NCBI GenBank assembly: GCA_026014745.1
Contig: JAOZHS010000002.1
Span: forward strand, 434,001 to 498,000
DNA: 64,000 bases
Source of the DNA: Candidatus Bathyarchaeota archaeon
Lineage (GTDB): Archaea; Thermoproteota; Bathyarchaeia; Bathyarchaeales; Bathycorpusculaceae
Direction of reading: 5' to 3'
A program made the position numbers and the translations under genes. Below the pieces are notes generated by a model. That model saw only the letters and a list, made by a program, of their open reading frames with translations, searched no databases and had not been told where the DNA came from. This document shows positions 1 through 64,000 of this stretch, piece after piece (the stretch's first letter is position 1; each line of letters starts with the position of its first letter).

Positions 1-24
1 GGCATAAACTAAATACCTTAAAGC

Positions 25-891
25 ATGTTACGTTTGGGTATGGCATACCAGCCAAGGATAAATTCGCCTCGACGCAGCCCAAATGAATTCAAAAAGCCAC
101 TTCGAGAGAGGCGTAAAGACAAAAAACGCAGCCCCCGCCACAACCCGTCCCTCGAAGAGAAGCTTACTCCAAGTGTGCGTGACGTATCCGAGGCTACGCT
201 TAAGCGGCTGCATACGTTGGGTAACCAAAAATTTGGTTCCTCCCCTTTTAGCCAACATTTCGACCGCTGGATAACCATAGTTGAGATTGTCATTGCAGAG
301 TTTGAAGCCCACCCAAACATCACGGTTGACGAGCAATATGTAAAGGAGCGTGAGCAGGCGCTCGCAGTCATAAAGCTGCAGTTAGAAGAACGCCGTAAAA
401 AAGAGGCTACTCTGGAACAGGAAATAAAAAACCTCGCCGACTGCAAAATCAACATCAAAAAAATCAACGCCGAATACGCCAAACACGCCAGCACCATTAG
501 GGCTCGAAAAAGAAGCAAACTAAAACGTCTCTACGCGACCGTTGAGGATCTCAAAAAGGAGCAAGAAATGATTGTTCAACTAAAGGCGGGCTTTTTCCGA
601 GGACTCTCCAAAAAGGAGAAGGAACAAAAAGAAGTAGCCATTGCTCAGCAGATAGATGAGAAACAGCGGGCGCTGGAGCTAGTTTTGTTAGAGTATTCTG
701 TTGCCCAAAAAACGCTTCGGGAAGAGTATGAGAGAAAAAGGGAACCCGAAGTGGAGCAAATGAAGGTTTTCCGCAAAAACGTAGAAAGCCTTGAGACGGA
801 TGGTTCTTTGGAGGAGCGCTGGTTTGCCTGTGAAGCCCTCATTGACGCGGTTAACTCTTTTCTGCAGAGAAGCACCCTCAAACCGAATTAA
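25..891 (+). CDS. Coiled-coil protein of unknown function
   Basis: I do not recognise this 288-residue protein. The first 50 residues are rich in Arg, Lys, Pro and Ser and look disordered and basic. From about residue 95 to 265 the sequence is dominated by Glu, Lys, Gln, Arg and Leu with few helix breakers, which indicates a long coiled coil. There is no signal peptide or membrane segment, so it is probably cytoplasmic. An in-frame ATG at position 40 is an alternative start. Little sequence is visible upstream, so operon membership on the left cannot be judged. It ends about 12 bp from the convergent HTH gene. Confidence 0.7.
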   Translation: MLRLGMAYQPRINSPRRSPNEFKKPLRERRKDKKRSPRHNPSLEEKLTPSVRDVSEATLKRLHTLGNQKFGSSPFSQHFDRWITIVEIVIAEFEAHPNITVDEQYVKEREQALAVIKLQLEERRKKEATLEQEIKNLADCKINIKKINAEYAKHASTIRARKRSKLKRLYATVEDLKKEQEMIVQLKAGFFRGLSKKEKEQKEVAIAQQIDEKQRALELVLLEYSVAQKTLREEYERKREPEVEQMKVFRKNVESLETDGSLEERWFACEALIDAVNSFLQRSTLKPN

Positions 892-903
892 GTCGGACTA
901 AGG

Positions 904-1098
904 TTAATCGTCAAAGATGAATAGGTCGTCGAGGGTGGTGTTTAGGGCTTTGGCGATGTCGTGGGCAAGTTTAATGGAGGGGTTGTATTCGCCTTTTTCT
1001 ATGAAGAGGATGGTTTCGCGGCGGACGCCTACTTTTCGGGCAAGGTCCTCTTGGGTAAGGTTGTAGCGTGCCCTGAACTCTTTAATTTTGGTTCTCAA
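904..1098 (-). CDS. Small HTH (Xre/Cro-CI type) regulator
   Basis: A 64-residue protein that is almost only a helix-turn-helix domain (residues 3-58, with the typical [11 protein letters not shown] and recognition-helix pattern followed by IEKGEYNPS). Such stand-alone Xre proteins are DNA-binding repressors. Its ATG overlaps the stop of the upstream membrane gene by 4 bp, so the two are co-transcribed and translationally coupled. HTH plus DUF2178 membrane protein is a recurrent archaeal and bacterial pair. A palindrome near the operon promoter (1534-1550) suggests autoregulation (inference). Confidence 0.9.
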
Positions 1099-1511
1099 GC
1101 TCGTCTCTTCCGCATAAGGTAAATGTAGGATATTGCAAACACTAAGCCGCTGATAAGGACTACTGCTCCAGAAACTTGGTCTGTGGGCAGTTCGTAGTTG
1201 AAGATTATGTCTACGAAAAGAGGGGCGAAGACTGCGCTCCAGATTGCGGCTATGAAGGCGTAGTAGCCTGCTTGGTAGGTTATGTTTTTTGTTCTTTCGT
1301 CTCCGACGGGGAGTCCTTTTGAGACGTTTTTGGTCATGTCGCTTAGGATGTAGAGGGCGAAGATGACTATTATTACGATTATGGCGAGGATGGCGATTTC
1401 GTCGTATTGGATGGATTGGGTGTTTGTTAGGTAGAGTGTTAGGGTTACGAGGACTATTGCGACAACCATGATTCCGAGGGTTATGAGGAGTTTTGATTTC
1501 ATTTTAACCAC
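1095..1511 (-). CDS. DUF2178-like four-helix membrane protein
   Basis: A 138-residue protein with four hydrophobic segments, about residues 8-28, 40-60, 78-102 and 113-132, and a short loop containing GDERT between helices 2 and 3. This matches the small DUF2178 membrane family, whose role is unknown. A second in-frame ATG lies at 1502. It is the first gene of a two-gene operon with the HTH regulator. A membrane sensor or partner for the regulator is possible, but nothing in the sequence proves it. Confidence 0.8.
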
Positions 1512-1533
1512 TTTTGTTATTTATAGCTAATAA

Positions 1534-1550
1534 TATGTTAGATAAACATA
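1534..1550. promoter_or_regulatory. Palindromic operator candidate before HTH/DUF2178 operon
   Basis: Inverted repeat with arms TATGTT (1534-1539) and AACATA (1545-1550) around a 5-nt spacer. It lies between the TATA-like box at 1553-1562 and the start codon at 1511, where bound protein would block transcription. A wider pair, TTGTTAT (1514-1520) and ATAACAA (1549-1555), flanks it. Confidence 0.45.
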
Positions 1551-1552
1551 AC

Positions 1553-1562
1553 AAATATTTAA
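1553..1562 (-). promoter_or_regulatory. TATA box of HTH/DUF2178 operon
   Basis: Read on the minus strand this is TTAAATATTT. It places the transcript start near 1528-1530, just ahead of the start codon at 1511. Confidence 0.45.
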
Positions 1563-1575
1563 GCCTTGCCAACAA

Positions 1576-1590
1576 CCCCCCCCCCCCCCC
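1576..1590. repeat. 15-base poly-C tract
   Basis: Fifteen consecutive C in the gap between the 3' end of the acetyltransferase gene and the promoter of the HTH/DUF2178 operon. Such homopolymers are prone to slippage, or could be an assembly artefact. Confidence 0.9.
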
Positions 1591-1628
1591 AACCGCCAAA
1601 GACAAAAACAAAACCCCTCAAAAAACAG

Positions 1629-2102
1629 CTAAAAATCTTCCCGAACCAACCGATACAAAAACCACTCCAAACAACGCGCCCCATTCCGCTCATAAAACAC
1701 CTGCGCAGACCGATTCCACTTCAACACCGAAAACTCAATCCGACCACAACCCTCCTGCTTAGCAACCTCCTTTATGAAAGCAAAAATTTTCGACCCCACC
1801 CCGTGTCCGCGGTACTCTTCGAGCACAAAAATATCCTCCAAAAACAGCGTAGGCAAGGCAAGAAAGCTCGAGTAGGTAAAAAAGTAGATAAAGTAAGCGA
1901 CAGGTTTGCCGTTGACCGCGCCGATGTAGGCTTGGTATCGGGGGTTGGTGGCTAAGCAGTCGCGGCGCAGCCTTTCTTTGGCTTCCTCGTCGGGCGGAGC
2001 TAGCTGCTCGTATTCGGCTAGTTTGTCGATTAAGCTTAAGAAATCTTGAATTGTTTCGGCGTTTACCTTTTGGAGAGCCACGGCAGGTTCCTTGTTTGGC
2101 AT
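1629..2102 (-). CDS. GNAT-family N-acetyltransferase (SSAT-like)
   Basis: A 157-residue enzyme that would transfer acetyl from acetyl-CoA to an amino group of a small molecule. The acetyl-CoA loop RGHGVG sits at residues 98-103 after the LEDIFVLEEY strand. The C-terminal WNRSAQVFYERNGA signature follows. The layout is like the diamine/spermidine or thialysine acetyltransferase subgroup, but the substrate cannot be read from the sequence. It is cytoplasmic and monocistronic. Its downstream side runs into the poly-C tract. Confidence 0.88.
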   Translation of the reverse strand: MPNKEPAVALQKVNAETIQDFLSLIDKLAEYEQLAPPDEEAKERLRRDCLATNPRYQAYIGAVNGKPVAYFIYFFTYSSFLALPTLFLEDIFVLEEYRGHGVGSKIFAFIKEVAKQEGCGRIEFSVLKWNRSAQVFYERNGARCLEWFLYRLVREDF

Positions 2103-2321
2103 ATCGGGTTATTGGTTGGTTTTGTACTAAAGCGTTTGCTCACCTCATGCCTTTTTCTTTGGCGTTATCCGTTTGTGCAATTGAGCGCTGGCATGGTTGA
2201 CTAACATAAATATCACCGTTTTTTTGCTTGCAATACAGCTTACCATATTTCATGCATTTTTTGTTAATTTTTGGTTTTGTGAGCTTGTTTTTGCAATAAA
2301 ACTGAGTTCTTTTTCAGAAGA

Positions 2322-2330
2322 GTATAAAAG
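2322..2330 (+). promoter_or_regulatory. TATA box of GH5-like gene
   Basis: GTATAAAAG, 47 bp before the TTG start at 2377. A transcript start near 2350 would give a short leader containing the purine-rich AGGAAGAGAG. Confidence 0.5.
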
Positions 2331-2376
2331 GGATGGTGCATAAAGAGGGTTTCAAAATTTAGGAAGAGAGAAAAAA

Positions 2377-3936
2377 TTGAAAATAGGCAACATAGGCGAT
2401 ACACTGCACTCCATAAATCTTCGCAAACGCGCAAAGCCACTCGCCCTTTGCATCACCGCACTATTCATTATAAGCACACTCACAGCGTTATCCTCAAGCA
2501 CTGTCCAAGCATCAGTAACGCCTGCTCTACACACCTCAGGTCGCTCCATCGTAGACCAAAACGGAAACACCGTCTATTTACGCGGCATGGGTCTCGCAGG
2601 CATGGCACCCAACCTTCTTCTTTGGGGGCCCTCTGGCACTGACAACTGGGGAGTTCAATGGAATCCTGACCCCGCAATAATGGACCAAACCTTCGCATCA
2701 CTTCAATCAGATTGGCACGTTAACATGATACGTGTGTTCGTTTTACCAAGCTGGTACTACCGTGACAATATCGTACCCGCACAAGAAGACCCCAACGCAT
2801 ACTCACAAACCGCCATCAGCACCCGCGCTTATCTACGCACACTCTGTCAAGAAGCAGACAAATACGGAATCTACGTAGACATCGTCCCCTACATGCTAAC
2901 ACCCCCCGTCAGCTCTTTTAGCAATGACCTCTATGCCACCAGCAACTTTGGCTGGCAAGGACTACCAATGATGGGCTGGGACGAATCAGGCAACAGATTC
3001 CTCAGCGACGCAGGCTACGCAGGCAACGAACAGGGCTTCTGGAACTGGTTCTGGACGGACATGGCAAACAACCTCAAAAACTGCCCTAACGCAATCTTTG
3101 AAGCATGGAACGAACCTGGCTGGGGCGGCGGAGACGTCGAACCTATCCCAGCAGGCTACATGACCTATCTGCAAACCATGTACAACGCCATACGCGGAAC
3201 AGGCTCAAACAACTTAGTCATGATACAATGGAGAATGGGCTGGAACCCCAACAACTACGGCGGAACCCTAGCATGGACATCAGACGTAAACAACGCACTA
3301 AACCCAACAAACGTGGTGTACACAACACACTTCTACTACTATGCACCCGCTGACCTCACAGGTTACTGGGCAACCGACTATAACACACTCAAAACTCAAG
3401 TACAAACCGCCATAGACAGCATGGGCATCGTGGCGCCACTGGTTATCAACGAGGAAGGTTCATGTACCATTCGCTCGGTTAATCGGGCTAACGACTGTAC
3501 ATGGTGGCAAAACCTCCTCATGGTTCAACGTGACTTAGGCATAGGCGCAGGAGCCTACTATTGGCTTAGCGACTCAGGACTAGGCGGAATCTATGCAGGA
3601 GAAGCACTACTTAGCAGCGGCTACTTACCTAACGACATGGGCCAAATCTACATCAACACATACGTACCCACACCAGAGACCACTGCAACTGCGACATCAA
3701 CTCCAGAAGCAACATCAACAGCTACAACTACTACAGCAACAACAACAGTAGCACCAACGGATACACCAACCGCGACTCCTCAACCGACTATTGCCCCAAC
3801 AGCAACACCAACAGAACAGCCAACAACCCCAGAACCTACCGAAAACGCACCGTATCAGCAACTTGTTCACCATTGCTTTAGTCAATGGCGTTTAATGCTT
3901 TGGTCGCCCCTTGATTTGTGGTTCTCCCAACTTTAG
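2377..3936 (+). CDS. Secreted GH5-like glycoside hydrolase
   Basis: A 519-residue protein starting at TTG, preceded by AGGAAGAGAG. Residues 15-46 form a basic region plus hydrophobic signal peptide. Residues 48-430 are a TIM-barrel hydrolase resembling GH5 or related cellulase/mannanase families. The acid/base Glu is E246 in EAWNEP and the probable nucleophile is E359 in VINEEG. It should cut beta-linked polysaccharide outside the cell; the substrate is unknown. A Thr/Pro/Ala-rich linker (about 430-488) follows, as in cell-wall-tethered archaeal proteins. The last 30 residues contain no clear membrane anchor and may be frameshifted. It converges on the Clp gene with a 50-bp gap. Confidence 0.85.
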   Translation: MKIGNIGDTLHSINLRKRAKPLALCITALFIISTLTALSSSTVQASVTPALHTSGRSIVDQNGNTVYLRGMGLAGMAPNLLLWGPSGTDNWGVQWNPDPAIMDQTFASLQSDWHVNMIRVFVLPSWYYRDNIVPAQEDPNAYSQTAISTRAYLRTLCQEADKYGIYVDIVPYMLTPPVSSFSNDLYATSNFGWQGLPMMGWDESGNRFLSDAGYAGNEQGFWNWFWTDMANNLKNCPNAIFEAWNEPGWGGGDVEPIPAGYMTYLQTMYNAIRGTGSNNLVMIQWRMGWNPNNYGGTLAWTSDVNNALNPTNVVYTTHFYYYAPADLTGYWATDYNTLKTQVQTAIDSMGIVAPLVINEEGSCTIRSVNRANDCTWWQNLLMVQRDLGIGAGAYYWLSDSGLGGIYAGEALLSSGYLPNDMGQIYINTYVPTPETTATATSTPEATSTATTTTATTTVAPTDTPTATPQPTIAPTATPTEQPTTPEPTENAPYQQLVHHCFSQWRLMLWSPLDLWFSQL

Positions 3937-3985
3937 TGGCAGAAACCATAGCCTCACTTTTTTGTTTTACATTTTTAATCCCATT

Positions 3986-6724
3986 CTACGCTGGAATAGG
4001 CTGCGACTGCTCCTTAGCAAATCTTTTCGGACCCTTCGGAGGAGACTTCGGCTTAGGCGACTGTTTAGTAAAAATAGTTTTCCCAGTTTTAGCATCAAAA
4101 TCCACAGTTACCGCTTCGCCTGAACTTATCTTACCAGACAATATCTCAGTTGCCAGCGGCGTTTCGATAGTTGTTTGAATTTTGCGTTTAAGCTCGCGCG
4201 CGCCTAATTCGGGTACGTAACTAATTTCAGCCAAATGCCCAATTAAGGCTTCAGTGAAGTTTAGCTCGATTTTTTGTGACCGCGCCGCATGCTTTACCCG
4301 CTCAAGTTGAAGCCGCACAATCAGCTTTATCTGTGGTTTAGATAAGGCGTGGAATACGATGATGTCGTCGATGCGGTTGAGGAATTCAGGCTTAAATTGC
4401 ATCCGTAAAACCGTCATCAACTGTTCTTTGAGTTGCTCGTAGGTTTTGGGCGTCGGCGTTTGGAGGTTGTCTTGGATGAGGTCAGAGCCGATGTTAGAAG
4501 TCATGATGATTATGGTGTTCGTGAAGTCCACTACGCGACCTTTCCCGTCGGTTAAACGCCCATCATCGAAAACTTGGAGCAAAATGTTACTGACTGCTTG
4601 GTGGGCTTTTTCGATTTCATCTAGCAGAATCACAGAGTAAGGCCGCCGCCTAACCGCCTCAGTCAATTGCCCGCCCTCCTCATAACCCACATAGCCCGGC
4701 GGAGCACCAATCAAACGACTCACAGTGTGCCGCTCCATGTATTCGGACATGTCGATTCGGGTAAGCGCATTTTCATCACCAAACATGAACCATGCCAGAG
4801 TTTTAGCTAACTCTGTTTTTCCCACGCCCGTGGGACCCAAAAACATGAACACTGCAATTGGGCGTTTGGTGTCGGTTAGTCCCGCGCGGTTTCTCAGGAT
4901 GGCGTCTGAAACCGCTTGGACCGCCTCATCTTGACCTACTATACGTTCGTGGAGGCTTTCTTTCATGCGCAGCAGCTTTTCTCTTTCCGCTTCGGTTAAT
5001 TCAGAAACAGGTATACCGGTAATTTTGGAGACCACCTGCGCAACATGCGACGCTTTGACTTCTTCGGTGGTGACGCCTTTTTCTTTGCGCCAGTCGGCTT
5101 CTTTTTCGTCTCGTTCTTTTTCGAGTTTTTTGATTTCGGTTTCGAGTTTTTCGGCTTCTTTGAACCGCTTATGCTGCGATGCATACTCCCGTTCCCGTTT
5201 GAGTTTTCCGATTTGTTCATCAAGCTCTTTAACTTCGGGTGGACGAGAAGTTATGCCGATCCGGACTCGCGCCGCCGCTTGGTCTACCAAGTCGATGGCT
5301 TTGTCGGGGAGAAAACGGTTGCTTATGTAGCGCTCGGAAAGTTCTGCTGCGGCTACGATGGCTTCGTCGGTGATTTTGACTTTATGATGCGCCTCGTAAC
5401 GGTCCCTAAGACCCCGTAGAATCTCGATGGTCTGGGGAACGGTGGGTTCGGAGACAAAAATAGGTTGGAAGCGGCGTTCCAGCGCTGCGTCTTTTTCGAT
5501 GTGTTTTTGGTATTCGTTTAGGGTGGTTGCCCCGATTAGGTGAAGTTCTCCTCGGGCGAGATGCGGTTTGATGACTTGGGATACGTCTAAGCCGCCTTCT
5601 TCGCCAGTTCCACCTGCCTTCATGATAGTGTGAAGTTCGTCAACAAAGATTATGACTTCATCTTTGTGATTGACTATTTCGTCTAGAACCTGTTTGATTC
5701 TTTCCTCAAATTCCCCGCGATATTTTGAGCCCGCCACAAGAGAGTTTATGTTTAATTCAACAACACGCTTGTTCTGGAGTACCTCGGGCACTTCGCCGCT
5801 GACTATGCGTTGGGCTAAGCCTTCCACAATCGCGGTTTTTCCAACCCCCGGTTCCCCAATCAGGACAGGATTGTTTTTTGTGCGGCGAGACAATATCTCC
5901 ACCATTGTCTCAATCTCTGAGGATCTGCCGATTACGGGGTCAAGTTTGCCTTCTTTAGCCAGTTTGGAGAGGTCACGGGAGTATTTGTCAAGGTTGGGGG
6001 TGACGCTTTGGGTTTCCACGCGACCTTGCTGAGCGCCTTTACCGACTACTTTTATGATTTGTTGGCGCACCGCTTCAGGCGTTAAACCATACTTACGCAG
6101 CAACTCACCTGCCATACCGTCCTCTTCCTCCATTAAGCCGACCAGCAAATGTTCAGGACCAATGTAGCCATGACCCAGTTGCTGTGCAGCTTCAAAGGAC
6201 AACTCAAACACCCGCTTCACACGCGGAGAAATCCCCAACTCTTGGGGATGAACCTCTTTAGAGCCTTGGGGAGCATTATTTTCAATGTAGACGCGGACAT
6301 CTTCGGGTTTGATGCCGAATTGCTTGTAAAGCTCCTTAACCACCTCGCTGTTTGAGATAGCATAAAGCAGGTGTTCAGTGTCGACTTCGTCGCGTTTTAA
6401 TTTTAGCGCGATTTGGGCGGCGTCTTGAAAGAGTTCTTTTGTGTGCTCAGAGAGGTATTGGTCGATGTCGATGGCTTCGCGATGACGAGGGAGGGGGTAG
6501 CCAAGCGCTGATGAGGTTTCGCCGAAGTCTGTGCCGAATTCGGAGAATAAATTGTCAAAGATGTTGCCGCCAAACATTCGGCTGAAAGGCGAGAACGATT
6601 GTTGCTGGAGCATCCGTAGGTCCTGCGCGCAAACATGCAGAATCCGTGATTGTCCGTTCTCGACAACTTTGACTTCAGCGGTGGCGGGTCTAGTTTTACA
6701 AATATCACAAATTAGTCTCGACAA
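3986..6724 (-). CDS. ClpC-like AAA+ unfoldase with N-terminal McsA-type zinc finger
   Basis: A 912-residue Hsp100 ATPase that would unfold or disaggregate proteins in the cytoplasm. Order of parts: a McsA-like CxxC...HxC finger (C6, C9, H30, C32); the Clp N domain (about 75-230); AAA-1 with Walker A GEPGVGKT at 290-297 and Walker B near 357-364; a short UVR-type middle domain (about 500-550) as in ClpC; and AAA-2 with GPTGVGKT at 630-637. The C-terminal tail is Lys/Pro rich. The region after TSNIG (744-775) has no VGF/IGF-type ClpP-binding tripeptide, so it probably does not feed ClpP. It is monocistronic. The TATA box at 6759-6767 leaves almost no leader. Confidence 0.9.
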
Positions 6725-6758
6725 AAATTAGCGCCCTGTGTTTTGGGGTTTTTAGGGG

Positions 6759-6767
6759 ATTTATACC
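6759..6767 (-). promoter_or_regulatory. TATA box of the Clp gene
   Basis: Minus-strand GGTATAAAT, 35-43 bp before the start codon. The transcript would be near-leaderless. Confidence 0.5.
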
Positions 6768-6910
6768 TTTGTGGTTACAAACCTAAGTTACAGAAATGCC
6801 GCAGTTCTCACTGGATCACCCAAGAAACGTAGCCCAGACCACGCAGTTTAACTACTATCAAACGTTAAAAGCCGCCTTGTTCCCGTATAGGGCTTTGATT
6901 TAGGTGCTGT

Positions 6911-7147
6911 TTAGTGGTTATCTGCCAACATCAGGGTCAGAGTTGAAGTAACGTTGGCGATTCTTCTCAGCTTGTAGGTTACTAGCTCTTTGAGTTCAGC
7001 CTGTGAACTCGCAGTGGCTTTAACTATCAAGTCATATACGCCATAAGAAACGTAAACCTCGTCTATGGTGCCTGCTTTTTTAACTTCACTTAAGACTTGG
7101 TCTTCTAAACCAGGGGACACCTTGAACAATACATATGCGCTTGGCAT
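6911..7147 (-). CDS. Stand-alone Lrp/AsnC ligand-binding (RAM) domain protein
   Basis: A 78-residue protein made only of the alpha/beta effector domain of Lrp/AsnC regulators (residues 3-75). It shows the typical GxYDLIVKA core and a C-terminal TSTLTLML strand. It has no DNA-binding helix-turn-helix. In archaea such single-domain proteins bind amino acids and can mix into oligomers with full Lrp proteins. It is monocistronic, with a TATA-like TATTTTATG at 7182-7190 on the same strand. Confidence 0.88.
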   Translation of the reverse strand: MPSAYVLFKVSPGLEDQVLSEVKKAGTIDEVYVSYGVYDLIVKATASSQAELKELVTYKLRRIANVTSTLTLMLADNH

Positions 7148-7328
7148 ATTAATCTACGGCAATATAATTGATGGGTGTTTGCATAAAATACTTGCGCAAC
7201 TTTGAGCGTTTGACTTCTTAGCAACTACCATCACGCCAACCACAGACGTTGATGCTTCTGGATTTTGGAGGATAAGTATTGTATAATTTGAGAAACATTT
7301 GGGTATAATCTTGTAAAATCTATTTAAT

Positions 7329-7336
7329 CTATATAC
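7329..7336 (+). promoter_or_regulatory. TATA box of the DUF4956/VTC operon
   Basis: CTATATAC, 39-46 bp before the ATG at 7375. The purine-rich ribosome site AAGGAAGAA (7361-7369) follows the expected transcript start. Confidence 0.5.
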
Positions 7337-7374
7337 GCCTACGATTTTTCAAAAACCAAAAAGGAAGAATTAAA

Positions 7375-8037
7375 ATGGATTTACAGCAGCTATGGTCAGA
7401 TTTCATAAGCGCCTCAACAAGCTATGAATCGATTACGGTAGATAGAGTCATCTTAGCGTTGCTTTTCTCATTCGCAATCAACATGCTGATTTTCTATATT
7501 TACCGAAGAACCTTCAAAGGCGTCATCTATAACCGCCAATTCAACATAGGCTTAGTCCTCACAGGTTTAGTTGTGACTTTGGTGGTGTTGCCCATCAGCT
7601 CCAACGTCGCCCTCTCATTAGGCATGGTTGGCGCATTGAGCATTGTGCGTTTTCGAACAGCCATCAAAGACCCCAAAGATATAGTGTTCACGTTTTGGAC
7701 CATAGCCGTAGGAATAATCTGTGGTGCAGGACTGTACATGATTGCCATAGTGGGCGTCCCCATAATCGCGGGCATGCTCTTCATATTAGAACGCACACGA
7801 TTCCACGGACCAGAACCCTACCTTCTGGTAGTTCACTATAAAAGTGAAGCAGAAGCCGCCGTTCAAGCTGCCCTCCCAAAGCATAAGATTCGTTCTCGAA
7901 CGGTAAACAGTGACGGCGTCGAATTGATGGGAGAAGTCAGAATGAACAATAGCGAGATTCCAAAGGTTGATGAACTCTTAAAAATTGAAGGCGTAAAAGA
8001 TGCGGCTGTTGTAAGCTACACCGCTGATAACGCCTAA
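7375..8037 (+). CDS. DUF4956 membrane protein
   Basis: A 220-residue protein with about four membrane helices (residues 22-42, 58-78, 80-92 and 105-140) and a cytoplasmic C-terminal domain of about 70 residues. The SLGMVGALSIVRFRTAIKDP stretch between helices is the family hallmark. DUF4956 proteins are regularly encoded beside VTC-domain polymerases, as here: the next gene starts 22 bp downstream. The biochemical role is unknown. A membrane partner of the VTC enzyme is the usual inference. Confidence 0.88.
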   Translation: MDLQQLWSDFISASTSYESITVDRVILALLFSFAINMLIFYIYRRTFKGVIYNRQFNIGLVLTGLVVTLVVLPISSNVALSLGMVGALSIVRFRTAIKDPKDIVFTFWTIAVGIICGAGLYMIAIVGVPIIAGMLFILERTRFHGPEPYLLVVHYKSEAEAAVQAALPKHKIRSRTVNSDGVELMGEVRMNNSEIPKVDELLKIEGVKDAAVVSYTADNA

Positions 8038-8059
8038 CCCTTTTTTGGGGGCAAAAAAA

Positions 8060-8758
8060 ATGTCTGTTAGAAGACGAGAACTGAAGTACGCCATTGACCA
8101 ATTAGAATACCAAGTTTTAAGAAGTAAACTAGCAACCATTTTGAAGCCTGACCCCAACATGCGTAAAAGCAACTACGTGATAAGAAGTCTCTACTTTGAT
8201 GACCTTTCAAACACGGCTTTTTGGGAGAAAGAATCAGGCGAATTCCACAGAAAAAAGTACAGGCTCCGCATCTACAATCTTGATGATTCTCTGATAAAGT
8301 TCGAACGAAAAAGCAAAGATGGCAGTTACGTATACAAGGAAACAACCCTTGTAACTCGTGAAAACGCCGACCGCTTAATAGCTGGAGACTACAGTTTCAT
8401 AGCACACACAGACAACGCGATTTTGAGGGATTTCTATGCAGAGGCTTCCTGTAAACTTATGCGGCCCGTAGTTATTGTAGAGTACGACCGCGAAGCGTAT
8501 CAACAGCCCATCGGTAGAGTCAGAGTCACTTTTGACAAACGATTGCGAACCAGCGTGACTGCTAAAGACTTTTTTGACCCCCACGCTACTCTAATGAGTG
8601 CTCTAGACCAGCCGAATATAGTGTTAGAAGTCAAATACACCGAGGTATTACCCACTTACCTCAAGGGGCTGTTTCCAGATACGATTAAGCCGCAGTTGGC
8701 TATCGGAAAGTTTTCTATCTGCAGAGAACAACAAATGTGCCAAACAGGTTACCCATAA
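8060..8758 (+). CDS. VTC-domain protein (polyphosphate polymerase-like)
   Basis: A 232-residue protein belonging to the tunnel-fold VTC/CYTH-like superfamily. The order of charged strands (RRELKYAI near the start, YVIRSLYFDD, KYRLRIYN, KFERKSK, then VIVEYDR, VRVTFD and VLEVKYTE) is that of VTC4-type catalytic domains, which make polyphosphate from ATP or sense polyphosphate. I chose ATG 8060 over an upstream in-frame TTG because GGGGG lies 7-11 bases before it. It forms an operon with DUF4956. Bacterial relatives also sit with CotH kinases and beta-helix surface proteins, so a role tied to surface structures is possible. Confidence 0.85.
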   Translation: MSVRRRELKYAIDQLEYQVLRSKLATILKPDPNMRKSNYVIRSLYFDDLSNTAFWEKESGEFHRKKYRLRIYNLDDSLIKFERKSKDGSYVYKETTLVTRENADRLIAGDYSFIAHTDNAILRDFYAEASCKLMRPVVIVEYDREAYQQPIGRVRVTFDKRLRTSVTAKDFFDPHATLMSALDQPNIVLEVKYTEVLPTYLKGLFPDTIKPQLAIGKFSICREQQMCQTGYP

Positions 8759-8774
8759 AAGTTTTTTAACAAAG

Positions 8775-8793
8775 TTTTTTTTTAAAAAAAAAA
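8775..8793. terminator. T9/A10 bidirectional terminator tract
   Basis: Nine T followed by ten A between two convergent genes. On either strand the run of T would serve as an archaeal oligo-T terminator. Confidence 0.6.
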
Positions 8794-8803
8794 TGTAGAA
8801 AGG

Positions 8804-10681
8804 TTAACGGTAGACTGCCGTTACTGTGCTTGTTGCTGTGAAACTTGTGTATTGTGTGCCGCCCGAGTAGGTGCCGCCAGTGTATAAGCCGTCTTGAGGT
8901 GTGCCTGTTGAGCTGCCGCCTATGTAGACGTTGTATGTTGTGCCTGTGTTCATTGCGGGGGAACAGACGACTATGGATTGATAGACTTTGGTTGGTTTGA
9001 AGGTGACGATGTTGCTGCCAGATGAGCTTTCGATGTGGATCAATGTGCCAGCTGAGTAGCTGTTTCTAAAGTTGACAAGCACTGAGCACTGTGTGGAGGT
9101 ACTGCTTAGGGCTTGAGCCATGCCTGAACTGCCAGCTGCGACCAAGTAGCCTCCCGTCATCTTGAAGGAGCTGAAGTCTAGTGCGCCGTTGCCGTTGTCG
9201 GTTGGTCCGTTTACGAGAACGGTTCCAGCCGTCATGGTTACTGCGCCGTTAACGTCTATGCCGTCTCCACCAGCATCCACGTATATGTAGCCGCCGTTTA
9301 TGTAGAGTGCACAGTTGCCGCTGTTCGTGAAACCGTCTCCGCCACCTGGACCACCCATTCCTGGGCCTGGCTGGGTTCCAGAGTTGTCGTTGCCTCCTGC
9401 GCCGTTTATGCCGTCGTCGCTTGCGATTAAGTGGATGTTTCCGCCGTTTATGGTGATGATGACGCTTTCTATGCCTTCATAGGATTTTGCTATGTTAATG
9501 GTTCCGCCGTTGATTGTGATTGCTGAGTCTGCGTGTATAGCGTCGTCTCCTGTAGATATGGAAAATGTTCCGCCGCTGATGGTTACGGTTCCGTTTGAGT
9601 GGATGGCGTCATCTGCGGAGTTTAGGGTGAAGGTTCCGCTTGAAATCGTTACAGAGGATAGTCCTTTGATTGCTTTTGCAGATGTGCTAGTGCTGCCGCT
9701 GCTGCCTCCGGCGGTTGATGCCGTTATTTGTCCGCCAGTTATGGTAACGTCTGTTGCTGCTGATATTGCGTCGCCGTTGCTGCTGATTGCTAGGTTGCCG
9801 TTTTGGATGTCGATGTAGCCTCTTGTTGCGTTATCGGCGTTGTCTGATAGTAAACCGTTGTCGCTGCAGCTAATGGTGATTTTTCCGTCTTTGACTATGA
9901 CGTAGTCTTTTCCGCGTATGCCGTCATTGCCTGCGTTTACAGTGATTGTTCCACTTTTGAGGATTAATCCGTCTTTGCTTGTTATTCCATCATCTATGCC
10001 TTGGACTGTTAGGGCGCCTGTGCCGTAGATTGTGAGGTCGCTTGTGCAGTATATGGCTGCGTTGAGGTCTGTTGTGGTTGCGGTGCGGGTATCTTTTATC
10101 GTGTTTGTTGTTCCGTCGTCCAGTATTATGACTGTTTTTTTGGCGTCGACTATGTAGATGGGGGCGCTATTTGAGCAGGTGACATCGACGTTGCTTAAAA
10201 TGAGTTGAACGGTGCCTTTGTCTGCGCTGTTAACGATTATTTGTCCGTTTGTGAGGGTGCCGCTGATTTTGTATGCTCCCGCTGAGGTTATTGTTGCTGT
10301 TGAGCCATCGATGGTTACGGTGGATGCGTCGGCGGTTATTGAATTGGAATTTAGGGTTATGTTTACTACTTGGCTTTCGTCGTAGACGTAGTCTGCTGCG
10401 TCTTCGTGGTCTTCTTCATGTGTAGTCGTCGTAGTGGTGGTGTCGGTGCCTGAGGTTTGGCTACCGGTGTTTGAATTGGTCGTCGGCGTAGCTGTAGGCG
10501 TGGCTTGGGTTCCAGATTGGTCGGTGGTGCCTGTTGGCGTGGCGGTTGATTGATCTTGGTTGCCTGTTGAATCGGATTCGCCGTTGTTGCTGTTGGCAAA
10601 GGAGTTTACTAATTCGTAGGCTGCAATGGATAGTATTAGGCAAGCGCATACGGCAACTAATATCAATCGTGTTTTGTTCAT
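8804..10681 (-). CDS. Secreted right-handed beta-helix surface protein (DUF4353, Cthe_2159-like)
   Basis: A 625-residue protein with an N-terminal signal anchor (residues 4-28), then a Thr/Ser/Gln-rich linker to about residue 90. A long repetitive region of short strands follows, in which ITINGGTI, VTISGGTF and DGIDV-type motifs recur every 20-25 residues. This is the signature of a parallel beta-helix, as in DUF4353 carbohydrate-binding proteins related to Clostridium Cthe_2159. It would sit outside the cell and bind acidic or beta-linked polysaccharide. It converges on the VTC gene, and bacterial clusters often hold the same trio. ATG 10681 is chosen over GTG 10690 because the TATA-like box at 10711-10722 fits better. 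Confidence 0.82.
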   Translation of the reverse strand: MNKTRLILVAVCACLILSIAAYELVNSFANSNNGESDSTGNQDQSTATPTGTTDQSGTQATPTATPTTNSNTGSQTSGTDTTTTTTTHEEDHEDAADYVYDESQVVNITLNSNSITADASTVTIDGSTATITSAGAYKISGTLTNGQIIVNSADKGTVQLILSNVDVTCSNSAPIYIVDAKKTVIILDDGTTNTIKDTRTATTTDLNAAIYCTSDLTIYGTGALTVQGIDDGITSKDGLILKSGTITVNAGNDGIRGKDYVIVKDGKITISCSDNGLLSDNADNATRGYIDIQNGNLAISSNGDAISAATDVTITGGQITASTAGGSSGSTSTSAKAIKGLSSVTISSGTFTLNSADDAIHSNGTVTISGGTFSISTGDDAIHADSAITINGGTINIAKSYEGIESVIITINGGNIHLIASDDGINGAGGNDNSGTQPGPGMGGPGGGDGFTNSGNCALYINGGYIYVDAGGDGIDVNGAVTMTAGTVLVNGPTDNGNGALDFSSFKMTGGYLVAAGSSGMAQALSSTSTQCSVLVNFRNSYSAGTLIHIESSSGSNIVTFKPTKVYQSIVVCSPAMNTGTTYNVYIGGSSTGTPQDGLYTGGTYSGGTQYTSFTATSTVTAVYR

Positions 10682-10815
10682 TTGACTCACTAACCGACCT
10701 GTGGTTTGGAAAATATTAAAGCATTTTACAGGATTTTACCCAAATTATTACAGATTTAAGAAAGCCACAAACCGACAAATATGCGAGCGAGACAGCGCTT
10801 GAGCCAACTCGTTAT

Positions 10816-10824
10816 GCATATAAA
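10816..10824 (+). promoter_or_regulatory. TATA box of the cupin gene
   Basis: GCATATAAA. The predicted transcript start near 10845 falls after the upstream GTG (10844) and so supports the TTG start at 10871. Confidence 0.5.
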
Positions 10825-10870
10825 CCGCAATAACTCATAGATAGTGCCGAGGTTCTTGGAGGATAAAATA

Positions 10871-11236
10871 TTGAAGTATACCGTTTTGTTTATGGATATT
10901 GAAGGCGAGTCGCATTTTAAAGAGGAAACCGTAGAATTTGAGTCGGTTAATTTTGCGCCACCTGCCCCTGCCGTGGAACTCTCTAGCTTCTGTGATGCCC
11001 GCAAGATGGTTTTCTTTAAGATAGCCCAAGGTTGGTTTGGCGATTGGCACCCTGCACCTAAACGGCAATTCTTCTGTTGCCTAATCGGGGAGGTGGAATT
11101 GGCAACAAGCGACGGTGAAAAACGCTTCTTCAAGGCGGGTGACGTTTTTCTTTTGGAAGATACTGCGGGTAAGGGTCATCAAACTAGAGTTGTTGGGAAT
11201 CAGGATTATGTGGCGGCTATTGTACAGTTAGAGTAG
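10871..11236 (+). CDS. Cupin-fold protein
   Basis: A 121-residue single-domain cupin. The core has the WHPAPKRQFFCCLIGEVEL strand pair followed by GEKRFFKAGDVFLLED and GKGHQTRV, the usual two cupin motifs. The metal-binding residues are poor: one His per motif instead of the HxH...H set. The TTG start at 10871 was chosen because GGAGG at 10857-10861 is correctly spaced and the TATA box would start the message after the earlier GTG. The function is unknown. It is a single gene, 230 bp from the PolB2 operon. Confidence 0.8.
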   Translation: MKYTVLFMDIEGESHFKEETVEFESVNFAPPAPAVELSSFCDARKMVFFKIAQGWFGDWHPAPKRQFFCCLIGEVELATSDGEKRFFKAGDVFLLEDTAGKGHQTRVVGNQDYVAAIVQLE

Positions 11237-11406
11237 AAGTAGAGGGGTTACCAGCTAGTAATATTGGAAAAAAACCATGAGACGAAATTCCGATACCACT
11301 AGCCAGTAATATCGTTAATTGGGTGTAACCGCCTATTAAATTTTATCCATCCACATTCACTTACACGCCCCCCTCTCCACTCATCCCCAGCGTCGTTTGA
11401 AAAGCC
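11237..11406. other. Intergenic stretch with paired short repeats
   Basis: Contains two similar segments, CAGCTAGTAATATTGG (near 11252) and AGCCAGTAATATCGT (near 11301), and an inverted GGTTAC/GTAACC pair spanning them. No gene is visible. Confidence 0.4.
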
Positions 11407-11415
11407 CTTTTAAAA
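11407..11415 (+). promoter_or_regulatory. TATA box of the PolB2 operon
   Basis: CTTTTAAAA within CCCTTTTAAAAGC. The expected transcript start is near 11437, about 24 bp before the 16-codon leader ORF. Confidence 0.45.
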
Positions 11416-11460
11416 GCAATAAACACACCCTAAGCTTCCGCACAGAAAGGGAGAAGCAAC

Positions 11461-11511
11461 ATGACAAACAAACACTGCAAAGAAGGCTGCCCATATGGGG
11501 AAAACCGTTGA
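11461..11511 (+). CDS. Predicted 16-residue leader peptide of the PolB2 operon
   Basis: ATG preceded by AAAGGGAGAAGCAAC, a good ribosome site, opens a 16-codon frame that ends at TGA (11509-11511). The frame overlaps the start of the next gene by 17 bp. The peptide contains H5, C6 and C10 in an HCKEGC arrangement. It may simply couple translation to the downstream gene, or act as a metal- or redox-responsive leader. Very short ORFs occur by chance, so only the ribosome site and the overlap argue for it. Confidence 0.4.
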   Translation: MTNKHCKEGCPYGENR

Positions 11512-11758
11512 ATCCTACCGCATTGCCTTGGAGGAGGAAATCCGCCGCTGGAGAGGTTTCCAAAAAGCCCTGAGAACCGAAGACCGCGAAGCTTTTGAAG
11601 CCGTGATGGATGCCTGCCGAAGCTACGCGTCCGCGGCAAGCAACGCAACCCAACCCATCCTCTTTGAGCCCATGGTGATTTCGATTCTGGTAGCGCAACA
11701 AAAGAAAATCCAGCAGCTAGAGAAGAAAATAGATGCCCAACACGCCGCGTCAGGTTAG
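11495..11758 (+). CDS. Small helical protein encoded with PolB2
   Basis: An 87-residue, mostly helical protein of unknown function. It is rich in Glu, Arg, Ala and Gln, with a C-terminal coiled-coil-like QQKKIQQLEKKID. Its end overlaps the polymerase start by 26 bp, so the two are translationally coupled. It is therefore likely an accessory subunit or regulator of the polymerase (inference from context). ATG 11495 is used because no other start in the frame is as well placed. Confidence 0.75.
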   Translation: MGKTVESYRIALEEEIRRWRGFQKALRTEDREAFEAVMDACRSYASAASNATQPILFEPMVISILVAQQKKIQQLEKKIDAQHAASG

Positions 11759-14030
11759 GGGCTGGCTACTAGACGTTTACCCCTCGGAATCTGGCAAGGT
11801 CACTGTGTGGGTAATCGCCGAAACCGGGGAAAGAATCAAATTAACCGACAATTTCCAACCCGCCATCTACGTCTCCGCCAAACAAGAAGACATAGACCCC
11901 TTAATCTGCCAGTTAGCCGACAACCCCAAAATCGAAGCCCTAAAAATAGTCTACAAATACGCGCAACCCACGGACAGCCAGAAAAGTCGCGTCATCGAAG
12001 TAACCGTCAAAGACTGCCGACAAATCCCCGCCTTAACCACAGAAATCCTCCGCATAGGCCGCTATCTACGCTATGAACTGCACAACTGCGACCTCCACAG
12101 CGACCGCGCATACATGTTTAGCCACGACCTTTTCCCCCTCGCACACCTAGAAGTCACGGCGGGCAAAAGGGGGTTAAGCTACAGGCTGCTAGACTCAGTG
12201 GAAAGCATAGACTACGTTATTCCCCAACTGCGGGTCATCAAATTGGAGGTGGAGGTCATCAAGAAGCAACTGTTGCCTACGTTTGAGGATGAAATCCGCT
12301 GCATCCGCCTCAAAGGGGCAGGCCAAGAGGAAGTGGTGATTGATTATGGCGACGAAGCCACGAAGCTTTTGCAGTTTGTTTATGCCATAGACGAGTTTGA
12401 CCCCGACATAATCGTGACGAGCGGCGGCGACGCCTACCTATTTGGCTACCTCCTAAACCGAGCCCACATAAACGACATCGCAGCCGAATTTAACCTCAAC
12501 AGAGACAAAACCCGCCTAACCCAAAAACCCGCTGGAGCAGGGAGGAGCTACATGTCATATGGGCATACGTTCTATCGGGCAAGCATGATGCGCCTCTACG
12601 GCAGAATACACGTGGACGAAAACAACACCTTCGTCATGAGTGAATCAGGCTTTGACGGCTACGTCGAGATAGCACGCACCTGCAGAGCCCCCCTCCACAC
12701 AGCAGCCAGATTCTCGATTGGGTCTAGCATGTCCTCGATACAATTCTATCAAGCCATCAAGGATGATTTTCTGTTACCGCGGAACAAAAAAATCCCTGAA
12801 GCCTTCAAATCCGCCAGTGACCTGCTGGTAGGCGACCGAGGAGGATTCGTCTTTGAACCCCGCGTAGGCATCCACGACTCAGTGGGGGAACTGGATTTTT
12901 CCTCGATGTACCCATCTTTGATGTACAAGTATAACATTTCCGCCGAAACCGTACTCTGCAAATGCTGCCCCGACTCACCCATCCGCATTCCAGACCTCAA
13001 CTACCACATCTGCACCAAACGACTCGGCATGGTTCCCAAAACCGTCAACTTAGCCCTAACCAAACGACTAACCTACAAACGCCTCAAAAACGAAGCCACA
13101 GACGAACGCCTCAAACAGATGTATGATAGCCGCCAAACCGCTTTGAAATGGATACTGGTGACATGTTTTGGCTATTTGGGGTTTAAGAACTCCAAATTCG
13201 GCACCGTCGATGGACATATCGGCGTCTGCGCGTTTGCCCGAGAAGCCTTCCTAAAAGCGGCGCACCTCGCAGAAGACCACGGTTTCGAGGTCATTCATGG
13301 CATTGTGGATTCGCTGTGGCTAAAAAAACCCAACGCCACCCCCCAAGACTATCAACACCTCTGCAAAGCAATAACCGACGAAATCGGAATCCCCATCAAC
13401 TTTGAGGGAATATATCGATGGATCGCGTTTTTACCCTCTAAGCTGCACCCTAAGATAGGGGTTTTGAACCGCTATTTTGGCGTGTTTGATGATGGCAAAC
13501 TCAAAGTCCGCGGCTTAGAGGTCCGCCGTAGTGATACGCCCAAATTTGTTTATGACGCACAGATGGAGATGATGAAGGCTTTAGCTTCCGCCCGCAACAA
13601 CCAAGAATTCACCGAAAAAATCCCCGCAGCGCTACAGGTTGTTAGGGCGTATCGGCAGCGGCTAATCGACGGCGACATTGCCTTGGGCGATTTGATTGTT
13701 ACGCGTCATCTCTCCAAAAACCCCGACGAATACAAGCAAAAGGTAAGCCAACTTATCGCCGCAGAACAACTCCAACAGCAAGGAGCCCCCGCACACGCAG
13801 GCAACAACGTCGCGTTTCTCTTCACGGACACAAAAAACAGGCGTCCCAGCCGACGGGTACGGGCAGAAAAACTCCTCCAAAACGGCGTCAACGCGGATGT
13901 TGAGAGGTATTTGTCGCTGCTTTATGCCTCAGCTGAAACGCTGCTTAGCGTGAAGGGCTACACCGCAAAGAAGGTACAAGACGCAGTTGAGGGTTACGCG
14001 GAGGATACATTAGCGAAATATCTGCGGTAA
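11733..14030 (+). CDS. PolB2-type family B DNA polymerase, exonuclease-inactivated
   Basis: A 765-residue member of DNA polymerase family B. The proofreading site is lost: Exo I reads LEVE near residues 171-174 instead of DIE, and Exo II is FDPDIIVTSGGD (222-233). Polymerase motif A is intact (ELDFSSMYPS, 386-395). Motif B reads RQTALKWILVTCFGYLG (467-483), without the usual Asn-Ser. Motif C is HGIVDSLW (522-529), keeping one of the two Asp of YGDTDS. These changes are those described for archaeal PolB2, once thought inactive and now linked to damage bypass. It lies in an operon with the 87-residue protein. Confidence 0.87.
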   Translation: MPNTPRQVRGWLLDVYPSESGKVTVWVIAETGERIKLTDNFQPAIYVSAKQEDIDPLICQLADNPKIEALKIVYKYAQPTDSQKSRVIEVTVKDCRQIPALTTEILRIGRYLRYELHNCDLHSDRAYMFSHDLFPLAHLEVTAGKRGLSYRLLDSVESIDYVIPQLRVIKLEVEVIKKQLLPTFEDEIRCIRLKGAGQEEVVIDYGDEATKLLQFVYAIDEFDPDIIVTSGGDAYLFGYLLNRAHINDIAAEFNLNRDKTRLTQKPAGAGRSYMSYGHTFYRASMMRLYGRIHVDENNTFVMSESGFDGYVEIARTCRAPLHTAARFSIGSSMSSIQFYQAIKDDFLLPRNKKIPEAFKSASDLLVGDRGGFVFEPRVGIHDSVGELDFSSMYPSLMYKYNISAETVLCKCCPDSPIRIPDLNYHICTKRLGMVPKTVNLALTKRLTYKRLKNEATDERLKQMYDSRQTALKWILVTCFGYLGFKNSKFGTVDGHIGVCAFAREAFLKAAHLAEDHGFEVIHGIVDSLWLKKPNATPQDYQHLCKAITDEIGIPINFEGIYRWIAFLPSKLHPKIGVLNRYFGVFDDGKLKVRGLEVRRSDTPKFVYDAQMEMMKALASARNNQEFTEKIPAALQVVRAYRQRLIDGDIALGDLIVTRHLSKNPDEYKQKVSQLIAAEQLQQQGAPAHAGNNVAFLFTDTKNRRPSRRVRAEKLLQNGVNADVERYLSLLYASAETLLSVKGYTAKKVQDAVEGYAEDTLAKYLR

Positions 14031-14054
14031 CGCAAGGGTTTGAAAAACGGGTTA

Positions 14055-15188
14055 TCAGCCAAGAGCATTTGAAGCATTGTTTTTCTTCTTTAAAGCAACC
14101 GCAAAAACCGCAAGCAACATTGACGCGATTGCCACGCCTGCAATGATTTCTATAAAGAGGTGATTGTTGTCAGGGTATGTTTCGATGGGGGGTTGGCTGT
14201 CAGATGGTGTTTCGGGGGGTAAAGGGGTTGCTGTTTGGGTGTTATTGGAACCTATGCTTTCATTTTGAAGTGCGCCAGCGATAGTTGTTTCGTGGAGGTA
14301 GTTGATTTCGCCTGTATCAGCCCATAACCTAACACGAATGCCAGTAACCATGCCAGGATAAACTGTGTCAAGAGGCAAAACAACTTCCCATTGAGGATAC
14401 AACGCGTTGTCTTTGGGTTGCATAGTTAACTCGGCATAGCGCCATCTAGTTGTTTCGTCGACAGTCAAGTTATTAACAATTGAGCCGCCTATAGCATAAG
14501 AGTAGTTTTTTGCGCTCTCTTTGGCTAGGTTTACAGCCTGCTCTTCAGAAACAAACATATCAACACTCCCTATAGGGTACTGGCGCCAATTATCACTAAA
14601 CAACTTCAAAGTTCCGTTTCGAAAGACCAGAGTTATTTGATTGTAGGTGTTATGAATGCCGTTAGGCGCGTCCATCCACTCAAACCGCTCAGAAGCGTCT
14701 CTAACTATGGTCAGTCTTACATCGTTGGATGTGATTGTTAGAGGCTTTATTTCCGTGATGTTGTTGAGCATATTTAGCAGCGGTTGAAGATATCCAGCTT
14801 TTGATTCGCTTTGATATCTATCCATAAAGCGTTTGGCTAAATCAAGAGTATCTGTGTTAGGTCGAGTGAGAACTGGCAAACCATCAATCGGGGTTATATT
14901 GCACCAAATCATAGCGTCATTTTTGAAGATGAAAGTACAGTCAATTTTGCTCTCTTCTGAGTTTAATTCATATAGCAATATAATCTCCGTAATACCCTGC
15001 TCATCCACAGATTCTTTCTGTGATTTTAGATGGAACTCATATTTCGCGACATCAAGTTCAACCACATTTTCCAGAAATGCCCTTGCGGTTTCCTCTTTAG
15101 TTACGTTAGCTGAACAAGAGGCTGGCACCTGAACAAGTGCAACCACAAAGAGCGCAACGATTATCAGGCCAAAGACAGTTTTGCGCAA
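14055..15188 (-). CDS. Secreted, C-terminally anchored protein, paralogue of 29899-31017
   Basis: A 377-residue protein with a signal peptide (residues 1-26) and a single C-terminal membrane helix (about 345-367) before a short Lys/Asn tail, so the body faces outward. Function is unknown. The second half contains YPQWEVVLPL and RVRLWADTGEI, matching YPIWIVDLPL and EVMLWADSGDV in the protein at 29899-31017. A Ser/Thr/Pro linker precedes the anchor. It is a single gene, with a TATA-like AAATATTTAAT at 15222-15232 on the same strand. A PepSY-like fold for the repeats is only a guess. Confidence 0.8.
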   Translation of the reverse strand: MRKTVFGLIIVALFVVALVQVPASCSANVTKEETARAFLENVVELDVAKYEFHLKSQKESVDEQGITEIILLYELNSEESKIDCTFIFKNDAMIWCNITPIDGLPVLTRPNTDTLDLAKRFMDRYQSESKAGYLQPLLNMLNNITEIKPLTITSNDVRLTIVRDASERFEWMDAPNGIHNTYNQITLVFRNGTLKLFSDNWRQYPIGSVDMFVSEEQAVNLAKESAKNYSYAIGGSIVNNLTVDETTRWRYAELTMQPKDNALYPQWEVVLPLDTVYPGMVTGIRVRLWADTGEINYLHETTIAGALQNESIGSNNTQTATPLPPETPSDSQPPIETYPDNNHLFIEIIAGVAIASMLLAVFAVALKKKNNASNALG

Positions 15189-15286
15189 AGCAACAGCCGA
15201 GAAAGTATCACCTTTTCAAATTAAATATTTTACGCGAAAAACTAAGAAAAATCAAAACGATGACAAACCACATCCACTAAAAAAAC

Positions 15287-15341
15287 CCTAAGGAGGGTAG
15301 GTCCGTATTGGCGCAGAAACAGTCTATCAGCATGTTGAAAA
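15287..15341 (+). repeat. Copy 1 of a 55-nt conserved element
   Basis: This stretch matches the reverse complement of 27443-27497 at 47 of 55 positions with no gap. Shared blocks include GGGTAGGTC, CGCAGAAACAG and AGCATGTTGAAAA. It lies about 180 nt past the 23S 3' end, on the strand opposite to the rRNA. On the rRNA strand, the left edge reads ACCCT-CCTT-AGGGT followed by T7, a possible terminator for the 23S transcript. Confidence 0.7.
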
Positions 15342-15439
15342 AAAGCAATTAAAGGAGAGGGTAGGGTCTCTGAGGTACTCTATCTTCAAAAACAGACAAA
15401 CATAAACAAAACAACAAAAAATTGCCAAAAATAGGTTAG

Positions 15440-15514
15440 CCATGCATAGGTCAAACATACAGCGAGCCTCACTCATCGAAACTTTTGTTTCAGCCAAATA
15501 TCGCTCAGACACTA
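15440..15514 (-). other. 3' arm of the pre-23S processing stem
   Basis: Four segments pair with the 23S leader: 15440-15460 with 18616-18636 (21 bp, perfect), 15470-15482 with 18587-18600 (imperfect), 15493-15498 with 18566-18571 (6 bp) and 15506-15514 with 18557-18565 (9 bp). In archaea such stems enclose the rRNA and are cut by the splicing endonuclease. Confidence 0.85.
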
Positions 15515-15524
15515 TATTGACTCG

Positions 15525-18556
<3,032 letters not shown>

Positions 18557-18636
18557 TAGTGTCTGTTTGGCGTTTGGTGAAACATTGTTTCGTTGTAGTG
18601 TATTGGCGTCGTTGTGTATGTTTGACCTATGCATGG
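18557..18636 (-). other. 5' arm of the pre-23S processing stem
   Basis: Complement of 15440-15514; the outermost 21 bp (18616-18636) are perfect. It lies directly ahead of the mature 5' end. Confidence 0.85.
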
Positions 18637-18675
18637 TGTCATTTTAAGCGCCAGTAGCGCCCATTCACCGCTTCA

Positions 18676-18700
18676 CCCCACATCGTGTTCTGGTGTGGGG
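18676..18700 (-). other. Hairpin in the 23S leader
   Basis: CCCCACA (18676-18682) and TGTGGGG (18694-18700) form a perfect 7-bp stem with an 11-nt loop, inside the predicted leader between the promoter and the processing stem. Confidence 0.6.
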
Positions 18701-18757
18701 CTGCATCCTTTAATGGCATAACCCATTTTTTGCTGAATTGCATTAGAAGCGAGGTCG

Positions 18758-18767
18758 TTTAATATAA
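18758..18767 (-). promoter_or_regulatory. TATA box of the 23S transcript
   Basis: Minus-strand TTATATTAAA. The predicted start near 18733 gives a leader of about 175 nt containing the hairpin and the processing stem. Confidence 0.55.
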
Positions 18768-18860
18768 GCATATCGTTGCGGTTTCTGGTTGTCGTTCGGC
18801 GAGTCGTCGGCTGGTAGCTTCTTCTTCCAATGCAATCTTGGCTCAACATTCCAGGTCAGG

Positions 18861-18900
18861 GTTGCTGAGTTGCACCCGATAGGGAACTTATCTTAGCAAC
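18861..18900. other. Hairpin upstream of the 23S promoter
   Basis: GTTGCTGAG (18861-18869) pairs over 9 positions with CTTAGCAAC (18892-18900), one of them G-U. An inner GATA/TATC pair lies between them. A TATA-like TTATATGATG near 18905-18914 on the minus strand could start a small RNA through it. Confidence 0.35.
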
Positions 18901-19168
18901 ATCCCATCATATAAGAGTGTCGCTACATATGGAACAACAGCTACAAAAATTGTAACAATTACGACCCACATATCCAGAAAGAGCCGAGCAACCCCTTTGC
19001 CCATTCCAACAAGTTAACGCCCATCCCCGCGCGCGCAAAGTTACCTTTTACATCAGACACAGAAAAGCAACCAAACATGAAAAAATACCCACAGAAAACT
19101 GCGGCGCAACAAAATAAATCGACATTGAGGTCAAATTATTTGGATACAGGCTTCTAAACAGTTACGCC
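18901..19168. other. Intergenic, no gene seen
   Basis: Mixed AT-rich sequence with one short palindrome (AATTGT-A-ACAATT, 18948-18960). I see no tRNA, 5S RNA or coding frame. Confidence 0.5.
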
Positions 19169-19176
19169 TTATATAC
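19169..19176 (+). promoter_or_regulatory. TATA box upstream of tRNA-Thr
   Basis: TTATATAC. The predicted transcript start near 19197 is about 95 nt before the tRNA. A weaker TTTTATTT at 19243-19250 is better spaced for the tRNA itself, so this box may serve the leader segment 19197-19260. Confidence 0.4.
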
Positions 19177-19292
19177 TTTAGATAATGGAGGGGTAGGTCT
19201 TTGGGGTCTCCAATCAGGTAACTATGTTTTGGAGCAGTAACTTTTATTTGGGCAAAGTTTTATGTGATGGGTGTATCTGGGTGAATTTGGGT

Positions 19293-19369
19293 GCCTCGAT
19301 AGCTCAGCCCAGTAGAGCGGCTGCCTTGTAAGCAGCAGGCCGCGGGAGCAAGGCCCGCTCGAGGCTCCA
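19293..19369 (+). tRNA. tRNA-Thr (anticodon TGT) with encoded CCA
   Basis: Full cloverleaf: acceptor GCCTCGA/TCGAGGC, D-stem GCTC/GAGC, anticodon stem GCTGC/GCAGC with loop CTTGTAA, T-stem GCGGG/CCCGC, discriminator T, then CCA. The anticodon TGT reads ACA (Thr). Two elbow positions are abnormal. The T-loop is AGCAAGG instead of TTCRANN, so positions 54 and 55 are A and G, and the D-loop has A where G18 is expected. All stems are perfect, so decay is not obvious. G19 and C56 are kept. Confidence 0.85.
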
Positions 19370-19805
19370 AAAATTTTAGATAAAGAAAAGTGGGTTGTTG
19401 CTTGAAACGCAACCAACGCCGCGCATACCACAACCTAACGTGCGTTTTTCGCCAACATGTTTGGGTCTTTGGTGTTTCTATGTTGTGTCCTATAGGGGGT
19501 AGGTGAGGTGCCCGCTTGCATTGTGCTGTCTTTGCCTTCGATGCTTTCTTGTGGATTCTTTGAAAGATTCTGCATACACTCACATGCACATCCTGACTGA
19601 TTCAACATGGAACTATGGACCGCGTGTGAAGAAAAACAGTTACGCCACACCGAAACAACCGCAGAAAAACGTTGCAACCAACAAAAGCAGCCGCAGACGC
19701 AAGCTATCTTGTGGAAATTCCTAAACCGCAACACCCACACAAAGAGAGAAAAACCGATTTTACCCTTTGAATAATCGGAGAGGGTAGCTGCAGAGAAACG
19801 TGGTT
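19370..19805. other. Intergenic, no gene seen
   Basis: About 435 bp between tRNA-Thr and the winged-helix gene. Near 19780-19810 it has AGGGTAG followed by GCAGAGAAAC, weakly recalling the 55-nt element. No convincing RNA or protein gene. Confidence 0.4.
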
Positions 19806-20051
19806 TTAGGCTTCGGGTTCTTCTTCGCCTTTCGCCGCTAGCTTCGCCTTGATCGCTTTCGTGTCAGTAATAACCAGCTTGTATTTGCGGGCTTGCGTGG
19901 AGACGATTTCGTTCTCAAAGAGCTTCTTGAGTGACTTGAACACTTTCTTAGATGGCTCACCAGTTTTGTCCGCTAACTCCTGAAGAGACAAATCTTTGCC
20001 ATCAGCCTGAAGGGTTGCTACAACTTTTTCATCAGTTTTGTTTAGTTTCAT
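19806..20051 (-). CDS. Small winged-helix protein
   Basis: An 81-residue basic protein. Residues 3-65 fit a winged helix-turn-helix: a first helix (TDEKVVATLQ), an HTH (SLQELADKTGEPSKKVFKSLKKLFE) and a short wing (IVSTQARKYKLVIT). The tail is Glu-rich. It is probably a small DNA-binding transcription factor or chromatin protein. Ribosomal protein S25e has a similar fold and size, but I see no specific S25e signature. A TATA box lies at 20117-20126 on the same strand. Confidence 0.75.
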   Translation of the reverse strand: MKLNKTDEKVVATLQADGKDLSLQELADKTGEPSKKVFKSLKKLFENEIVSTQARKYKLVITDTKAIKAKLAAKGEEEPEA

Positions 20052-20116
20052 TTTTCATTACCCCGGACAGTATTGGTACGGTTTGTATTGATGTGAGTTG
20101 GCTAAAGTATTTTACG

Positions 20117-20126
20117 GTATATAGAG
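20117..20126 (-). promoter_or_regulatory. TATA box of the winged-helix gene
   Basis: Minus-strand TCTATATACC, giving a start near 20092 and a leader of about 40 nt. Confidence 0.45.
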
Positions 20127-20313
20127 CTGATTTCTCATAGGCTATTTAGCGACTGAAGTCTTTCTCACGGCATAACCGTTTAAGGGACAAAAGAAAAAGA
20201 GCAATACCAGAGAACCGATTAAGCTGTGGCTAACAACTGGTTACCACAAGCGCTTATTACATACAATAATCTCATTAAAAATGCTTATTTTACAACATAT
20301 TTTGGCGATTAAA

Positions 20314-23300
20314 ATGAAAAATTTTAAAAATATAAAAACCAAGCGAACGCTATATACAGCAATAATCATAATTTTGATTGCCTCACTAATAACAGCCATT
20401 TCACCCAACGTAACGACTGCACAGATGGCAGATAACAGCCTAGGAGTCCCCCACTATTATGGCCCCTACCCCAACTACGCAACCAGTCAACTCCCCACTG
20501 TCACAACCGACCCTAACACCGGAAGCATAACCTCGGTTTCAGGAGGCATCCGAAAATTCATCGATTCTCTGCCGCTAGTAGGCGAAAGCGGCGCAAACAA
20601 CCTTGGCCAATACATACCCGAAGCCGTGGCAGACACAACAACTTACCCCGGATGCGATTACTACGAGATTGCACTCGTAGAATTCACCCAACAAATGCAC
20701 ACAGACCTAACACCAACCACCCTACGCGGATACGTACAGCTTGAAACACCCGCAAATTATGACATAAGCAAACATTATCCACTCAAATACCCCGATGGGT
20801 CAGACATCCTTAAAGTAGACGGTTCACAAGCAATCGCAATAGACCGACCTCGCTACCTCGGCCCCCTAATCACAGCACAAAAAGACGTCCCTACCCGCGT
20901 TACATTCACCAATTTCCTCCCAACAGGTATGGACGGGGACTTGTTTTTACCAGTTGATACAACAGTCATGGGAGCAGGCATGGGACCCATTCCGATGCTA
21001 AACCCTGACGGCTCAATAATGTACAACCCCGATGGAACCATAATGTATGAATCCTACACCCAGAACCGCGCAACAGTACATCTTCATGGCGGAAACACCC
21101 CCTGGATAAGCGATGGAACAGTTCACCAATGGATTACACCTGCTGGAGAAGACACAGTCTACCCCAAAGGAGTAAGTGTACAATATGTTCCCGACATGTG
21201 GTTTGTTAACGGTAATGTGATTCCCGACACTATCGGTCAAACAACTCCCCCTGTTCCAGAAGCATCCAATAATCCAGGAGCAGGCGCCCTCACATTCTAC
21301 TACACTAACCAACAAAGCGCAAGACTACTCTTCTATCACGACCACTCATACGGCATTACCCGTCTAAATGTCTACGCAGGAGAGACAGCGGGATACATAA
21401 TCCGAGACAGCACCGAACAATCATTAATAAATCAAGGCATAATCCCCCAAAACGAAATCCCACTAATCATCCAAGACAAAACGTTCGTTCCCGACACAAC
21501 CACACCCATAACTAACATGTATGGCACATTTGCCTCTCAACTTGCCTTCCAAGACCCCACTTGGGATACAGCGCGATATGGAGGAACAGGAAACCTATGG
21601 TACCCACACGTTTACATGCCAATGCAGAACCCCGGAGACCCCTCGGGACAGAACCAATTCGGCAGATGGCAATACTCCCCATGGTTCTGGCCGCCATATA
21701 CACCCACACATGGACCAGTCGCTAACCCATATTATAACCCACTTGACCCCAACAACCCCATGGAACCAAAACTTATCCCCGGAACCCCCAATCCGTCAAT
21801 GCCCGGAGAAGCCTTCATGGACACACCAGTCATAAATGGCATCGCCTACCCCTATCTGGAAGTACAACCCCAAACCTATCGCTTCCGCATCCTAAACGCT
21901 GCAGATGACCGCGCGTGGAACCTACAATTCTACGTAGCAGACAACACCACCGTAACATTTGATGGCAGAGTTAACACAGAAGTTAAAATGGTTCAAGCTA
22001 GCTACAACTCAACATATCCAGCAGGTTGGCCCACAGATGGTAGAGACGGAGGCGTCCCTGACCCCGCAAACATTGGACCATCATTTATCCAAATTGGCAA
22101 CGAAGCAGGTTTCCTCCCCCGCCCAACAGTTTTGCCAACTCAACCAGTTGATTGGAACTGGAACCAAGGCAATTTCGACTTTGGCGTACTCCTAAAATAC
22201 ACATTACTATTAGGTGCAGCTGAACGCGCTGATGTGCTCGTTGATTTTTCGCAGTTTGCGGGTAAAACACTTATTCTCTATAATGACTGCCCGGCCCCAG
22301 TCCCAGCCAATGATCCTCGACAAGACTACTACACAGATAATCCGGACCAAACGGATTCAGGAGGCGCCCCAAGCACTATCGCAGGCTACGGCTCCAATAC
22401 GCGGACAATAATGCAGATTCGAGTAGCAAATACAACCCCCGCAGCACCTTATGACCTCGATGCATTGAACAAAGCCTTTGCTTCAACAGCGACTACTCAA
22501 GGTGTTTTTGCCGCATCTCAGAAGCCCATCATCGTTCCAGAAACAACGTACAATTCAGCATACAACCAAACCTTTACAAATACCTACGGCACCATCTACG
22601 ATAATTCACTAACCTTTACACCAATCAACTCTGCCACTTCAGTTACAATTCCGCTGCAAAACAAAGCCATACATGACGAAATGGGTGGAGCATTTGAAGT
22701 GGAATATGGTAGAATGTCGGTGATGATGGGTGTAGAGCAGCCAAAATCAACACCCTACACGCAGACCACAATTCTGTATAACTATATGGATTCACCCACC
22801 GAACTCATCAAACCCTCCATAGTCGGAACTCAAATCGGTACATTAGATGACGGAACCCAAATTTGGCGTATCACCCAAAACGGCGTAGACACACACCCAA
22901 TGCATTGGCACATGTTTGACGTACAGTTAATTAACAGAGTAGGATGGGACAATCTTATTCGACCGCCAGACGCAAATGAACTCGGCTGGAAAGAGACAAT
23001 CCGAGTTAACCCACTTCAAGACATCTATATTGCATTGCGACCAATCGTTCCCGACCTACCATTCGATTTACCTAACAGTATTCGCCCAATGGACCCCACG
23101 CTACCTCTTGGAGCCACCATAAAGACCAGCACGTTCATAATGGACCCCACCGGTCAACCTATCACTGAAATAAATAATGAAATCAACTTTGGCTGGGAAT
23201 ACATGTGGCATTGCCATATGTTAGCCCATGAAGAAATGGATGCAATGAGACCCATCGCTTTAGCGGTTCCACCAAAAGCGCCATCAGATTTGAGTGTAAT

Positions 23301-24159
23301 AGGTTTCGGAAACAGAGCAACCTTAACATGGAAAGACAATGCACTTAGCGAAACAGGCTTCACGATACAGCGTGCAAATGACGCAAACTTCGTCACTGCA
23401 ATAACACTGGCGACTGTTGGAGCAGGCACCACCACCTATATTGATACCACGATCAGCCCAAGAACTGCATACTACTACAGGGTACAAGCAAACAATTTGG
23501 TCGGCGACACAACAGTATATACCGGAGCAAATGGCTTCCCAACTCTGCAGGCAAATTCAGGATGGTCAAACACTGCTGTTCTCAATGGACCAACACCTCC
23601 CAATGCACCATCAGATCTCAGAGTCACTAATGTTGCCGCTAACAGAATCAGTCTAGCATGGACAGATAACTCGTTCAACGAATTAGGTTTCATAATTCAG
23701 GTGGCGACCGACAGCGCATTTACACAGAATGTACGAACCTTTTCTGTTCGGGCAGGCGTAACGACATTTACCGATACCGGTGTTACAGTCAACAGACAGT
23801 ACTACTATAGAGTGTTAGCGTACAATGCTGCAGGAAATTCAGCGTGGTCCAATGTAGTCAATCCCTCCACCAATCCACCAACCGCGCCCTCCAATTTAGC
23901 TGCCTCAAATATAGCGCGAAGAAGCGTAACTTTAAGCTGGACAGTCAATTCTAACAATCAAAACGGCTTCACTATTCAAAGAGCCACTAATGCAGCTTTT
24001 ACTGCAAACGTAAGAACCTTCAGTGTCGCAGCAGACACCAACGTCTACCTTAACAATGCACTTACACCAAACACCCTATACTATTATCGTGTTCAAGCCT
24101 ACAATGGAATTGGTTCTTCATCGTGGTCAAATGTGATCTCTGTAAGAACAATACCCTAA
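20314..24159 (+). CDS. Secreted CotA-like multicopper oxidase with three FN3 domains
   Basis: A 1,281-residue exported protein. The signal peptide is residues 8-35; ATG 20314 is preferred over 20281 because it puts the basic stretch directly before the hydrophobic core. Copper motifs: HLHG (H256, H258), HDH (H342, H344), HPxHxH (H861, H864, H866) and HCHxxxH (H966, C967, H968, H972). These are the T1 and T2/T3 sites of a laccase or bilirubin-oxidase-like enzyme that couples substrate oxidation to O2 reduction. The T1 axial position that is Met in CotA is Ala977. Three fibronectin type III domains (about 990-1281) probably hold it to the surface. A terminator hairpin follows. Confidence 0.92.
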   Translation: MKNFKNIKTKRTLYTAIIIILIASLITAISPNVTTAQMADNSLGVPHYYGPYPNYATSQLPTVTTDPNTGSITSVSGGIRKFIDSLPLVGESGANNLGQYIPEAVADTTTYPGCDYYEIALVEFTQQMHTDLTPTTLRGYVQLETPANYDISKHYPLKYPDGSDILKVDGSQAIAIDRPRYLGPLITAQKDVPTRVTFTNFLPTGMDGDLFLPVDTTVMGAGMGPIPMLNPDGSIMYNPDGTIMYESYTQNRATVHLHGGNTPWISDGTVHQWITPAGEDTVYPKGVSVQYVPDMWFVNGNVIPDTIGQTTPPVPEASNNPGAGALTFYYTNQQSARLLFYHDHSYGITRLNVYAGETAGYIIRDSTEQSLINQGIIPQNEIPLIIQDKTFVPDTTTPITNMYGTFASQLAFQDPTWDTARYGGTGNLWYPHVYMPMQNPGDPSGQNQFGRWQYSPWFWPPYTPTHGPVANPYYNPLDPNNPMEPKLIPGTPNPSMPGEAFMDTPVINGIAYPYLEVQPQTYRFRILNAADDRAWNLQFYVADNTTVTFDGRVNTEVKMVQASYNSTYPAGWPTDGRDGGVPDPANIGPSFIQIGNEAGFLPRPTVLPTQPVDWNWNQGNFDFGVLLKYTLLLGAAERADVLVDFSQFAGKTLILYNDCPAPVPANDPRQDYYTDNPDQTDSGGAPSTIAGYGSNTRTIMQIRVANTTPAAPYDLDALNKAFASTATTQGVFAASQKPIIVPETTYNSAYNQTFTNTYGTIYDNSLTFTPINSATSVTIPLQNKAIHDEMGGAFEVEYGRMSVMMGVEQPKSTPYTQTTILYNYMDSPTELIKPSIVGTQIGTLDDGTQIWRITQNGVDTHPMHWHMFDVQLINRVGWDNLIRPPDANELGWKETIRVNPLQDIYIALRPIVPDLPFDLPNSIRPMDPTLPLGATIKTSTFIMDPTGQPITEINNEINFGWEYMWHCHMLAHEEMDAMRPIALAVPPKAPSDLSVIGFGNRATLTWKDNALSETGFTIQRANDANFVTAITLATVGAGTTTYIDTTISPRTAYYYRVQANNLVGDTTVYTGANGFPTLQANSGWSNTAVLNGPTPPNAPSDLRVTNVAANRISLAWTDNSFNELGFIIQVATDSAFTQNVRTFSVRAGVTTFTDTGVTVNRQYYYRVLAYNAAGNSAWSNVVNPSTNPPTAPSNLAASNIARRSVTLSWTVNSNNQNGFTIQRATNAAFTANVRTFSVAADTNVYLNNALTPNTLYYYRVQAYNGIGSSSWSNVISVRTIP

Positions 24160-24191
24160 GTTTAGGAACCACTCCTAAACTCCCCTTTTTT
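24160..24191 (+). terminator. Hairpin plus oligo-T after the oxidase gene
   Basis: GTTTAGGA (24160-24167) and TCCTAAAC (24173-24180) make a perfect 8-bp stem with a 5-nt loop, followed by TCCCC and six T (24186-24191). It may reduce, rather than stop, expression of the next gene. Confidence 0.7.
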
Positions 24192-24214
24192 AATTAACAA
24201 ATGGAGACAAAAAA

Positions 24215-24844
24215 ATGAATAAAAAACACAAGAAAATCATAATCACAAGTATCATCATCACGTTAACAGTTAGTCCGATGCTTTTACTAAATTATCTTTT
24301 GACAGCAGATTCCACACCAACCATCACCTTTACCTTCGACAATGGTCAACCGATTCTGACAACAAAACAGAATACCCCAATAATCCAAACAGTGGATAAC
24401 CTGACACTGTTAATCAGTTCCCCCAATGATAAAAAAAGCCCCGCTTTTTCAATACAAAGCTATGAAACCACATTTGTTCGCTTATCCCAATTCTCAGGTA
24501 ACTACCTCTTTGACAATAAACCAACCTCAGAAGCACTAACTCTACAATTTGACCAATGTTTGTGCAGCATACAATTAACATTCGCCACGATCGAATATTG
24601 TGGCGGAGAAGGCACTAATCCCAGCAGAATTACACTTACAGCATATAGAGACACCATGGATTCAACACCTATTGGAGAAAACAGCGCAGAAGGCGTCTTC
24701 GGAGTCGACGCATATCCTCAAGGCACACTTACGTTTGATTCAACCACACCATTCAATGTATTAAAAGTAGAATTGCCCATTCAGGGACCAGATAAAGCCA
24801 AAGACTTCTATATAGACAACATCAGTGTTCGCATCGTAGCATAA
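24215..24844 (+). CDS. Secreted beta-rich protein of unknown function
   Basis: A 209-residue protein with a signal peptide (residues 8-30) and a mature part of alternating strands (TITFTFDNG, LTLQFDQ, TLTFDST, FYIDNISVRI). The last motif resembles the end of lectin-like jelly-roll domains seen in PEP-CTERM proteins. Two Cys close together (FDQCLCSIQ) and a third nearby may form a disulfide or metal site. It is 55 bp after the oxidase gene and exported like it, so the two may act together. Confidence 0.75.
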   Translation: MNKKHKKIIITSIIITLTVSPMLLLNYLLTADSTPTITFTFDNGQPILTTKQNTPIIQTVDNLTLLISSPNDKKSPAFSIQSYETTFVRLSQFSGNYLFDNKPTSEALTLQFDQCLCSIQLTFATIEYCGGEGTNPSRITLTAYRDTMDSTPIGENSAEGVFGVDAYPQGTLTFDSTTPFNVLKVELPIQGPDKAKDFYIDNISVRIVA

Positions 24845-24924
24845 AATCGGCAAAAAAACGGAAGCATCACAGGGTTTAGTAGTAAACTGTTTTCTATTCA
24901 CAATAAATTTTAGGCTTCGGACTT

Positions 24925-25137
24925 TCAATCCGTTTTCTGAGCTTCATCAGTTTTAAGGGCAGCTTTCTTTTCCGGCGCCACCTTGAGCCCATGGTACTCG
25001 TACATGATGCGGAGCGCGTCACGGATGGCTTCGTTGCGGCTGTTATAGACCCCTTTCTCGATTAGGGTGTTTAGAAGGTCAAGGTAACGTTTAGTTAATC
25101 GGATAGTTATTCGTTCTCGTTTGTTTCCATCGGACAC
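24925..25137 (-). CDS. Ribbon-helix-helix (CopG/NikR-type) regulator
   Basis: A 70-residue protein. Residues 8-50 give the RHH fold: the DNA-contacting strand ERITIRLTK, then helix A (RYLDLLNTLIEKG) and helix B (NSRNEAIRDALRIMY). It would bind DNA as a dimer. The charged tail has no known effector domain. It is a single gene of unknown target. Confidence 0.88.
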   Translation of the reverse strand: MSDGNKRERITIRLTKRYLDLLNTLIEKGVYNSRNEAIRDALRIMYEYHGLKVAPEKKAALKTDEAQKTD

Positions 25138-25308
25138 GGATTCATCGCCAACAGAGATTAATTTAGGTGTACGAATGGTACATCTCTATGTACCCACTAC
25201 GCACCCACGATATAAGTTCTTGGCAGACACCAAGACACCATTTATCTGCCACTACAGGGGGCGCCAAATAAACCTTACCGCTAAAGAAGACAAAAATTCG
25301 GGGCTTCC

Positions 25309-25926
25309 TTAACGAAAAGTGCCCATTATCACTCGGTACCCACTTTCCCTTGATAGAATCGTGCAGTTGCCGAAGGTTTTTTCAAAAAGGGCAGGGAGGG
25401 CTTTGGCGCCGATTTTGCTGCGAATCACCATCTGGAATGTGCCGTTAGTTGCCAATACTTTGGGCGCCTGTGATATTATTGCTTTGACTGTATCCATACC
25501 CGCACTTACTGGCGGATTGGACAGAACACAGTTGAAGAGTGTGCCTTCCACGGGTTCGTATAGGTAACCATACTTTACTTCGGCATTAGAAATCCGATTG
25601 GCGGATAGGTTCTGTTTAGCTAAGCGTACCGCGCGGATGTTTACGTCTGTTAGTACGACGTGGAGTTGGGGGTTTGTGGCGGCTGCCACGATGCCTACGG
25701 CGCCATATCCGCATCCGATGTCGAGCACGTTGCCGGTTTTTGGTAGAACCATGGCTTCGATTAGGATTTGGGTGCCGTTGTCGATTTTGCGTTTGGAGAA
25801 TACGCTTGAGGAGGTTAAGAACTGGAAGTTTTTGCCGAGGAGGTTAGCTTTGATTATGCCGAATTGGTCGTTGCATTTGGGGGCTGAGGTGAAGTAGTGT
25901 TCAGTGGGTTTTGGGGGTTTGGTCAT
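25309..25926 (-). CDS. RsmC-like class I methyltransferase
   Basis: A 205-residue methyltransferase. The SAM-binding motif I is VLDIGCGYGAVG (about residues 68-79), and motif IV is SNPPVSAG, typical of enzymes that methylate exocyclic amino groups of bases, as in RsmC (16S m2G). ATG 25926 is chosen, because it overlaps the end of cbf5 by 26 bp and gives the usual N-terminus; upstream residues do not match the family. It is translationally coupled to the pseudouridine synthase, so RNA modification is the likely role. Confidence 0.87.
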   Translation of the reverse strand: MTKPPKPTEHYFTSAPKCNDQFGIIKANLLGKNFQFLTSSSVFSKRKIDNGTQILIEAMVLPKTGNVLDIGCGYGAVGIVAAATNPQLHVVLTDVNIRAVRLAKQNLSANRISNAEVKYGYLYEPVEGTLFNCVLSNPPVSAGMDTVKAIISQAPKVLATNGTFQMVIRSKIGAKALPALFEKTFGNCTILSRESGYRVIMGTFR

Positions 25927-26962
25927 GGGGTTTTTCACTGCCCGTCTTCCAAACTTTCGGGTAAGTTCCTCGGGGCATAAGCACCCGCGCCAAAGATGCA
26001 GCCTCGCCATGGTTCAAGTCAAGGATTTCTTGGGTTGAGAGGGTTGCTTTTCCCAGCGCGATTACTTCGCCTTTGAGGGTAAAGATTGCGACCATGGAGG
26101 TTTTTTCTATGCCGCTATCGACCGATAGAATGCCTGGGATGGTGAGGTTGGCGCCGTGGCAGAGGGCGTCAACAGCAGAGTCGCGGACAACGATTTTGGG
26201 GAGTTGCGCCAACGCGTTTTCCATGGGTTCAATAAATTTATGCAGATAAGCAGGGTCCTTGGTGGTTTGGTACTGGCTGAAGTAGTAGGCAACGTCGTGT
26301 AGGGTGACGCATTTTGGGCTGGATTCCATGAAGGGTCCTGCGCGGCTACGGCGGAGTTCTTGCATGTGTGCGCCAACGCCAAGGACTTCTCCGATGTCGA
26401 AGCATAATTTGCGGATGTAGGTTCCGCCTTCGCATGCGACTTTGAACAGCACGTTGCGACCATCACGTTCGAGGTAATCGATGTAGTAGATGCGGCGGGT
26501 GCGGATTTGTCGTTTGACCGCAGAACGGAGGGGTGGGCGTTGGTAGATTTCGTCTTCAAACTGGCTAAGAACATAGCGGATTTGGGATTCGTCCACGTCG
26601 CCGTGGAGTTTAAGCACGCAGACGTATTCTTTGCCGCTGTATAGGAGGGCTTGAACCATTTTTGTGGCGTCTTCAAGTGTGATGGGTAAGACGCCTGTGA
26701 CTTTGGGGTCGAGGGTTCCGCCGTGTCCGATGGTTGGGATTTGGAGGATTCTTTTGGTCCATGCAGCGACCTCGTGGCTTGTTGGGCCAGCGGGTTTGTC
26801 GAGGTTAATGGTGCCAAATTGGATGATTTGATTGGGTGAGCGCTCCGCTGGTTTGCAGCCGTAACGCGGGTCAGTTGAGTCTTCGGCTTTTATGCGGGTT
26901 TCACGTTTGGTTTCCCAAGGCGGAAGGGTTCGAGGCACAGGATAGCTTCTCCTACCAGACAA
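25901..26962 (-). CDS. cbf5: H/ACA RNP pseudouridine synthase Cbf5
   Basis: A 353-residue TruB-family enzyme, the catalytic subunit of archaeal H/ACA ribonucleoprotein, which makes pseudouridine in rRNA under guide-RNA control. The catalytic Asp is D85 in GGTLDPKVTGVLP. The thumb and YIRKLCFDIG regions follow, and a PUA domain (about 255-335) binds the ACA box. The start is TTG. It lies 40 bp after rpl14e, a common archaeal order, and overlaps the methyltransferase gene. Confidence 0.96.
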   Translation of the reverse strand: MSGRRSYPVPRTLPPWETKRETRIKAEDSTDPRYGCKPAERSPNQIIQFGTINLDKPAGPTSHEVAAWTKRILQIPTIGHGGTLDPKVTGVLPITLEDATKMVQALLYSGKEYVCVLKLHGDVDESQIRYVLSQFEDEIYQRPPLRSAVKRQIRTRRIYYIDYLERDGRNVLFKVACEGGTYIRKLCFDIGEVLGVGAHMQELRRSRAGPFMESSPKCVTLHDVAYYFSQYQTTKDPAYLHKFIEPMENALAQLPKIVVRDSAVDALCHGANLTIPGILSVDSGIEKTSMVAIFTLKGEVIALGKATLSTQEILDLNHGEAASLARVLMPRGTYPKVWKTGSEKPHDQTPKTH

Positions 26963-27002
26963 AAAGAAAGTGAAGTAATTAAAGGTTAAAACACGAAGGG
27001 GT

Positions 27003-27272
27003 TTACTCGTCTTCGGTCATGGCTTCAGTTAAGCCTTGAGCCTGCAGAGCAGAGGCAACATCATCGTCAGAGGCGCCACGTTTAATGTCGAGCTTCTCTG
27101 GCAGCGGCATAACATGGCCAATGTTGACGCGGCGGCGTTTAATGCCAGTAACCTTTTTGGGTCCGGTAACTAATACGAAGCTTTTATCCATGACGTCAAT
27201 GATGACACATTTACTGCCGGCTTCACGACCAGCCACTTTAATGCAAATTCTACCGACTTCAATAGCGGGCAT
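27003..27272 (-). CDS. rpl14e: 50S ribosomal protein L14e
   Basis: An 89-residue SH3-like (KOW-type) protein of the large subunit, found in archaea and eukaryotes. The VGRICIKVAGREAGSKCVIID start and the RRRVNIGHVMPLP stretch are typical. ATG 27272 follows AGGAGAACT, a good ribosome site. The longer frame starting at 27305 would begin upstream of the expected transcript start set by the TATA box at 27311-27319. First gene of the rpl14e-cbf5-methyltransferase operon. Confidence 0.94.
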   Translation of the reverse strand: MPAIEVGRICIKVAGREAGSKCVIIDVMDKSFVLVTGPKKVTGIKRRRVNIGHVMPLPEKLDIKRGASDDDVASALQAQGLTEAMTEDE

Positions 27273-27310
27273 GTTTAGAGTTCTCCTAAAAAGCAATACT
27301 ACCATCGGGA

Positions 27311-27319
27311 AATATAAAG
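27311..27319 (-). promoter_or_regulatory. TATA box of the rpl14e-cbf5 operon
   Basis: Minus-strand CTTTATATT, about 40 bp before the L14e ATG. Confidence 0.55.
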
Positions 27320-27429
27320 CCTAACACTACGCTAACCAGAAAAACGGCGAAACCCACAGCTCAATAGGCAACATAAGGCTATCGGGATAGGACAGTTGGA
27401 GGTACCTACCGCTCACTTATTTTTGGCGA

Positions 27430-27775
27430 GGATTTCTACTGGTTTTCAACATGCTAATGAGCTGTTTCTGCGTCAATAGTGACCTACCCCCCTTAGGTTT
27501 CTGCATAGAACCACTAATAGGCTCCAAATATGCCCGCTTAGCCCCTCCCCTCTATCGTTTCTGCATAGATTGGATATTAGCATCCAAATAAACCCCAAAT
27601 CGGTTAGTTGACAGCAAAGCAAACAGCAGAAAAAGATGTCTACAGAGGGTTTTGTTGAATTTGTGTGCTGGGTGCTCTGATGTAGGGAACCAAGGGGAAA
27701 ACCTTTGAGGAGATACCCTACCTCTGGAGGCAATGTGTTTCGAGAGCTTCTTCAGAGCACCTTTCAGCCGATTGT
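27430..27775 (-). ncRNA. Candidate structured non-coding RNA region
   Basis: A 640-bp gap between rpl14e and a TrmB gene holds no credible frame but many strong helices. GGTGCTCTGA (27671-27680) pairs perfectly with TCAGAGCACC (27752-27761) and encloses a second stem, GTAGGG/CCCTAC (27682-27687 with 27716-27721). TTGGAT/ATCCAA (27570-27587) follows. A further helix, CTCTAT with ATAGAA (27550-27555 with 27505-27510), encloses AGCCC with AGGCT. GCAGAAAC occurs three times on the minus strand. A TATA-like TTATAC (27798-27803) would start a minus-strand RNA near 27775. Identity is unknown; the strand is inferred. Confidence 0.4.
27443..27497 (-). repeat. Copy 2 of a 55-nt conserved element
   Basis: Minus-strand sequence identical at 47 of 55 positions, without gaps, to 15287-15341. 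Its left edge folds as ACCTA-AGGGGGG-TAGGT. Next to it, 27481-27540 and 27541-27600 are partly alike in the same 60-nt register (shared TTTCTGCATAGA and TCCAAATA), so the area is internally repetitive. Confidence 0.7.
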
Positions 27776-27912
27776 TTGGTCAAAATCTTTTGCCTCATGT
27801 ATAACGATAGGCGCTGTTTTGCCTACATATCAAATTGGATGCGGTTTTCCGCAGACAAAAAACTCTATTGATAAAAAAATCCTAAACTTTTTTTAAAAAA
27901 TAAAGCATCATA

Positions 27913-28833
27913 TCAGCTTGTTCGTGCCCAAGTGGTGTCGAAGTAGATTTGGCAAAGGGCAACCAGAGCAGGGTTAGTGGTCCACAAGTCAGGTCCTTTT
28001 GTTAAGTGTATGTTGGGGTCTAACGCAATCGAGGCGGAGACTCCATCGAAAATGATTATGGCAGCAACGGACGAGTTGGGCGTTGTTTTTAGTTCAAAAT
28101 TTGGGTATTTTTGTAGAGTACTGTTGACCCATTTGGGGTTTGAACAGTTAGGCGGTTTATCCGTCAGTATTCGCACTACCACGCCTCGTTTAAGGGCCTC
28201 TTTTAAAAGAACCTCGAAAAGAAAACACGCTTTTTTAAAACGCCCCCAGCTAGTAACCATTTCAAACCTTTGCTCAGTCTCAGATAGGGCGTTTTGATAT
28301 TTTTTGGATAGGTTGCCTTCGCAGATTTCACCAAAAGAGGGCCTAACAATAACAGAGGGTAACTGCTCGGTTTGGTTGAACTTTTTGGATAGGTTTTTTA
28401 CTTTTTGGGTTAGGTGTGTCAGGTCAATTGTTTTCTGGTTTAGCAGTATCGCTAAGCCTTCTGAGACGGGTACAGCGGTATAAGTTGTGGGTAACGTAAC
28501 GTTTTGCCTAACTAAGCCCAACAGTCGCAGATCATCAAGTAAAGGATAAACCTCTTGGCGATTAATTACGGCTAATTTCGCAATCGTACGCGCCCTAGCC
28601 TCGCCACACCTCAGAAGGGCCAAATAGACATGCGCCTGCCTACTAGAAAGACCTAAACCAATTAATGTATCCACATCTTCGATGCTAATTCGCGGTTTAT
28701 CGGTATAAATGGGGATGATTTGGGCAGATTGTAAGTCGACGCTTAAAGATTGAAAATCGCAGTCTGTTTCTTCGGGTTCTTTGGCATTATGAATAGCAAA
28801 ATCGGTCAACCGACTTTTTTTCCGAGTACGCAT
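27913..28833 (-). CDS. TrmB-family transcriptional regulator
   Basis: A 306-residue protein. Residues 50-125 form the TrmB winged helix (LIGLGLSSRQAHVYLALLRCG then IAKLAVINRQEVYPLLDDLRLLGLV). A coiled-coil stretch (about 125-150) and a C-terminal effector-like domain follow. TrmB proteins control sugar or membrane-related genes, acting as repressors or activators. It is divergent from a second TrmB gene and shares a palindromic intergenic region with it. The 45-residue N-terminal extension lacks a known motif. Confidence 0.9.
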   Translation of the reverse strand: MRTRKKSRLTDFAIHNAKEPEETDCDFQSLSVDLQSAQIIPIYTDKPRISIEDVDTLIGLGLSSRQAHVYLALLRCGEARARTIAKLAVINRQEVYPLLDDLRLLGLVRQNVTLPTTYTAVPVSEGLAILLNQKTIDLTHLTQKVKNLSKKFNQTEQLPSVIVRPSFGEICEGNLSKKYQNALSETEQRFEMVTSWGRFKKACFLFEVLLKEALKRGVVVRILTDKPPNCSNPKWVNSTLQKYPNFELKTTPNSSVAAIIIFDGVSASIALDPNIHLTKGPDLWTTNPALVALCQIYFDTTWARTS

Positions 28834-28881
28834 TTAGCTATTATTTCGGAATTTTACCTTTTAAATCGCTGTGATGGATAA

Positions 28882-28903
28882 ACTATACATACGATAGTAT
28901 AGT
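28882..28903. promoter_or_regulatory. Palindromic operator between two TrmB genes
   Basis: ACTATAC (28882-28888) and GTATAGT (28897-28903), a perfect 7-bp inverted repeat with an 8-nt spacer (22 bp in all), as expected for a dimeric regulator. It lies between two divergent TrmB genes. Confidence 0.55.
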
Positions 28904-28998
28904 AAACAAATGCAAATACATTAAGCGGTTTAGACTATTTTAGTAAAATAATTAAAGGTTAATACGTACTATGAAAAAAACTAAGACGGTCACCAATA

Positions 28999-29841
28999 AT
29001 GCCTGAAAATGAAAACTCATTATCAATCCGGAAAGTAGTTCCGTCTTCAGACCAAGAAGAAATAGACATCCTTGTAAATTTAGGCTGTTCGTTCTCTCAA
29101 TCCCGCGTCTATTTGGCTTTAATCCAGAATGGCAGTTCCACTATAGGGTCAATCGCAAAGGTTACGGGAATACACCGAGAAAACCTATACAAAATCATCC
29201 ACAGCCTCATACAGAAGGGACTTGTCGAACAAGAAGTAGATTCCCCCAGCAAGTACTACGCTTTGCCACCCGACGAAGTATTGACCATGCTGATTAATCG
29301 TAGGCAAACGCAGATTTCCCAACTTAAAATACAATCAGAAGCAGTTGTAGAAAAGCTAAGGAAAAAAAGGTTACAAAATGCTGTAGGCGAAAACGAAAAT
29401 GCACACTTTATAGTAGTTTCAGGAAAGGATATTGTAATTGAGCGGCTTAAAAAAGTGCTTGATAAAACTCAAATCAGCGTCGATACAGTGACTACCCAAT
29501 TACGTTTTTCTCAAGCGATAATAGAATTCGCCGAAGGTTATCGGCAAGCCTTAAAGCGAGGCGTAAAAATTCGATTAGCAACAGAAAAATATGTTCCTGA
29601 AAAGGAAGCACTTGAAATTCTAAAAGAACTAACAAAGAATCCCGATTTTCAAGTCAAATGTTTTCCCAATCCTTTACAGGCTATTGCGGCAATATTCGAT
29701 AAAAAAGAAGCCCACGTTTCAATATCCGTGACCGCTAACCTTTCAGGCGCGGCGGGTTTATGGTCGAATAATAGCTGCTTTACAGCGATAGCACAGGCTT
29801 ATTTTGAAGAAAAATGGAGAAATTCAACCAATTTACTCTAA
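28999..29841 (+). CDS. TrmB-family transcriptional regulator
   Basis: A 280-residue paralogue of the divergent regulator. The winged helix is at residues 20-90 (LVNLGCSFSQSRVYLALIQNG, then IAKVTGIHRENLYKIIHSLIQKGLV). A coiled coil (about 98-122) and an effector domain follow. Both proteins share RQALKRGVKIRLATEK-like and GLWSNN-like blocks near the end, so they probably sense similar ligands. No clear ribosome site precedes the ATG, so the message may be leaderless or have a short leader. Confidence 0.9.
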   Translation: MPENENSLSIRKVVPSSDQEEIDILVNLGCSFSQSRVYLALIQNGSSTIGSIAKVTGIHRENLYKIIHSLIQKGLVEQEVDSPSKYYALPPDEVLTMLINRRQTQISQLKIQSEAVVEKLRKKRLQNAVGENENAHFIVVSGKDIVIERLKKVLDKTQISVDTVTTQLRFSQAIIEFAEGYRQALKRGVKIRLATEKYVPEKEALEILKELTKNPDFQVKCFPNPLQAIAAIFDKKEAHVSISVTANLSGAAGLWSNNSCFTAIAQAYFEEKWRNSTNLL

Positions 29842-29898
29842 CAGTGAAACAACATAAAAAAAATTAGATAGCCGAGGCAGAGTTCTGTGTTCTATAGA

Positions 29899-31017
29899 TT
29901 ATGGTTCTGTTTTTGTTCGTTTTTTCAAGAATACGAAAACGAAGGGCAAAATTATGAGGACAAAAGTAACGAGAAGAAGATATGTTGCGTTTGGCGTTGA
30001 GGGCGCATCGTTGTCTGATGGGCTGCTGGAAGCTGGTGTTTGGGATGCTGACGGCGTCCCAAAATTTGAACCACCGTAGCCTAATGCTTCACAACTAATG
30101 ACGTCTCCTGAATCTGCCCAGAGCATCACTTCAATGTAGGATACACTCCCCTGATGAAGAGAGGTTAGGGGCAAATCAACAATCCAGATGGGATACAGAA
30201 CCGTGTAGTCCCCGCTGGACAAAAACGACACGTGTGAACGGATGTGTTCTTGGGCGATGTCGCTTGTGGAAATAGAGTAGTTTGTGGTTGTGTGTTGTAG
30301 GGCAATGTCTTGGGCTTCTTGCTGGGAAGTATTGACCTCGGAGTTGCCTAACGTGTAGATGCTGCGGTCGTCGTGGAAATCTGTAACTTCTGAACCCTGC
30401 ACGCTCAATCTGAGTCGATTATAATCCGCATCGCGAACCACGTTGCCGCAGGTTATCAGCGTTCGGTCGCCTTGAACGTTCACTTCTATTAGGAGATTGT
30501 CAACCGTTTCGGTAGAATTAACCGAAAAATCAGTGTTCTCTAGTAAAGTTCTGAATTGTGTTAGTTGGGCGTCGCCGCTGTAGGTTTGGTAGCGTTGCAG
30601 AAAAGCCAAAGCTGCAGCTTTAGTGTCAGAAGCCAAGGGCAAAGCATAGTATGGGGGTCCTTGCGACAACTCATCGAACGAGCAGGTGGTTAGGGTGGAG
30701 CCCCAAAAAGTGAATGACACAGTCAAAACGCTTGTGCCGCAGCGGTCAGGTGAAATCAACAGCCCCGTAGAGTCAAGCCGATATTGACCCGTAGATTGAA
30801 ACATGTTTGCAGAGCTGTTTGCGGTCAGAAGCGCCTGATACTTTGAGAGGTCAAGCCCAAAGACTTTATCCAAAAAATCCAGTACCTTTTCGGTGTCTAC
30901 GGGTGGCGCAGCTTCTGCAAAGTCTAATGGCACAACAAATGCACCTAAAAGGATGGATAGAACAATGACTGCTTGAAACGTTCTGTTTAGGGGAAACCTC
31001 AGTACACGTTTTGGCAT
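29899..31017 (-). CDS. Secreted, C-terminally anchored protein, paralogue of 14055-15188
   Basis: A 372-residue protein with a signal peptide (about residues 10-36), an extracytoplasmic body, a Ser/Thr/Pro linker and a C-terminal helix (about 345-365) before KKRTK. Shared with the protein at 14055-15188: FLDKVFGLDLSKYQ near the start, YPIWIVDLPL and VMLWADSGDV before the linker, overall size and topology. Function unknown. It is divergent from egsA across a 200-bp region with a palindrome. Confidence 0.8.
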   Translation of the reverse strand: MPKRVLRFPLNRTFQAVIVLSILLGAFVVPLDFAEAAPPVDTEKVLDFLDKVFGLDLSKYQALLTANSSANMFQSTGQYRLDSTGLLISPDRCGTSVLTVSFTFWGSTLTTCSFDELSQGPPYYALPLASDTKAAALAFLQRYQTYSGDAQLTQFRTLLENTDFSVNSTETVDNLLIEVNVQGDRTLITCGNVVRDADYNRLRLSVQGSEVTDFHDDRSIYTLGNSEVNTSQQEAQDIALQHTTTNYSISTSDIAQEHIRSHVSFLSSGDYTVLYPIWIVDLPLTSLHQGSVSYIEVMLWADSGDVISCEALGYGGSNFGTPSASQTPASSSPSDNDAPSTPNATYLLLVTFVLIILPFVFVFLKKRTKTEP

Positions 31018-31088
31018 CGCTTAATTGACCTCTTTAGGGCTGCGTTAACCGATACGTACGGGGTGGGTGATGCCATAAGAGGCTTTTC

Positions 31089-31104
31089 GTCAAACATATT
31101 TGAC
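31089..31104. promoter_or_regulatory. Palindrome in the region upstream of egsA
   Basis: GTCAAA-CATA-TTTGAC, a perfect 6-bp inverted repeat with a 4-nt spacer, between the divergent secreted-protein gene and egsA. A regulator site is likely but unassigned. Confidence 0.4.
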
Positions 31105-31215
31105 TAACCAAAAAATAGTCTTAGTCAAGGTTTCTTGACAAAGTTAGCGGGCGAGTTCCCGAATGTTTTAAAGCGTAGGGCTGACATTAGTTGTTTGCAA
31201 GTTCAGGGGTTTGCT

Positions 31216-32274
31216 TTGAATTCAAGTTACCATTACATGCAGTTGCCACGCGAAGTCATCGTTGGACGAGGCACCCTTAACTGTATCCCCGACGTTGCAC
31301 GGCGTCTGGGGCTGCACGGCAAGGCGCTAGTTATTTCGGGGCAGAGAAGCTACGATTTAGCGGGCCAAACCATCTGCAGCTTTTTAGAGCAGTCAGGATT
31401 GCGTGTAGATGTGGTCAAGATTAAAACCATGAACGAAGCCGACCTCGTCTTAATTGAAGAACAAATCGAAGACGTGGAACCACAGGTTCTCTTCGGCGTA
31501 GGCGGCGGCGCCATAATCGACGCAGCCAAAATCAGCTCCTGCACCCAAGACGTCCCCTTCATAAGCGTCCCCACCACCGTCAGCCACGACGGCATCGCCA
31601 GCCCCCTCGCATCCTTTAAAGGCTCAGATAAACCCTACTCCATCCTCGCCCAAGCACCCCTCGCCATCATCGCAGACACAGAGGTCATCGCGCAGGCGCC
31701 ATGGCGATTTGTGGTCAGCGGTTGCGGAGACATCATATCAAAATTCACCGCCGTCAAAGACTGGAAACTAGCACATCTAGAAAAAGACGAATACTACGGC
31801 GGTTACGCAGCCAGCCTTGCATTGATGAGTGCCAAGCTAGTAACAGAAAATGCCCAGTTAATTGTTAACCGAGAGGATGAGGGGTTGCGGGTGCTTTTGG
31901 AGGCATTGATTAGTTGCGGTGTTGCCATGAGCATCGCGGGAAGCAGCCGACCCTGCAGCGGAGCAGAACACCTCTTTAGCCACGCGCTTGACCTAATCAG
32001 CCCCAACCACGCCATGCACGGCGAACAATGTGGAGTTGGCGCGATTTTCACTTCTTTTCTGCACGGCTCCAATTGGCAACGCATAAAAGCCACTCTCAAA
32101 CAGATCGGTGCACCCACCACAGCCTACGAATTAGGCGTTAAAGATATGGATGTGGTGAAAGCGTTGCAGGTTGCAGTGCAGATTCGCCCCGAGAGGTACA
32201 CTATTCTGCATAAATTGAACTTGAATTTTGACGCCTGCGAAACGGTAGCCCGCGCGACAGGCATTATTTCTTAG
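31216..32274 (+). CDS. egsA: sn-Glycerol-1-phosphate dehydrogenase
   Basis: This enzyme reduces dihydroxyacetone phosphate to sn-glycerol-1-phosphate, the backbone of archaeal lipids. It has 352 residues from TTG 31216. The NAD(P)-binding GGGAIIDAAK, the PTTVSHDGIASP motif and SGCGDIISKFTAVKDW, which holds a Zn-ligand Asp, are clear. Further metal-ligand His residues lie in the C-terminal helical half. TTG 31216 is preferred because AGGGG lies 8 bases before it and the family starts close to the LPREVIVG strand. The next ATG is 31237, and a TTG at 31135 would add about 27 unmatched residues. Confidence 0.95.
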   Translation: MNSSYHYMQLPREVIVGRGTLNCIPDVARRLGLHGKALVISGQRSYDLAGQTICSFLEQSGLRVDVVKIKTMNEADLVLIEEQIEDVEPQVLFGVGGGAIIDAAKISSCTQDVPFISVPTTVSHDGIASPLASFKGSDKPYSILAQAPLAIIADTEVIAQAPWRFVVSGCGDIISKFTAVKDWKLAHLEKDEYYGGYAASLALMSAKLVTENAQLIVNREDEGLRVLLEALISCGVAMSIAGSSRPCSGAEHLFSHALDLISPNHAMHGEQCGVGAIFTSFLHGSNWQRIKATLKQIGAPTTAYELGVKDMDVVKALQVAVQIRPERYTILHKLNLNFDACETVARATGIIS

Positions 32275-32656
32275 GAACGCGTAGGGGTTGGAGCAGGGCG
32301 AATTGGTTGCCTTCAGGGTCCTCTGCCGCAGCTATCCAGCCGACTTCGGGCACTTCCTGTGTAGGTTGGGTGACTTTGCCGCCGAGCTTCTCAATCTTTG
32401 CTAAGAAGCTATGGATGGATTCAACCGCGAAATAATTGATAGGTTTGCCTTCGGGAATCTGCTTTTTGTACATGCCGCCATTGACGCCGGGACGCTGCAT
32501 CATGCCGTTCTCGTCCGTTGGAACGGTCTGGATGACCCAATAATCAATCGGTCCAGGCGTCTGCGTTATTTTCCAGCCAAACACCTGCTCATAGAAAGTT
32601 TTGAGTTTCTCAACGTTATCGGCTGGGATTTCAAAATGGATTATTGTGTGGTCCAT
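32264..32656 (-). CDS. VOC-family (glyoxalase/dioxygenase-like) protein
   Basis: A 130-residue protein with two beta-alpha-beta-beta-beta modules of the vicinal oxygen chelate superfamily. An N-terminal HFEIPADNVEKLKTFYEQVFGWKI and a C-terminal DPEGNQFALLQP are typical of the CFP-30/glyoxalase-like group. Metal-ligand positions include H7 and E114-type residues, but the substrate is unknown. The ribosome site GGGAGGTGA lies just before the ATG. Its 3' end overlaps the end of egsA by 11 bp, tail to tail. Confidence 0.88.
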   Translation of the reverse strand: MDHTIIHFEIPADNVEKLKTFYEQVFGWKITQTPGPIDYWVIQTVPTDENGMMQRPGVNGGMYKKQIPEGKPINYFAVESIHSFLAKIEKLGGKVTQPTQEVPEVGWIAAAEDPEGNQFALLQPLRVPKK

Positions 32657-32900
32657 TTCTGGTTTTCACCTCCCTCACAAGAGGATATTGAAATGGTAAA
32701 CGACTACAATATCTACTATAGAGCATGAGGAATTAAGAGTTTCCTTGAGCCAACAGAGTTAGAGGCTTACTGTAATTTGCATTGCGTTGAACCCTAAAGG
32801 GCACTTTGCGCACAGTCACCGTTTATTCAGCAAAGATACTCACAAGTAGGTCATGAGAAAGTAAACAAAAAATTAAGAAAGAAAAGAATGGTTAAAGAAT

Positions 32901-33659
32901 TTACTCTTTAGCTTTTGCTTCTTCGACAGGAGCAACGGGTTCAGGGGCTGGGACAGGTGCGGCGGCGGGTTTAGGTTCAGATTTGAAGGTTTCCACGAAG
33001 CTTGTTTCAGCGAGTTCAGGTAGGAATTTCTGGATATCCATTGCGATGCCGCGTTTTGCGATTTGGACGCCTTCTACGTAGAAGGTGTCTTCAGGCATGT
33101 CGATGGTGAGGCTTTGGTCTTTTAGGGTTAGTTTGAATTTGGATTCTTCCACTACGGGGATGCGGCGGTGAATAAGTGCGCCGATTTTAGCTTCAGCGGT
33201 GTCGAGTTTTTTGGTTGCGGTGACATCGTAGATGAGGGTTCTGCCTGCAAGGGGTGGGTTGAAGTCAAGTAGCACGCGGCCTGCGCCTATGGCACGGACT
33301 GTGGCTTGTTTGCCTTGGAATTCGATACGGGCGCCGATAACGGGGTTGATTTCTTTGGCGTAGAGTTGTTTTATTGGGACGCGGCGGATTTTTTCGGGGT
33401 CACGTGGACCAAATGCTTTGTCCGCAGGTATCTCTACGGTTTGGGCTTGTTCTATCTCCATGCTTAGGAGGGATTCGTCGAGGGCTTTTAGCACCCAGCT
33501 TTCGCCGACAACGACGAGTTTAGGTTCATAAATTTCGCCTTCTTTGTGAAGGTGCTCTTTTTTTGCAACGTCTTCTTTGGTAGTGTCGAAAACTTCGTTT
33601 GTCTCTTTTACTTTGGCTACGTAATCGATTAGTATGAAATCTCCTTTTTGTAGGGCCAT
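32901..33659 (-). CDS. FKBP-type peptidyl-prolyl isomerase (SlyD-like, long type)
   Basis: A 252-residue foldase. The FKBP domain (residues 5-150) contains the inserted flap domain typical of archaeal and SlyD-type proteins (about 80-130, with ADKAFGPRDPEKIRRVP). A second alpha/beta domain (about 155-225) is the C-terminal extension of long archaeal FKBPs. The tail (225-252) is Ala/Pro/Glu rich and disordered. It helps protein folding in the cytoplasm by isomerising prolyl bonds. Single gene. Confidence 0.93.
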   Translation of the reverse strand: MALQKGDFILIDYVAKVKETNEVFDTTKEDVAKKEHLHKEGEIYEPKLVVVGESWVLKALDESLLSMEIEQAQTVEIPADKAFGPRDPEKIRRVPIKQLYAKEINPVIGARIEFQGKQATVRAIGAGRVLLDFNPPLAGRTLIYDVTATKKLDTAEAKIGALIHRRIPVVEESKFKLTLKDQSLTIDMPEDTFYVEGVQIAKRGIAMDIQKFLPELAETSFVETFKSEPKPAAAPVPAPEPVAPVEEAKAKE

Positions 33660-33780
33660 CTTGAATCATCCTTGTTTTAACGGGGAACTGTAAGAGTTTC
33701 AAACGCGCATAAAAACTTTGTCCAGCAAATAACAGGGTTACGTTTCCTACGCAAACAATTCAGACAAACGCTAAGAAAAT

Positions 33781-33972
33781 TTAGAGTTCGGCGTGTTGAT
33801 TAGTTAAGACGTCGCTTATCGAGTGGATTTCGTAATGGTTAAAAAGCCGTCGGAGGGCGTCTTTGACAATTTCAGCGTGGTTCTCATAGAGGCCACCTTT
33901 GATTAGGCAATCCATACCTTCAAGGTATGGGGGCGCCATAGCTACTGTCACCTGTTTCCGTTGGTTCGTCAC
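33781..33972 (-). CDS. Ribbon-helix-helix DNA-binding protein
   Basis: A 63-residue protein. The N-terminal strand KQVTVAMAP, helix YLEGMDCLIKGG, then NHAEIVKDALRRLFNHY fit the RHH (CopG/MetJ) fold. It resembles the regulator at 24925 in size and layout but differs in sequence. A TATA-like TTTAAGCTTAAAAAG (about 34014-34028) is well placed on the same strand. The target is unknown; its own promoter and the ABC exporter operon just upstream are candidates. Confidence 0.82.
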   Translation of the reverse strand: MTNQRKQVTVAMAPPYLEGMDCLIKGGLYENHAEIVKDALRRLFNHYEIHSISDVLTNQHAEL

Positions 33973-34074
33973 AATCTTCCATTTCTCCTATAATTACTGT
34001 TAAGATAGGGAGGCTTTTTAAGCTTAAATTGGATTCAGAACTCGGACATGCATACAACCGCCAAAACTCCAGCT

Positions 34075-34755
34075 TTAACCCTCATATTTACCTAAAACGC
34101 CATTCCTTAACTCATATGTCACCCCCAAACGCGCCGCCTCATACAAATCCGTTGACGTCGCCACCACTGTCACCCCCTCCTCCCGATTAATCCGCCCCAA
34201 CATATCCCAAACCAACCCTGAATTCTCATCATCCAAACTCGAAGTCGGCTCATCCGCCAACAACACACGCGGACGATTAACCAATGCCCGAATCAACGCC
34301 ACCCGCTGCCGTTCACCCCCGCTCAAACTCTCAGGAGACCGCTCCGACACAGCCTCCAACCCGAAATACCCCAAAAGTTCACTCGCCCGCGCTCGACGCT
34401 GAGGCTTCTTGACGCCTGCTAGCGCCATCGGCAACTCGATGTTCTCCATTACAGACAGCGTGGGCAAGAGGTTAAAGAATTGGAAAACCAGCCCAAACTG
34501 ATGCAGCCGCAAACTGGCTTTTTGGTCGTCCTTGAGCGTCTGGGTGTCCTGTCCGAGGTAGGTAACGGTGCCATGGGTGGGGGTTTGTAGGAGTCCGAGG
34601 ATTTTGAAGAGGTTGGTTTTTCCTGCGCCTGATTTGCCGCGTATTGAGACGAATTCGCCTTCGTGAATGGTTAGGTCTACGTTTTTTAATACTTTGGTAG
34701 CGCCGTAGATTTGGGAAACGTTGGTTAATTCTACGAGGGGCTTAGGGTTTTGCGT
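34075..34755 (-). CDS. ABC transporter ATPase (MacB/LolD type), non-canonical start
   Basis: A complete nucleotide-binding protein of about 226 residues. Walker A is GKSGAGKT, the Q-loop is FQFFNLLP, the signature is LSGGERQR and Walker B is VLLADEPTS. With two FtsX-like permeases upstream it forms a MacB-type exporter or lipoprotein-release-like pump. There is no ATG, GTG or TTG between the upstream in-frame stop (34762-34764) and residue ~82. The frame clearly begins near PLVELTNVS. ACG at 34753-34755 has GGAGG ending 9 nt before it and is the best start. The CDS overlaps the preceding gene by 14 bp. Last gene of the operon. Confidence 0.85.
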   Translation of the reverse strand, partial: TQNPKPLVELTNVSQIYGATKVLKNVDLTIHEGEFVSIRGKSGAGKTNLFKILGLLQTPTHGTVTYLGQDTQTLKDDQKASLRLHQFGLVFQFFNLLPTLSVMENIELPMALAGVKKPQRRARASELLGYFGLEAVSERSPESLSGGERQRVALIRALVNRPRVLLADEPTSSLDDENSGLVWDMLGRINREEGVTVVATSTDLYEAARLGVTYELRNGVLGKYEG

Positions 34756-36322
34756 AAATGGTTACCTCCGGGTTCACATAGATGATGCTATAATTTGAAA
34801 GCGTGCTTGTCCAGTTCTGGGGCAACTCGACGGGACTGCTCTGATAGAGGACAAATCCATTGCGGTACATTTGACCATAAACGTAAATGACATCGGGTGC
34901 GGTCGCGTCTTCGGTGAAGTAGCGTAAGCCGCCAAGCACGTTTACCGTCTGGTTGTAGTAACCGCTAAGCAGATAGGAGACTTTGACATCGCCAGTGACT
35001 GTTTGATTGTCGTTGTTTGTTGCAGTCCAGCCCGCCGCTGCATATTCGGAGGGTTCATAGCGCCAGAAATACCCCAAATAGGGCTCCTGCAACGAAACTG
35101 CCGCGTATAAACTAAAAGAGTTAACCACCACCAAAAAGACAATTATAGCTGCGGCTGCGACTTTGGGCAAAGCCTGGCTTTTTTTCCATGAGCGCCGGGT
35201 TAGTTTGTAAATGCCGACAGCTACCAGCAGCATCATAGGGGGCAAAAGGAAGTTTAAACATCTAGACACCAAACCGACGCCATTAGGGAGGTTACCAAAG
35301 AAACAGTACAAAGCAAAACCAATGACGGGCAGCAACCAAAAAAACGGCAAAAACAGCGATAAACCCCGATTATACAGCCTGTTGAGCGCATAGATACAAA
35401 ACGGCGTAGTCACAATAAAGGGCAAGGCAAACAAAAAGTAAGATCCAGGCAAAAGTGGGGCACCCGACAAAACGGGTAGCTGAGTCAAGACAAAAAAAAG
35501 GGCAACAAGCACGACTAAACCTAAAGCAGCCTTAAGGGCGGTTCTAGACGGCGTGCCACGTTTTGGCGTGAAAATTATGTAGAGGGCGGCTGTTAGGGTG
35601 AGGGCTTGGTAAGCTGCTACAGAGAGCAAATCGCTTGCGATGATTGTTTGAGGCAACGCCCAGTAGGCGTAAAGCCCAAAATAAAGCACCACCGCCACCA
35701 AGAGGACGACAAAGTAGTAGAAGTTGGATTTGTTAGAGTTGGTTTGCGGTTGGGGTTTGCTGAAATAGAAGGCAAGGGTGAGGCTAGCTATTATACCCAG
35801 AGTGAGAAACGCTGTGAGTTGATGGGTTAACACGAGCCCAACCGAGAGAAGAGAAAAAGCTAACGTTCCTTTCCAACCGTGCCTCAACAGGAAAACCAGA
35901 ATTAGCGTTATGTATATGGGGTTTGCGAAGGTTTCCTTGGTAACGCCAGCTGTGAATAGAGTGTAGGGAAACGCTGTAGCTAAAAGGGCAGCAGCAATTA
36001 GGGCAATTGTGGTATTCTGCGTGATTTTCTTGACCAGCACAAAGTAAATCGGGATGGTTAAGGCGGCGACTATGGGAACAGCTATCCCCATAACGCTCAT
36101 AGCGGAGGAATCGGTGAGTTCCGATATGGCGACTCCAAAGATGCTGACTGCGGGCATGTAATTGTTGTATCCGTCAAAGAGGTCACTGTTAAGCGGGATA
36201 GGCGTGTTCTCCATAAGCAGCTCGGTGTTTCGTATTAGGGGCCACGCGTCAGTGGAGAAAGGCATACCCGTTATTAGGGTTGGGTAGAGCCGTAAAGCCA
36301 TCCCAAAAGCAATCAGCATCAA
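34742..36322 (-). CDS. Polytopic membrane protein (GT-C glycosyltransferase-like)
   Basis: A 526-residue protein with about 12 membrane helices in residues 1-410 and a C-terminal extracytoplasmic domain of about 110 residues. An acidic D near the first loop (STDAWPLIRNTELL) is placed as in GT-C enzymes such as ArnT, PMT and AglB, which use lipid-linked sugars. I cannot name a family with certainty. It sits between the FtsX-like permeases and the ATPase in one operon. The start is TTG directly followed by ATG; a few hydrophobic residues further upstream may belong to it. Confidence 0.75.
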   Translation of the reverse strand: MMLIAFGMALRLYPTLITGMPFSTDAWPLIRNTELLMENTPIPLNSDLFDGYNNYMPAVSIFGVAISELTDSSAMSVMGIAVPIVAALTIPIYFVLVKKITQNTTIALIAAALLATAFPYTLFTAGVTKETFANPIYITLILVFLLRHGWKGTLAFSLLSVGLVLTHQLTAFLTLGIIASLTLAFYFSKPQPQTNSNKSNFYYFVVLLVAVVLYFGLYAYWALPQTIIASDLLSVAAYQALTLTAALYIIFTPKRGTPSRTALKAALGLVVLVALFFVLTQLPVLSGAPLLPGSYFLFALPFIVTTPFCIYALNRLYNRGLSLFLPFFWLLPVIGFALYCFFGNLPNGVGLVSRCLNFLLPPMMLLVAVGIYKLTRRSWKKSQALPKVAAAAIIVFLVVVNSFSLYAAVSLQEPYLGYFWRYEPSEYAAAGWTATNNDNQTVTGDVKVSYLLSGYYNQTVNVLGGLRYFTEDATAPDVIYVYGQMYRNGFVLYQSSPVELPQNWTSTLSNYSIIYVNPEVTIYAKP

Positions 36323-36342
36323 GAGGAGGAGATAGATTTTGT

Positions 36343-37527
36343 TTATGGATTAAACCTCCTGCGAGATATGCTTAGGCTGAGCAGCAAGAAAAGAAAAACA
36401 AAGTTTGCGACGACAATAAGGGGTTCAAACTCAAAAACAAGAGCGTGAGACAATACTTCAAGGGTACCGAGGTTTCTGAAAACCGTCATCACCCCCGCGC
36501 TGACTAAAGTTCCGATTACGGTTGCAACTAAAGTCCAGCCGAGCAATTGCAGCACGAGGTCCAGTTTTAAGTTTTTACTTGAAACGCCAAGCGCACGCAA
36601 CGTTTCCAATTCCGCAGAATGCTGCTTAAAAAATAGGGTTAACGCGCATAGGGCGGTTCCACTCGCCAACGCTAAAACAGCCACGGACAAAATTAGCAGG
36701 GTTTCTTTGCTTACGCCGTAACGGTCAAGGTAACTTTTCATGAACTGCTGAGAATCCTCAACGCTTACTTTACCAGTCAGGTTGAGGTTGGCTTGAGGCA
36801 GCGGAAGAAGAGCTTCGAGTTCACGTTGGGTTTCGCTTTTAGGAGTCGGTGCAGGTTGACTAGTTTGGTTAGATAGGATGTGGGTGAGTTGGTTACTGTT
36901 GACTATTTGGGGGTCAATTTTGGTGCGTATCAGCGTAACGGTGTCGTAGTTAAGACCCCGCAGCCATTGTCCAACATAAAGCGGCACCAGAGCTTCATCA
37001 TCTAAAGCGGAGTTAGACTCGAAAATGCCTTTGACAGTTAGTTGCACGTATTGACTTGACAACACGCCAAAGGCAAGTATTTGGTCACCGATTTTGAGGC
37101 TGAGTTTTGAAGCAAGTTTTTTTCCGATAAGGGCAGAGTCGGTGTCACTCAACGTCAAGTTTTCGCCCTCCAACATCGTTAACGAGTTGAGTTTAACGAG
37201 CTCATCTGGAAGAACTCCCCGCACAAACACAGATTGCCCCTCAATAGTTACGGGCGCGATAACTTCGGGGCTTGCCGCAAGCACCCCATCTACGGTAACT
37301 ATTGGGTTGATTAGACTAAGCCATATCGTACCCGTGAATGGTGTGGCACCTACGTTGCTATAAACCGCCAAAATATCGGTTTGTTGCCCCGCATAGTTGG
37401 TGAATCCATTGTAGAAGCCCAAGAAACTATTGGCGGTTATGGAGAAAAGAACGGATATTAAAGACAAAATAACGACGAAACTGAGGACCCGAGGCGTTTT
37501 GAGGTAACGAAAGCGAATTAGCGTCAA
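36343..37527 (-). CDS. FtsX/MacB-type ABC permease
   Basis: A 394-residue membrane protein. One N-terminal helix (about 15-35) is followed by a periplasmic-type MacB core domain (about 40-265) and three C-terminal helices (about 275-300, 328-350, 365-387), the standard FtsX-like topology. It overlaps the next permease by 4 bp. The pair with the ATPase at 34075-34755 makes a full exporter that would move or release extracytoplasmic substrates. Confidence 0.88.
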   Translation of the reverse strand: MTLIRFRYLKTPRVLSFVVILSLISVLFSITANSFLGFYNGFTNYAGQQTDILAVYSNVGATPFTGTIWLSLINPIVTVDGVLAASPEVIAPVTIEGQSVFVRGVLPDELVKLNSLTMLEGENLTLSDTDSALIGKKLASKLSLKIGDQILAFGVLSSQYVQLTVKGIFESNSALDDEALVPLYVGQWLRGLNYDTVTLIRTKIDPQIVNSNQLTHILSNQTSQPAPTPKSETQRELEALLPLPQANLNLTGKVSVEDSQQFMKSYLDRYGVSKETLLILSVAVLALASGTALCALTLFFKQHSAELETLRALGVSSKNLKLDLVLQLLGWTLVATVIGTLVSAGVMTVFRNLGTLEVLSHALVFEFEPLIVVANFVFLFLLLSLSISRRRFNP

Positions 37528-38645
37528 AGGGGCACCTCCCGTACGACTGATCGGGCTGCGTTAAAAATTGGGTAGAGACTTCCAATCAACGCTGCGGCAA
37601 GGGCAGGCAACAAAATTGCGGCTGCTTGCAGGGGCTCAAGAAACGGCGCCAACGCCATGTTACCCCAAACCCAACGCACACCCGTAGCCGCCACCTGAGC
37701 CCCAACAACACCCAAAGCTACCCCTAACGCTGCACCAACAAGGGCAACAATCAAGGTGTACGCGAAAAGCAGGCTGATAATCAGAGGTTTTTGCGCGCCC
37801 AAACCTCGAAGAGCACCCAACTCGCATTGAGCTTCATGGATTAAACGAGCCGTCAAAACATACGCAGCAGCCAAAACTACAACATAGATTGCGATTGACC
37901 ACAAGGTTATGAAAAACACAGTTTGGTTGTTTATGTCCTGAGCAAACGTCACGGTCTGCTGGGTCTGGAGGAGTTTTGTGTCAGCGGGGAGCGTTCGGGT
38001 AAGGTTAGATACGGCAGCGTTGTTTTTTAGGGATAATTCTATAAATGAGACCGACCCGCCGTTTTGGGTTAAGGCTTGGAGGCTGCTAAGCGGCATGACG
38101 ATTTCTGTGTCAACCTGCTTGTTGGCTTGTATAACGCCTACAACCTTAAACGTCGCCGCATGGTCTCCAACAGTTACGGTCAGGTTGCCGTTCAGGTTGA
38201 CTCCTGCAAGTTTGGAGCAGATAACGCCAATGTTTGTCTCCGCTGGATTTTGGCTTATGGAACCGTTGATGTAAGCGTGGTTATTTTTTAGAAATGCCTC
38301 TAAATCGTCCACGCCGCGGACATCTACGCTTAGGTTGGCGAATTCCGAGGTGAGGGCTGCAGGGGTTATTTGTTGGGCAACTGCATAGGCGACATCAGGG
38401 TTGCTTTGCAACTGGATGACATAGGCATAATCTACGTGACTATCAAAGAGTCCCTGCGAAGTTTTGCTTACCAAAAGGTAGGTTTCACTTATGTTCGCCA
38501 ACTGTGTTAAAGAGGCGGTTTGGGCGGCGACATTGTTTAGTAAGGAAAAAATCGAGGCTACCAACGCGATTAGCAAGGCGATGGCGAATATGGCGGACGC
38601 TGTGCCTTTTTTCCGAAGAAGCATTTTGAGGATTAAGCGTCGCAT
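37524..38645 (-). CDS. FtsX/MacB-type ABC permease
   Basis: A 373-residue partner of the previous permease with the same topology: N-terminal helix (about 15-37), an outside domain with GVDDLEAFL- and VVGVIQAN-type MacB core strands (about 45-240), and three C-terminal helices. Its start follows DUF1616-like gene 38667-39611 by 21 bp. The two permeases are likely a heterodimer, since each carries a single transmembrane unit. Confidence 0.88.
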   Translation of the reverse strand: MRRLILKMLLRKKGTASAIFAIALLIALVASIFSLLNNVAAQTASLTQLANISETYLLVSKTSQGLFDSHVDYAYVIQLQSNPDVAYAVAQQITPAALTSEFANLSVDVRGVDDLEAFLKNNHAYINGSISQNPAETNIGVICSKLAGVNLNGNLTVTVGDHAATFKVVGVIQANKQVDTEIVMPLSSLQALTQNGGSVSFIELSLKNNAAVSNLTRTLPADTKLLQTQQTVTFAQDINNQTVFFITLWSIAIYVVVLAAAYVLTARLIHEAQCELGALRGLGAQKPLIISLLFAYTLIVALVGAALGVALGVVGAQVAATGVRWVWGNMALAPFLEPLQAAAILLPALAAALIGSLYPIFNAARSVVREVPL

Positions 38646-38666
38646 GCCTATTCTCCAATAATTAAG

Positions 38667-39611
38667 TTAGGTGACTGCTGTGACGTTTAGCCAGAGTTGA
38701 GCCCAACGCTGAGGCTGGTACTGGTTTTGGTTTGTGGTTTCGTTATAAAACCAAAGTTCAAAAATGACCCGCTGGTTGTCGCCGGGTTGAGTCAAATTTA
38801 TTGTGACTGGAAAAATCCAAGATTGGTTGTTTGCAAGAACCTGCTCAAACATCCAAATCGGCTCCACGGGGGCAGGGTTGGTTTGGGTGTAGTTGTTGCC
38901 TACCTTTACGGGTATGGTGTAGAGCATAGGTTTGCCCATTTGGTTATCCACGTAGATGTAGAGTTTAACGGGTTGGTTGACAACGATTTGGGAAGGATAA
39001 TCGCCCAGCTTCTGGTTTGGGCCCAAAAGTCCCAGAGCAGTAAAGGGTTCAGTTTGGCTGGGGGGAAAATAAAATTCGGAAAACGTGACGGCTGCCACAA
39101 GAACGGTGCCTGCTAAAATTAAAGCGCAGATTTGCCGGAGAGTCACAACGAAAGATTTCGATTTTTCTACGGGTTGGAAAGTGACACGGTATTTTTTGTG
39201 AAGTTTAAACCAGACCTGCAAAATAAGCCGTGGACCCCAAAAATACGCCACAACACCTACAATGAGCAGGCAACAAACAACTATCAAGGGAACAACGGGG
39301 ATGGGAACAGATGCAGCTTGTTTTAGGTCTTGGGCGGTTTGGGTTACGTTTTGGATTTGGGTTTGGGCTTGGCTTGTCAGCGTCGCGGCTTTTTGGGAGT
39401 CGGTTTCTTGTTGGGCTTGGTTCGTTAGGTTGAGTGCTTGGTTAAGTTGGTCGATTAGGCTGCTAGGGTCAGCGCCTGCGTGATAGGCGTCTAGGATAGC
39501 TTGGTAGGCTTTGTCCACTGTGTTTTGGGTGGGTTGTTGGGCGTTGACTACTGCGGCGGCTAACGTCAAAGCCGTCAATAAACAACCAATCAGAAACAGT
39601 TTAGGCATCAT
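38667..39611 (-). CDS. DUF1616 C-terminal half with helical N-terminal domain
   Basis: A 314-residue exported protein. Signal peptide (about residues 3-24), a Gln/Ala/Asn-rich helical region (30-98), two membrane helices (about 100-120 and 160-180), then an Ig-like domain. The stretch FSEFYF to YTIPVKVGNN (about 180-255) is the extracytoplasmic half of DUF1616 proteins. The membrane half (PRKDDLGGVER) is encoded by the divergent gene at 39700. ATG 39611 is chosen because the shared TATA box predicts a message start near 39626, after the ATG at 39635. First gene of the ABC operon. Confidence 0.8.
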   Translation of the reverse strand: MMPKLFLIGCLLTALTLAAAVVNAQQPTQNTVDKAYQAILDAYHAGADPSSLIDQLNQALNLTNQAQQETDSQKAATLTSQAQTQIQNVTQTAQDLKQAASVPIPVVPLIVVCCLLIVGVVAYFWGPRLILQVWFKLHKKYRVTFQPVEKSKSFVVTLRQICALILAGTVLVAAVTFSEFYFPPSQTEPFTALGLLGPNQKLGDYPSQIVVNQPVKLYIYVDNQMGKPMLYTIPVKVGNNYTQTNPAPVEPIWMFEQVLANNQSWIFPVTINLTQPGDNQRVIFELWFYNETTNQNQYQPQRWAQLWLNVTAVT

Positions 39612-39650
39612 TAGTCTGCCAGCCACTGGATACAAATCTAGCCAGAAGAC

Positions 39651-39660
39651 ATATATAAAA
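39651..39660. promoter_or_regulatory. Shared divergent TATA region
   Basis: ATATATAAAA on the plus strand, TTTTATATAT on the minus strand. It can serve both the ABC operon (minus) and the gene at 39700 (plus). Confidence 0.5.
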
Positions 39661-39699
39661 ATTCTATGAAACCCTTTCTAGTGATAGGGAGCCAATGAA

Positions 39700-40281
39700 A
39701 TGAACGGTGACCTACATCAAATAATTCTACAAACTGCCCAAAAACTTGGTCAACCAACATTATCAGAACTAATTGACAGCATTACACAACAGAAAGGCGT
39801 AAAATTCGATGACGCCGCCCAAGCAGTGTATACTGAATGGAAAAGAGGCAACCTAAACCTCACAACACCCAACCCAGCCACCTCATTTACAAGCTACCTA
39901 CTTAGCTTAGAAAACTCGGGATTCTGGGCAGTCACAGTTTTTCTAATTGTAACTACAGTGGTTGCCTTCACGGTTGAATCCTCCGTGCTGCTCTTTGCCC
40001 GTTACGCGTTAGGCAGTATTTTGGTTTTTTTCCTGTGTGGGCTTATGCTTATGATGGCGCTTTATCCGCGTAAGGACGATTTAGGTGGAGTGGAGCGGAT
40101 TGCACTGTCTATTGGGTTTAGTCTAGTAATGGTTACTTTTGTGGGATTGATACTAAACTATACGCCGTGGGGGCTACAGCTGGGAACGATTATCGTCTCG
40201 TTGGTTGTGATTTCAGAGATACTGGCGGTGGTGTGGGTTGTTCGGAAATTTAGGTATCATATGATGGCTCTTAGGGTTTAG
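39700..40281 (+). CDS. DUF1616 N-terminal (membrane) half
   Basis: A 193-residue protein. A soluble N-terminal helical region (residues 1-65) precedes four membrane helices (about 75-93, 97-118, 130-150, 155-178). YPRKDDLGGVERIALSIGFS between helices and LNYTPWG are the hallmark of the membrane part of DUF1616 proteins. The usual extracytoplasmic domain is absent here and is encoded by the divergent gene, so this looks like a split DUF1616 protein. GGGAG at 39685-39690 precedes the ATG. It stands at the head of the plus-strand cluster. Confidence 0.8.
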   Translation: MNGDLHQIILQTAQKLGQPTLSELIDSITQQKGVKFDDAAQAVYTEWKRGNLNLTTPNPATSFTSYLLSLENSGFWAVTVFLIVTTVVAFTVESSVLLFARYALGSILVFFLCGLMLMMALYPRKDDLGGVERIALSIGFSLVMVTFVGLILNYTPWGLQLGTIIVSLVVISEILAVVWVVRKFRYHMMALRV

Positions 40282-40343
40282 TGTGAAGCTTCGACTGGTC
40301 AGTTAAACCTTATTAAATGCCTTTTACACCTTGAATAAATGCA

Positions 40344-40376
40344 GACAATTGTCATATAATTGTCATCTATTTGTCA
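40344..40376 (+). promoter_or_regulatory. Three TTGTCA direct repeats with 11-bp period
   Basis: TTGTCA at 40349-40354, 40360-40365 and 40371-40376, one per helical turn. The first is part of a perfect palindrome GACAATTGTC (40344-40353). The TATA-like CATATAAT lies between repeats one and two. This looks like an operator at the promoter of the MoxR/DUF58 operon. Confidence 0.5.
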
Positions 40377-41141
40377 GCCAGACAGGGGGAACCTGCCATT
40401 TTATCAACCAACAAATACACTTCTCTAACGTTAGGCTTAACATTAAGCGGAACCCTACTCAGCATCCTTGCCTACTTCCTACTACATTCAACTCCAATAA
40501 CAGCACTAGGAATATCCATTGTACTTTTAGCAACAGTCTCGTACACCATAACCAAAGAACAGCCTAAAATTCCGCCACAAGCCAGCGCAACTCTGCTAAA
40601 AACAGGCGTAGAGAACATCTCCACACTCGTGGAAGAACTTGGCCTAAAAAACCAAGCTATCTACCTACCTTCCTCAATAACAGGAAATAAACCAAAAGCG
40701 CTAATCCCCTTAGAGTCAACCATCGAGTTCCAACAGAAACCTCTACCACAAAGACTCATAGTCAAATATGGACCCAAACCAAACCACATGGGTTTACTCA
40801 TCACCACAGCGGGTTCCTCAATTAGCGAAAACCTAAAAGCCAAACCTGATGGTTCAGCAGAGGACGTGGAAACAGCGATTTCGCAGGTCATAGTCAACAC
40901 TATGGACTTAGCGAGCGCCGCCCGCGTAATTTTCGGTAATCAAATGGTCATAGTTGAGGTGCTAAAACCCAGATTTGAATATGACAAAATGTGGATTTAC
41001 CAATGCATCGGCAGCCCTATTGCGTCGATAGTCGCGTCGATTGCTGCCCAAGTTCTAAACCGACCGTTAAGCATCCAAAAAGAAACTTTTGGCAACGGCA
41101 AACACAGCATTGAATTAAAAGTGCTGGAGAAAACAAGTTGA
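40371..41141 (+). CDS. Membrane-anchored protein of unknown function, DUF58-operon
   Basis: A 256-residue protein, not recognised. Two hydrophobic helices (about residues 20-40 and 42-62) precede a soluble domain of about 190 residues ending in HSIELKVLEK. Coordinates use the only standard start (TTG). That TTG is inside an operator repeat and probably precedes the message start. ATT at 40398, 8 nt after GGGGG, fits better and would give LSTNKYTSL just before the first helix. The gene overlaps the next one at its stop, so it is part of the operon. Confidence 0.7.
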   Translation: MSARQGEPAILSTNKYTSLTLGLTLSGTLLSILAYFLLHSTPITALGISIVLLATVSYTITKEQPKIPPQASATLLKTGVENISTLVEELGLKNQAIYLPSSITGNKPKALIPLESTIEFQQKPLPQRLIVKYGPKPNHMGLLITTAGSSISENLKAKPDGSAEDVETAISQVIVNTMDLASAARVIFGNQMVIVEVLKPRFEYDKMWIYQCIGSPIASIVASIAAQVLNRPLSIQKETFGNGKHSIELKVLEKTS

Positions 41142-41401
41142 GAGCCCCCGAAAGATGGTTACTGTCTTTCGCATTGACTTTTACAATCACCAACGTTGTT
41201 TTAGCATTCATCAGCAACGCCGGTTTAAGCCTCTACCTTGCAGTTTACATTATTGAATACTTGGTGTTAACATTTTTCCTCGCGCCACGGGACCCAGGCA
41301 CTCAAAAAATCAGTAACCTCATCAATTATGTGCTTTTCAGCATTTTTATTTTAGTGGTGATTCAAAAAGTCATAGAAATCTGGGGGGCAAATCTACCATG
41401 A
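41138..41401 (+). CDS. Small three-helix membrane protein
   Basis: An 87-residue protein, with hydrophobic stretches at about 8-27, 30-48 and 62-80. It starts with TTG overlapping the upstream TGA, preceded by GGAG (spacing about 8), and its stop overlaps the next ATG. Function unknown; coupling at both ends shows it is an integral part of the operon. The position matches small membrane subunits in other MoxR/DUF58 clusters. Confidence 0.8.
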   Translation: MRAPERWLLSFALTFTITNVVLAFISNAGLSLYLAVYIIEYLVLTFFLAPRDPGTQKISNLINYVLFSIFILVVIQKVIEIWGANLP

Positions 41402-43344
41402 AGCGCCCAACAGTAATTCTGATTTTGTTGATGCTAACGTCCACTTTTACTTCCTGCGCTACAGCATCTGAACCAGGATATATTCCTCATGAGGACCCTA
41501 CAGGCACCCAGGGCACAAGCATCGACGCATATTATTTTCTAACTCAATATGCAAGCATCTTTGCTCTTTTAGCAGACAAAAAATTCGAGAATGCCAGCCA
41601 ATTAACTCAAGACGTGAGTCGCATCAAACTTCCTGAAGATATAATCTTCATACTAAACAGGTATAACAATTTAACACAACAATTAATCAGCACCTTAAAC
41701 CAACTCCAAAACACACTAGATAACGCATCGGCGTTACTTGACCAAAATAGGCTCAACGAAGCAGAACGCGCCCTCAATCAAGCTGGAATTTTGGTTTTGC
41801 AAGCCCGGAATTATTTAGGCGACCTCAAAGACGCCACAACCACGGTGAGCAAAAGATTAGGGATATGGGCTGCACCAGCAGATAGCGACATACTCCAAGC
41901 CTACAACCGACTTGAAAGCATGCTTCAAAGACTAAACGACCTCATAGACCGATACTACGAACTGCTTAAGCAGGCAAAACAAAGAGCAAAGGAGATAGCT
42001 ACAGAAAACCTAAGCGCTACAGAATTGACACTGAACCTAAGCGTAACTGAATGTTTCGTGGGAGAAACCGTGACAGCCTTGGGGATTCTAACTGCAAATG
42101 GAAACGGCTTGGGTAACCAAGAAGTGAAACTGTTTTTAGACAACAATGAAACGGCAACGGCAAAAACCGATTCAAACGGCGCTTACAGTACAGCCATAAA
42201 GATTCCCTACAAGTATGTAGAACATGTTTTGATTAACGCGAAATATACTCCAGAAGGCAGCAACAAAGATGCATATCTGGCGTCAACAAGCCCCACGGTG
42301 AGGTTGAGGGTTCTTTTTTACGTAACAGTCTTGGAGATAGATGTGCCCAAGGAAGCTTACCCCGGGGCACCGCTCACTTTGCAGGGTAACGTCACAACAG
42401 AAAACGGTCCCCCGCTCAACCCACGTCAAGTGCAAATTCGACTTGACGGCAGCAACCAATCAGAGGTCCAAACTAATGATGCAGGGCGCTTTACGTCGCA
42501 ATTCATAATTGACGCCCGTGTAGAGGTCGGTAACCATAACTTAACCGTCAATGTCGACCCCGAGGGCGTTTATACAGGAGCAAATGGACTTTTCACGTTA
42601 AACATAACGAAGAAAGCCACAGATTTGCAGGTGGAGACGCCTACGTTTATTTTTCTTCCCACACAAATACAGGTTAGCGGAACAGCACATGTACAAGACA
42701 AGCCCCTAAACAATGCCAAAATAATAGTTGACTTCTTGAACATTTCCAAAACGACTCGAACAAACACCGACGGCACCTTCAACATAACCTTAGACATACC
42801 TGTAGATACTGTTTTAGGCGGGTACCAGACGCTTGAGGTGGAAGTGCAACCTGCTCAGCCATGGCAAGCGCCCGAACAAAACCAAACAGGCGTTTTTGCA
42901 TTGAACATTGTAAGCATCTGCGTAGCGTTGGCGTCTTCTATAGCGGTTGGAGTTGGAGCATATCTCAAGTTCTCAAAAACAAAACAGAACAACAAACCGC
43001 AAACGGTAATCAAAGAACAAATAAGCCAAACCCCCGAAAAAGCGCCAGCCATTTTTGAGCCAGTCAGTTTTGAGGGAATAAAAGGGCAGATTCTCAAAGC
43101 ATATCTGGAAGCACAAAAAGCAGTGCAACAAGCAACAAAACTAACCTTGGAATCTAACATGACACTGCGTGAATATGCTCATCTTATAAGCGCCAAAATA
43201 GGGGAAGCTGCCGCGGGATTTTTTGAGTTGACCTCTTTGGCGGAAAAGAGTCTTTATTCGCCGCATGAACCTCAAATAGAAGACGCTGAAAAAGCAGAAG
43301 ATTCAGCGAGCAACATTAGGAGGTTTTTGTCTGAGGGTTCCTAA
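41398..43344 (+). CDS. Membrane-anchored Ig-repeat protein with DUF4129-like tail
   Basis: A 648-residue protein. Signal peptide 1-23, helical coiled-coil domain (about 45-205), then three Ig-like or carboxypeptidase-regulatory-like domains (about 210-300, 310-405, 410-500), each with a VTxxGxPLxNxxV pattern. A membrane helix (about 508-530) leads to a cytoplasmic tail. The tail (about 570-640) has LREYAHLI and a late acidic YSPHEPQIEDAEKAE segment, as in DUF4129 of transglutaminase clusters. It probably links an outside scaffold to the MoxR/DUF58 partners inside. Confidence 0.8.
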   Translation: MKRPTVILILLMLTSTFTSCATASEPGYIPHEDPTGTQGTSIDAYYFLTQYASIFALLADKKFENASQLTQDVSRIKLPEDIIFILNRYNNLTQQLISTLNQLQNTLDNASALLDQNRLNEAERALNQAGILVLQARNYLGDLKDATTTVSKRLGIWAAPADSDILQAYNRLESMLQRLNDLIDRYYELLKQAKQRAKEIATENLSATELTLNLSVTECFVGETVTALGILTANGNGLGNQEVKLFLDNNETATAKTDSNGAYSTAIKIPYKYVEHVLINAKYTPEGSNKDAYLASTSPTVRLRVLFYVTVLEIDVPKEAYPGAPLTLQGNVTTENGPPLNPRQVQIRLDGSNQSEVQTNDAGRFTSQFIIDARVEVGNHNLTVNVDPEGVYTGANGLFTLNITKKATDLQVETPTFIFLPTQIQVSGTAHVQDKPLNNAKIIVDFLNISKTTRTNTDGTFNITLDIPVDTVLGGYQTLEVEVQPAQPWQAPEQNQTGVFALNIVSICVALASSIAVGVGAYLKFSKTKQNNKPQTVIKEQISQTPEKAPAIFEPVSFEGIKGQILKAYLEAQKAVQQATKLTLESNMTLREYAHLISAKIGEAAAGFFELTSLAEKSLYSPHEPQIEDAEKAEDSASNIRRFLSEGS

Positions 43345-44224
43345 GGTTTTGTTGTTATTGATTTTCGGGGTTATCCTGTTGCTGTGTGTGGTTATCTGGT
43401 TTTATCCACCCGTGGGAGATTTTAATGTAGAGAACCCCTCATGGAACGGCTTAACTGCCTTTAGCAGTCAAACCAACGCCACACCCGTAACGTCAATGGA
43501 TAAACTGCCCGCCCAGAGCCAAAACACGGCGCTAATCATAATCCCCTACAGCGAATACACCCCCGCTGAACTTGAGCAAATCAAAAATTACGTTGAATCA
43601 GGCGGAACACTTCTGGTTATGGATGATTACGGTTCAGGAAACCAGATACTGGAAAACTTGGGCGTGAACATCGAATTTGTTGGTAAACCACTTCTGGATC
43701 CCTTGTTTGATTATCAAAACAAACAGTTACCGATAATTACAGATTTTAAAAATACCAGTCAAACCGCCAATGTAAGCAGCGTAGTTTTTAACCACGCCAC
43801 AAGCCTAAGGATCTTAGCAAATTACACAATCCTTGCCTATTCATCGGGTTTTAGCTTCATCGATGAAAACAACAATCAAGAATGGGACAACGAAGAAACA
43901 GTTGGAGCCCAACCAGTGGCGGCTTATACACAAATAGGAGAGGGTTATGTGGTTGCGGTTGCGGACCCAAGCGTGCTGATTAACAGCATGATAAACCTCA
44001 ACGACAATCAACGATTCATAACCAACCTCGTGCGCATCCAAAGCAGCAACCCCAAAATCTACCTGGACCAAACACACCTAATCAACTCACCGCTAAGCGA
44101 CGCCAAAACAAGCCTCAACCTGATTTATTCCGCTGCCGCTTCACCAATAGGGATCGTCTGTGTAGTGGCGGCGCTTTTGGCGGTTATGTTATACCCTTTT
44201 TACAGGAGGAACAAAAATGATTGA
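43331..44224 (+). CDS. DUF4350 membrane protein, probable CTG start
   Basis: A 297-residue protein. N-terminal helix (about 8-26), a GATase1/DUF4350-like outside domain (about 40-250) with IIPYSEYTPAELEQIKNYVESGG and GTLLVMDDYGSG, and a C-terminal helix (about 265-285) with RRNKND. DUF4350 is usually found with MoxR, DUF58 and DUF4129. CTG at 43331 is used because AGGAGG (43318-43323) is exactly placed and adds RVPK before the hydrophobic core; the first ordinary start is TTG 43349. It overlaps both neighbours (14 bp and 8 bp). Confidence 0.8.
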   Translation: MRVPKVLLLLIFGVILLLCVVIWFYPPVGDFNVENPSWNGLTAFSSQTNATPVTSMDKLPAQSQNTALIIIPYSEYTPAELEQIKNYVESGGTLLVMDDYGSGNQILENLGVNIEFVGKPLLDPLFDYQNKQLPIITDFKNTSQTANVSSVVFNHATSLRILANYTILAYSSGFSFIDENNNQEWDNEETVGAQPVAAYTQIGEGYVVAVADPSVLINSMINLNDNQRFITNLVRIQSSNPKIYLDQTHLINSPLSDAKTSLNLIYSAAASPIGIVCVVAALLAVMLYPFYRRNKND

Positions 44225-45161
44225 AGAGAAAACAAACAACGACGTTGCAAACAAAATTCTAAGTGAAATTGCAAAAGTCGTGATTGACAAAAGAGATATC
44301 CAAGAACTCCTTCTAATCGCGCTTCTAAGTGAAGGGCACATCCTTATTGAGGGTCTTCCAGGAACGGCGAAAACTTTGCTTGCGAAAACCTTTGCCCAAG
44401 TCATCGGGGGGCAATACAAAAGAATACAATTTACCCCCGACATGTTACCCGCTGACGTTACAGGCTTCTATCTCTACACACCGGACGGAAAAAGCCGCTT
44501 AATCGAAGGCCCCATCTTTGCCAACATTGTCTTAAGCGATGAATTAAACCGCACCACTCCACGAACGCAAGCCGCCTTAATCGAGGCCATGCAGGAAAAA
44601 CAGGTTACATTAGAGGGCGAAACCCGCTTTCTACCTAGGCCCTTTATGGTTGTAGCCAGCCAGTTACCATACGGGTCAGAAGGAACATACCCGTTAACTG
44701 AGGTGCAAACGGACCGTTTCATGTTAAGTGTTTGGAGTGACCATTTAGATGAGGAATACGAAAAGCAGGTGCTCCAAAAAATTGACTACATAGAACAGCC
44801 AGACATTAAACCCGTGGCATCCTTAAGCGAGATTATGGCAGTTCAGCAGCAAATAAAAAAAGTCTATGTTTCTGAAGAAATCCGCCAATACATCATTTCG
44901 TTGCTTAGCTATGCTAGAGTCGACCCTGATGTGGTGGCGGGTCCAAGTACAAGAGCAAGCATTGGACTTTTCAAAACCGCAAGAACCCTCGCGTTTCTGC
45001 AGGGCAGAGACTACGTGATTCCAGATGACGTAAAAGCCCTCATAGAACCAGTCTTCAAACATCGCCTAATAGTTAAAACCGAGGCTGAAATGGAGAATGT
45101 GACCCCCAAAACCATCGTTGAACGTCTGCAAAAAGAGGTGCCTGTTCCAAAAATCGAATAA
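44217..45161 (+). CDS. MoxR-family AAA+ ATPase
   Basis: A 314-residue chaperone-like ATPase. Walker A GLPGTAKT (46-53), Walker B VLSDELNR (about 104-111), sensor and lid regions follow (GPSTRASIGLFKTARTLAFLQGRDYV). MoxR proteins remodel complexes, often with DUF58/VWA partners to mature or insert metals in extracytoplasmic enzymes. AGGAGG lies 8 bases before ATG 44217. It overlaps the DUF4350 gene by 8 bp, and the DUF58 gene follows by 16 bp. Confidence 0.94.
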   Translation: MIEEKTNNDVANKILSEIAKVVIDKRDIQELLLIALLSEGHILIEGLPGTAKTLLAKTFAQVIGGQYKRIQFTPDMLPADVTGFYLYTPDGKSRLIEGPIFANIVLSDELNRTTPRTQAALIEAMQEKQVTLEGETRFLPRPFMVVASQLPYGSEGTYPLTEVQTDRFMLSVWSDHLDEEYEKQVLQKIDYIEQPDIKPVASLSEIMAVQQQIKKVYVSEEIRQYIISLLSYARVDPDVVAGPSTRASIGLFKTARTLAFLQGRDYVIPDDVKALIEPVFKHRLIVKTEAEMENVTPKTIVERLQKEVPVPKIE

Positions 45162-45177
45162 ACCATGGAGCAACAAG

Positions 45178-46719
45178 ATGGCGTCTCACTCATTTTTAAT
45201 CCTAAAAATATATTTTGTGATTGTTTTGTTAGGGGGAACACTAGTTTCGCCACTACCCCTATTCGGTTTAGCCCTCGCATTGCTTCTGCTACAGGTATAC
45301 ACTGCAGCTAAACCGCCTCAGCCAAGTGCAAACATAGCTATAACAATCGCAACCCTGATTTTTGCGCCTTTAACATTGACAATGCTTGTTGGCGAATGGG
45401 CGGCAGTTCTGTTTATCCTTCCGGGAATTGAACTCTTAGATTTGAACCTGCAAGCCAACAAAACGTCACCGTCGGCTTTCTCAAAAGTCCCCCGAAGAGC
45501 CACAACAGTGTCGAAAACACTTGTTGCAACCTTGGCAGTTGCCTTCCTCGCGGCTCTAACCCTTCAAAACATAACGTTGCTTCTCGCCGCGTTTGTGGTA
45601 TTGATTTATTTAGCGGCAATTTTAGGGTATAGTCTGCATAAGATTCCGCTAAATCCATTAAAGGAGACAAACACCTGGAACCGTATCATAGTCGGCAACA
45701 CAGCCAACAATCACACAAAGATAACCTCAAAAACCAGCCTGCCACTCACCGCCACTTTAACCTCAACAGAACCGTGGGTTGTAGTGGAACCAAAAAAACT
45801 CATATTCACAAACCAAACCCCTGAAAAAATAAGCTTGACCTATACGCCTCCGCTTGCGGGACCCTCAAGCCTGCAGTTACAAGCCATCACCCTTGACCCA
45901 AGGGGACTATTACAACATAATCAAACGCTTGAACCACTCAGTCTACACATTATCCCCCGCGCTAAATACGCTCGGTGGCTTGCTGAAAAATACCTCAAAC
46001 AGACCACTTCCGGAACTACTACAGCGGCAATTCTGCTTCCGCGCGCGTTAAAGACTGCTAAACAGGGGATAGAATACTTTGGCAACCGCCTCTACAGTCC
46101 CGGAGATAGACTTCGAGACGTAGATTGGAAACACACTATCATGCTTAATGAATTAATCACTAAGGAGTTCACGGGTGCTCAGGGGCAACCCAACATCATT
46201 GTTGCAGATTTGATGGTCAATGATGCCGAAGGCGCAGACCAACTTGCCTACAACATGGTTATGGCAGCATTAACCTCAGCTATGGCAGCGTTGCCTGCAG
46301 GACTAGCGGTGTATAACCAAAAAAAAGTTATTGCAGCTACTCCGCCTGAGGAACCAGCGGAAACCCTTAAAAAAACCTTGAATATAACCCAAAAAATTGT
46401 AGTCCAAGACCCGCCACTGAAACTAACTAAACCCCCCGAACTGGTTATAATAAAAAAAACAATTCGAGACCTAAACCAAACCCAAACGCAACCCGCCCAG
46501 AAACTCGCAGAAATGATGCAATTCGAGTATGAAGCCATCTTCAACTCGGCAAAAACACATCCAGCTATGCAAGCGCTTAACCGAGCCATTAGCAAGACAC
46601 CACCACCCGCTACTTTGACGGTTGTATCCAAGTTCGGGTATGATGCGGATGCGTTGATAGTATCCTTGGAATTACTAAAAAATAGAGGGTATGGTAACAT
46701 CCGCGTTTCTACAGATTAG
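45178..46719 (+). CDS. DUF58 domain protein
   Basis: A 513-residue membrane protein. Four N-terminal helices in two pairs (about 5-50 and 58-145), then a soluble domain. The DUF58 signature GNRLYSPGDRLRDVDWKHT is at about residues 300-320, followed by a VWA-like core (NIIVADLMVNDAEGAD). It works with MoxR; the role may be assembly of a surface complex. ATG 45178 is preferred: GGAG lies 9 bases ahead and the longer frame would start inside the MoxR gene. Last gene of the operon. Confidence 0.9.
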   Translation: MASHSFLILKIYFVIVLLGGTLVSPLPLFGLALALLLLQVYTAAKPPQPSANIAITIATLIFAPLTLTMLVGEWAAVLFILPGIELLDLNLQANKTSPSAFSKVPRRATTVSKTLVATLAVAFLAALTLQNITLLLAAFVVLIYLAAILGYSLHKIPLNPLKETNTWNRIIVGNTANNHTKITSKTSLPLTATLTSTEPWVVVEPKKLIFTNQTPEKISLTYTPPLAGPSSLQLQAITLDPRGLLQHNQTLEPLSLHIIPRAKYARWLAEKYLKQTTSGTTTAAILLPRALKTAKQGIEYFGNRLYSPGDRLRDVDWKHTIMLNELITKEFTGAQGQPNIIVADLMVNDAEGADQLAYNMVMAALTSAMAALPAGLAVYNQKKVIAATPPEEPAETLKKTLNITQKIVVQDPPLKLTKPPELVIIKKTIRDLNQTQTQPAQKLAEMMQFEYEAIFNSAKTHPAMQALNRAISKTPPPATLTVVSKFGYDADALIVSLELLKNRGYGNIRVSTD

Positions 46720-46896
46720 CTTGTCTAGCAAAGGTGTTGCTTGGCAAGCCACATAGCGGAGCGACTGAAAAAATAACAAGTTTAAACCTAAAAAATTGTT
46801 TACAATACATTAAAACCTCAAATTATTAATTAAATTCAGCTTAATCCAATTGATTTATATCACATCAAGCACAAATATTCTTCAGGTAAAGGCGTT
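46720..46896. promoter_or_regulatory. Promoter region of the glycan-side oxidoreductase
   Basis: TTTATAT at 46854-46860 is 37-43 bp before ATG 46897. The GGTAAAGG before the ATG is the probable ribosome site. A short TTGC...GCAA palindrome lies near 46737-46750. Confidence 0.45.
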
Positions 46897-47946
46897 ATGA
46901 GCACGGTTAATGTTGCCATAATAGGCTGCGGATGGGCCGCAGAAAGCCACATATCAGCATGGAGACAAGTCAAAAACTACAACGTAATATCCGTAGTAGA
47001 CATTAACGAAACCCTGGCCTCAAAAACAGCAACAAAATGGAACATCCCCTCAAACTACTCATCCATGACGGAAGCCCTAAAACAGCAAAACGTCGACATC
47101 ATCGACATCTGCACACCCCCCAAAGCTCACAGACCCCTAGCAGTTGAAGCCATGGACAAAGGCAAATCCATCCAAATTGAGAAGCCGCTAACTATGACCA
47201 TAAAAGAAGCAAAAGAAATCGTAGATTGCCAAAACAAGACCGGCTTAATGGCAGGAGTTGTTTATAATTGGCTGTTTGAGCCATGCGTTATGGAAGCCAC
47301 CGACGCCGTAAAAAAAGGGGAAATAGGTGAAGTCATTAACGTAGAAATCCAAGCCCCCATGCTCCCGACCGATTCAATGGCGGCCAATGAACAACACTGG
47401 AGCCACAAGCTGCCGGGGGGAAGATTCGGCGAGTTCCTCTTGCACCCCATATACATATTGAGGAACTTTTTAGGCGATGAACTCAACCCAGTTAGCGTCG
47501 CGGTAAGCAAAATAGGAAACATCCCATGGATGAAATACGACGAGCTGACCGCCATCTTAAGCCATAAGGGCAGATTTGCAACAATCTACGCCTCGTTTAA
47601 TTCGCCCTTTCCAGGAATCTTCATCAACATATATGGCACAGAAGGGCTCATACGGCTGGATGTTATAAACTCAATCTACATGATACTTCCCAAAATTGAT
47701 GTGACAACCAAAACTAGCAGGTTAGGAGTATATTCACGTGAGTCTGGGCAACTCACTAAATCAGTAGTCAAAAACCTCGGGTTATACGCATCCAGAAAAT
47801 GGATGTCGGGACACGAAAAATGCTTGAAAATGTATGCCGAAAGTTACCTCAATCACGGCCAGCCTCCAGTCACCCTTGAAGATTCCTACAAGGACACCAT
47901 AGTGCTAGAAAAAATGTGTAACCTTATCGACGCAAACGAACCCTGA
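46897..47946 (+). CDS. Gfo/Idh/MocA-family oxidoreductase
   Basis: A 349-residue NAD(P)-dependent sugar oxidoreductase. Rossmann motif IGCGWAAESH near residue 9; the catalytic dinucleotide-domain lysine is in IEKPL (about 92-96). The C-terminal beta-sheet domain binds the sugar. It is the only plus-strand gene of the glycan island and converges on the methyltransferase at 47948, ending 1 bp away. It would oxidise or reduce a nucleotide sugar; the substrate is unknown. Confidence 0.9.
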   Translation: MSTVNVAIIGCGWAAESHISAWRQVKNYNVISVVDINETLASKTATKWNIPSNYSSMTEALKQQNVDIIDICTPPKAHRPLAVEAMDKGKSIQIEKPLTMTIKEAKEIVDCQNKTGLMAGVVYNWLFEPCVMEATDAVKKGEIGEVINVEIQAPMLPTDSMAANEQHWSHKLPGGRFGEFLLHPIYILRNFLGDELNPVSVAVSKIGNIPWMKYDELTAILSHKGRFATIYASFNSPFPGIFINIYGTEGLIRLDVINSIYMILPKIDVTTKTSRLGVYSRESGQLTKSVVKNLGLYASRKWMSGHEKCLKMYAESYLNHGQPPVTLEDSYKDTIVLEKMCNLIDANEP

Positions 47947-47947
47947 A

Positions 47948-48832
47948 TTAAGAACGCTTTAAACCAACGATTACCAGTTTTTCATTCAACACTTCTTCTC
48001 TATGCAAATCAGGAATTTTTTTAGTTAACTCACTCCAAATCTGATCAGACATAACATCGCTTGCCTTAGGTGTAGACGGCGAAGAATAAGAAACGTGCAC
48101 TTCGAAATAGTTTGAGAAAGCTTCCACAAAACGTTTTGCCCTAAACTTGTTTAGATGAGCAGGCAAAACAAACTTGCAGCCTCGAAGATGATCCCAAGGT
48201 TCAAACTCCGAGAAATTAGCCCATTGTGGGTTATGTCCGCCCGAGATGCTGGTGAATAGGTGAATAATGTTTACGGTTATCCCCCCATTTTTTAAGACTT
48301 CAAAAATTCGTTTAACAGCCAACTCAGGGTGTTCAAGATGCTCAAAAAGATCTTTGGACACCACAATATCGGCGGAGTTGTCCTTTATTGTTGTCAGCAA
48401 CTCTACGTTGTCTTGATGAAAACATAATCCGGGGATTGCCTCATAATGCTGGTGGTTTAACAGAATTTTTTGGTAATTGATCCTTTTGTGGGTTAAATCA
48501 AGCTGAACAAAACGCGAGGTTTCAACAAAACCATTTGCCTTAAGAGAAGCAAAGTAGTTACCCAGAGAAGGTCGCTGAAATATGTAGGAACTGTCAAGCC
48601 CCACTACGTGGTGACCATCGAGCGCAAACAGTAACGTATGCGGGAAATGTTTGCCGCACCCCAAATCCAGTATTACTCGCGGTTCCGCCAAAAAGTCCCT
48701 GCCTAAATATTGCTGGATTTTCTGGGTAAGGATGGCGTGTGCTTGGAGGTCGTTTTTTGCCCTATAGGGTTCTTCTTCTTTGAGAACCATTAAAACATAT
48801 TTTAATGGATTAGGTGGCAAAAGTCCATCCAA
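47948..48832 (-). CDS. Class I SAM-dependent methyltransferase
   Basis: A 294-residue protein with a SAM-binding core: motif I VILDLGCGKHFPHTL (about residues 58-72), VVGLDSSYI as motif II, and SADIVVSKDLFEHLEHP as motif IV/V. It would methylate a sugar, lipid or amino-acid substrate; glycan context suggests O-methylation. It is the last gene of the minus-strand island, 13 bp after the FkbM gene. Confidence 0.88.
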   Translation of the reverse strand: MDGLLPPNPLKYVLMVLKEEEPYRAKNDLQAHAILTQKIQQYLGRDFLAEPRVILDLGCGKHFPHTLLFALDGHHVVGLDSSYIFQRPSLGNYFASLKANGFVETSRFVQLDLTHKRINYQKILLNHQHYEAIPGLCFHQDNVELLTTIKDNSADIVVSKDLFEHLEHPELAVKRIFEVLKNGGITVNIIHLFTSISGGHNPQWANFSEFEPWDHLRGCKFVLPAHLNKFRAKRFVEAFSNYFEVHVSYSSPSTPKASDVMSDQIWSELTKKIPDLHREEVLNEKLVIVGLKRS

Positions 48833-48845
48833 AATTGAAAAGTAA

Positions 48846-49637
48846 TTATTTTTGGTGATGGGCGTAAATTGTGCCGTCTAACTCACAGATGTTAAAGTCT
48901 GCTTCATGAAGCATACGCTGCACATCAATAGCTAACTGAGGTGTGTGGGTATCGATTACAAATTTGACGTTAGGTTTTTTGAGTGTTTGACTCGCACCTT
49001 TTAGGATGTCAAGCTCGGCACCTTGTGTGTCAATCTTTATGATGTTTGGAGAGATACCTAAGCCGCCGACTAAATTGTCCAAAGTTAAAGCTTTAACAGT
49101 TATTTTGCGGCCAGTATAGGTGTCAGAGAAGCCGTCTCGGATGTCGGTTTTTATTGTGTGACCTCCGCTACTTCGGCATTCAAACAAATTCACGTCTGAT
49201 GACACATTCGAAATTGCCACATTCAACAAGTGAATGCTTTTCCGTTTAGGCATATTTGATTTCAAAAAGCTGTAATTGGCAGGGTTTGGTTCCACAGCCA
49301 CCACGCTGTCAGCGCCGCGCATGACTGCTTTCAGGGAGTACATGCCATGATGAGCGCCGATGTCGATGACAGTTATACCTTTGACAAGTTTGAAACCGTT
49401 GAGTTTTTCTAATCCGTCAAAAAAGAAGGTGTCAATCACCTGTAAACCATGAAACAGGTCTGTCGTAAAAGTTACCCCACAAACATTCAATTTGCCCAGA
49501 AACCTGCCCAAAGCATGGTATAATATGAATGAACGGAGTTTATGGGGAAGAACAGCAAGCATGAGGGTCAATAACCCAAATTTGGGGCTGGCCCTAATCA
49601 GCGAAGAGTACTCTCTATATTTAAAAACAATATCCAA
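48846..49637 (-). CDS. FkbM-family methyltransferase
   Basis: A 263-residue protein. The SAM core starts at VIDIGAHHGMYSL (about residues 92-104), followed by VVAVEPNP and the FkbM-type KIDTQGAELDILKGA (about 200-214). FkbM enzymes methylate sugar hydroxyls and often modify cell-surface glycans. A hydrophobic stretch (about 20-45) may touch the membrane. It sits between a membrane protein and another methyltransferase, in the same operon. Confidence 0.9.
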   Translation of the reverse strand: MDIVFKYREYSSLIRASPKFGLLTLMLAVLPHKLRSFILYHALGRFLGKLNVCGVTFTTDLFHGLQVIDTFFFDGLEKLNGFKLVKGITVIDIGAHHGMYSLKAVMRGADSVVAVEPNPANYSFLKSNMPKRKSIHLLNVAISNVSSDVNLFECRSSGGHTIKTDIRDGFSDTYTGRKITVKALTLDNLVGGLGISPNIIKIDTQGAELDILKGASQTLKKPNVKFVIDTHTPQLAIDVQRMLHEADFNICELDGTIYAHHQK

Positions 49638-49663
49638 CTTTTTTCACAGTCCATTGAGTTGAT

Positions 49664-51337
49664 TTATGGGGAAACCCGAAGGTCGTAGGATGTAGTTGAG
49701 TAAACTATGTCATAGTTTGAAGCGGTAAAGTTCCCCGGAGACGCTATAAAATAAGAATCGTCCACTCTCACAAAATAAACAGACGAAGCATCAATTACTC
49801 GTGAAATCTCATACCAGTTACCCTGAGGTACATCGCCATAGGTTCCAAGGCACAACGCAACATCGTATTCATCTACGGGCAAATCAACTGGCGCCACATT
49901 ATATACTACATACGCGTTGTCAGTCGCGGTTTCATTTAGAAACTCCGCACCTAAGTAGACGGCGCGGTTAAAAAAGGGCAGTTGACGAGGTTGTCCGTCT
50001 AAAGTTGAAGTGAACCAGTTGGACTGCTGTGCTAATGAACCTACAGCCATGACGGCGATAATGACCGCCATTAACGAGAGGCGGAGTAACTTTTTGGCGT
50101 CACCTATTTTCTCGTAGAGAAGCACAAGCCCAAAAGAAGCTAACAAAGCAAGACCAACAAAAGCGAAACTAAGAATTCTTTGACCTAGCCCCCCCACAAA
50201 GCTAACGTTATAAAACCGAATCAGCATAGCAGCAAAAAACAACCCAGTACAAGTGAGCACAAAAACTGTTGTCACCGACAGTTTTAAGGAAAAAAGTTTG
50301 CGCAACCCAAACAACCCGAGCAGCAACAACAACACATATTGTGCTATGGCAAAAAAAATGTTGAAAGGCGATTTATCGGGCATTATCGCAGAAGTCTGCT
50401 CGGATGAGAAGGCACGAGTGAACACGTCTAAAACGCTGTTGAATCCGGTTTCTAGGACGCCCTGAGAAGCGGATACGGAAACAAAAAAACCCCAAAACGC
50501 CACTAACCCAATAGCTAATCCAACAAATTTTATGTAACGCGAGTTTTTAGGTGCAAAAAGGGCGAATAAAACCAGAAAAGCCACCATCATGTAGGAGGTG
50601 AAGTGGTGCCCCATAACTACTAACAGCATGACAGCGAATGTTAAAGCGATGTAACTGACTTTTTTGACGCCTTCAAATTTAAGGAAAAGCGCAAAAACCA
50701 GAAGCATCATGGGGAAAGCTAAAGATTCCCGGACAAATTGAGAATGGAAAAAAGTGCTCGAATAGGACGTTAAGAAGATGATTGAGGAGACGCCGGCGAC
50801 TTGTAAGGTTGCGCCCAATTGTGTGAAGATTGTTAGAAGAGAATAAACCAAAACAACACATAACAAAGGAAGCAGAATAAACCGCCATAAAACAAAGGGA
50901 TCCAACCCCGTCACTTTTGAAGAGGAAGCCGCCAAAACGTGTATGGCTGGAAAAGAACTGTACTGATACGTTCGCCTGTTATCACCTACTTCCCCAACTG
51001 TAAAATGAGTAGATTGAGTTATGATGTCGGCGATTCGGTAGTCAATCATTGAGTCGGAAAACCAACCCTCCCCATATGCGGGTTCAGCGCTAACTATGGG
51101 ACCGCACTGGGAGATAGCAAGCAAAATCAATGAAAAAACTACAAGTCTCCAACTTGGCTTTGCTAAGCAAATGATTATTGGGGGTATAAAGCAGAGAACC
51201 ACAAACAAATAAAGAATCGGTGAACGGGAGAAAAGATAAAGCAGGGGCAACACGACAAGTTGCCAGCCGATGAGTAATTTGATAGGTAACTTCAAAGGGT
51301 ACTTACCCAAGATTCGGTTTGCAAAGATTTCTGGCAA
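49664..51337 (-). CDS. Polytopic membrane protein, GT-C-like
   Basis: A 557-residue protein with about 12 membrane helices and a C-terminal outside domain of about 110 residues. An early outside loop has acidic YGEGWFSDSMIDYRIADII, placed like the catalytic Asp/Glu of GT-C transferases such as AglB/PMT. Similar in layout to the protein at 34742. It could transfer a lipid-linked sugar outside the cell or be an undetermined glycan enzyme. The start overlaps the preceding oxidoreductase by 46 bp; a slightly later start is possible. Confidence 0.75.
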   Translation of the reverse strand: MPEIFANRILGKYPLKLPIKLLIGWQLVVLPLLYLFSRSPILYLFVVLCFIPPIIICLAKPSWRLVVFSLILLAISQCGPIVSAEPAYGEGWFSDSMIDYRIADIITQSTHFTVGEVGDNRRTYQYSSFPAIHVLAASSSKVTGLDPFVLWRFILLPLLCVVLVYSLLTIFTQLGATLQVAGVSSIIFLTSYSSTFFHSQFVRESLAFPMMLLVFALFLKFEGVKKVSYIALTFAVMLLVVMGHHFTSYMMVAFLVLFALFAPKNSRYIKFVGLAIGLVAFWGFFVSVSASQGVLETGFNSVLDVFTRAFSSEQTSAIMPDKSPFNIFFAIAQYVLLLLLGLFGLRKLFSLKLSVTTVFVLTCTGLFFAAMLIRFYNVSFVGGLGQRILSFAFVGLALLASFGLVLLYEKIGDAKKLLRLSLMAVIIAVMAVGSLAQQSNWFTSTLDGQPRQLPFFNRAVYLGAEFLNETATDNAYVVYNVAPVDLPVDEYDVALCLGTYGDVPQGNWYEISRVIDASSVYFVRVDDSYFIASPGNFTASNYDIVYSTTSYDLRVSP

Positions 51338-52329
51338 GCATCAAGAATACCAATAACCGCCAAACTCTCAAATGGAAGAACGGGAGGCGCCCTATTTGCG
51401 ACTACGCAGGAGAGAAATTGGTTAATGAAATCTATATGCCCGTTTACTCGGCGAGCGTAAACACCTGAAACTGCATCCAACCCAATTTTGAGAACCTGCA
51501 TCGTAGAATGCATTTGCGTATTTACAATAGTCTTGGAGGAATGCGTATGGGTGAGCAGGTCATATTTCAGGTCAATTTCCGCATTGGAACCAGTACCAAA
51601 GAGGCGCATCTTGTTTTCGCCATCGCCGCCCAAATAGGAAACATCAAGGTAACCAAACACTCCGCTTCGAGTTTTTAACAATGCTACCACATGAGTGGGG
51701 AACCCATAGCTTTCAAATGGGTCAGACCCAACAGCTAACACGTCAGTTACGCCACCGACAAGCCAGTTAAATAAGTCGATTTGGTGAACAGCCGTCTCAA
51801 AGATTATGCCCCCTGAAAGTGCAGGGTCACGAAGATACGAAGACGAGGGCACACCACACATGTGAAAGGTCATGTGGGAACCCAAAAGTTTACCCATGCA
51901 TCCCTCCTCAACCAGCGATTTGACTTTCTTGGCGCTGGACAGGAAACGATAATTTTGGATCGCGGACAACTTTACCTTTTTTTGCTCAGCGGCATCCACG
52001 ATTTTTTTTGCATCACCATAATTGAATGCTAAGGGTTTTTCCACCATCACGTGATGACCGCTACTTACGGCGTCGAATGCGATTTGGGCATGCAACGCAG
52101 GCGGAGTACAGATGTCGATTACATCTAAATCAGTATCGAGAATTTCGCTGTAGTCTGAGAGACACTTTTTAATGCCGTACCGTTTGGCGGCGCTTTTAGC
52201 AAGGTCAATGCTCACATCAACTGCAGCCGCTAATTCGACTCCGGGAATTTGCGTTAAGATAGGCAGGTGAACTTCGGTGGCGATTTTACCGCAGCCCACT
52301 ATACCAACTTTTAATTTGTGTCCTGTCAT
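51292..52329 (-). CDS. Gfo/Idh/MocA-family oxidoreductase
   Basis: A 345-residue enzyme. Rossmann motif VGIVGCGKIATEVHL, catalytic lysine in VEKPLAF (about residues 95-101), and the substrate-domain HQIDLFNWLVGG motif with the active-site His. Acts on a nucleotide sugar. It overlaps the DUF362 gene before it by 4 bp and the membrane protein after it by 46 bp. Confidence 0.92.
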   Translation of the reverse strand: MTGHKLKVGIVGCGKIATEVHLPILTQIPGVELAAAVDVSIDLAKSAAKRYGIKKCLSDYSEILDTDLDVIDICTPPALHAQIAFDAVSSGHHVMVEKPLAFNYGDAKKIVDAAEQKKVKLSAIQNYRFLSSAKKVKSLVEEGCMGKLLGSHMTFHMCGVPSSSYLRDPALSGGIIFETAVHQIDLFNWLVGGVTDVLAVGSDPFESYGFPTHVVALLKTRSGVFGYLDVSYLGGDGENKMRLFGTGSNAEIDLKYDLLTHTHSSKTIVNTQMHSTMQVLKIGLDAVSGVYARRVNGHIDFINQFLSCVVANRAPPVLPFESLAVIGILDACQKSLQTESWVSTL

Positions 52330-53213
52330 TTTTTTAACACTTTTTTGGTTGAAAGATACGTTTTGGTTAAAACAAAATCCAAAAACATGTAGCGGCTCAG
52401 TTGGGGAGTAGCATTGAGAGTGCTGCTGACAGCCCCGTATTTTTTATTACCCAAGGCTTTCTGTTGGGCTTTCTCTAAATGCACGATTTTTTGGGGGTTA
52501 CATTTCAAAGTGACCGCACATAGGGCGTCAACGGCAACGGGGTCAACGCCACCCAACAACAAACCATGATTCCTCGGAATACCCGCAGACGGACCAAAGA
52601 AGCCCTCCAAAACGAGGATGCCATCAACAAGCGAGAAGTCGGGTTTTCGCATCAAATTCGCGTCCACGATTACGTCGTCTAAAAAGGGGTGGTAGTCAAT
52701 TTTGCGTTTATAGGGTAAGCAGCCAAACTGGTTTTTTAGAATACAGGAAATACCAGTCATAGTGTGCCGTTTAAGTTTGGCAAGGCTTACAAAAAAGTCG
52801 CATTCTAACAAGGTATTGGGAACGTCAACCTCTTTGAAATGAAAACCATCTATGGCTTTTTTGGTCAAGGTATCCTTGGATAAATTAATTAGCTCCACGC
52901 CTAACTCCGACGCAAGCTTCTCAAAACCCAACCAACGGTACAGATATTTGACGTATTCACCGGTTGAATCGCTTTCAACAAGACAGATTGATTCAGGTGC
53001 ACAGTTGTCTTGAAGATATTTTACCAAGGCAGCCACTACTCGCGGGTCGCTTGTTACTCCTGTTTCATAGGACCGGGCGCAGCTTAGGTTGAGTTTGATG
53101 GCGATTTTGCCGTGGCTGGGTACTTTGGTTTGGGATAAAGCAAAGATTTTAGCGATGCTGCCATAGCAACCGCCGATGTTTGTGTGTTCAATGACAACCC
53201 TTGACGCGTTCAT
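52326..53213 (-). CDS. DUF362-domain protein
   Basis: A 295-residue protein of the DUF362 family, with KIAIKLNLSCARSYETGVTSDPRVV, ECDFFVSLAKLKRHTMTG and VDGILVLEGFFGPSAG in the typical order. No ferredoxin-type Cys cluster is fused to it, unlike many relatives. DUF362 proteins have unclear biochemistry. Its presence inside a glycan operon, joined by 4-bp overlaps to a glycosyltransferase and an oxidoreductase, is unusual and suggests a role in sugar or carrier modification. Confidence 0.85.
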   Translation of the reverse strand: MNASRVVIEHTNIGGCYGSIAKIFALSQTKVPSHGKIAIKLNLSCARSYETGVTSDPRVVAALVKYLQDNCAPESICLVESDSTGEYVKYLYRWLGFEKLASELGVELINLSKDTLTKKAIDGFHFKEVDVPNTLLECDFFVSLAKLKRHTMTGISCILKNQFGCLPYKRKIDYHPFLDDVIVDANLMRKPDFSLVDGILVLEGFFGPSAGIPRNHGLLLGGVDPVAVDALCAVTLKCNPQKIVHLEKAQQKALGNKKYGAVSSTLNATPQLSRYMFLDFVLTKTYLSTKKVLKK

Positions 53214-54271
53214 GATGTTTCAGGGGTTCTGTTTTTATTTAGGTTGATTTGAACCAAATCGAAGAGACCTTGAGTTAACCCAACAACCTTGAGGGCCGTA
53301 TCAAGGAATACGTTGAATGGAATAATTGCAAGTTCACTTTTTGTGAATTTCTTTCTTGCCCTAAAAACAATCGTTAACGCATAGAGAAACAAACCGGTAA
53401 CGCCTAAGACGAACTCAACGCCGATTATGGTCAGGATGTTTTGGGGAAAAAGAAAACCAAAAAGCAGGGTTACAGCAATGAAGCCAAGCAGGGCGCCGCA
53501 TAAGAGATACGTGGTGAAGGCTGCGGAGTAATGGGCTTTTAGGCTAGTCATGAAAATGTCACGCTTCGTTAGGACCGGGACGCCATAGCGCATGATTTTT
53601 CGGATTCGATAAGGGCTCTCGGCGTGGCGATAATGATTTATGGCGATACGGGGTTCAAACAACAGTTGGTTTTTTGTGTTGGGTTCACAGAACATTCGGA
53701 CGTGAAGTTCGGATTCTTCCCAGTACTTAAGCGACGGGTCAAATCCGCCCAATCTAAAGAAAGCGCCCTTTTGGTAAGCAGAGTTGCAACCCTTAATTCG
53801 AAATACTGCGTCAATATCAGAAGCTGTTTCTTGACGACCATACGTGTCAAAGATGCCACGGCTTCTACTGGACAAGGTGTCATCTTCAACGTTGACATCT
53901 AAGCCGCCGAAAGCAGTTAGATGGGGATTTTTTGCAAAACAATCATAGACCTGGCGTAACCAGTCAGGGGGGAAAAGGCAATCGTCGTCTGTGAAAACAA
54001 GTATGTCGCCTTTGGCGTTTTGGGCGCCAACGTTGCAGGCGCCGCCTCGGGTACCATAGTTTTCGTAACAGACAGTGACGGGAAAAGCGGAAGCCAATCG
54101 TACGGTGTCATCGGTAGAGTGCCCATCAACAATTATGACCTCAAAGCTCTTGAAGGACTGGTGGAATAGCGATTTAAGGCAGTTGCTGATGCGTTTAGCA
54201 GAGTTCTTGGTAGGTATGATTACGGACAGAGCGTAAGTTTGAGTTTCTGCCAAGAGGGTTTCTTCACTCAT
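53210..54271 (-). CDS. GT2 glycosyltransferase with C-terminal membrane helices
   Basis: A 353-residue enzyme. The GT-A domain (residues 13-240) has SVIIPTKN, VDGHSTDD and the metal-binding FTDDDCLFP. The C-terminal half has about three membrane helices (about 245-275, 278-300, 320-340). It would add a sugar to a lipid-linked acceptor on the inner face of the membrane. It is coupled by 4-bp overlaps on both sides, with GT4 before and DUF362 after. Confidence 0.92.
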   Translation of the reverse strand: MSEETLLAETQTYALSVIIPTKNSAKRISNCLKSLFHQSFKSFEVIIVDGHSTDDTVRLASAFPVTVCYENYGTRGGACNVGAQNAKGDILVFTDDDCLFPPDWLRQVYDCFAKNPHLTAFGGLDVNVEDDTLSSRSRGIFDTYGRQETASDIDAVFRIKGCNSAYQKGAFFRLGGFDPSLKYWEESELHVRMFCEPNTKNQLLFEPRIAINHYRHAESPYRIRKIMRYGVPVLTKRDIFMTSLKAHYSAAFTTYLLCGALLGFIAVTLLFGFLFPQNILTIIGVEFVLGVTGLFLYALTIVFRARKKFTKSELAIIPFNVFLDTALKVVGLTQGLFDLVQINLNKNRTPETS

Positions 54272-55425
54272 AGGGGCACTGAAGAAAAGGGCATAGAATA
54301 GTCATTTTCAAGCACAGAGTGGTAGATTTTTAAAATGCCCTCGCTAACTTCGTCCCAGGAATAGAGTCTTTGCTCCGCCAAATCTCTTTTAGAGTAATTG
54401 GCCAAATTCGGCGAAGCCAGCACAGATAACATGCTCTCGCAGATGCGCTGCGGAGTAATTGGAGGGGCAATACCCACACTTAAGCCATTGTTAACAAAAT
54501 CACTTAAAGCAGACGTGTTAGCGACCAAAGTTGGGGTACCTACCGCTATCGCTTCAGCGACAACCATGTTAAAAGCCTCCAATTCGGAGGGCATTACACA
54601 CAAAGAGGCAGATTGGTACTCATCAAAAAGCTCAGACTGCTGCAAATTAGATTTAAAGACTACCCGGCCTTGCAGGTTTGCTTTCTGAATGTACTGTTTT
54701 GCGGTTGATTCGTAACTACCCAAACCTACAGCAGTCAAGGTCGCGTCATATTTTTTTTCATTCACCAGTATGTCGAAGGCTTTTAAGAGTTTATCAAAGT
54801 TTTTTTGTTTCTCCAACCGACCAACATACAAGATTTTTGATTCACTAGGAGGCTTCCAATGACGGTTGCTGATTTGAGTCCAATCAATTGCGTTTGGCAA
54901 AACGACTGTTCTGCCAACTGCTTCGCTGAAATGTTTCTCGAATAAGTGTTGCTCGTAGGGGGAAACACAAATTATTCGGGAAGGAACCTGAAGAACACTA
55001 TGCATAATTGACCGATAAAACCTAAGAAGAATATTTCGTTCAACCGAATAGGACCGCCCGTGATAATGGGGCGTAAAAACCAGAGGCTGAGTTTTGCGTT
55101 TACCCAACAACGCCGCAAAGGAAGAAAATGCTTGGAAGCTTTGAACATCCATAATGTCAGCGTTGCAATGTTTAACTGCACCATAAATCTGGGGGCTTGA
55201 TAGGACATATGCGCTTTTAGGCCCTGAAGAACGGTACCGCCGCACTGCAACCCCGTTGATTTCTTCTTTAGAGGGAAGGTTACCTGAATAATCAGTTGTA
55301 ATAACGTCAACCTCTACTCCCTTCTTGACCAGACGAGTTGCCAACTCATATAATCTCACTTCTATACCGCCAATCTTAGGGTAAAACTCGGGAGAAATAA
55401 AAGCGACACGCAATAGAAAATGCAC
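54268..55425 (-). CDS. GT4 glycosyltransferase
   Basis: A 385-residue GT-B retaining transferase. N-terminal VAFISPEFYPKIGGIEVRLYELA (acceptor side), and the donor-binding region ILYVGRLEKQKNFDKLLKAF followed by the E-x7-E type PSELEAFNMVVAEAIAVGTP. GTG 55425 is chosen because it begins 2 bp after the stop of the preceding gene and just before the family's usual N-terminus; the longer frame lies inside the upstream gene. Confidence 0.93.
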   Translation of the reverse strand: MHFLLRVAFISPEFYPKIGGIEVRLYELATRLVKKGVEVDVITTDYSGNLPSKEEINGVAVRRYRSSGPKSAYVLSSPQIYGAVKHCNADIMDVQSFQAFSSFAALLGKRKTQPLVFTPHYHGRSYSVERNILLRFYRSIMHSVLQVPSRIICVSPYEQHLFEKHFSEAVGRTVVLPNAIDWTQISNRHWKPPSESKILYVGRLEKQKNFDKLLKAFDILVNEKKYDATLTAVGLGSYESTAKQYIQKANLQGRVVFKSNLQQSELFDEYQSASLCVMPSELEAFNMVVAEAIAVGTPTLVANTSALSDFVNNGLSVGIAPPITPQRICESMLSVLASPNLANYSKRDLAEQRLYSWDEVSEGILKIYHSVLENDYSMPFSSVPL

Positions 55426-55427
55426 TG

Positions 55428-56378
55428 TTATTTTATCAAAAACAAGGGGTACCGACGAAACTTGTAAGAAACGTAGCCGAGACCAAAAAAACACATCAAC
55501 AAAACAAAAACCTTAGCTTTCCGAAACCCAATCCGAGTTTCGCGAACCATAGAAGCAAAGATATCCACCGTGAGTTCTTTTAGCATTTTAGACCGCATTG
55601 ATTCGCGCCTGTTTTTGGAGTACCATTTGTCGGCGTATCGGGCTTCGGCGCATCCCTGCCAGAACGCGTATTTTTTGATGTACTTGTTACTTAACCGATT
55701 AGAATACACTTTATGGTGAACCCATACGTCAGGGTTGTAAATTATGGATTTCTGGGTTAGCGCGGTTATTTTCATAGCGAAATCGTTGTCTTCGTTGGGG
55801 AACCCAAGTTTTCCCTCGGCACTTGCGCCAGCGCCCAAATTAACGGGAAACTGGGCAAATTTGAAAGCCTCCGCCCTAAAAGACATGTTAACACCCGAGG
55901 AGAGGTTGGTTTCGCGTTCGCTATTCCAGCCTCGAAAAGCGGTGCAGCCAATCATCCAGTAAAGGGACTCAGGAAACCAAGAATCGGACTTATCAATCCA
56001 CAGCGGCACCGCTTGACCAGTAACGCCTATGGCTTGAGGATACCGCCGATAAGTCTCTATCAGATTTTCTGCCCAGTCAGGAGACAAAATCGCATCGTCA
56101 TCAGTTATAGCAATTATTTTCCCAGACGAGTTGGCTATACCCAAATTTCTAGAAAAAGAAATGCCTCGTAACCCAGGACTAAATATAACTTTAACCTGCA
56201 AACCGGAATCTCCAAGGTGACGCAAGAGGTCATGGTAGAGCTGCTTTGATTCTTCAACCACCACAATTACTTCTATGTCGGAGCGGGTTTGTTTTCCCGC
56301 TGAATCCAAAAACTCAAAGAGGTCTTTTTTTCTTTGAGCATTATACGTTGGAACTATTACGGATAAAGCGGGTTTCAT
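55428..56378 (-). CDS. GT2 glycosyltransferase
   Basis: A 316-residue inverting GT-A enzyme. SVIVPTYN near residue 5, ISFSRNLGIANSSGKIIAITDDDA with the DDD metal site (about 96-98), and NEDNDFAMK as the acceptor/catalytic acidic motif. A single membrane helix near residues 290-310 anchors it. Neighbours overlap by 4 bp before and are 2 bp apart after. Confidence 0.92.
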   Translation of the reverse strand: MKPALSVIVPTYNAQRKKDLFEFLDSAGKQTRSDIEVIVVVEESKQLYHDLLRHLGDSGLQVKVIFSPGLRGISFSRNLGIANSSGKIIAITDDDAILSPDWAENLIETYRRYPQAIGVTGQAVPLWIDKSDSWFPESLYWMIGCTAFRGWNSERETNLSSGVNMSFRAEAFKFAQFPVNLGAGASAEGKLGFPNEDNDFAMKITALTQKSIIYNPDVWVHHKVYSNRLSNKYIKKYAFWQGCAEARYADKWYSKNRRESMRSKMLKELTVDIFASMVRETRIGFRKAKVFVLLMCFFGLGYVSYKFRRYPLFLIK

Positions 56379-57310
56379 GGACAGATTCTCTGTTTTGGCG
56401 TTAGGTTTTGTTTTAAAAACTGGAAGGTTTCGATTGCGTGCGCTTGCTTTGAAACGCCTACAGCGACCCCGCGGAGGTTGGGCAGACCCTTAAGGTAGTC
56501 AACGGCCTCGGGTACACTCAGGTAGCCGGAAGCCAAAACGTTCATCGCCAACACGTTAGCCTCAGATAGCGTGTTTAGAGCTGCTTCACATTCTTCTCGC
56601 GAGGGGTTCATTTGAAAACCGACCGAGTTAAAAGGCGCCACTAAAACAACATCATCAAGGCTTAATCGCCATTGACGGATTTTTTTGAGCAACAATGCGA
56701 AATTGCGGGTTTCAAAACCTGCCACAACGTTATGTGACTGAACCTCGGCGATGAATGATTCAAAAAACCACTTCAAATCCAGAGCTAAAGCCATGTCGGT
56801 CAGCAGTTCGTGCAGCAAAACCGAGTTTAACTCGCCTTTTTTTCCTGATGCAGACTTAATTTGGTCAATCTCCAGCGATAATAAACCAGCTAAGAGACAC
56901 TTAACATCGCGTTTAACGACGCCCTGAAAACAGGCAAGTGCCGCACCAGCGTCATGGGAGGTTATCATTTGATGAGTAAAATCTTTAACCATCCCCTCCA
57001 TGCCCTTCTGACCGCTTACCCTCACATAATCAACTGCGCTGGGAACAATAGCGTGAAGATTCAGGGTTACGGAGGGGTTTTTGTTTTTTAGGGCGCCCAG
57101 AATGGATAGCATGCGATCATTGACGGAGAACATGAAACCGTCTGCGCCGTTTCCTATTGCTGTGAGAACCAGTTCAGCGCAGTAATCAGGGCTAGTTATA
57201 TCGTTGACTCTGACGCGTGCACGGTCCTGTGATAGGTGGTTGACGCCTTGGAAAGCGTTGTCGCCGACTAAGAGCAAAGAATCGGTTTTAGGATATTCGC
57301 TGGTATTCAT
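56375..57310 (-). CDS. Unrecognised protein of the glycan island (TIM-barrel-like)
   Basis: A 311-residue soluble protein I do not recognise. It has an alternating strand and helix pattern (LLLVGDNAFQG near the start, then DGFMFSVND, VTLNLHAIVP, VVAGFETRNF, VVLVAPFNSVGFQM, VLAMNVLASGYL, LRGVAVGVSK) like a (beta/alpha)8 barrel. The end pattern recalls radical-free aldolase- or AP-endonuclease-like barrels, but no signature is certain. It overlaps the GT2 and the oxidoreductase genes, so it probably acts on the same sugar. Confidence 0.8.
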   Translation of the reverse strand: MNTSEYPKTDSLLLVGDNAFQGVNHLSQDRARVRVNDITSPDYCAELVLTAIGNGADGFMFSVNDRMLSILGALKNKNPSVTLNLHAIVPSAVDYVRVSGQKGMEGMVKDFTHQMITSHDAGAALACFQGVVKRDVKCLLAGLLSLEIDQIKSASGKKGELNSVLLHELLTDMALALDLKWFFESFIAEVQSHNVVAGFETRNFALLLKKIRQWRLSLDDVVLVAPFNSVGFQMNPSREECEAALNTLSEANVLAMNVLASGYLSVPEAVDYLKGLPNLRGVAVGVSKQAHAIETFQFLKQNLTPKQRICP

Positions 57311-58277
57311 CGATTATTCTCTCGACTTTTAGGGCAGCAAGAAAGTCTGGTTGTGCCACGCTGCCTTCGGCTATGGAGGCAATGAAGGCTTTGCTTTCTC
57401 GATAGTATTCGGGTGCGCCAAGAAGAAAATCAACGTTATCGCCCAAGTTTAACCGGTACAACTTAGTTGGAGCCTCATCGGGGCGTTTTAGTGTTAACTG
57501 GTCATCATTGACGTTTATGGCGCCTTTTGTGCCATCAAGTTCTAACCCAATCTCAGGTAAACGGTAACCGGCCTTGCACCATGAAGCATCAACCATCCCC
57601 ACAACATCTTCACCTTCAACGTTTATGGTAAGGGACTCGACGAAGCCGCTGTTGTCGAGTTTATTTTCCCGTTTAGAAACCACTTTTAAGTCGCCAAAAA
57701 AATGCAACGACAAATCAATCGCATGTGAACACAAATCGCGCAACAGCCCACCTCGTGCAAGAGACGCTTTTTGGGCTTTCTCACAGTCGAGCGTTGAGAA
57801 GTCAGAAGAATACGCATATGCCTTAAACGAAACGGGTTTGCCGATGGTACCATTCTGCAGAAGCTCATAGGCTTTTTTGAAGGTTACAGCGTAACGGCGT
57901 TCGTAGCCAACCATGTTTTTGCCACCGCTGCCAGCGGCTAGTTTGCAGATGATTTCGGCTTGGTCAACAGAGGAGGCAAGTGTTTTTTCGACAAAAATAT
58001 TTGACGTAATATTTTCTTTAAAGATGCTCTCAACGATTTGGGCGTGTGACGGAATTGGAGTAGTAACGTAGACAACATCTAGATTTAATGTTGCAAAATC
58101 ATCCACTGTGTTTACGAACGTGATTTCTTTGAGGGCATTTTTAGCAAAGCCAGTTATCAGTTTGCTTTTGTCGCAGGCAGCTACAACTGTCACGTTTGGC
58201 ATGGCACTAAGCATGCTCATGTGCAAAAGCCCCATTTTGCCCAGCCCCACAATCCCTGCACGCAACAAAACAAGCAC
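57288..58277 (-). CDS. Gfo/Idh/MocA-family oxidoreductase
   Basis: A 329-residue enzyme. VGLGKMGLLH near the start is the dinucleotide motif. The catalytic block reads VEKTLASS rather than EKP, keeping the Lys but replacing the Pro. The active-site HAIDLSLHFFGD motif follows. Start is GTG 58277, 7 bp after the DPM-like gene. The third of four such oxidoreductases in the island. It overlaps the unrecognised protein gene by 23 bp. Confidence 0.88.
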   Translation of the reverse strand: MLVLLRAGIVGLGKMGLLHMSMLSAMPNVTVVAACDKSKLITGFAKNALKEITFVNTVDDFATLNLDVVYVTTPIPSHAQIVESIFKENITSNIFVEKTLASSVDQAEIICKLAAGSGGKNMVGYERRYAVTFKKAYELLQNGTIGKPVSFKAYAYSSDFSTLDCEKAQKASLARGGLLRDLCSHAIDLSLHFFGDLKVVSKRENKLDNSGFVESLTINVEGEDVVGMVDASWCKAGYRLPEIGLELDGTKGAINVNDDQLTLKRPDEAPTKLYRLNLGDNVDFLLGAPEYYRESKAFIASIAEGSVAQPDFLAALKVERIIDEYQRIS

Positions 58278-58284
58278 TCAGCTT

Positions 58285-58980
58285 TTAGGAGAATCGTTGT
58301 CGCAGAATCGCAAAAACCGCTTTAAACCCCTGCGTCCCCATTGGTAATTTGCTGTTACCTGTTTTTCTGCCAGTATCTCGGCAATGTATCTCTGCAACTT
58401 TTAACCCTGCCTGCTTTATTTTCACGCAAAGAACAGGTTCATAGTCAAACTGGTCATCAGATAGGCTGATTTTGCTTAGGCAACTTTTCCAGAACGCGTT
58501 ATAGCCGCAACAGACGTCAGTGTACTTTGTGCCGTATAGGAAGTTTGTGTAGCGCGCCAACATTTTGTTGCCGATTTTTCTGTGAAACGGCATAACAGGA
58601 TCCGCGTCTAAAAAACGGGAACCTTTCGAAAAATCGTAGCCCTGAAGAAGCATAGAGACAAAGATAGGGATCTGTTCGGGGTCAGTTGAGCCGTCGGCGT
58701 CTAAGGTTACAATGATTTCTCCAGTAGCGTTTCGAAAACCATACTTCATTGCAGTGTCTTTTCCGTGTCCAGGCTGATAGAGCACTCGAATAGAGGGCAG
58801 AACCTGTTTAGCAACGGAAACCGTGTTGTCAGTAGAGTGCCCATCTACCAAAATGACTTCTGAGATCCATTTGGGAATTTTTCTTACCACCGTGGCTACG
58901 TTTGCTTCCTCGTTTAAGGTGCAGATTACCACAGAAACCCGGGGGAAAACAGAAGATACATTTTCGTAGCCTAGAGTCAT
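58285..58980 (-). CDS. GT2 glycosyltransferase, DPM1-like
   Basis: A 231-residue soluble enzyme. SVVICTLNEEANVATVV, LDADGSTDPEQIP with the DxD metal site, and GSRFLDADPVMPFHRKIGNK are the dolichyl-phosphate mannosyl/glucosyltransferase pattern. It would move a hexose to a polyprenyl-phosphate carrier. ATG 58980 is used because it starts 10 bp after the stop of the previous oxidoreductase; the longer frame lies inside that gene. No membrane helix is seen. Confidence 0.9.
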   Translation of the reverse strand: MTLGYENVSSVFPRVSVVICTLNEEANVATVVRKIPKWISEVILVDGHSTDNTVSVAKQVLPSIRVLYQPGHGKDTAMKYGFRNATGEIIVTLDADGSTDPEQIPIFVSMLLQGYDFSKGSRFLDADPVMPFHRKIGNKMLARYTNFLYGTKYTDVCCGYNAFWKSCLSKISLSDDQFDYEPVLCVKIKQAGLKVAEIHCRDTGRKTGNSKLPMGTQGFKAVFAILRQRFS

Positions 58981-58990
58981 TATTAACCAA

Positions 58991-60001
58991 TTAAGAGGAT
59001 AATTGAATAATGCAGTGTTTGTGAGCTGAATCATAGGCTGCATTGACAAGCTGCAAAACCCTTAAACCGTCAACACCATTTGCAAGCGGCTCACGGTTTT
59101 CACGAATTGCAGCTGTAAAGTCCTGCCACTCCAAAAGCCATGAGTGGTCTTCACCTCTAAATTCAGTGACTTCTTCAGTGAAGGGTTTGGAGCAATCTTT
59201 TTTGCCAAATACTAAGCGTTCCGTGCCATAACTGCCGCCTAAACCCTCTACCGTTAGGTAGCCCTCGGAGCCGAAAACCTCAAAGGAAAACAGGTTTTTC
59301 CATTGACTTAAACTTGCATGGATAGAAGCTATTCTACCTGAGGTTGTTTTTAGAAGGAGAAAACCGTTATCCTCCACCTTTTTTAAATCAGGGATGTAGT
59401 TAGCAGTAAAAGCTGCAACTTCGCTAAAATCTCCCAGAAACCATCGGGATAAGTCGATGGCATGCGTGCCTTGATCCATTAATTCGCCGCCGCCCGCCAT
59501 CGTGGGGTCTGCACGCCACTCTTTGCCGCAGTTAGGACGCGCACCGATGCCGTATCTGCAACGAACAAATTGTGCTTCGCCGATTTCGCCTGCATCAAAA
59601 AGTTGTTTGGCTTTAGCGATTGCTGGGTGGAAACGGTGGTTTAAGCCACATTTGAGTTTTACCTTATTGTTTTTTGCGGCATCCACCATTGCCTGACCAT
59701 CCGAAAGTGAGGTGGCTAAAGGTTTTTCACATAATACGTGTTTGCAGGATTCCATGGCGGCTATGGCGATTTTTGCATGTAAATGTGGAGGAGTGCAAAT
59801 TACTACGGCGTCTAAATCGTCACGCTTAACGACTTGTTCCCAACCTACGGTGGCTTCGCACGCGCAGGTTTTTGCTAAATCCCCCGCCTGCATCGGCTCC
59901 TTAGGGTCAGCGCTTACCACGACAAGCTGGTCTCTTGCGGCGCATATTATTGGGGCTCTTCGGCATCCCTGCAAACCTGAACCAACTAAGCCAACCCTCA
60001 A
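58991..60001 (-). CDS. Gfo/Idh/MocA-family oxidoreductase
   Basis: A 336-residue enzyme. VGLVGSGLQGCRRAP is the Rossmann loop, CEKPLATSL holds the catalytic Lys and HAIDLSRWFLGDF is the active-site His motif. Several conserved Gly/Asp of sugar-dehydrogenase relatives (GGGELMDQG) are present. It overlaps the nucleotide-sugar dehydrogenase gene by 4 bp, which argues for consecutive reactions on the same sugar. Confidence 0.92.
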   Translation of the reverse strand: MRVGLVGSGLQGCRRAPIICAARDQLVVVSADPKEPMQAGDLAKTCACEATVGWEQVVKRDDLDAVVICTPPHLHAKIAIAAMESCKHVLCEKPLATSLSDGQAMVDAAKNNKVKLKCGLNHRFHPAIAKAKQLFDAGEIGEAQFVRCRYGIGARPNCGKEWRADPTMAGGGELMDQGTHAIDLSRWFLGDFSEVAAFTANYIPDLKKVEDNGFLLLKTTSGRIASIHASLSQWKNLFSFEVFGSEGYLTVEGLGGSYGTERLVFGKKDCSKPFTEEVTEFRGEDHSWLLEWQDFTAAIRENREPLANGVDGLRVLQLVNAAYDSAHKHCIIQLSS

Positions 60002-61335
60002 GACAAATCAGCCTCCGCAAAAACCAGGTTTTTTCCCCGTCCAGTTCCCAGATAAGTGAACCCAAACTTCTCTAACATGACTCCGTCAAGCATATTTTGG
60101 GGGTCAATTATTATTGGAGTCTTCATGGCGGTTTTGATTTTTGTGAAGTCGAGGTTTTTGAATTCGGGCCATTCGGTTACGAAGATGAGGGCTTGGCTTT
60201 GCTGGGCTGCTAAAAGAGGGTCCGAGAAGAACTCGAAGTTGTAGGTTTTTAGTTCCGACAAGTCCGCCTTTGGGTCGTAAGCCTTGATTTTGGCGCCTTC
60301 TGCCTCGAGGGTTTTTATGATTTCTAAGGCTACCGAGCGACGCAACGTGCTGGTTCCAGGCTTATAGGTTAACCCGAAAACAGAGAAAGTGAGACCGTCA
60401 AGAGAACCAAATAGTTGTTTGAGTTTTACGAGGACTGCTTGGTTTTGTTTTTGGTTAACTCTAAAAACGGCTGTTACCAACTCCATCGGGCAACCATGTT
60501 CTGAGCCTACTTTTTGAAGCACCTTAACATCTCGGGCTAAGGTACCTCCGGAAAAGCCCAATCCGGGCTTAAGCAACGCATTTGGTCCAATTCTGCTATC
60601 GAGCCGTAAAGCTTGAGCGACCTTCAAGAAGTCGGCGCCGACGCAGTCACAGAGGTTGCCAAGTTCATTGGCGAAACTTATCGATGTTGCGAGAAAGGCG
60701 TTTAGGGCATGTTTGGTCATTTCGGCAGATTTTAGGTTCATCCGAATTTTTGGGCAGTTAAGCGGCTTGAATAATTCGGCGACTCGGTCAAGTGTAGCTT
60801 GGTTGTCTGCACCCAAAACTAACAGGTCAGGTTTCATGAATCTGGAGATGGCTTGACCTAATCGAAGGTTCTCAGGGACGTAGGCAACTTCAAAATCCAG
60901 CAGATGCCGCGCCTGTTTGATTGATTCTTTTATTTGGTTACAAGTTCCAACGGGCACTTGACTACTCAGGATAATGATTGAATGCTCTTGTATCCAAGGC
61001 GTTAGAGACCTGATTGTCTGGAAAATGCCGGACAAGTCAACTTCGTCATTTTCATCAACGGGCGTATCATAAGTAATCAAAATAAAAGATGAATCTTTGA
61101 CTGCGGCTTCTAAATCAGTAGTGTATCTTAGCCGTTTTTGTTGAATATTCTTCGAAATAAGTTCGTCGAGTCCCGGCTCAAAGAGGGGAGGCACGCCCTC
61201 ATTTAAACGAGAAACTTTTTCAGAGTCTGCATCTACACCGGTTACGTGATAGCCTAATTCGGCTAAGCACGCCGAATATATAGAGCCAAGATGCCAAATA
61301 CCAACGACACAAACGCTGACGGTCTTCATAGTCAA
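59998..61335 (-). CDS. Nucleotide-sugar dehydrogenase-like protein, Cys replaced
   Basis: A 445-residue protein of the UDP-glucose/GDP-mannose dehydrogenase family. The Rossmann loop is VVGIWHLGSIYS, and the central AEMTKHALNAFLA and C-terminal VFGLTYKPGTSTLRRS domains are present. The active-site motif reads GLGFSGGTLARD (258-269). The usual GFGGSCFPKD would have Cys where T265 is. Without that Cys a two-step oxidation to a uronic acid is unlikely; the product may be different or the reaction single-step. It overlaps the next oxidoreductase and FkbM genes by 4 bp. Confidence 0.88.
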   Translation of the reverse strand: MTMKTVSVCVVGIWHLGSIYSACLAELGYHVTGVDADSEKVSRLNEGVPPLFEPGLDELISKNIQQKRLRYTTDLEAAVKDSSFILITYDTPVDENDEVDLSGIFQTIRSLTPWIQEHSIIILSSQVPVGTCNQIKESIKQARHLLDFEVAYVPENLRLGQAISRFMKPDLLVLGADNQATLDRVAELFKPLNCPKIRMNLKSAEMTKHALNAFLATSISFANELGNLCDCVGADFLKVAQALRLDSRIGPNALLKPGLGFSGGTLARDVKVLQKVGSEHGCPMELVTAVFRVNQKQNQAVLVKLKQLFGSLDGLTFSVFGLTYKPGTSTLRRSVALEIIKTLEAEGAKIKAYDPKADLSELKTYNFEFFSDPLLAAQQSQALIFVTEWPEFKNLDFTKIKTAMKTPIIIDPQNMLDGVMLEKFGFTYLGTGRGKNLVFAEADLS

Positions 61336-62258
61336 TCAGTTTGTGGTAAATATTTTTTTATGACAGCCATTTGTTGACTGTGCCGTTGGGGTATTAAGCA
61401 GAAAAAATCCACGAAGTGAGGAAAAGTTATGAGACGCTCCATTTCGTTGGCGCTTAGACAAGGAACGATAGTGTCTTTACCCAAAAAATATACAGAATAA
61501 CCATGTTCAGTTAGCAGATTAAACAAGTCTTGAATTGTGAAGCCAAAGTCCTTTAGCCAAGAGGGAAACGCCTCCAGCATCAACATTGGCGGAGAGGGAC
61601 CTTGCAAAAGTTTTTCCATACCTTGCAACACCAGCATTTCAGCACCTTCCACGTCCATCTTAACAAAATCCACCCTTTCGATGTGGTTGACTTCAACGTA
61701 GTTATCTAAAGTTTGCAGGCGGCAATCAAAGGATTGCACAGATTGAGAACGCCAGCAAGCGTAGGTATGGCCAGTTAATGATGCCTCGGTGGTTTCAGAG
61801 ATAGGCATGTATATTTTTGCGTTTCCTAAATGGTCACTCAGGGCGATTTCGTTTAGAACCACCTGCTTTTTTATTGGAGATTTAGCAACGTTTTGGGACA
61901 ATTTTTCGAAGGTTTGAGGTACAGGCTCGAAAGCATGGACTTTCCCGTTGGGTCCTACAACGTGAGAAAGGAGGATAGTGAACTCGCCGATGTTTGCGCC
62001 AACATCAAACACGATGTCGCCTTCTTTTACGCCGCGTAAGAAAACAGAAATCTGTGTATTCGACTTATGCATCAGGGATAGAGCAGTTTCTAAAATATCA
62101 GGTTTGAAGAGGACATTGGGAAAGCGTATCACCAGATAAGTGCTTACTCGTTTCCATATCTGATAAGATATACGCTTGATTTTTAGTGAGGCGTTTATTG
62201 GTTTTTTTACAGTTACAGTCAAAAAAACTTCGACACCTAAAGGTGCTGTAGGGTCCAT
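61332..62258 (-). CDS. FkbM-family methyltransferase
   Basis: A 308-residue enzyme. SAM motif IVFDVGANIGEFTILLSHVVGPNG (about residues 81-104), followed by VHAFEPVPQ and the VKMDVEGAEMLVLQGM (about 203-218) typical of FkbM. It would methylate a sugar hydroxyl. Residues 1-75 form an extra helical domain. It overlaps the epimerase by 22 bp and the dehydrogenase by 4 bp, so it is in the same operon. Confidence 0.92.
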   Translation of the reverse strand: MDPTAPLGVEVFLTVTVKKPINASLKIKRISYQIWKRVSTYLVIRFPNVLFKPDILETALSLMHKSNTQISVFLRGVKEGDIVFDVGANIGEFTILLSHVVGPNGKVHAFEPVPQTFEKLSQNVAKSPIKKQVVLNEIALSDHLGNAKIYMPISETTEASLTGHTYACWRSQSVQSFDCRLQTLDNYVEVNHIERVDFVKMDVEGAEMLVLQGMEKLLQGPSPPMLMLEAFPSWLKDFGFTIQDLFNLLTEHGYSVYFLGKDTIVPCLSANEMERLITFPHFVDFFCLIPQRHSQQMAVIKKYLPQTD

Positions 62259-63178
62259 CGGGCGGTTTGTCTAATTGCTTCTTCAGAAGGCACCGACTGC
62301 TTCCAACCGTGCTTCTTTATCTTTTCAATGGACAAAACGACTTGAGGATTATCGCCAATCCAGCCGCGATTTCCACCACTGTAGCGACGGGGGACTTTGG
62401 TTTTATCTAAACCCAGCTCGTCCATGATAAGGTCTGCGACATGGTCCACACTGGTTTGTTCTTCTAAGCCTAAATTGAAAATGTTGGTTTTGCCATGGGC
62501 GCGTCTGTAGCCAATCAAAATGCCTTCCACACAGTCCTTAACATGCAGGTATTCTTTGCTTTGTTTTCCGTCGCCTAAAATTTCGAGTTCGGAGGGGTTA
62601 TTTTTGAGTTTATGAGTGAAATCCCAGATTACGCCGCGTCTGCAACGTTCACCGATAACGTTTGCGAAACGGAAGGCCCAAAACTTTAGGGGTGCAAACT
62701 CTGTGTAGGCTTCAGTGTATGCTTCACAGGCAAGTTTTGAAGCGCCATAAAGCGAGGTTTGGTAGGGGAAATAGGTTTCAGGGGTGGGCCGCAGGGTTGC
62801 TTCGCCATAAACCGCGGATGTGGAAGCAAAAACGAGGTCAGAGACGCCGTTCTTTATCATGGCGTCCAAAACGTTGAGGGTTCCGATGAGGTTGTTGTCT
62901 AGGTCGGAACGATGGTCAAGAAGGCTTTTTCGGATGTTAGCTTGGGCGGCTAAATGGAACACAACATCGTGTCCGCTGAAAATTCGATTTAAGGCTTCAG
63001 CGTCTTTTATGTCAACTTGGTGGACTACCAACCGAGTGTTCCCTGCATGTTGAGCCAGATTTTCCATGCGACCACAGGACATATTGTCAACAACCGTCAC
63101 CGTGTGACCTTCTTGGAGTAGACGGTCAACAAGGTGGCTACCTATGAATCCTGCGCCGCCTGTCACTACTGCATTCAT
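62237..63178 (-). CDS. NAD-dependent nucleotide-sugar epimerase/dehydratase
   Basis: A 313-residue short-chain (extended) enzyme. TGGAGFIGSHLVDRL is the NAD-binding loop (residues 6-13), SLYGASK carries the catalytic Tyr-x3-Lys, and the Ser/Thr is in ASTSAVYGE. It resembles UDP-glucose 4-epimerase or a related dehydratase, providing an activated sugar for the island. It is 3 bp after the SDR gene. Confidence 0.92.
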   Translation of the reverse strand: MNAVVTGGAGFIGSHLVDRLLQEGHTVTVVDNMSCGRMENLAQHAGNTRLVVHQVDIKDAEALNRIFSGHDVVFHLAAQANIRKSLLDHRSDLDNNLIGTLNVLDAMIKNGVSDLVFASTSAVYGEATLRPTPETYFPYQTSLYGASKLACEAYTEAYTEFAPLKFWAFRFANVIGERCRRGVIWDFTHKLKNNPSELEILGDGKQSKEYLHVKDCVEGILIGYRRAHGKTNIFNLGLEEQTSVDHVADLIMDELGLDKTKVPRRYSGGNRGWIGDNPQVVLSIEKIKKHGWKQSVPSEEAIRQTARWTLQHL

Positions 63179-63181
63179 TTT

Positions 63182-64000
63182 TTAACCTTCAATCCAGTTT
63201 TTTGTAACACGCCTAAGCGTGTAAATGTCAGATAAAGCCACAGTCCGAGGCATATTCTGCCAGTCATCCCAAACTGCACTAATCAGTTTGCCACTCAACC
63301 AATCAGACTCTTTAGAAGCAAGAAAAACCGCAAGCGACACCGGTTTCTCCATGGGGGTTCCGCCGGTTGCCTTGATTTTTTGGGCGTTAGCAAGTCCTTC
63401 TTTGCCGGCTAATTCGCCAGCAGCTATAACATCATCTTGAAGACTTGTCGCTATACCCCCAGGGGCAATGGCGTTAACTTGTATGTTGTAGTCTTTTAGT
63501 TCTTCACTTATGGTTTCAGTGAAACGTACCACAGCCGCCTTGGAGGCTCCATACGCTGAGAAGTTAGGGTGTGGGTTAGCTGCGCCTCCGCCTGACATGT
63601 TGATGATTTTTCCCGAACGCTGCTTAATCATAAACGGCAAAACCGATTTGCAGCAAAGAACTGTCCCGATTAGGTTTACGTTAATGGTTGCTATCCATTT
63701 GGCGACGTCATTTTTGAATAGGGGACCTATGGGGCCAAACATACCTGCACAGTTCACCAGTACGTCAATTTTAGAAAACCTATCTACAGCAAAATCAACT
63801 AAGCTGTTGACGCTGTCAGGGTTTGAGACATCTACTTCTTTTGAAGCAGCTTCTGCGCCTAATGTTTTGATTTGATTAACTGTGTCGTTAAGCTCGGAGC
63901 GGGTTCGAGAAGCGACCACGATTTGGGCGCCTTCACGGGCAAACGCTAAAGCAACAGCCTGCCCAATGCCTCTGCCTCCGCCTGTAACTAACGCAACTTT
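63182..64000 (-). CDS. SDR-family oxidoreductase, cut by window edge
   Basis: A partial gene open to the right edge (273 codons visible with the stop). It begins with KVALVTGGGRGIG, the classical SDR cofactor loop, so only a few N-terminal residues are missing. The catalytic Tyr-x3-Lys is in YGASKAAV, with the Ser in NMSGGG. The best match in pattern is the FabG-like or 3-ketoacyl/sugar reductase group. It reads in the same direction as the epimerase and dehydrogenase. Confidence 0.9.
   Translation of the reverse strand, partial: KVALVTGGGRGIGQAVALAFAREGAQIVVASRTRSELNDTVNQIKTLGAEAASKEVDVSNPDSVNSLVDFAVDRFSKIDVLVNCAGMFGPIGPLFKNDVAKWIATINVNLIGTVLCCKSVLPFMIKQRSGKIINMSGGGAANPHPNFSAYGASKAAVVRFTETISEELKDYNIQVNAIAPGGIATSLQDDVIAAGELAGKEGLANAQKIKATGGTPMEKPVSLAVFLASKESDWLSGKLISAVWDDWQNMPRTVALSDIYTLRRVTKNWIEG

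Follow-up and report, generated by a model that had tools for sequence, protein, structure and literature searches.

The literature defines ClpG proteins by four features: the domains N1 and N2, a middle domain with a single wing as in ClpC, and an extension at the C-terminus that is rich in Pro and Lys (PMC8024975). The N1 domain is a zinc finger with the ligands C6/C9/C31/H34, and loss of the finger abolishes disaggregation; an H34A mutant keeps most of its activity, suggesting that the fourth-ligand place is tolerant (PMC10641755). In Pseudomonas ClpG, N1 is the part that binds aggregates, and together with N2 it keeps the ATPase repressed (PMC8024975, PMC10641755). Fingers homologous to ClpG N1 occur in McsA and in the ClpE of Firmicutes, the latter already providing an example of fusion (PMC10641755, PMC13125188). 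Four Cys serve as ligands in ClpE, whose short N-terminal domain (approximately 81 residues) contains no Clp N domain and which has a VGF ClpP loop and ClpP as its partner (PMC13125188). Most archaea are described as being without Hsp100 proteins (PMC9133787). The ClpG literature recovered by our search, which covered open-access journal papers, deals with bacteria only and does not mention archaea, and the search returned no experiments on any archaeal ClpG.

The gene considered here lies in an archaeal window (the whole stretch of DNA analysed, 64,000 nucleotides) and encodes a 912-aa protein from a TTG start codon (Table 1). Pfam returned, in order, Clp_N (two repeats), AAA, AAA_lid_9, AAA_2 and ClpB_D2-small. 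By their sequence motifs, both AAA+ modules are intact, retaining Walker A, Walker B and the pore-loop Tyr, and E363, E703, Y335 and Y678 match E383, E723, Y355 and Y698 of published ClpG at a constant offset of 20. The AAA1 lid and the AAA2 linker are 95 residues apart, as in all 81 ClpG-type proteins parsed, compared with 97 in one ClpC and 156–160 in ClpBs. A sequence-only reading of this DNA had described one protein that combines a finger and a Clp N domain with a middle domain of ClpC size and two AAA+ modules, and the ORF, Pfam and motif data bear out this architecture. The gene neighbours one for a GH5 cellulase-type protein whose tail is Thr-rich and of low complexity (window 2377–3936, + strand). 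Elsewhere in the window, a VTC-domain protein of the polyphosphate polymerase type (8045–8758, +) stands beside a DUF4956 membrane protein (7375–8037, +) in this archaeal host.

Table 1. Features of the clpG-type gene (window positions) and the two archaeal loci in which hsp20 and clpG lie close together
Feature	Position	Strand	Basis
clpG-type gene	3986..6724	-	ORF; NCBIfam; identity to ClpK/ClpG
N1 domain, residues 1-45, zinc finger C6/C9/C32/D35	6590..6724	-	AlphaFold2 models; fold and profile matches to 8p66
N2 domain, residues ~87-235, Clp_N double repeat	6020..6466	-	Pfam; fold match to ClpC N domains
AAA1 module	5249..5992	-	Pfam AAA and AAA_lid_9; motifs
AAA1 Walker A	5834-5857	-	motif
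AAA1 pore loop, Y335	5705-5725	-	motif
AAA1 Walker B, E363	5636-5653	-	motif
Single-wing coiled-coil middle domain, residues ~493-547	5084..5248	-	lid-to-linker length
AAA2 module and D2-small domain	4103..5002	-	Pfam AAA_2, ClpB_D2-small; motifs
AAA2 Walker A	4814-4837	-	motif
AAA2 pore loop, Y678	4670-4696	-	motif
AAA2 Walker B, E703	4616-4633	-	motif
Loop after TSNIG, residues 747-776, site of the ClpP-docking tripeptide in ClpC	4397..4486	-	sequence
C-terminal extension, 25 residues, Pro/Lys-rich	3986..4063	-	sequence (final 24 letters not shown)
TATA-box-like TATAAAT, ~35 bases upstream of the start codon	6759..6765	-	read by eye; weak
hsp20 + clpG	L139:3343-3873 + 5545-8235		two archaeal loci, first
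hsp20 + clpG	L146:5303-5842 + 789-3467		two archaeal loci, second

The window protein scored 1248 bits with the NCBIfam ClpG model, 1182 with ClpK and 1025 with ClpB, the ClpG and ClpK models aligning over residues 1–894. Against a ClpG assignment, neither of the first two scores reaches the curated cut-off of 1900 for ClpG/ClpK; the ClpK of an E. coli plasmid also falls below it on the ClpG model (1304), suggesting that the cut-off marks particular variants and not the family. Both are narrow 'exception' models, and their cut-off is not part of the literature definition. All four defining ClpG features are present in the window protein, taking 20–40 residues rich in Pro and Lys as the C-terminal extension of ClpG/ClpK, and a translated plasmid search returned ClpK/ClpG-type proteins with 58–60 % identity over 97 % of the length. 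ClpG (100/100), ClpC (100/99) and ClpB (100/100) formed separate clades in a tree built from 36 proteins and 807 columns, with the window protein inside the ClpG clade (support 100/100); a 55-protein tree agreed.

These data bear on the proposal, made from the sequence alone, that the protein is a new McsA–ClpC fusion, i.e. a ClpC-type unfoldase that gained an McsA finger. The ClpC size of the middle domain, the homology of the finger to McsA and the return of ClpC1 as the best PDB chain by phmmer would all fit such an origin, but the tree sets the protein apart from ClpC with full support, refuting the proposal at the sampling used, and its ClpG-model score is far above the 758 of a cyanobacterial ClpC. 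It also lacks a ClpP loop, its genome has no clpP, and the finger is nearer to ClpG N1 than to McsA by profile and fold, leaving the ClpC fusion extremely unlikely. Rather, the protein belongs to ClpG/ClpK, which is defined by its N1 finger, and the gene product is very probably an archaeal ClpG. As such it would be an AAA+ disaggregase, a hexamer with two rings, that needs no ClpP and, by analogy, no recruitment of Hsp70. At the sequence level, N1, N2, the single-wing middle domain, two intact ATPase rings with pore Tyr, the lack of a ClpP loop, the lack of a ClpP match in the genome and the placement in the ClpG clade are all established. The fused finger is the hallmark of ClpG/ClpK proteins, which were already known; what is new is only that a few archaea have it.

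The finger of the window protein has the spacing C6-x2-C9-x22-C32-x2-D35, the 'HxC' of the sequence-only reading being H30-V-C32. AlphaFold2 predicted N1 as a beta hairpin (residues 16–31) followed by a helix (residues 33–43), with pLDDT mostly 81–94 over residues 1–40 and a mean of 82 for the model of residues 1–47. The first PDB fold match of this model was 8p66, the NMR structure of ClpG N1 (E value 0.008, a modest value that is expected for a model of only 47 residues), which speaks against the McsA-fusion reading. A profile of 28 N1 domains matched 8p66 with an E value of 1.6e-12, McsA (8wtb) with 3.4e-4 and ClpE (29hb) with 8e-4. The sequence-only reading had named a finger that proves to be a general motif as grounds for refuting it, and this applies in part: the finger is general in ClpG and absent from ClpC. 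A ClpE-type protein, in which a finger is likewise combined with AAA+ rings, has in its favour the homology of the ClpE N-terminal finger (PMC13125188), but the four Cys ligands, the short N-terminal domain without Clp N and the VGF loop of ClpE all differ from the window protein; ClpE is ruled out by domain order and loop, and we give it practically no credence.

The fourth zinc ligand had been described as replaced, and Asp35 does stand at this place. It is nonetheless ordinary, since Asp is the majority state in the ClpG family (65 Asp and 18 His among 83 distinct N-termini), which rules out a defective finger. We infer that zinc is bound via C6, C9 and C32, with Asp35 as the fourth ligand or with a fourth ligand that is weak or absent. 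V18 is the counterpart of the aggregate-binding V17 of Pseudomonas ClpG. A point against the ClpG reading is Glu22, a polar change at the place of the ClpGGI L21 contact, a position that also varies among published ClpGs (Gln). The ClpGs of Saccharibacteria (L034, L035, L036, L041 and L057) have a ligand set that differs from the CCCD form, the second Cys of the finger being Asp or Asn (CDID, CDMN) and the fourth ligand His.

As read earlier, the loop after TSNIG lacks a ClpP-docking tripeptide: no [IVL]G[FL] was found in its 30 residues, whereas the ClpCs compared carry LGF (five) or IGF (one). The ClpP loop is missing from 80 of 83 ClpG-type proteins. The tripeptide occurs in the other three (L093, L094 and L117, the last being the same gene as L095) as IGF in the AAA2 loop (SDIIMGRQxRIGFN); in these proteins, which come from Inquilinus limosus and from a record titled Mycobacterium sp. 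KBS0706, a docking motif of the ClpP type sits on a ClpG body. Checking for clpP, as had been suggested, found nothing of the ClpP family in the window genome (97.5 % complete) or in the clpG carriers G016, G144, G421 and G422, and G420 yielded just one relative, distant and weakly scoring (64 bits), making ClpP implausible as a partner. Archaeal unfoldases usually serve the 20S proteasome, and this general role, along with the lack of ClpP in the window archaeon, would suit a hexamer that unfolds its substrates into the 20S core with no release. However, the HbYX ending is absent from the window protein and six archaeal relatives, and we regard such a proteasome feeder as very unlikely.

The window genome also has DnaK and a canonical ClpB (G000:C2:634434-636995), so ClpG would be an additional, partner-free disaggregase there. 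ClpB contacts DnaK through its long two-wing middle domain. The presence of DnaK could be taken to indicate that the window protein is itself an Hsp70-dependent disaggregase working with DnaK like ClpB, but its middle domain is not of this kind (95 vs 156–160 residues), a canonical ClpB is already at hand and the ClpG carrier G422 has no DnaK match, so the probability of this dependence is slight. Returning to ClpG as a partner-free disaggregase, no ClpB match was obtained in the carriers G144, G420, G421 and G422, and ClpG may therefore be their only Hsp100. G422, a Bathyarchaeota genome without ClpB or DnaK matches, has two ClpG copies (L110 and L119). An hsp20 gene lies <2 kb from clpG in G144 and G422 and adjoins clpK on enterobacterial plasmids (L018); it is not beside clpG in the window genome. 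We tentatively suggest, as a possibility that falls somewhat short of probable, that in some archaea a horizontally acquired ClpG acts as the only Hsp100 and main disaggregase, without ClpB, apparently also without Hsp70 in one or more genomes, and perhaps with Hsp20 encoded nearby.

ClpG copies were found in six sampled archaeal genomes: the window genome, G016 of the same genus, G144 of another genus in the same family (copy 78 % identical), two Bathyarchaeota, of which one carries it twice, and a single record with the title Euryarchaeota. ClpG-type matches are rare: they turned up in 2 of the 398 genomes sampled from the phylum, in 2 of 25 searched genomes of the genus (the window's own included) and in 1 of 293 sampled genomes of the phylum of G420. 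The seven archaeal ClpGs form one clade (100/99), which adjoins Parcubacteria and Adlerbacteria of the Patescibacteria (99/95), and the C-terminal Pro/Lys extension is small or missing in most of the archaeal relatives. This clade was probably acquired from bacteria by horizontal transfer; transfer from bacteria to archaea is the likelier direction, although the tree itself does not settle it. Bin contamination is ruled out by the 892-kb contig, by the 78 % identical copy in another genus and by the archaeal flanks of clpG in L031, namely PTH2, TruD and an XPG/FEN-type nuclease, which are typically archaeal genes. A phage origin was rejected, as the best matches among phage records begin after the finger, and a conserved operon was rejected, as the neighbours vary between clpG loci.

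The congener G016 encodes a ClpG-type protein of 808 aa (L002:1409-3835, - strand) that is entirely without N1 and has a long branch (~0.6). A frameshift was rejected as the cause, no finger being found in any frame upstream. The protein may have lost aggregate targeting or altered its role, and its lack of N1 means that N1-dependent disaggregation is not universal in the archaeal ClpG clade.

If the protein behaves like Pseudomonas ClpG, a number of N1 fingers per ring would grip hydrophobic patches of an aggregate through their first beta strand, substrate binding would free the ATPase from the brake that the N1 and N2 domains apply, and both rings would thread the polypeptide out for refolding. 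The domain anatomy is observed, and these functional steps are carried over from the Pseudomonas protein. On this analogy, its most likely role is to pull proteins out of aggregates without a partner, under the control of its own N1 and N2; the earlier suggestion of a self-regulated disaggregase agrees with this published behaviour of ClpG. The archaeal clade would represent a one-gene disaggregation system that crossed between domains, and its members offer new natural variants for testing the grip of the N1 finger on aggregates. The Asp-ended finger is the majority form, yet it is not the form assayed in the published ClpG biochemistry covered.

Among known systems, ClpG of Pseudomonas aeruginosa (ClpGGI/ClpGGC) shares N1, N2, the single-wing middle domain, AAA1, AAA2, the Pro/Lys tail and the lack of a ClpP loop with the window protein, the copy of strain PA7 being 61–62 % identical. 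The window protein differs in its archaeal host, in Asp in place of His as fourth ligand, in Glu for L21/Q21 and in a shorter tail. ClpK, from the tLST heat-resistance locus of Klebsiella and E. coli, has the same domain order (58 % identity over 97 %) but stands beside hsp20 and has a finger ending in His. Firmicute ClpE shares a homologous fused N-terminal finger, which is placed directly before AAA1 with no Clp N domain between them. McsA, the activator of a protein-arginine kinase, has a homologous finger (by the family profile) but is a separate protein without AAA+ rings. ClpC resembles the window protein in the fold of its Clp N domain and the size of its middle domain, and differs in having no N1 finger, an LGF/IGF loop and a clade of its own, while ClpB differs in its two-wing middle domain.
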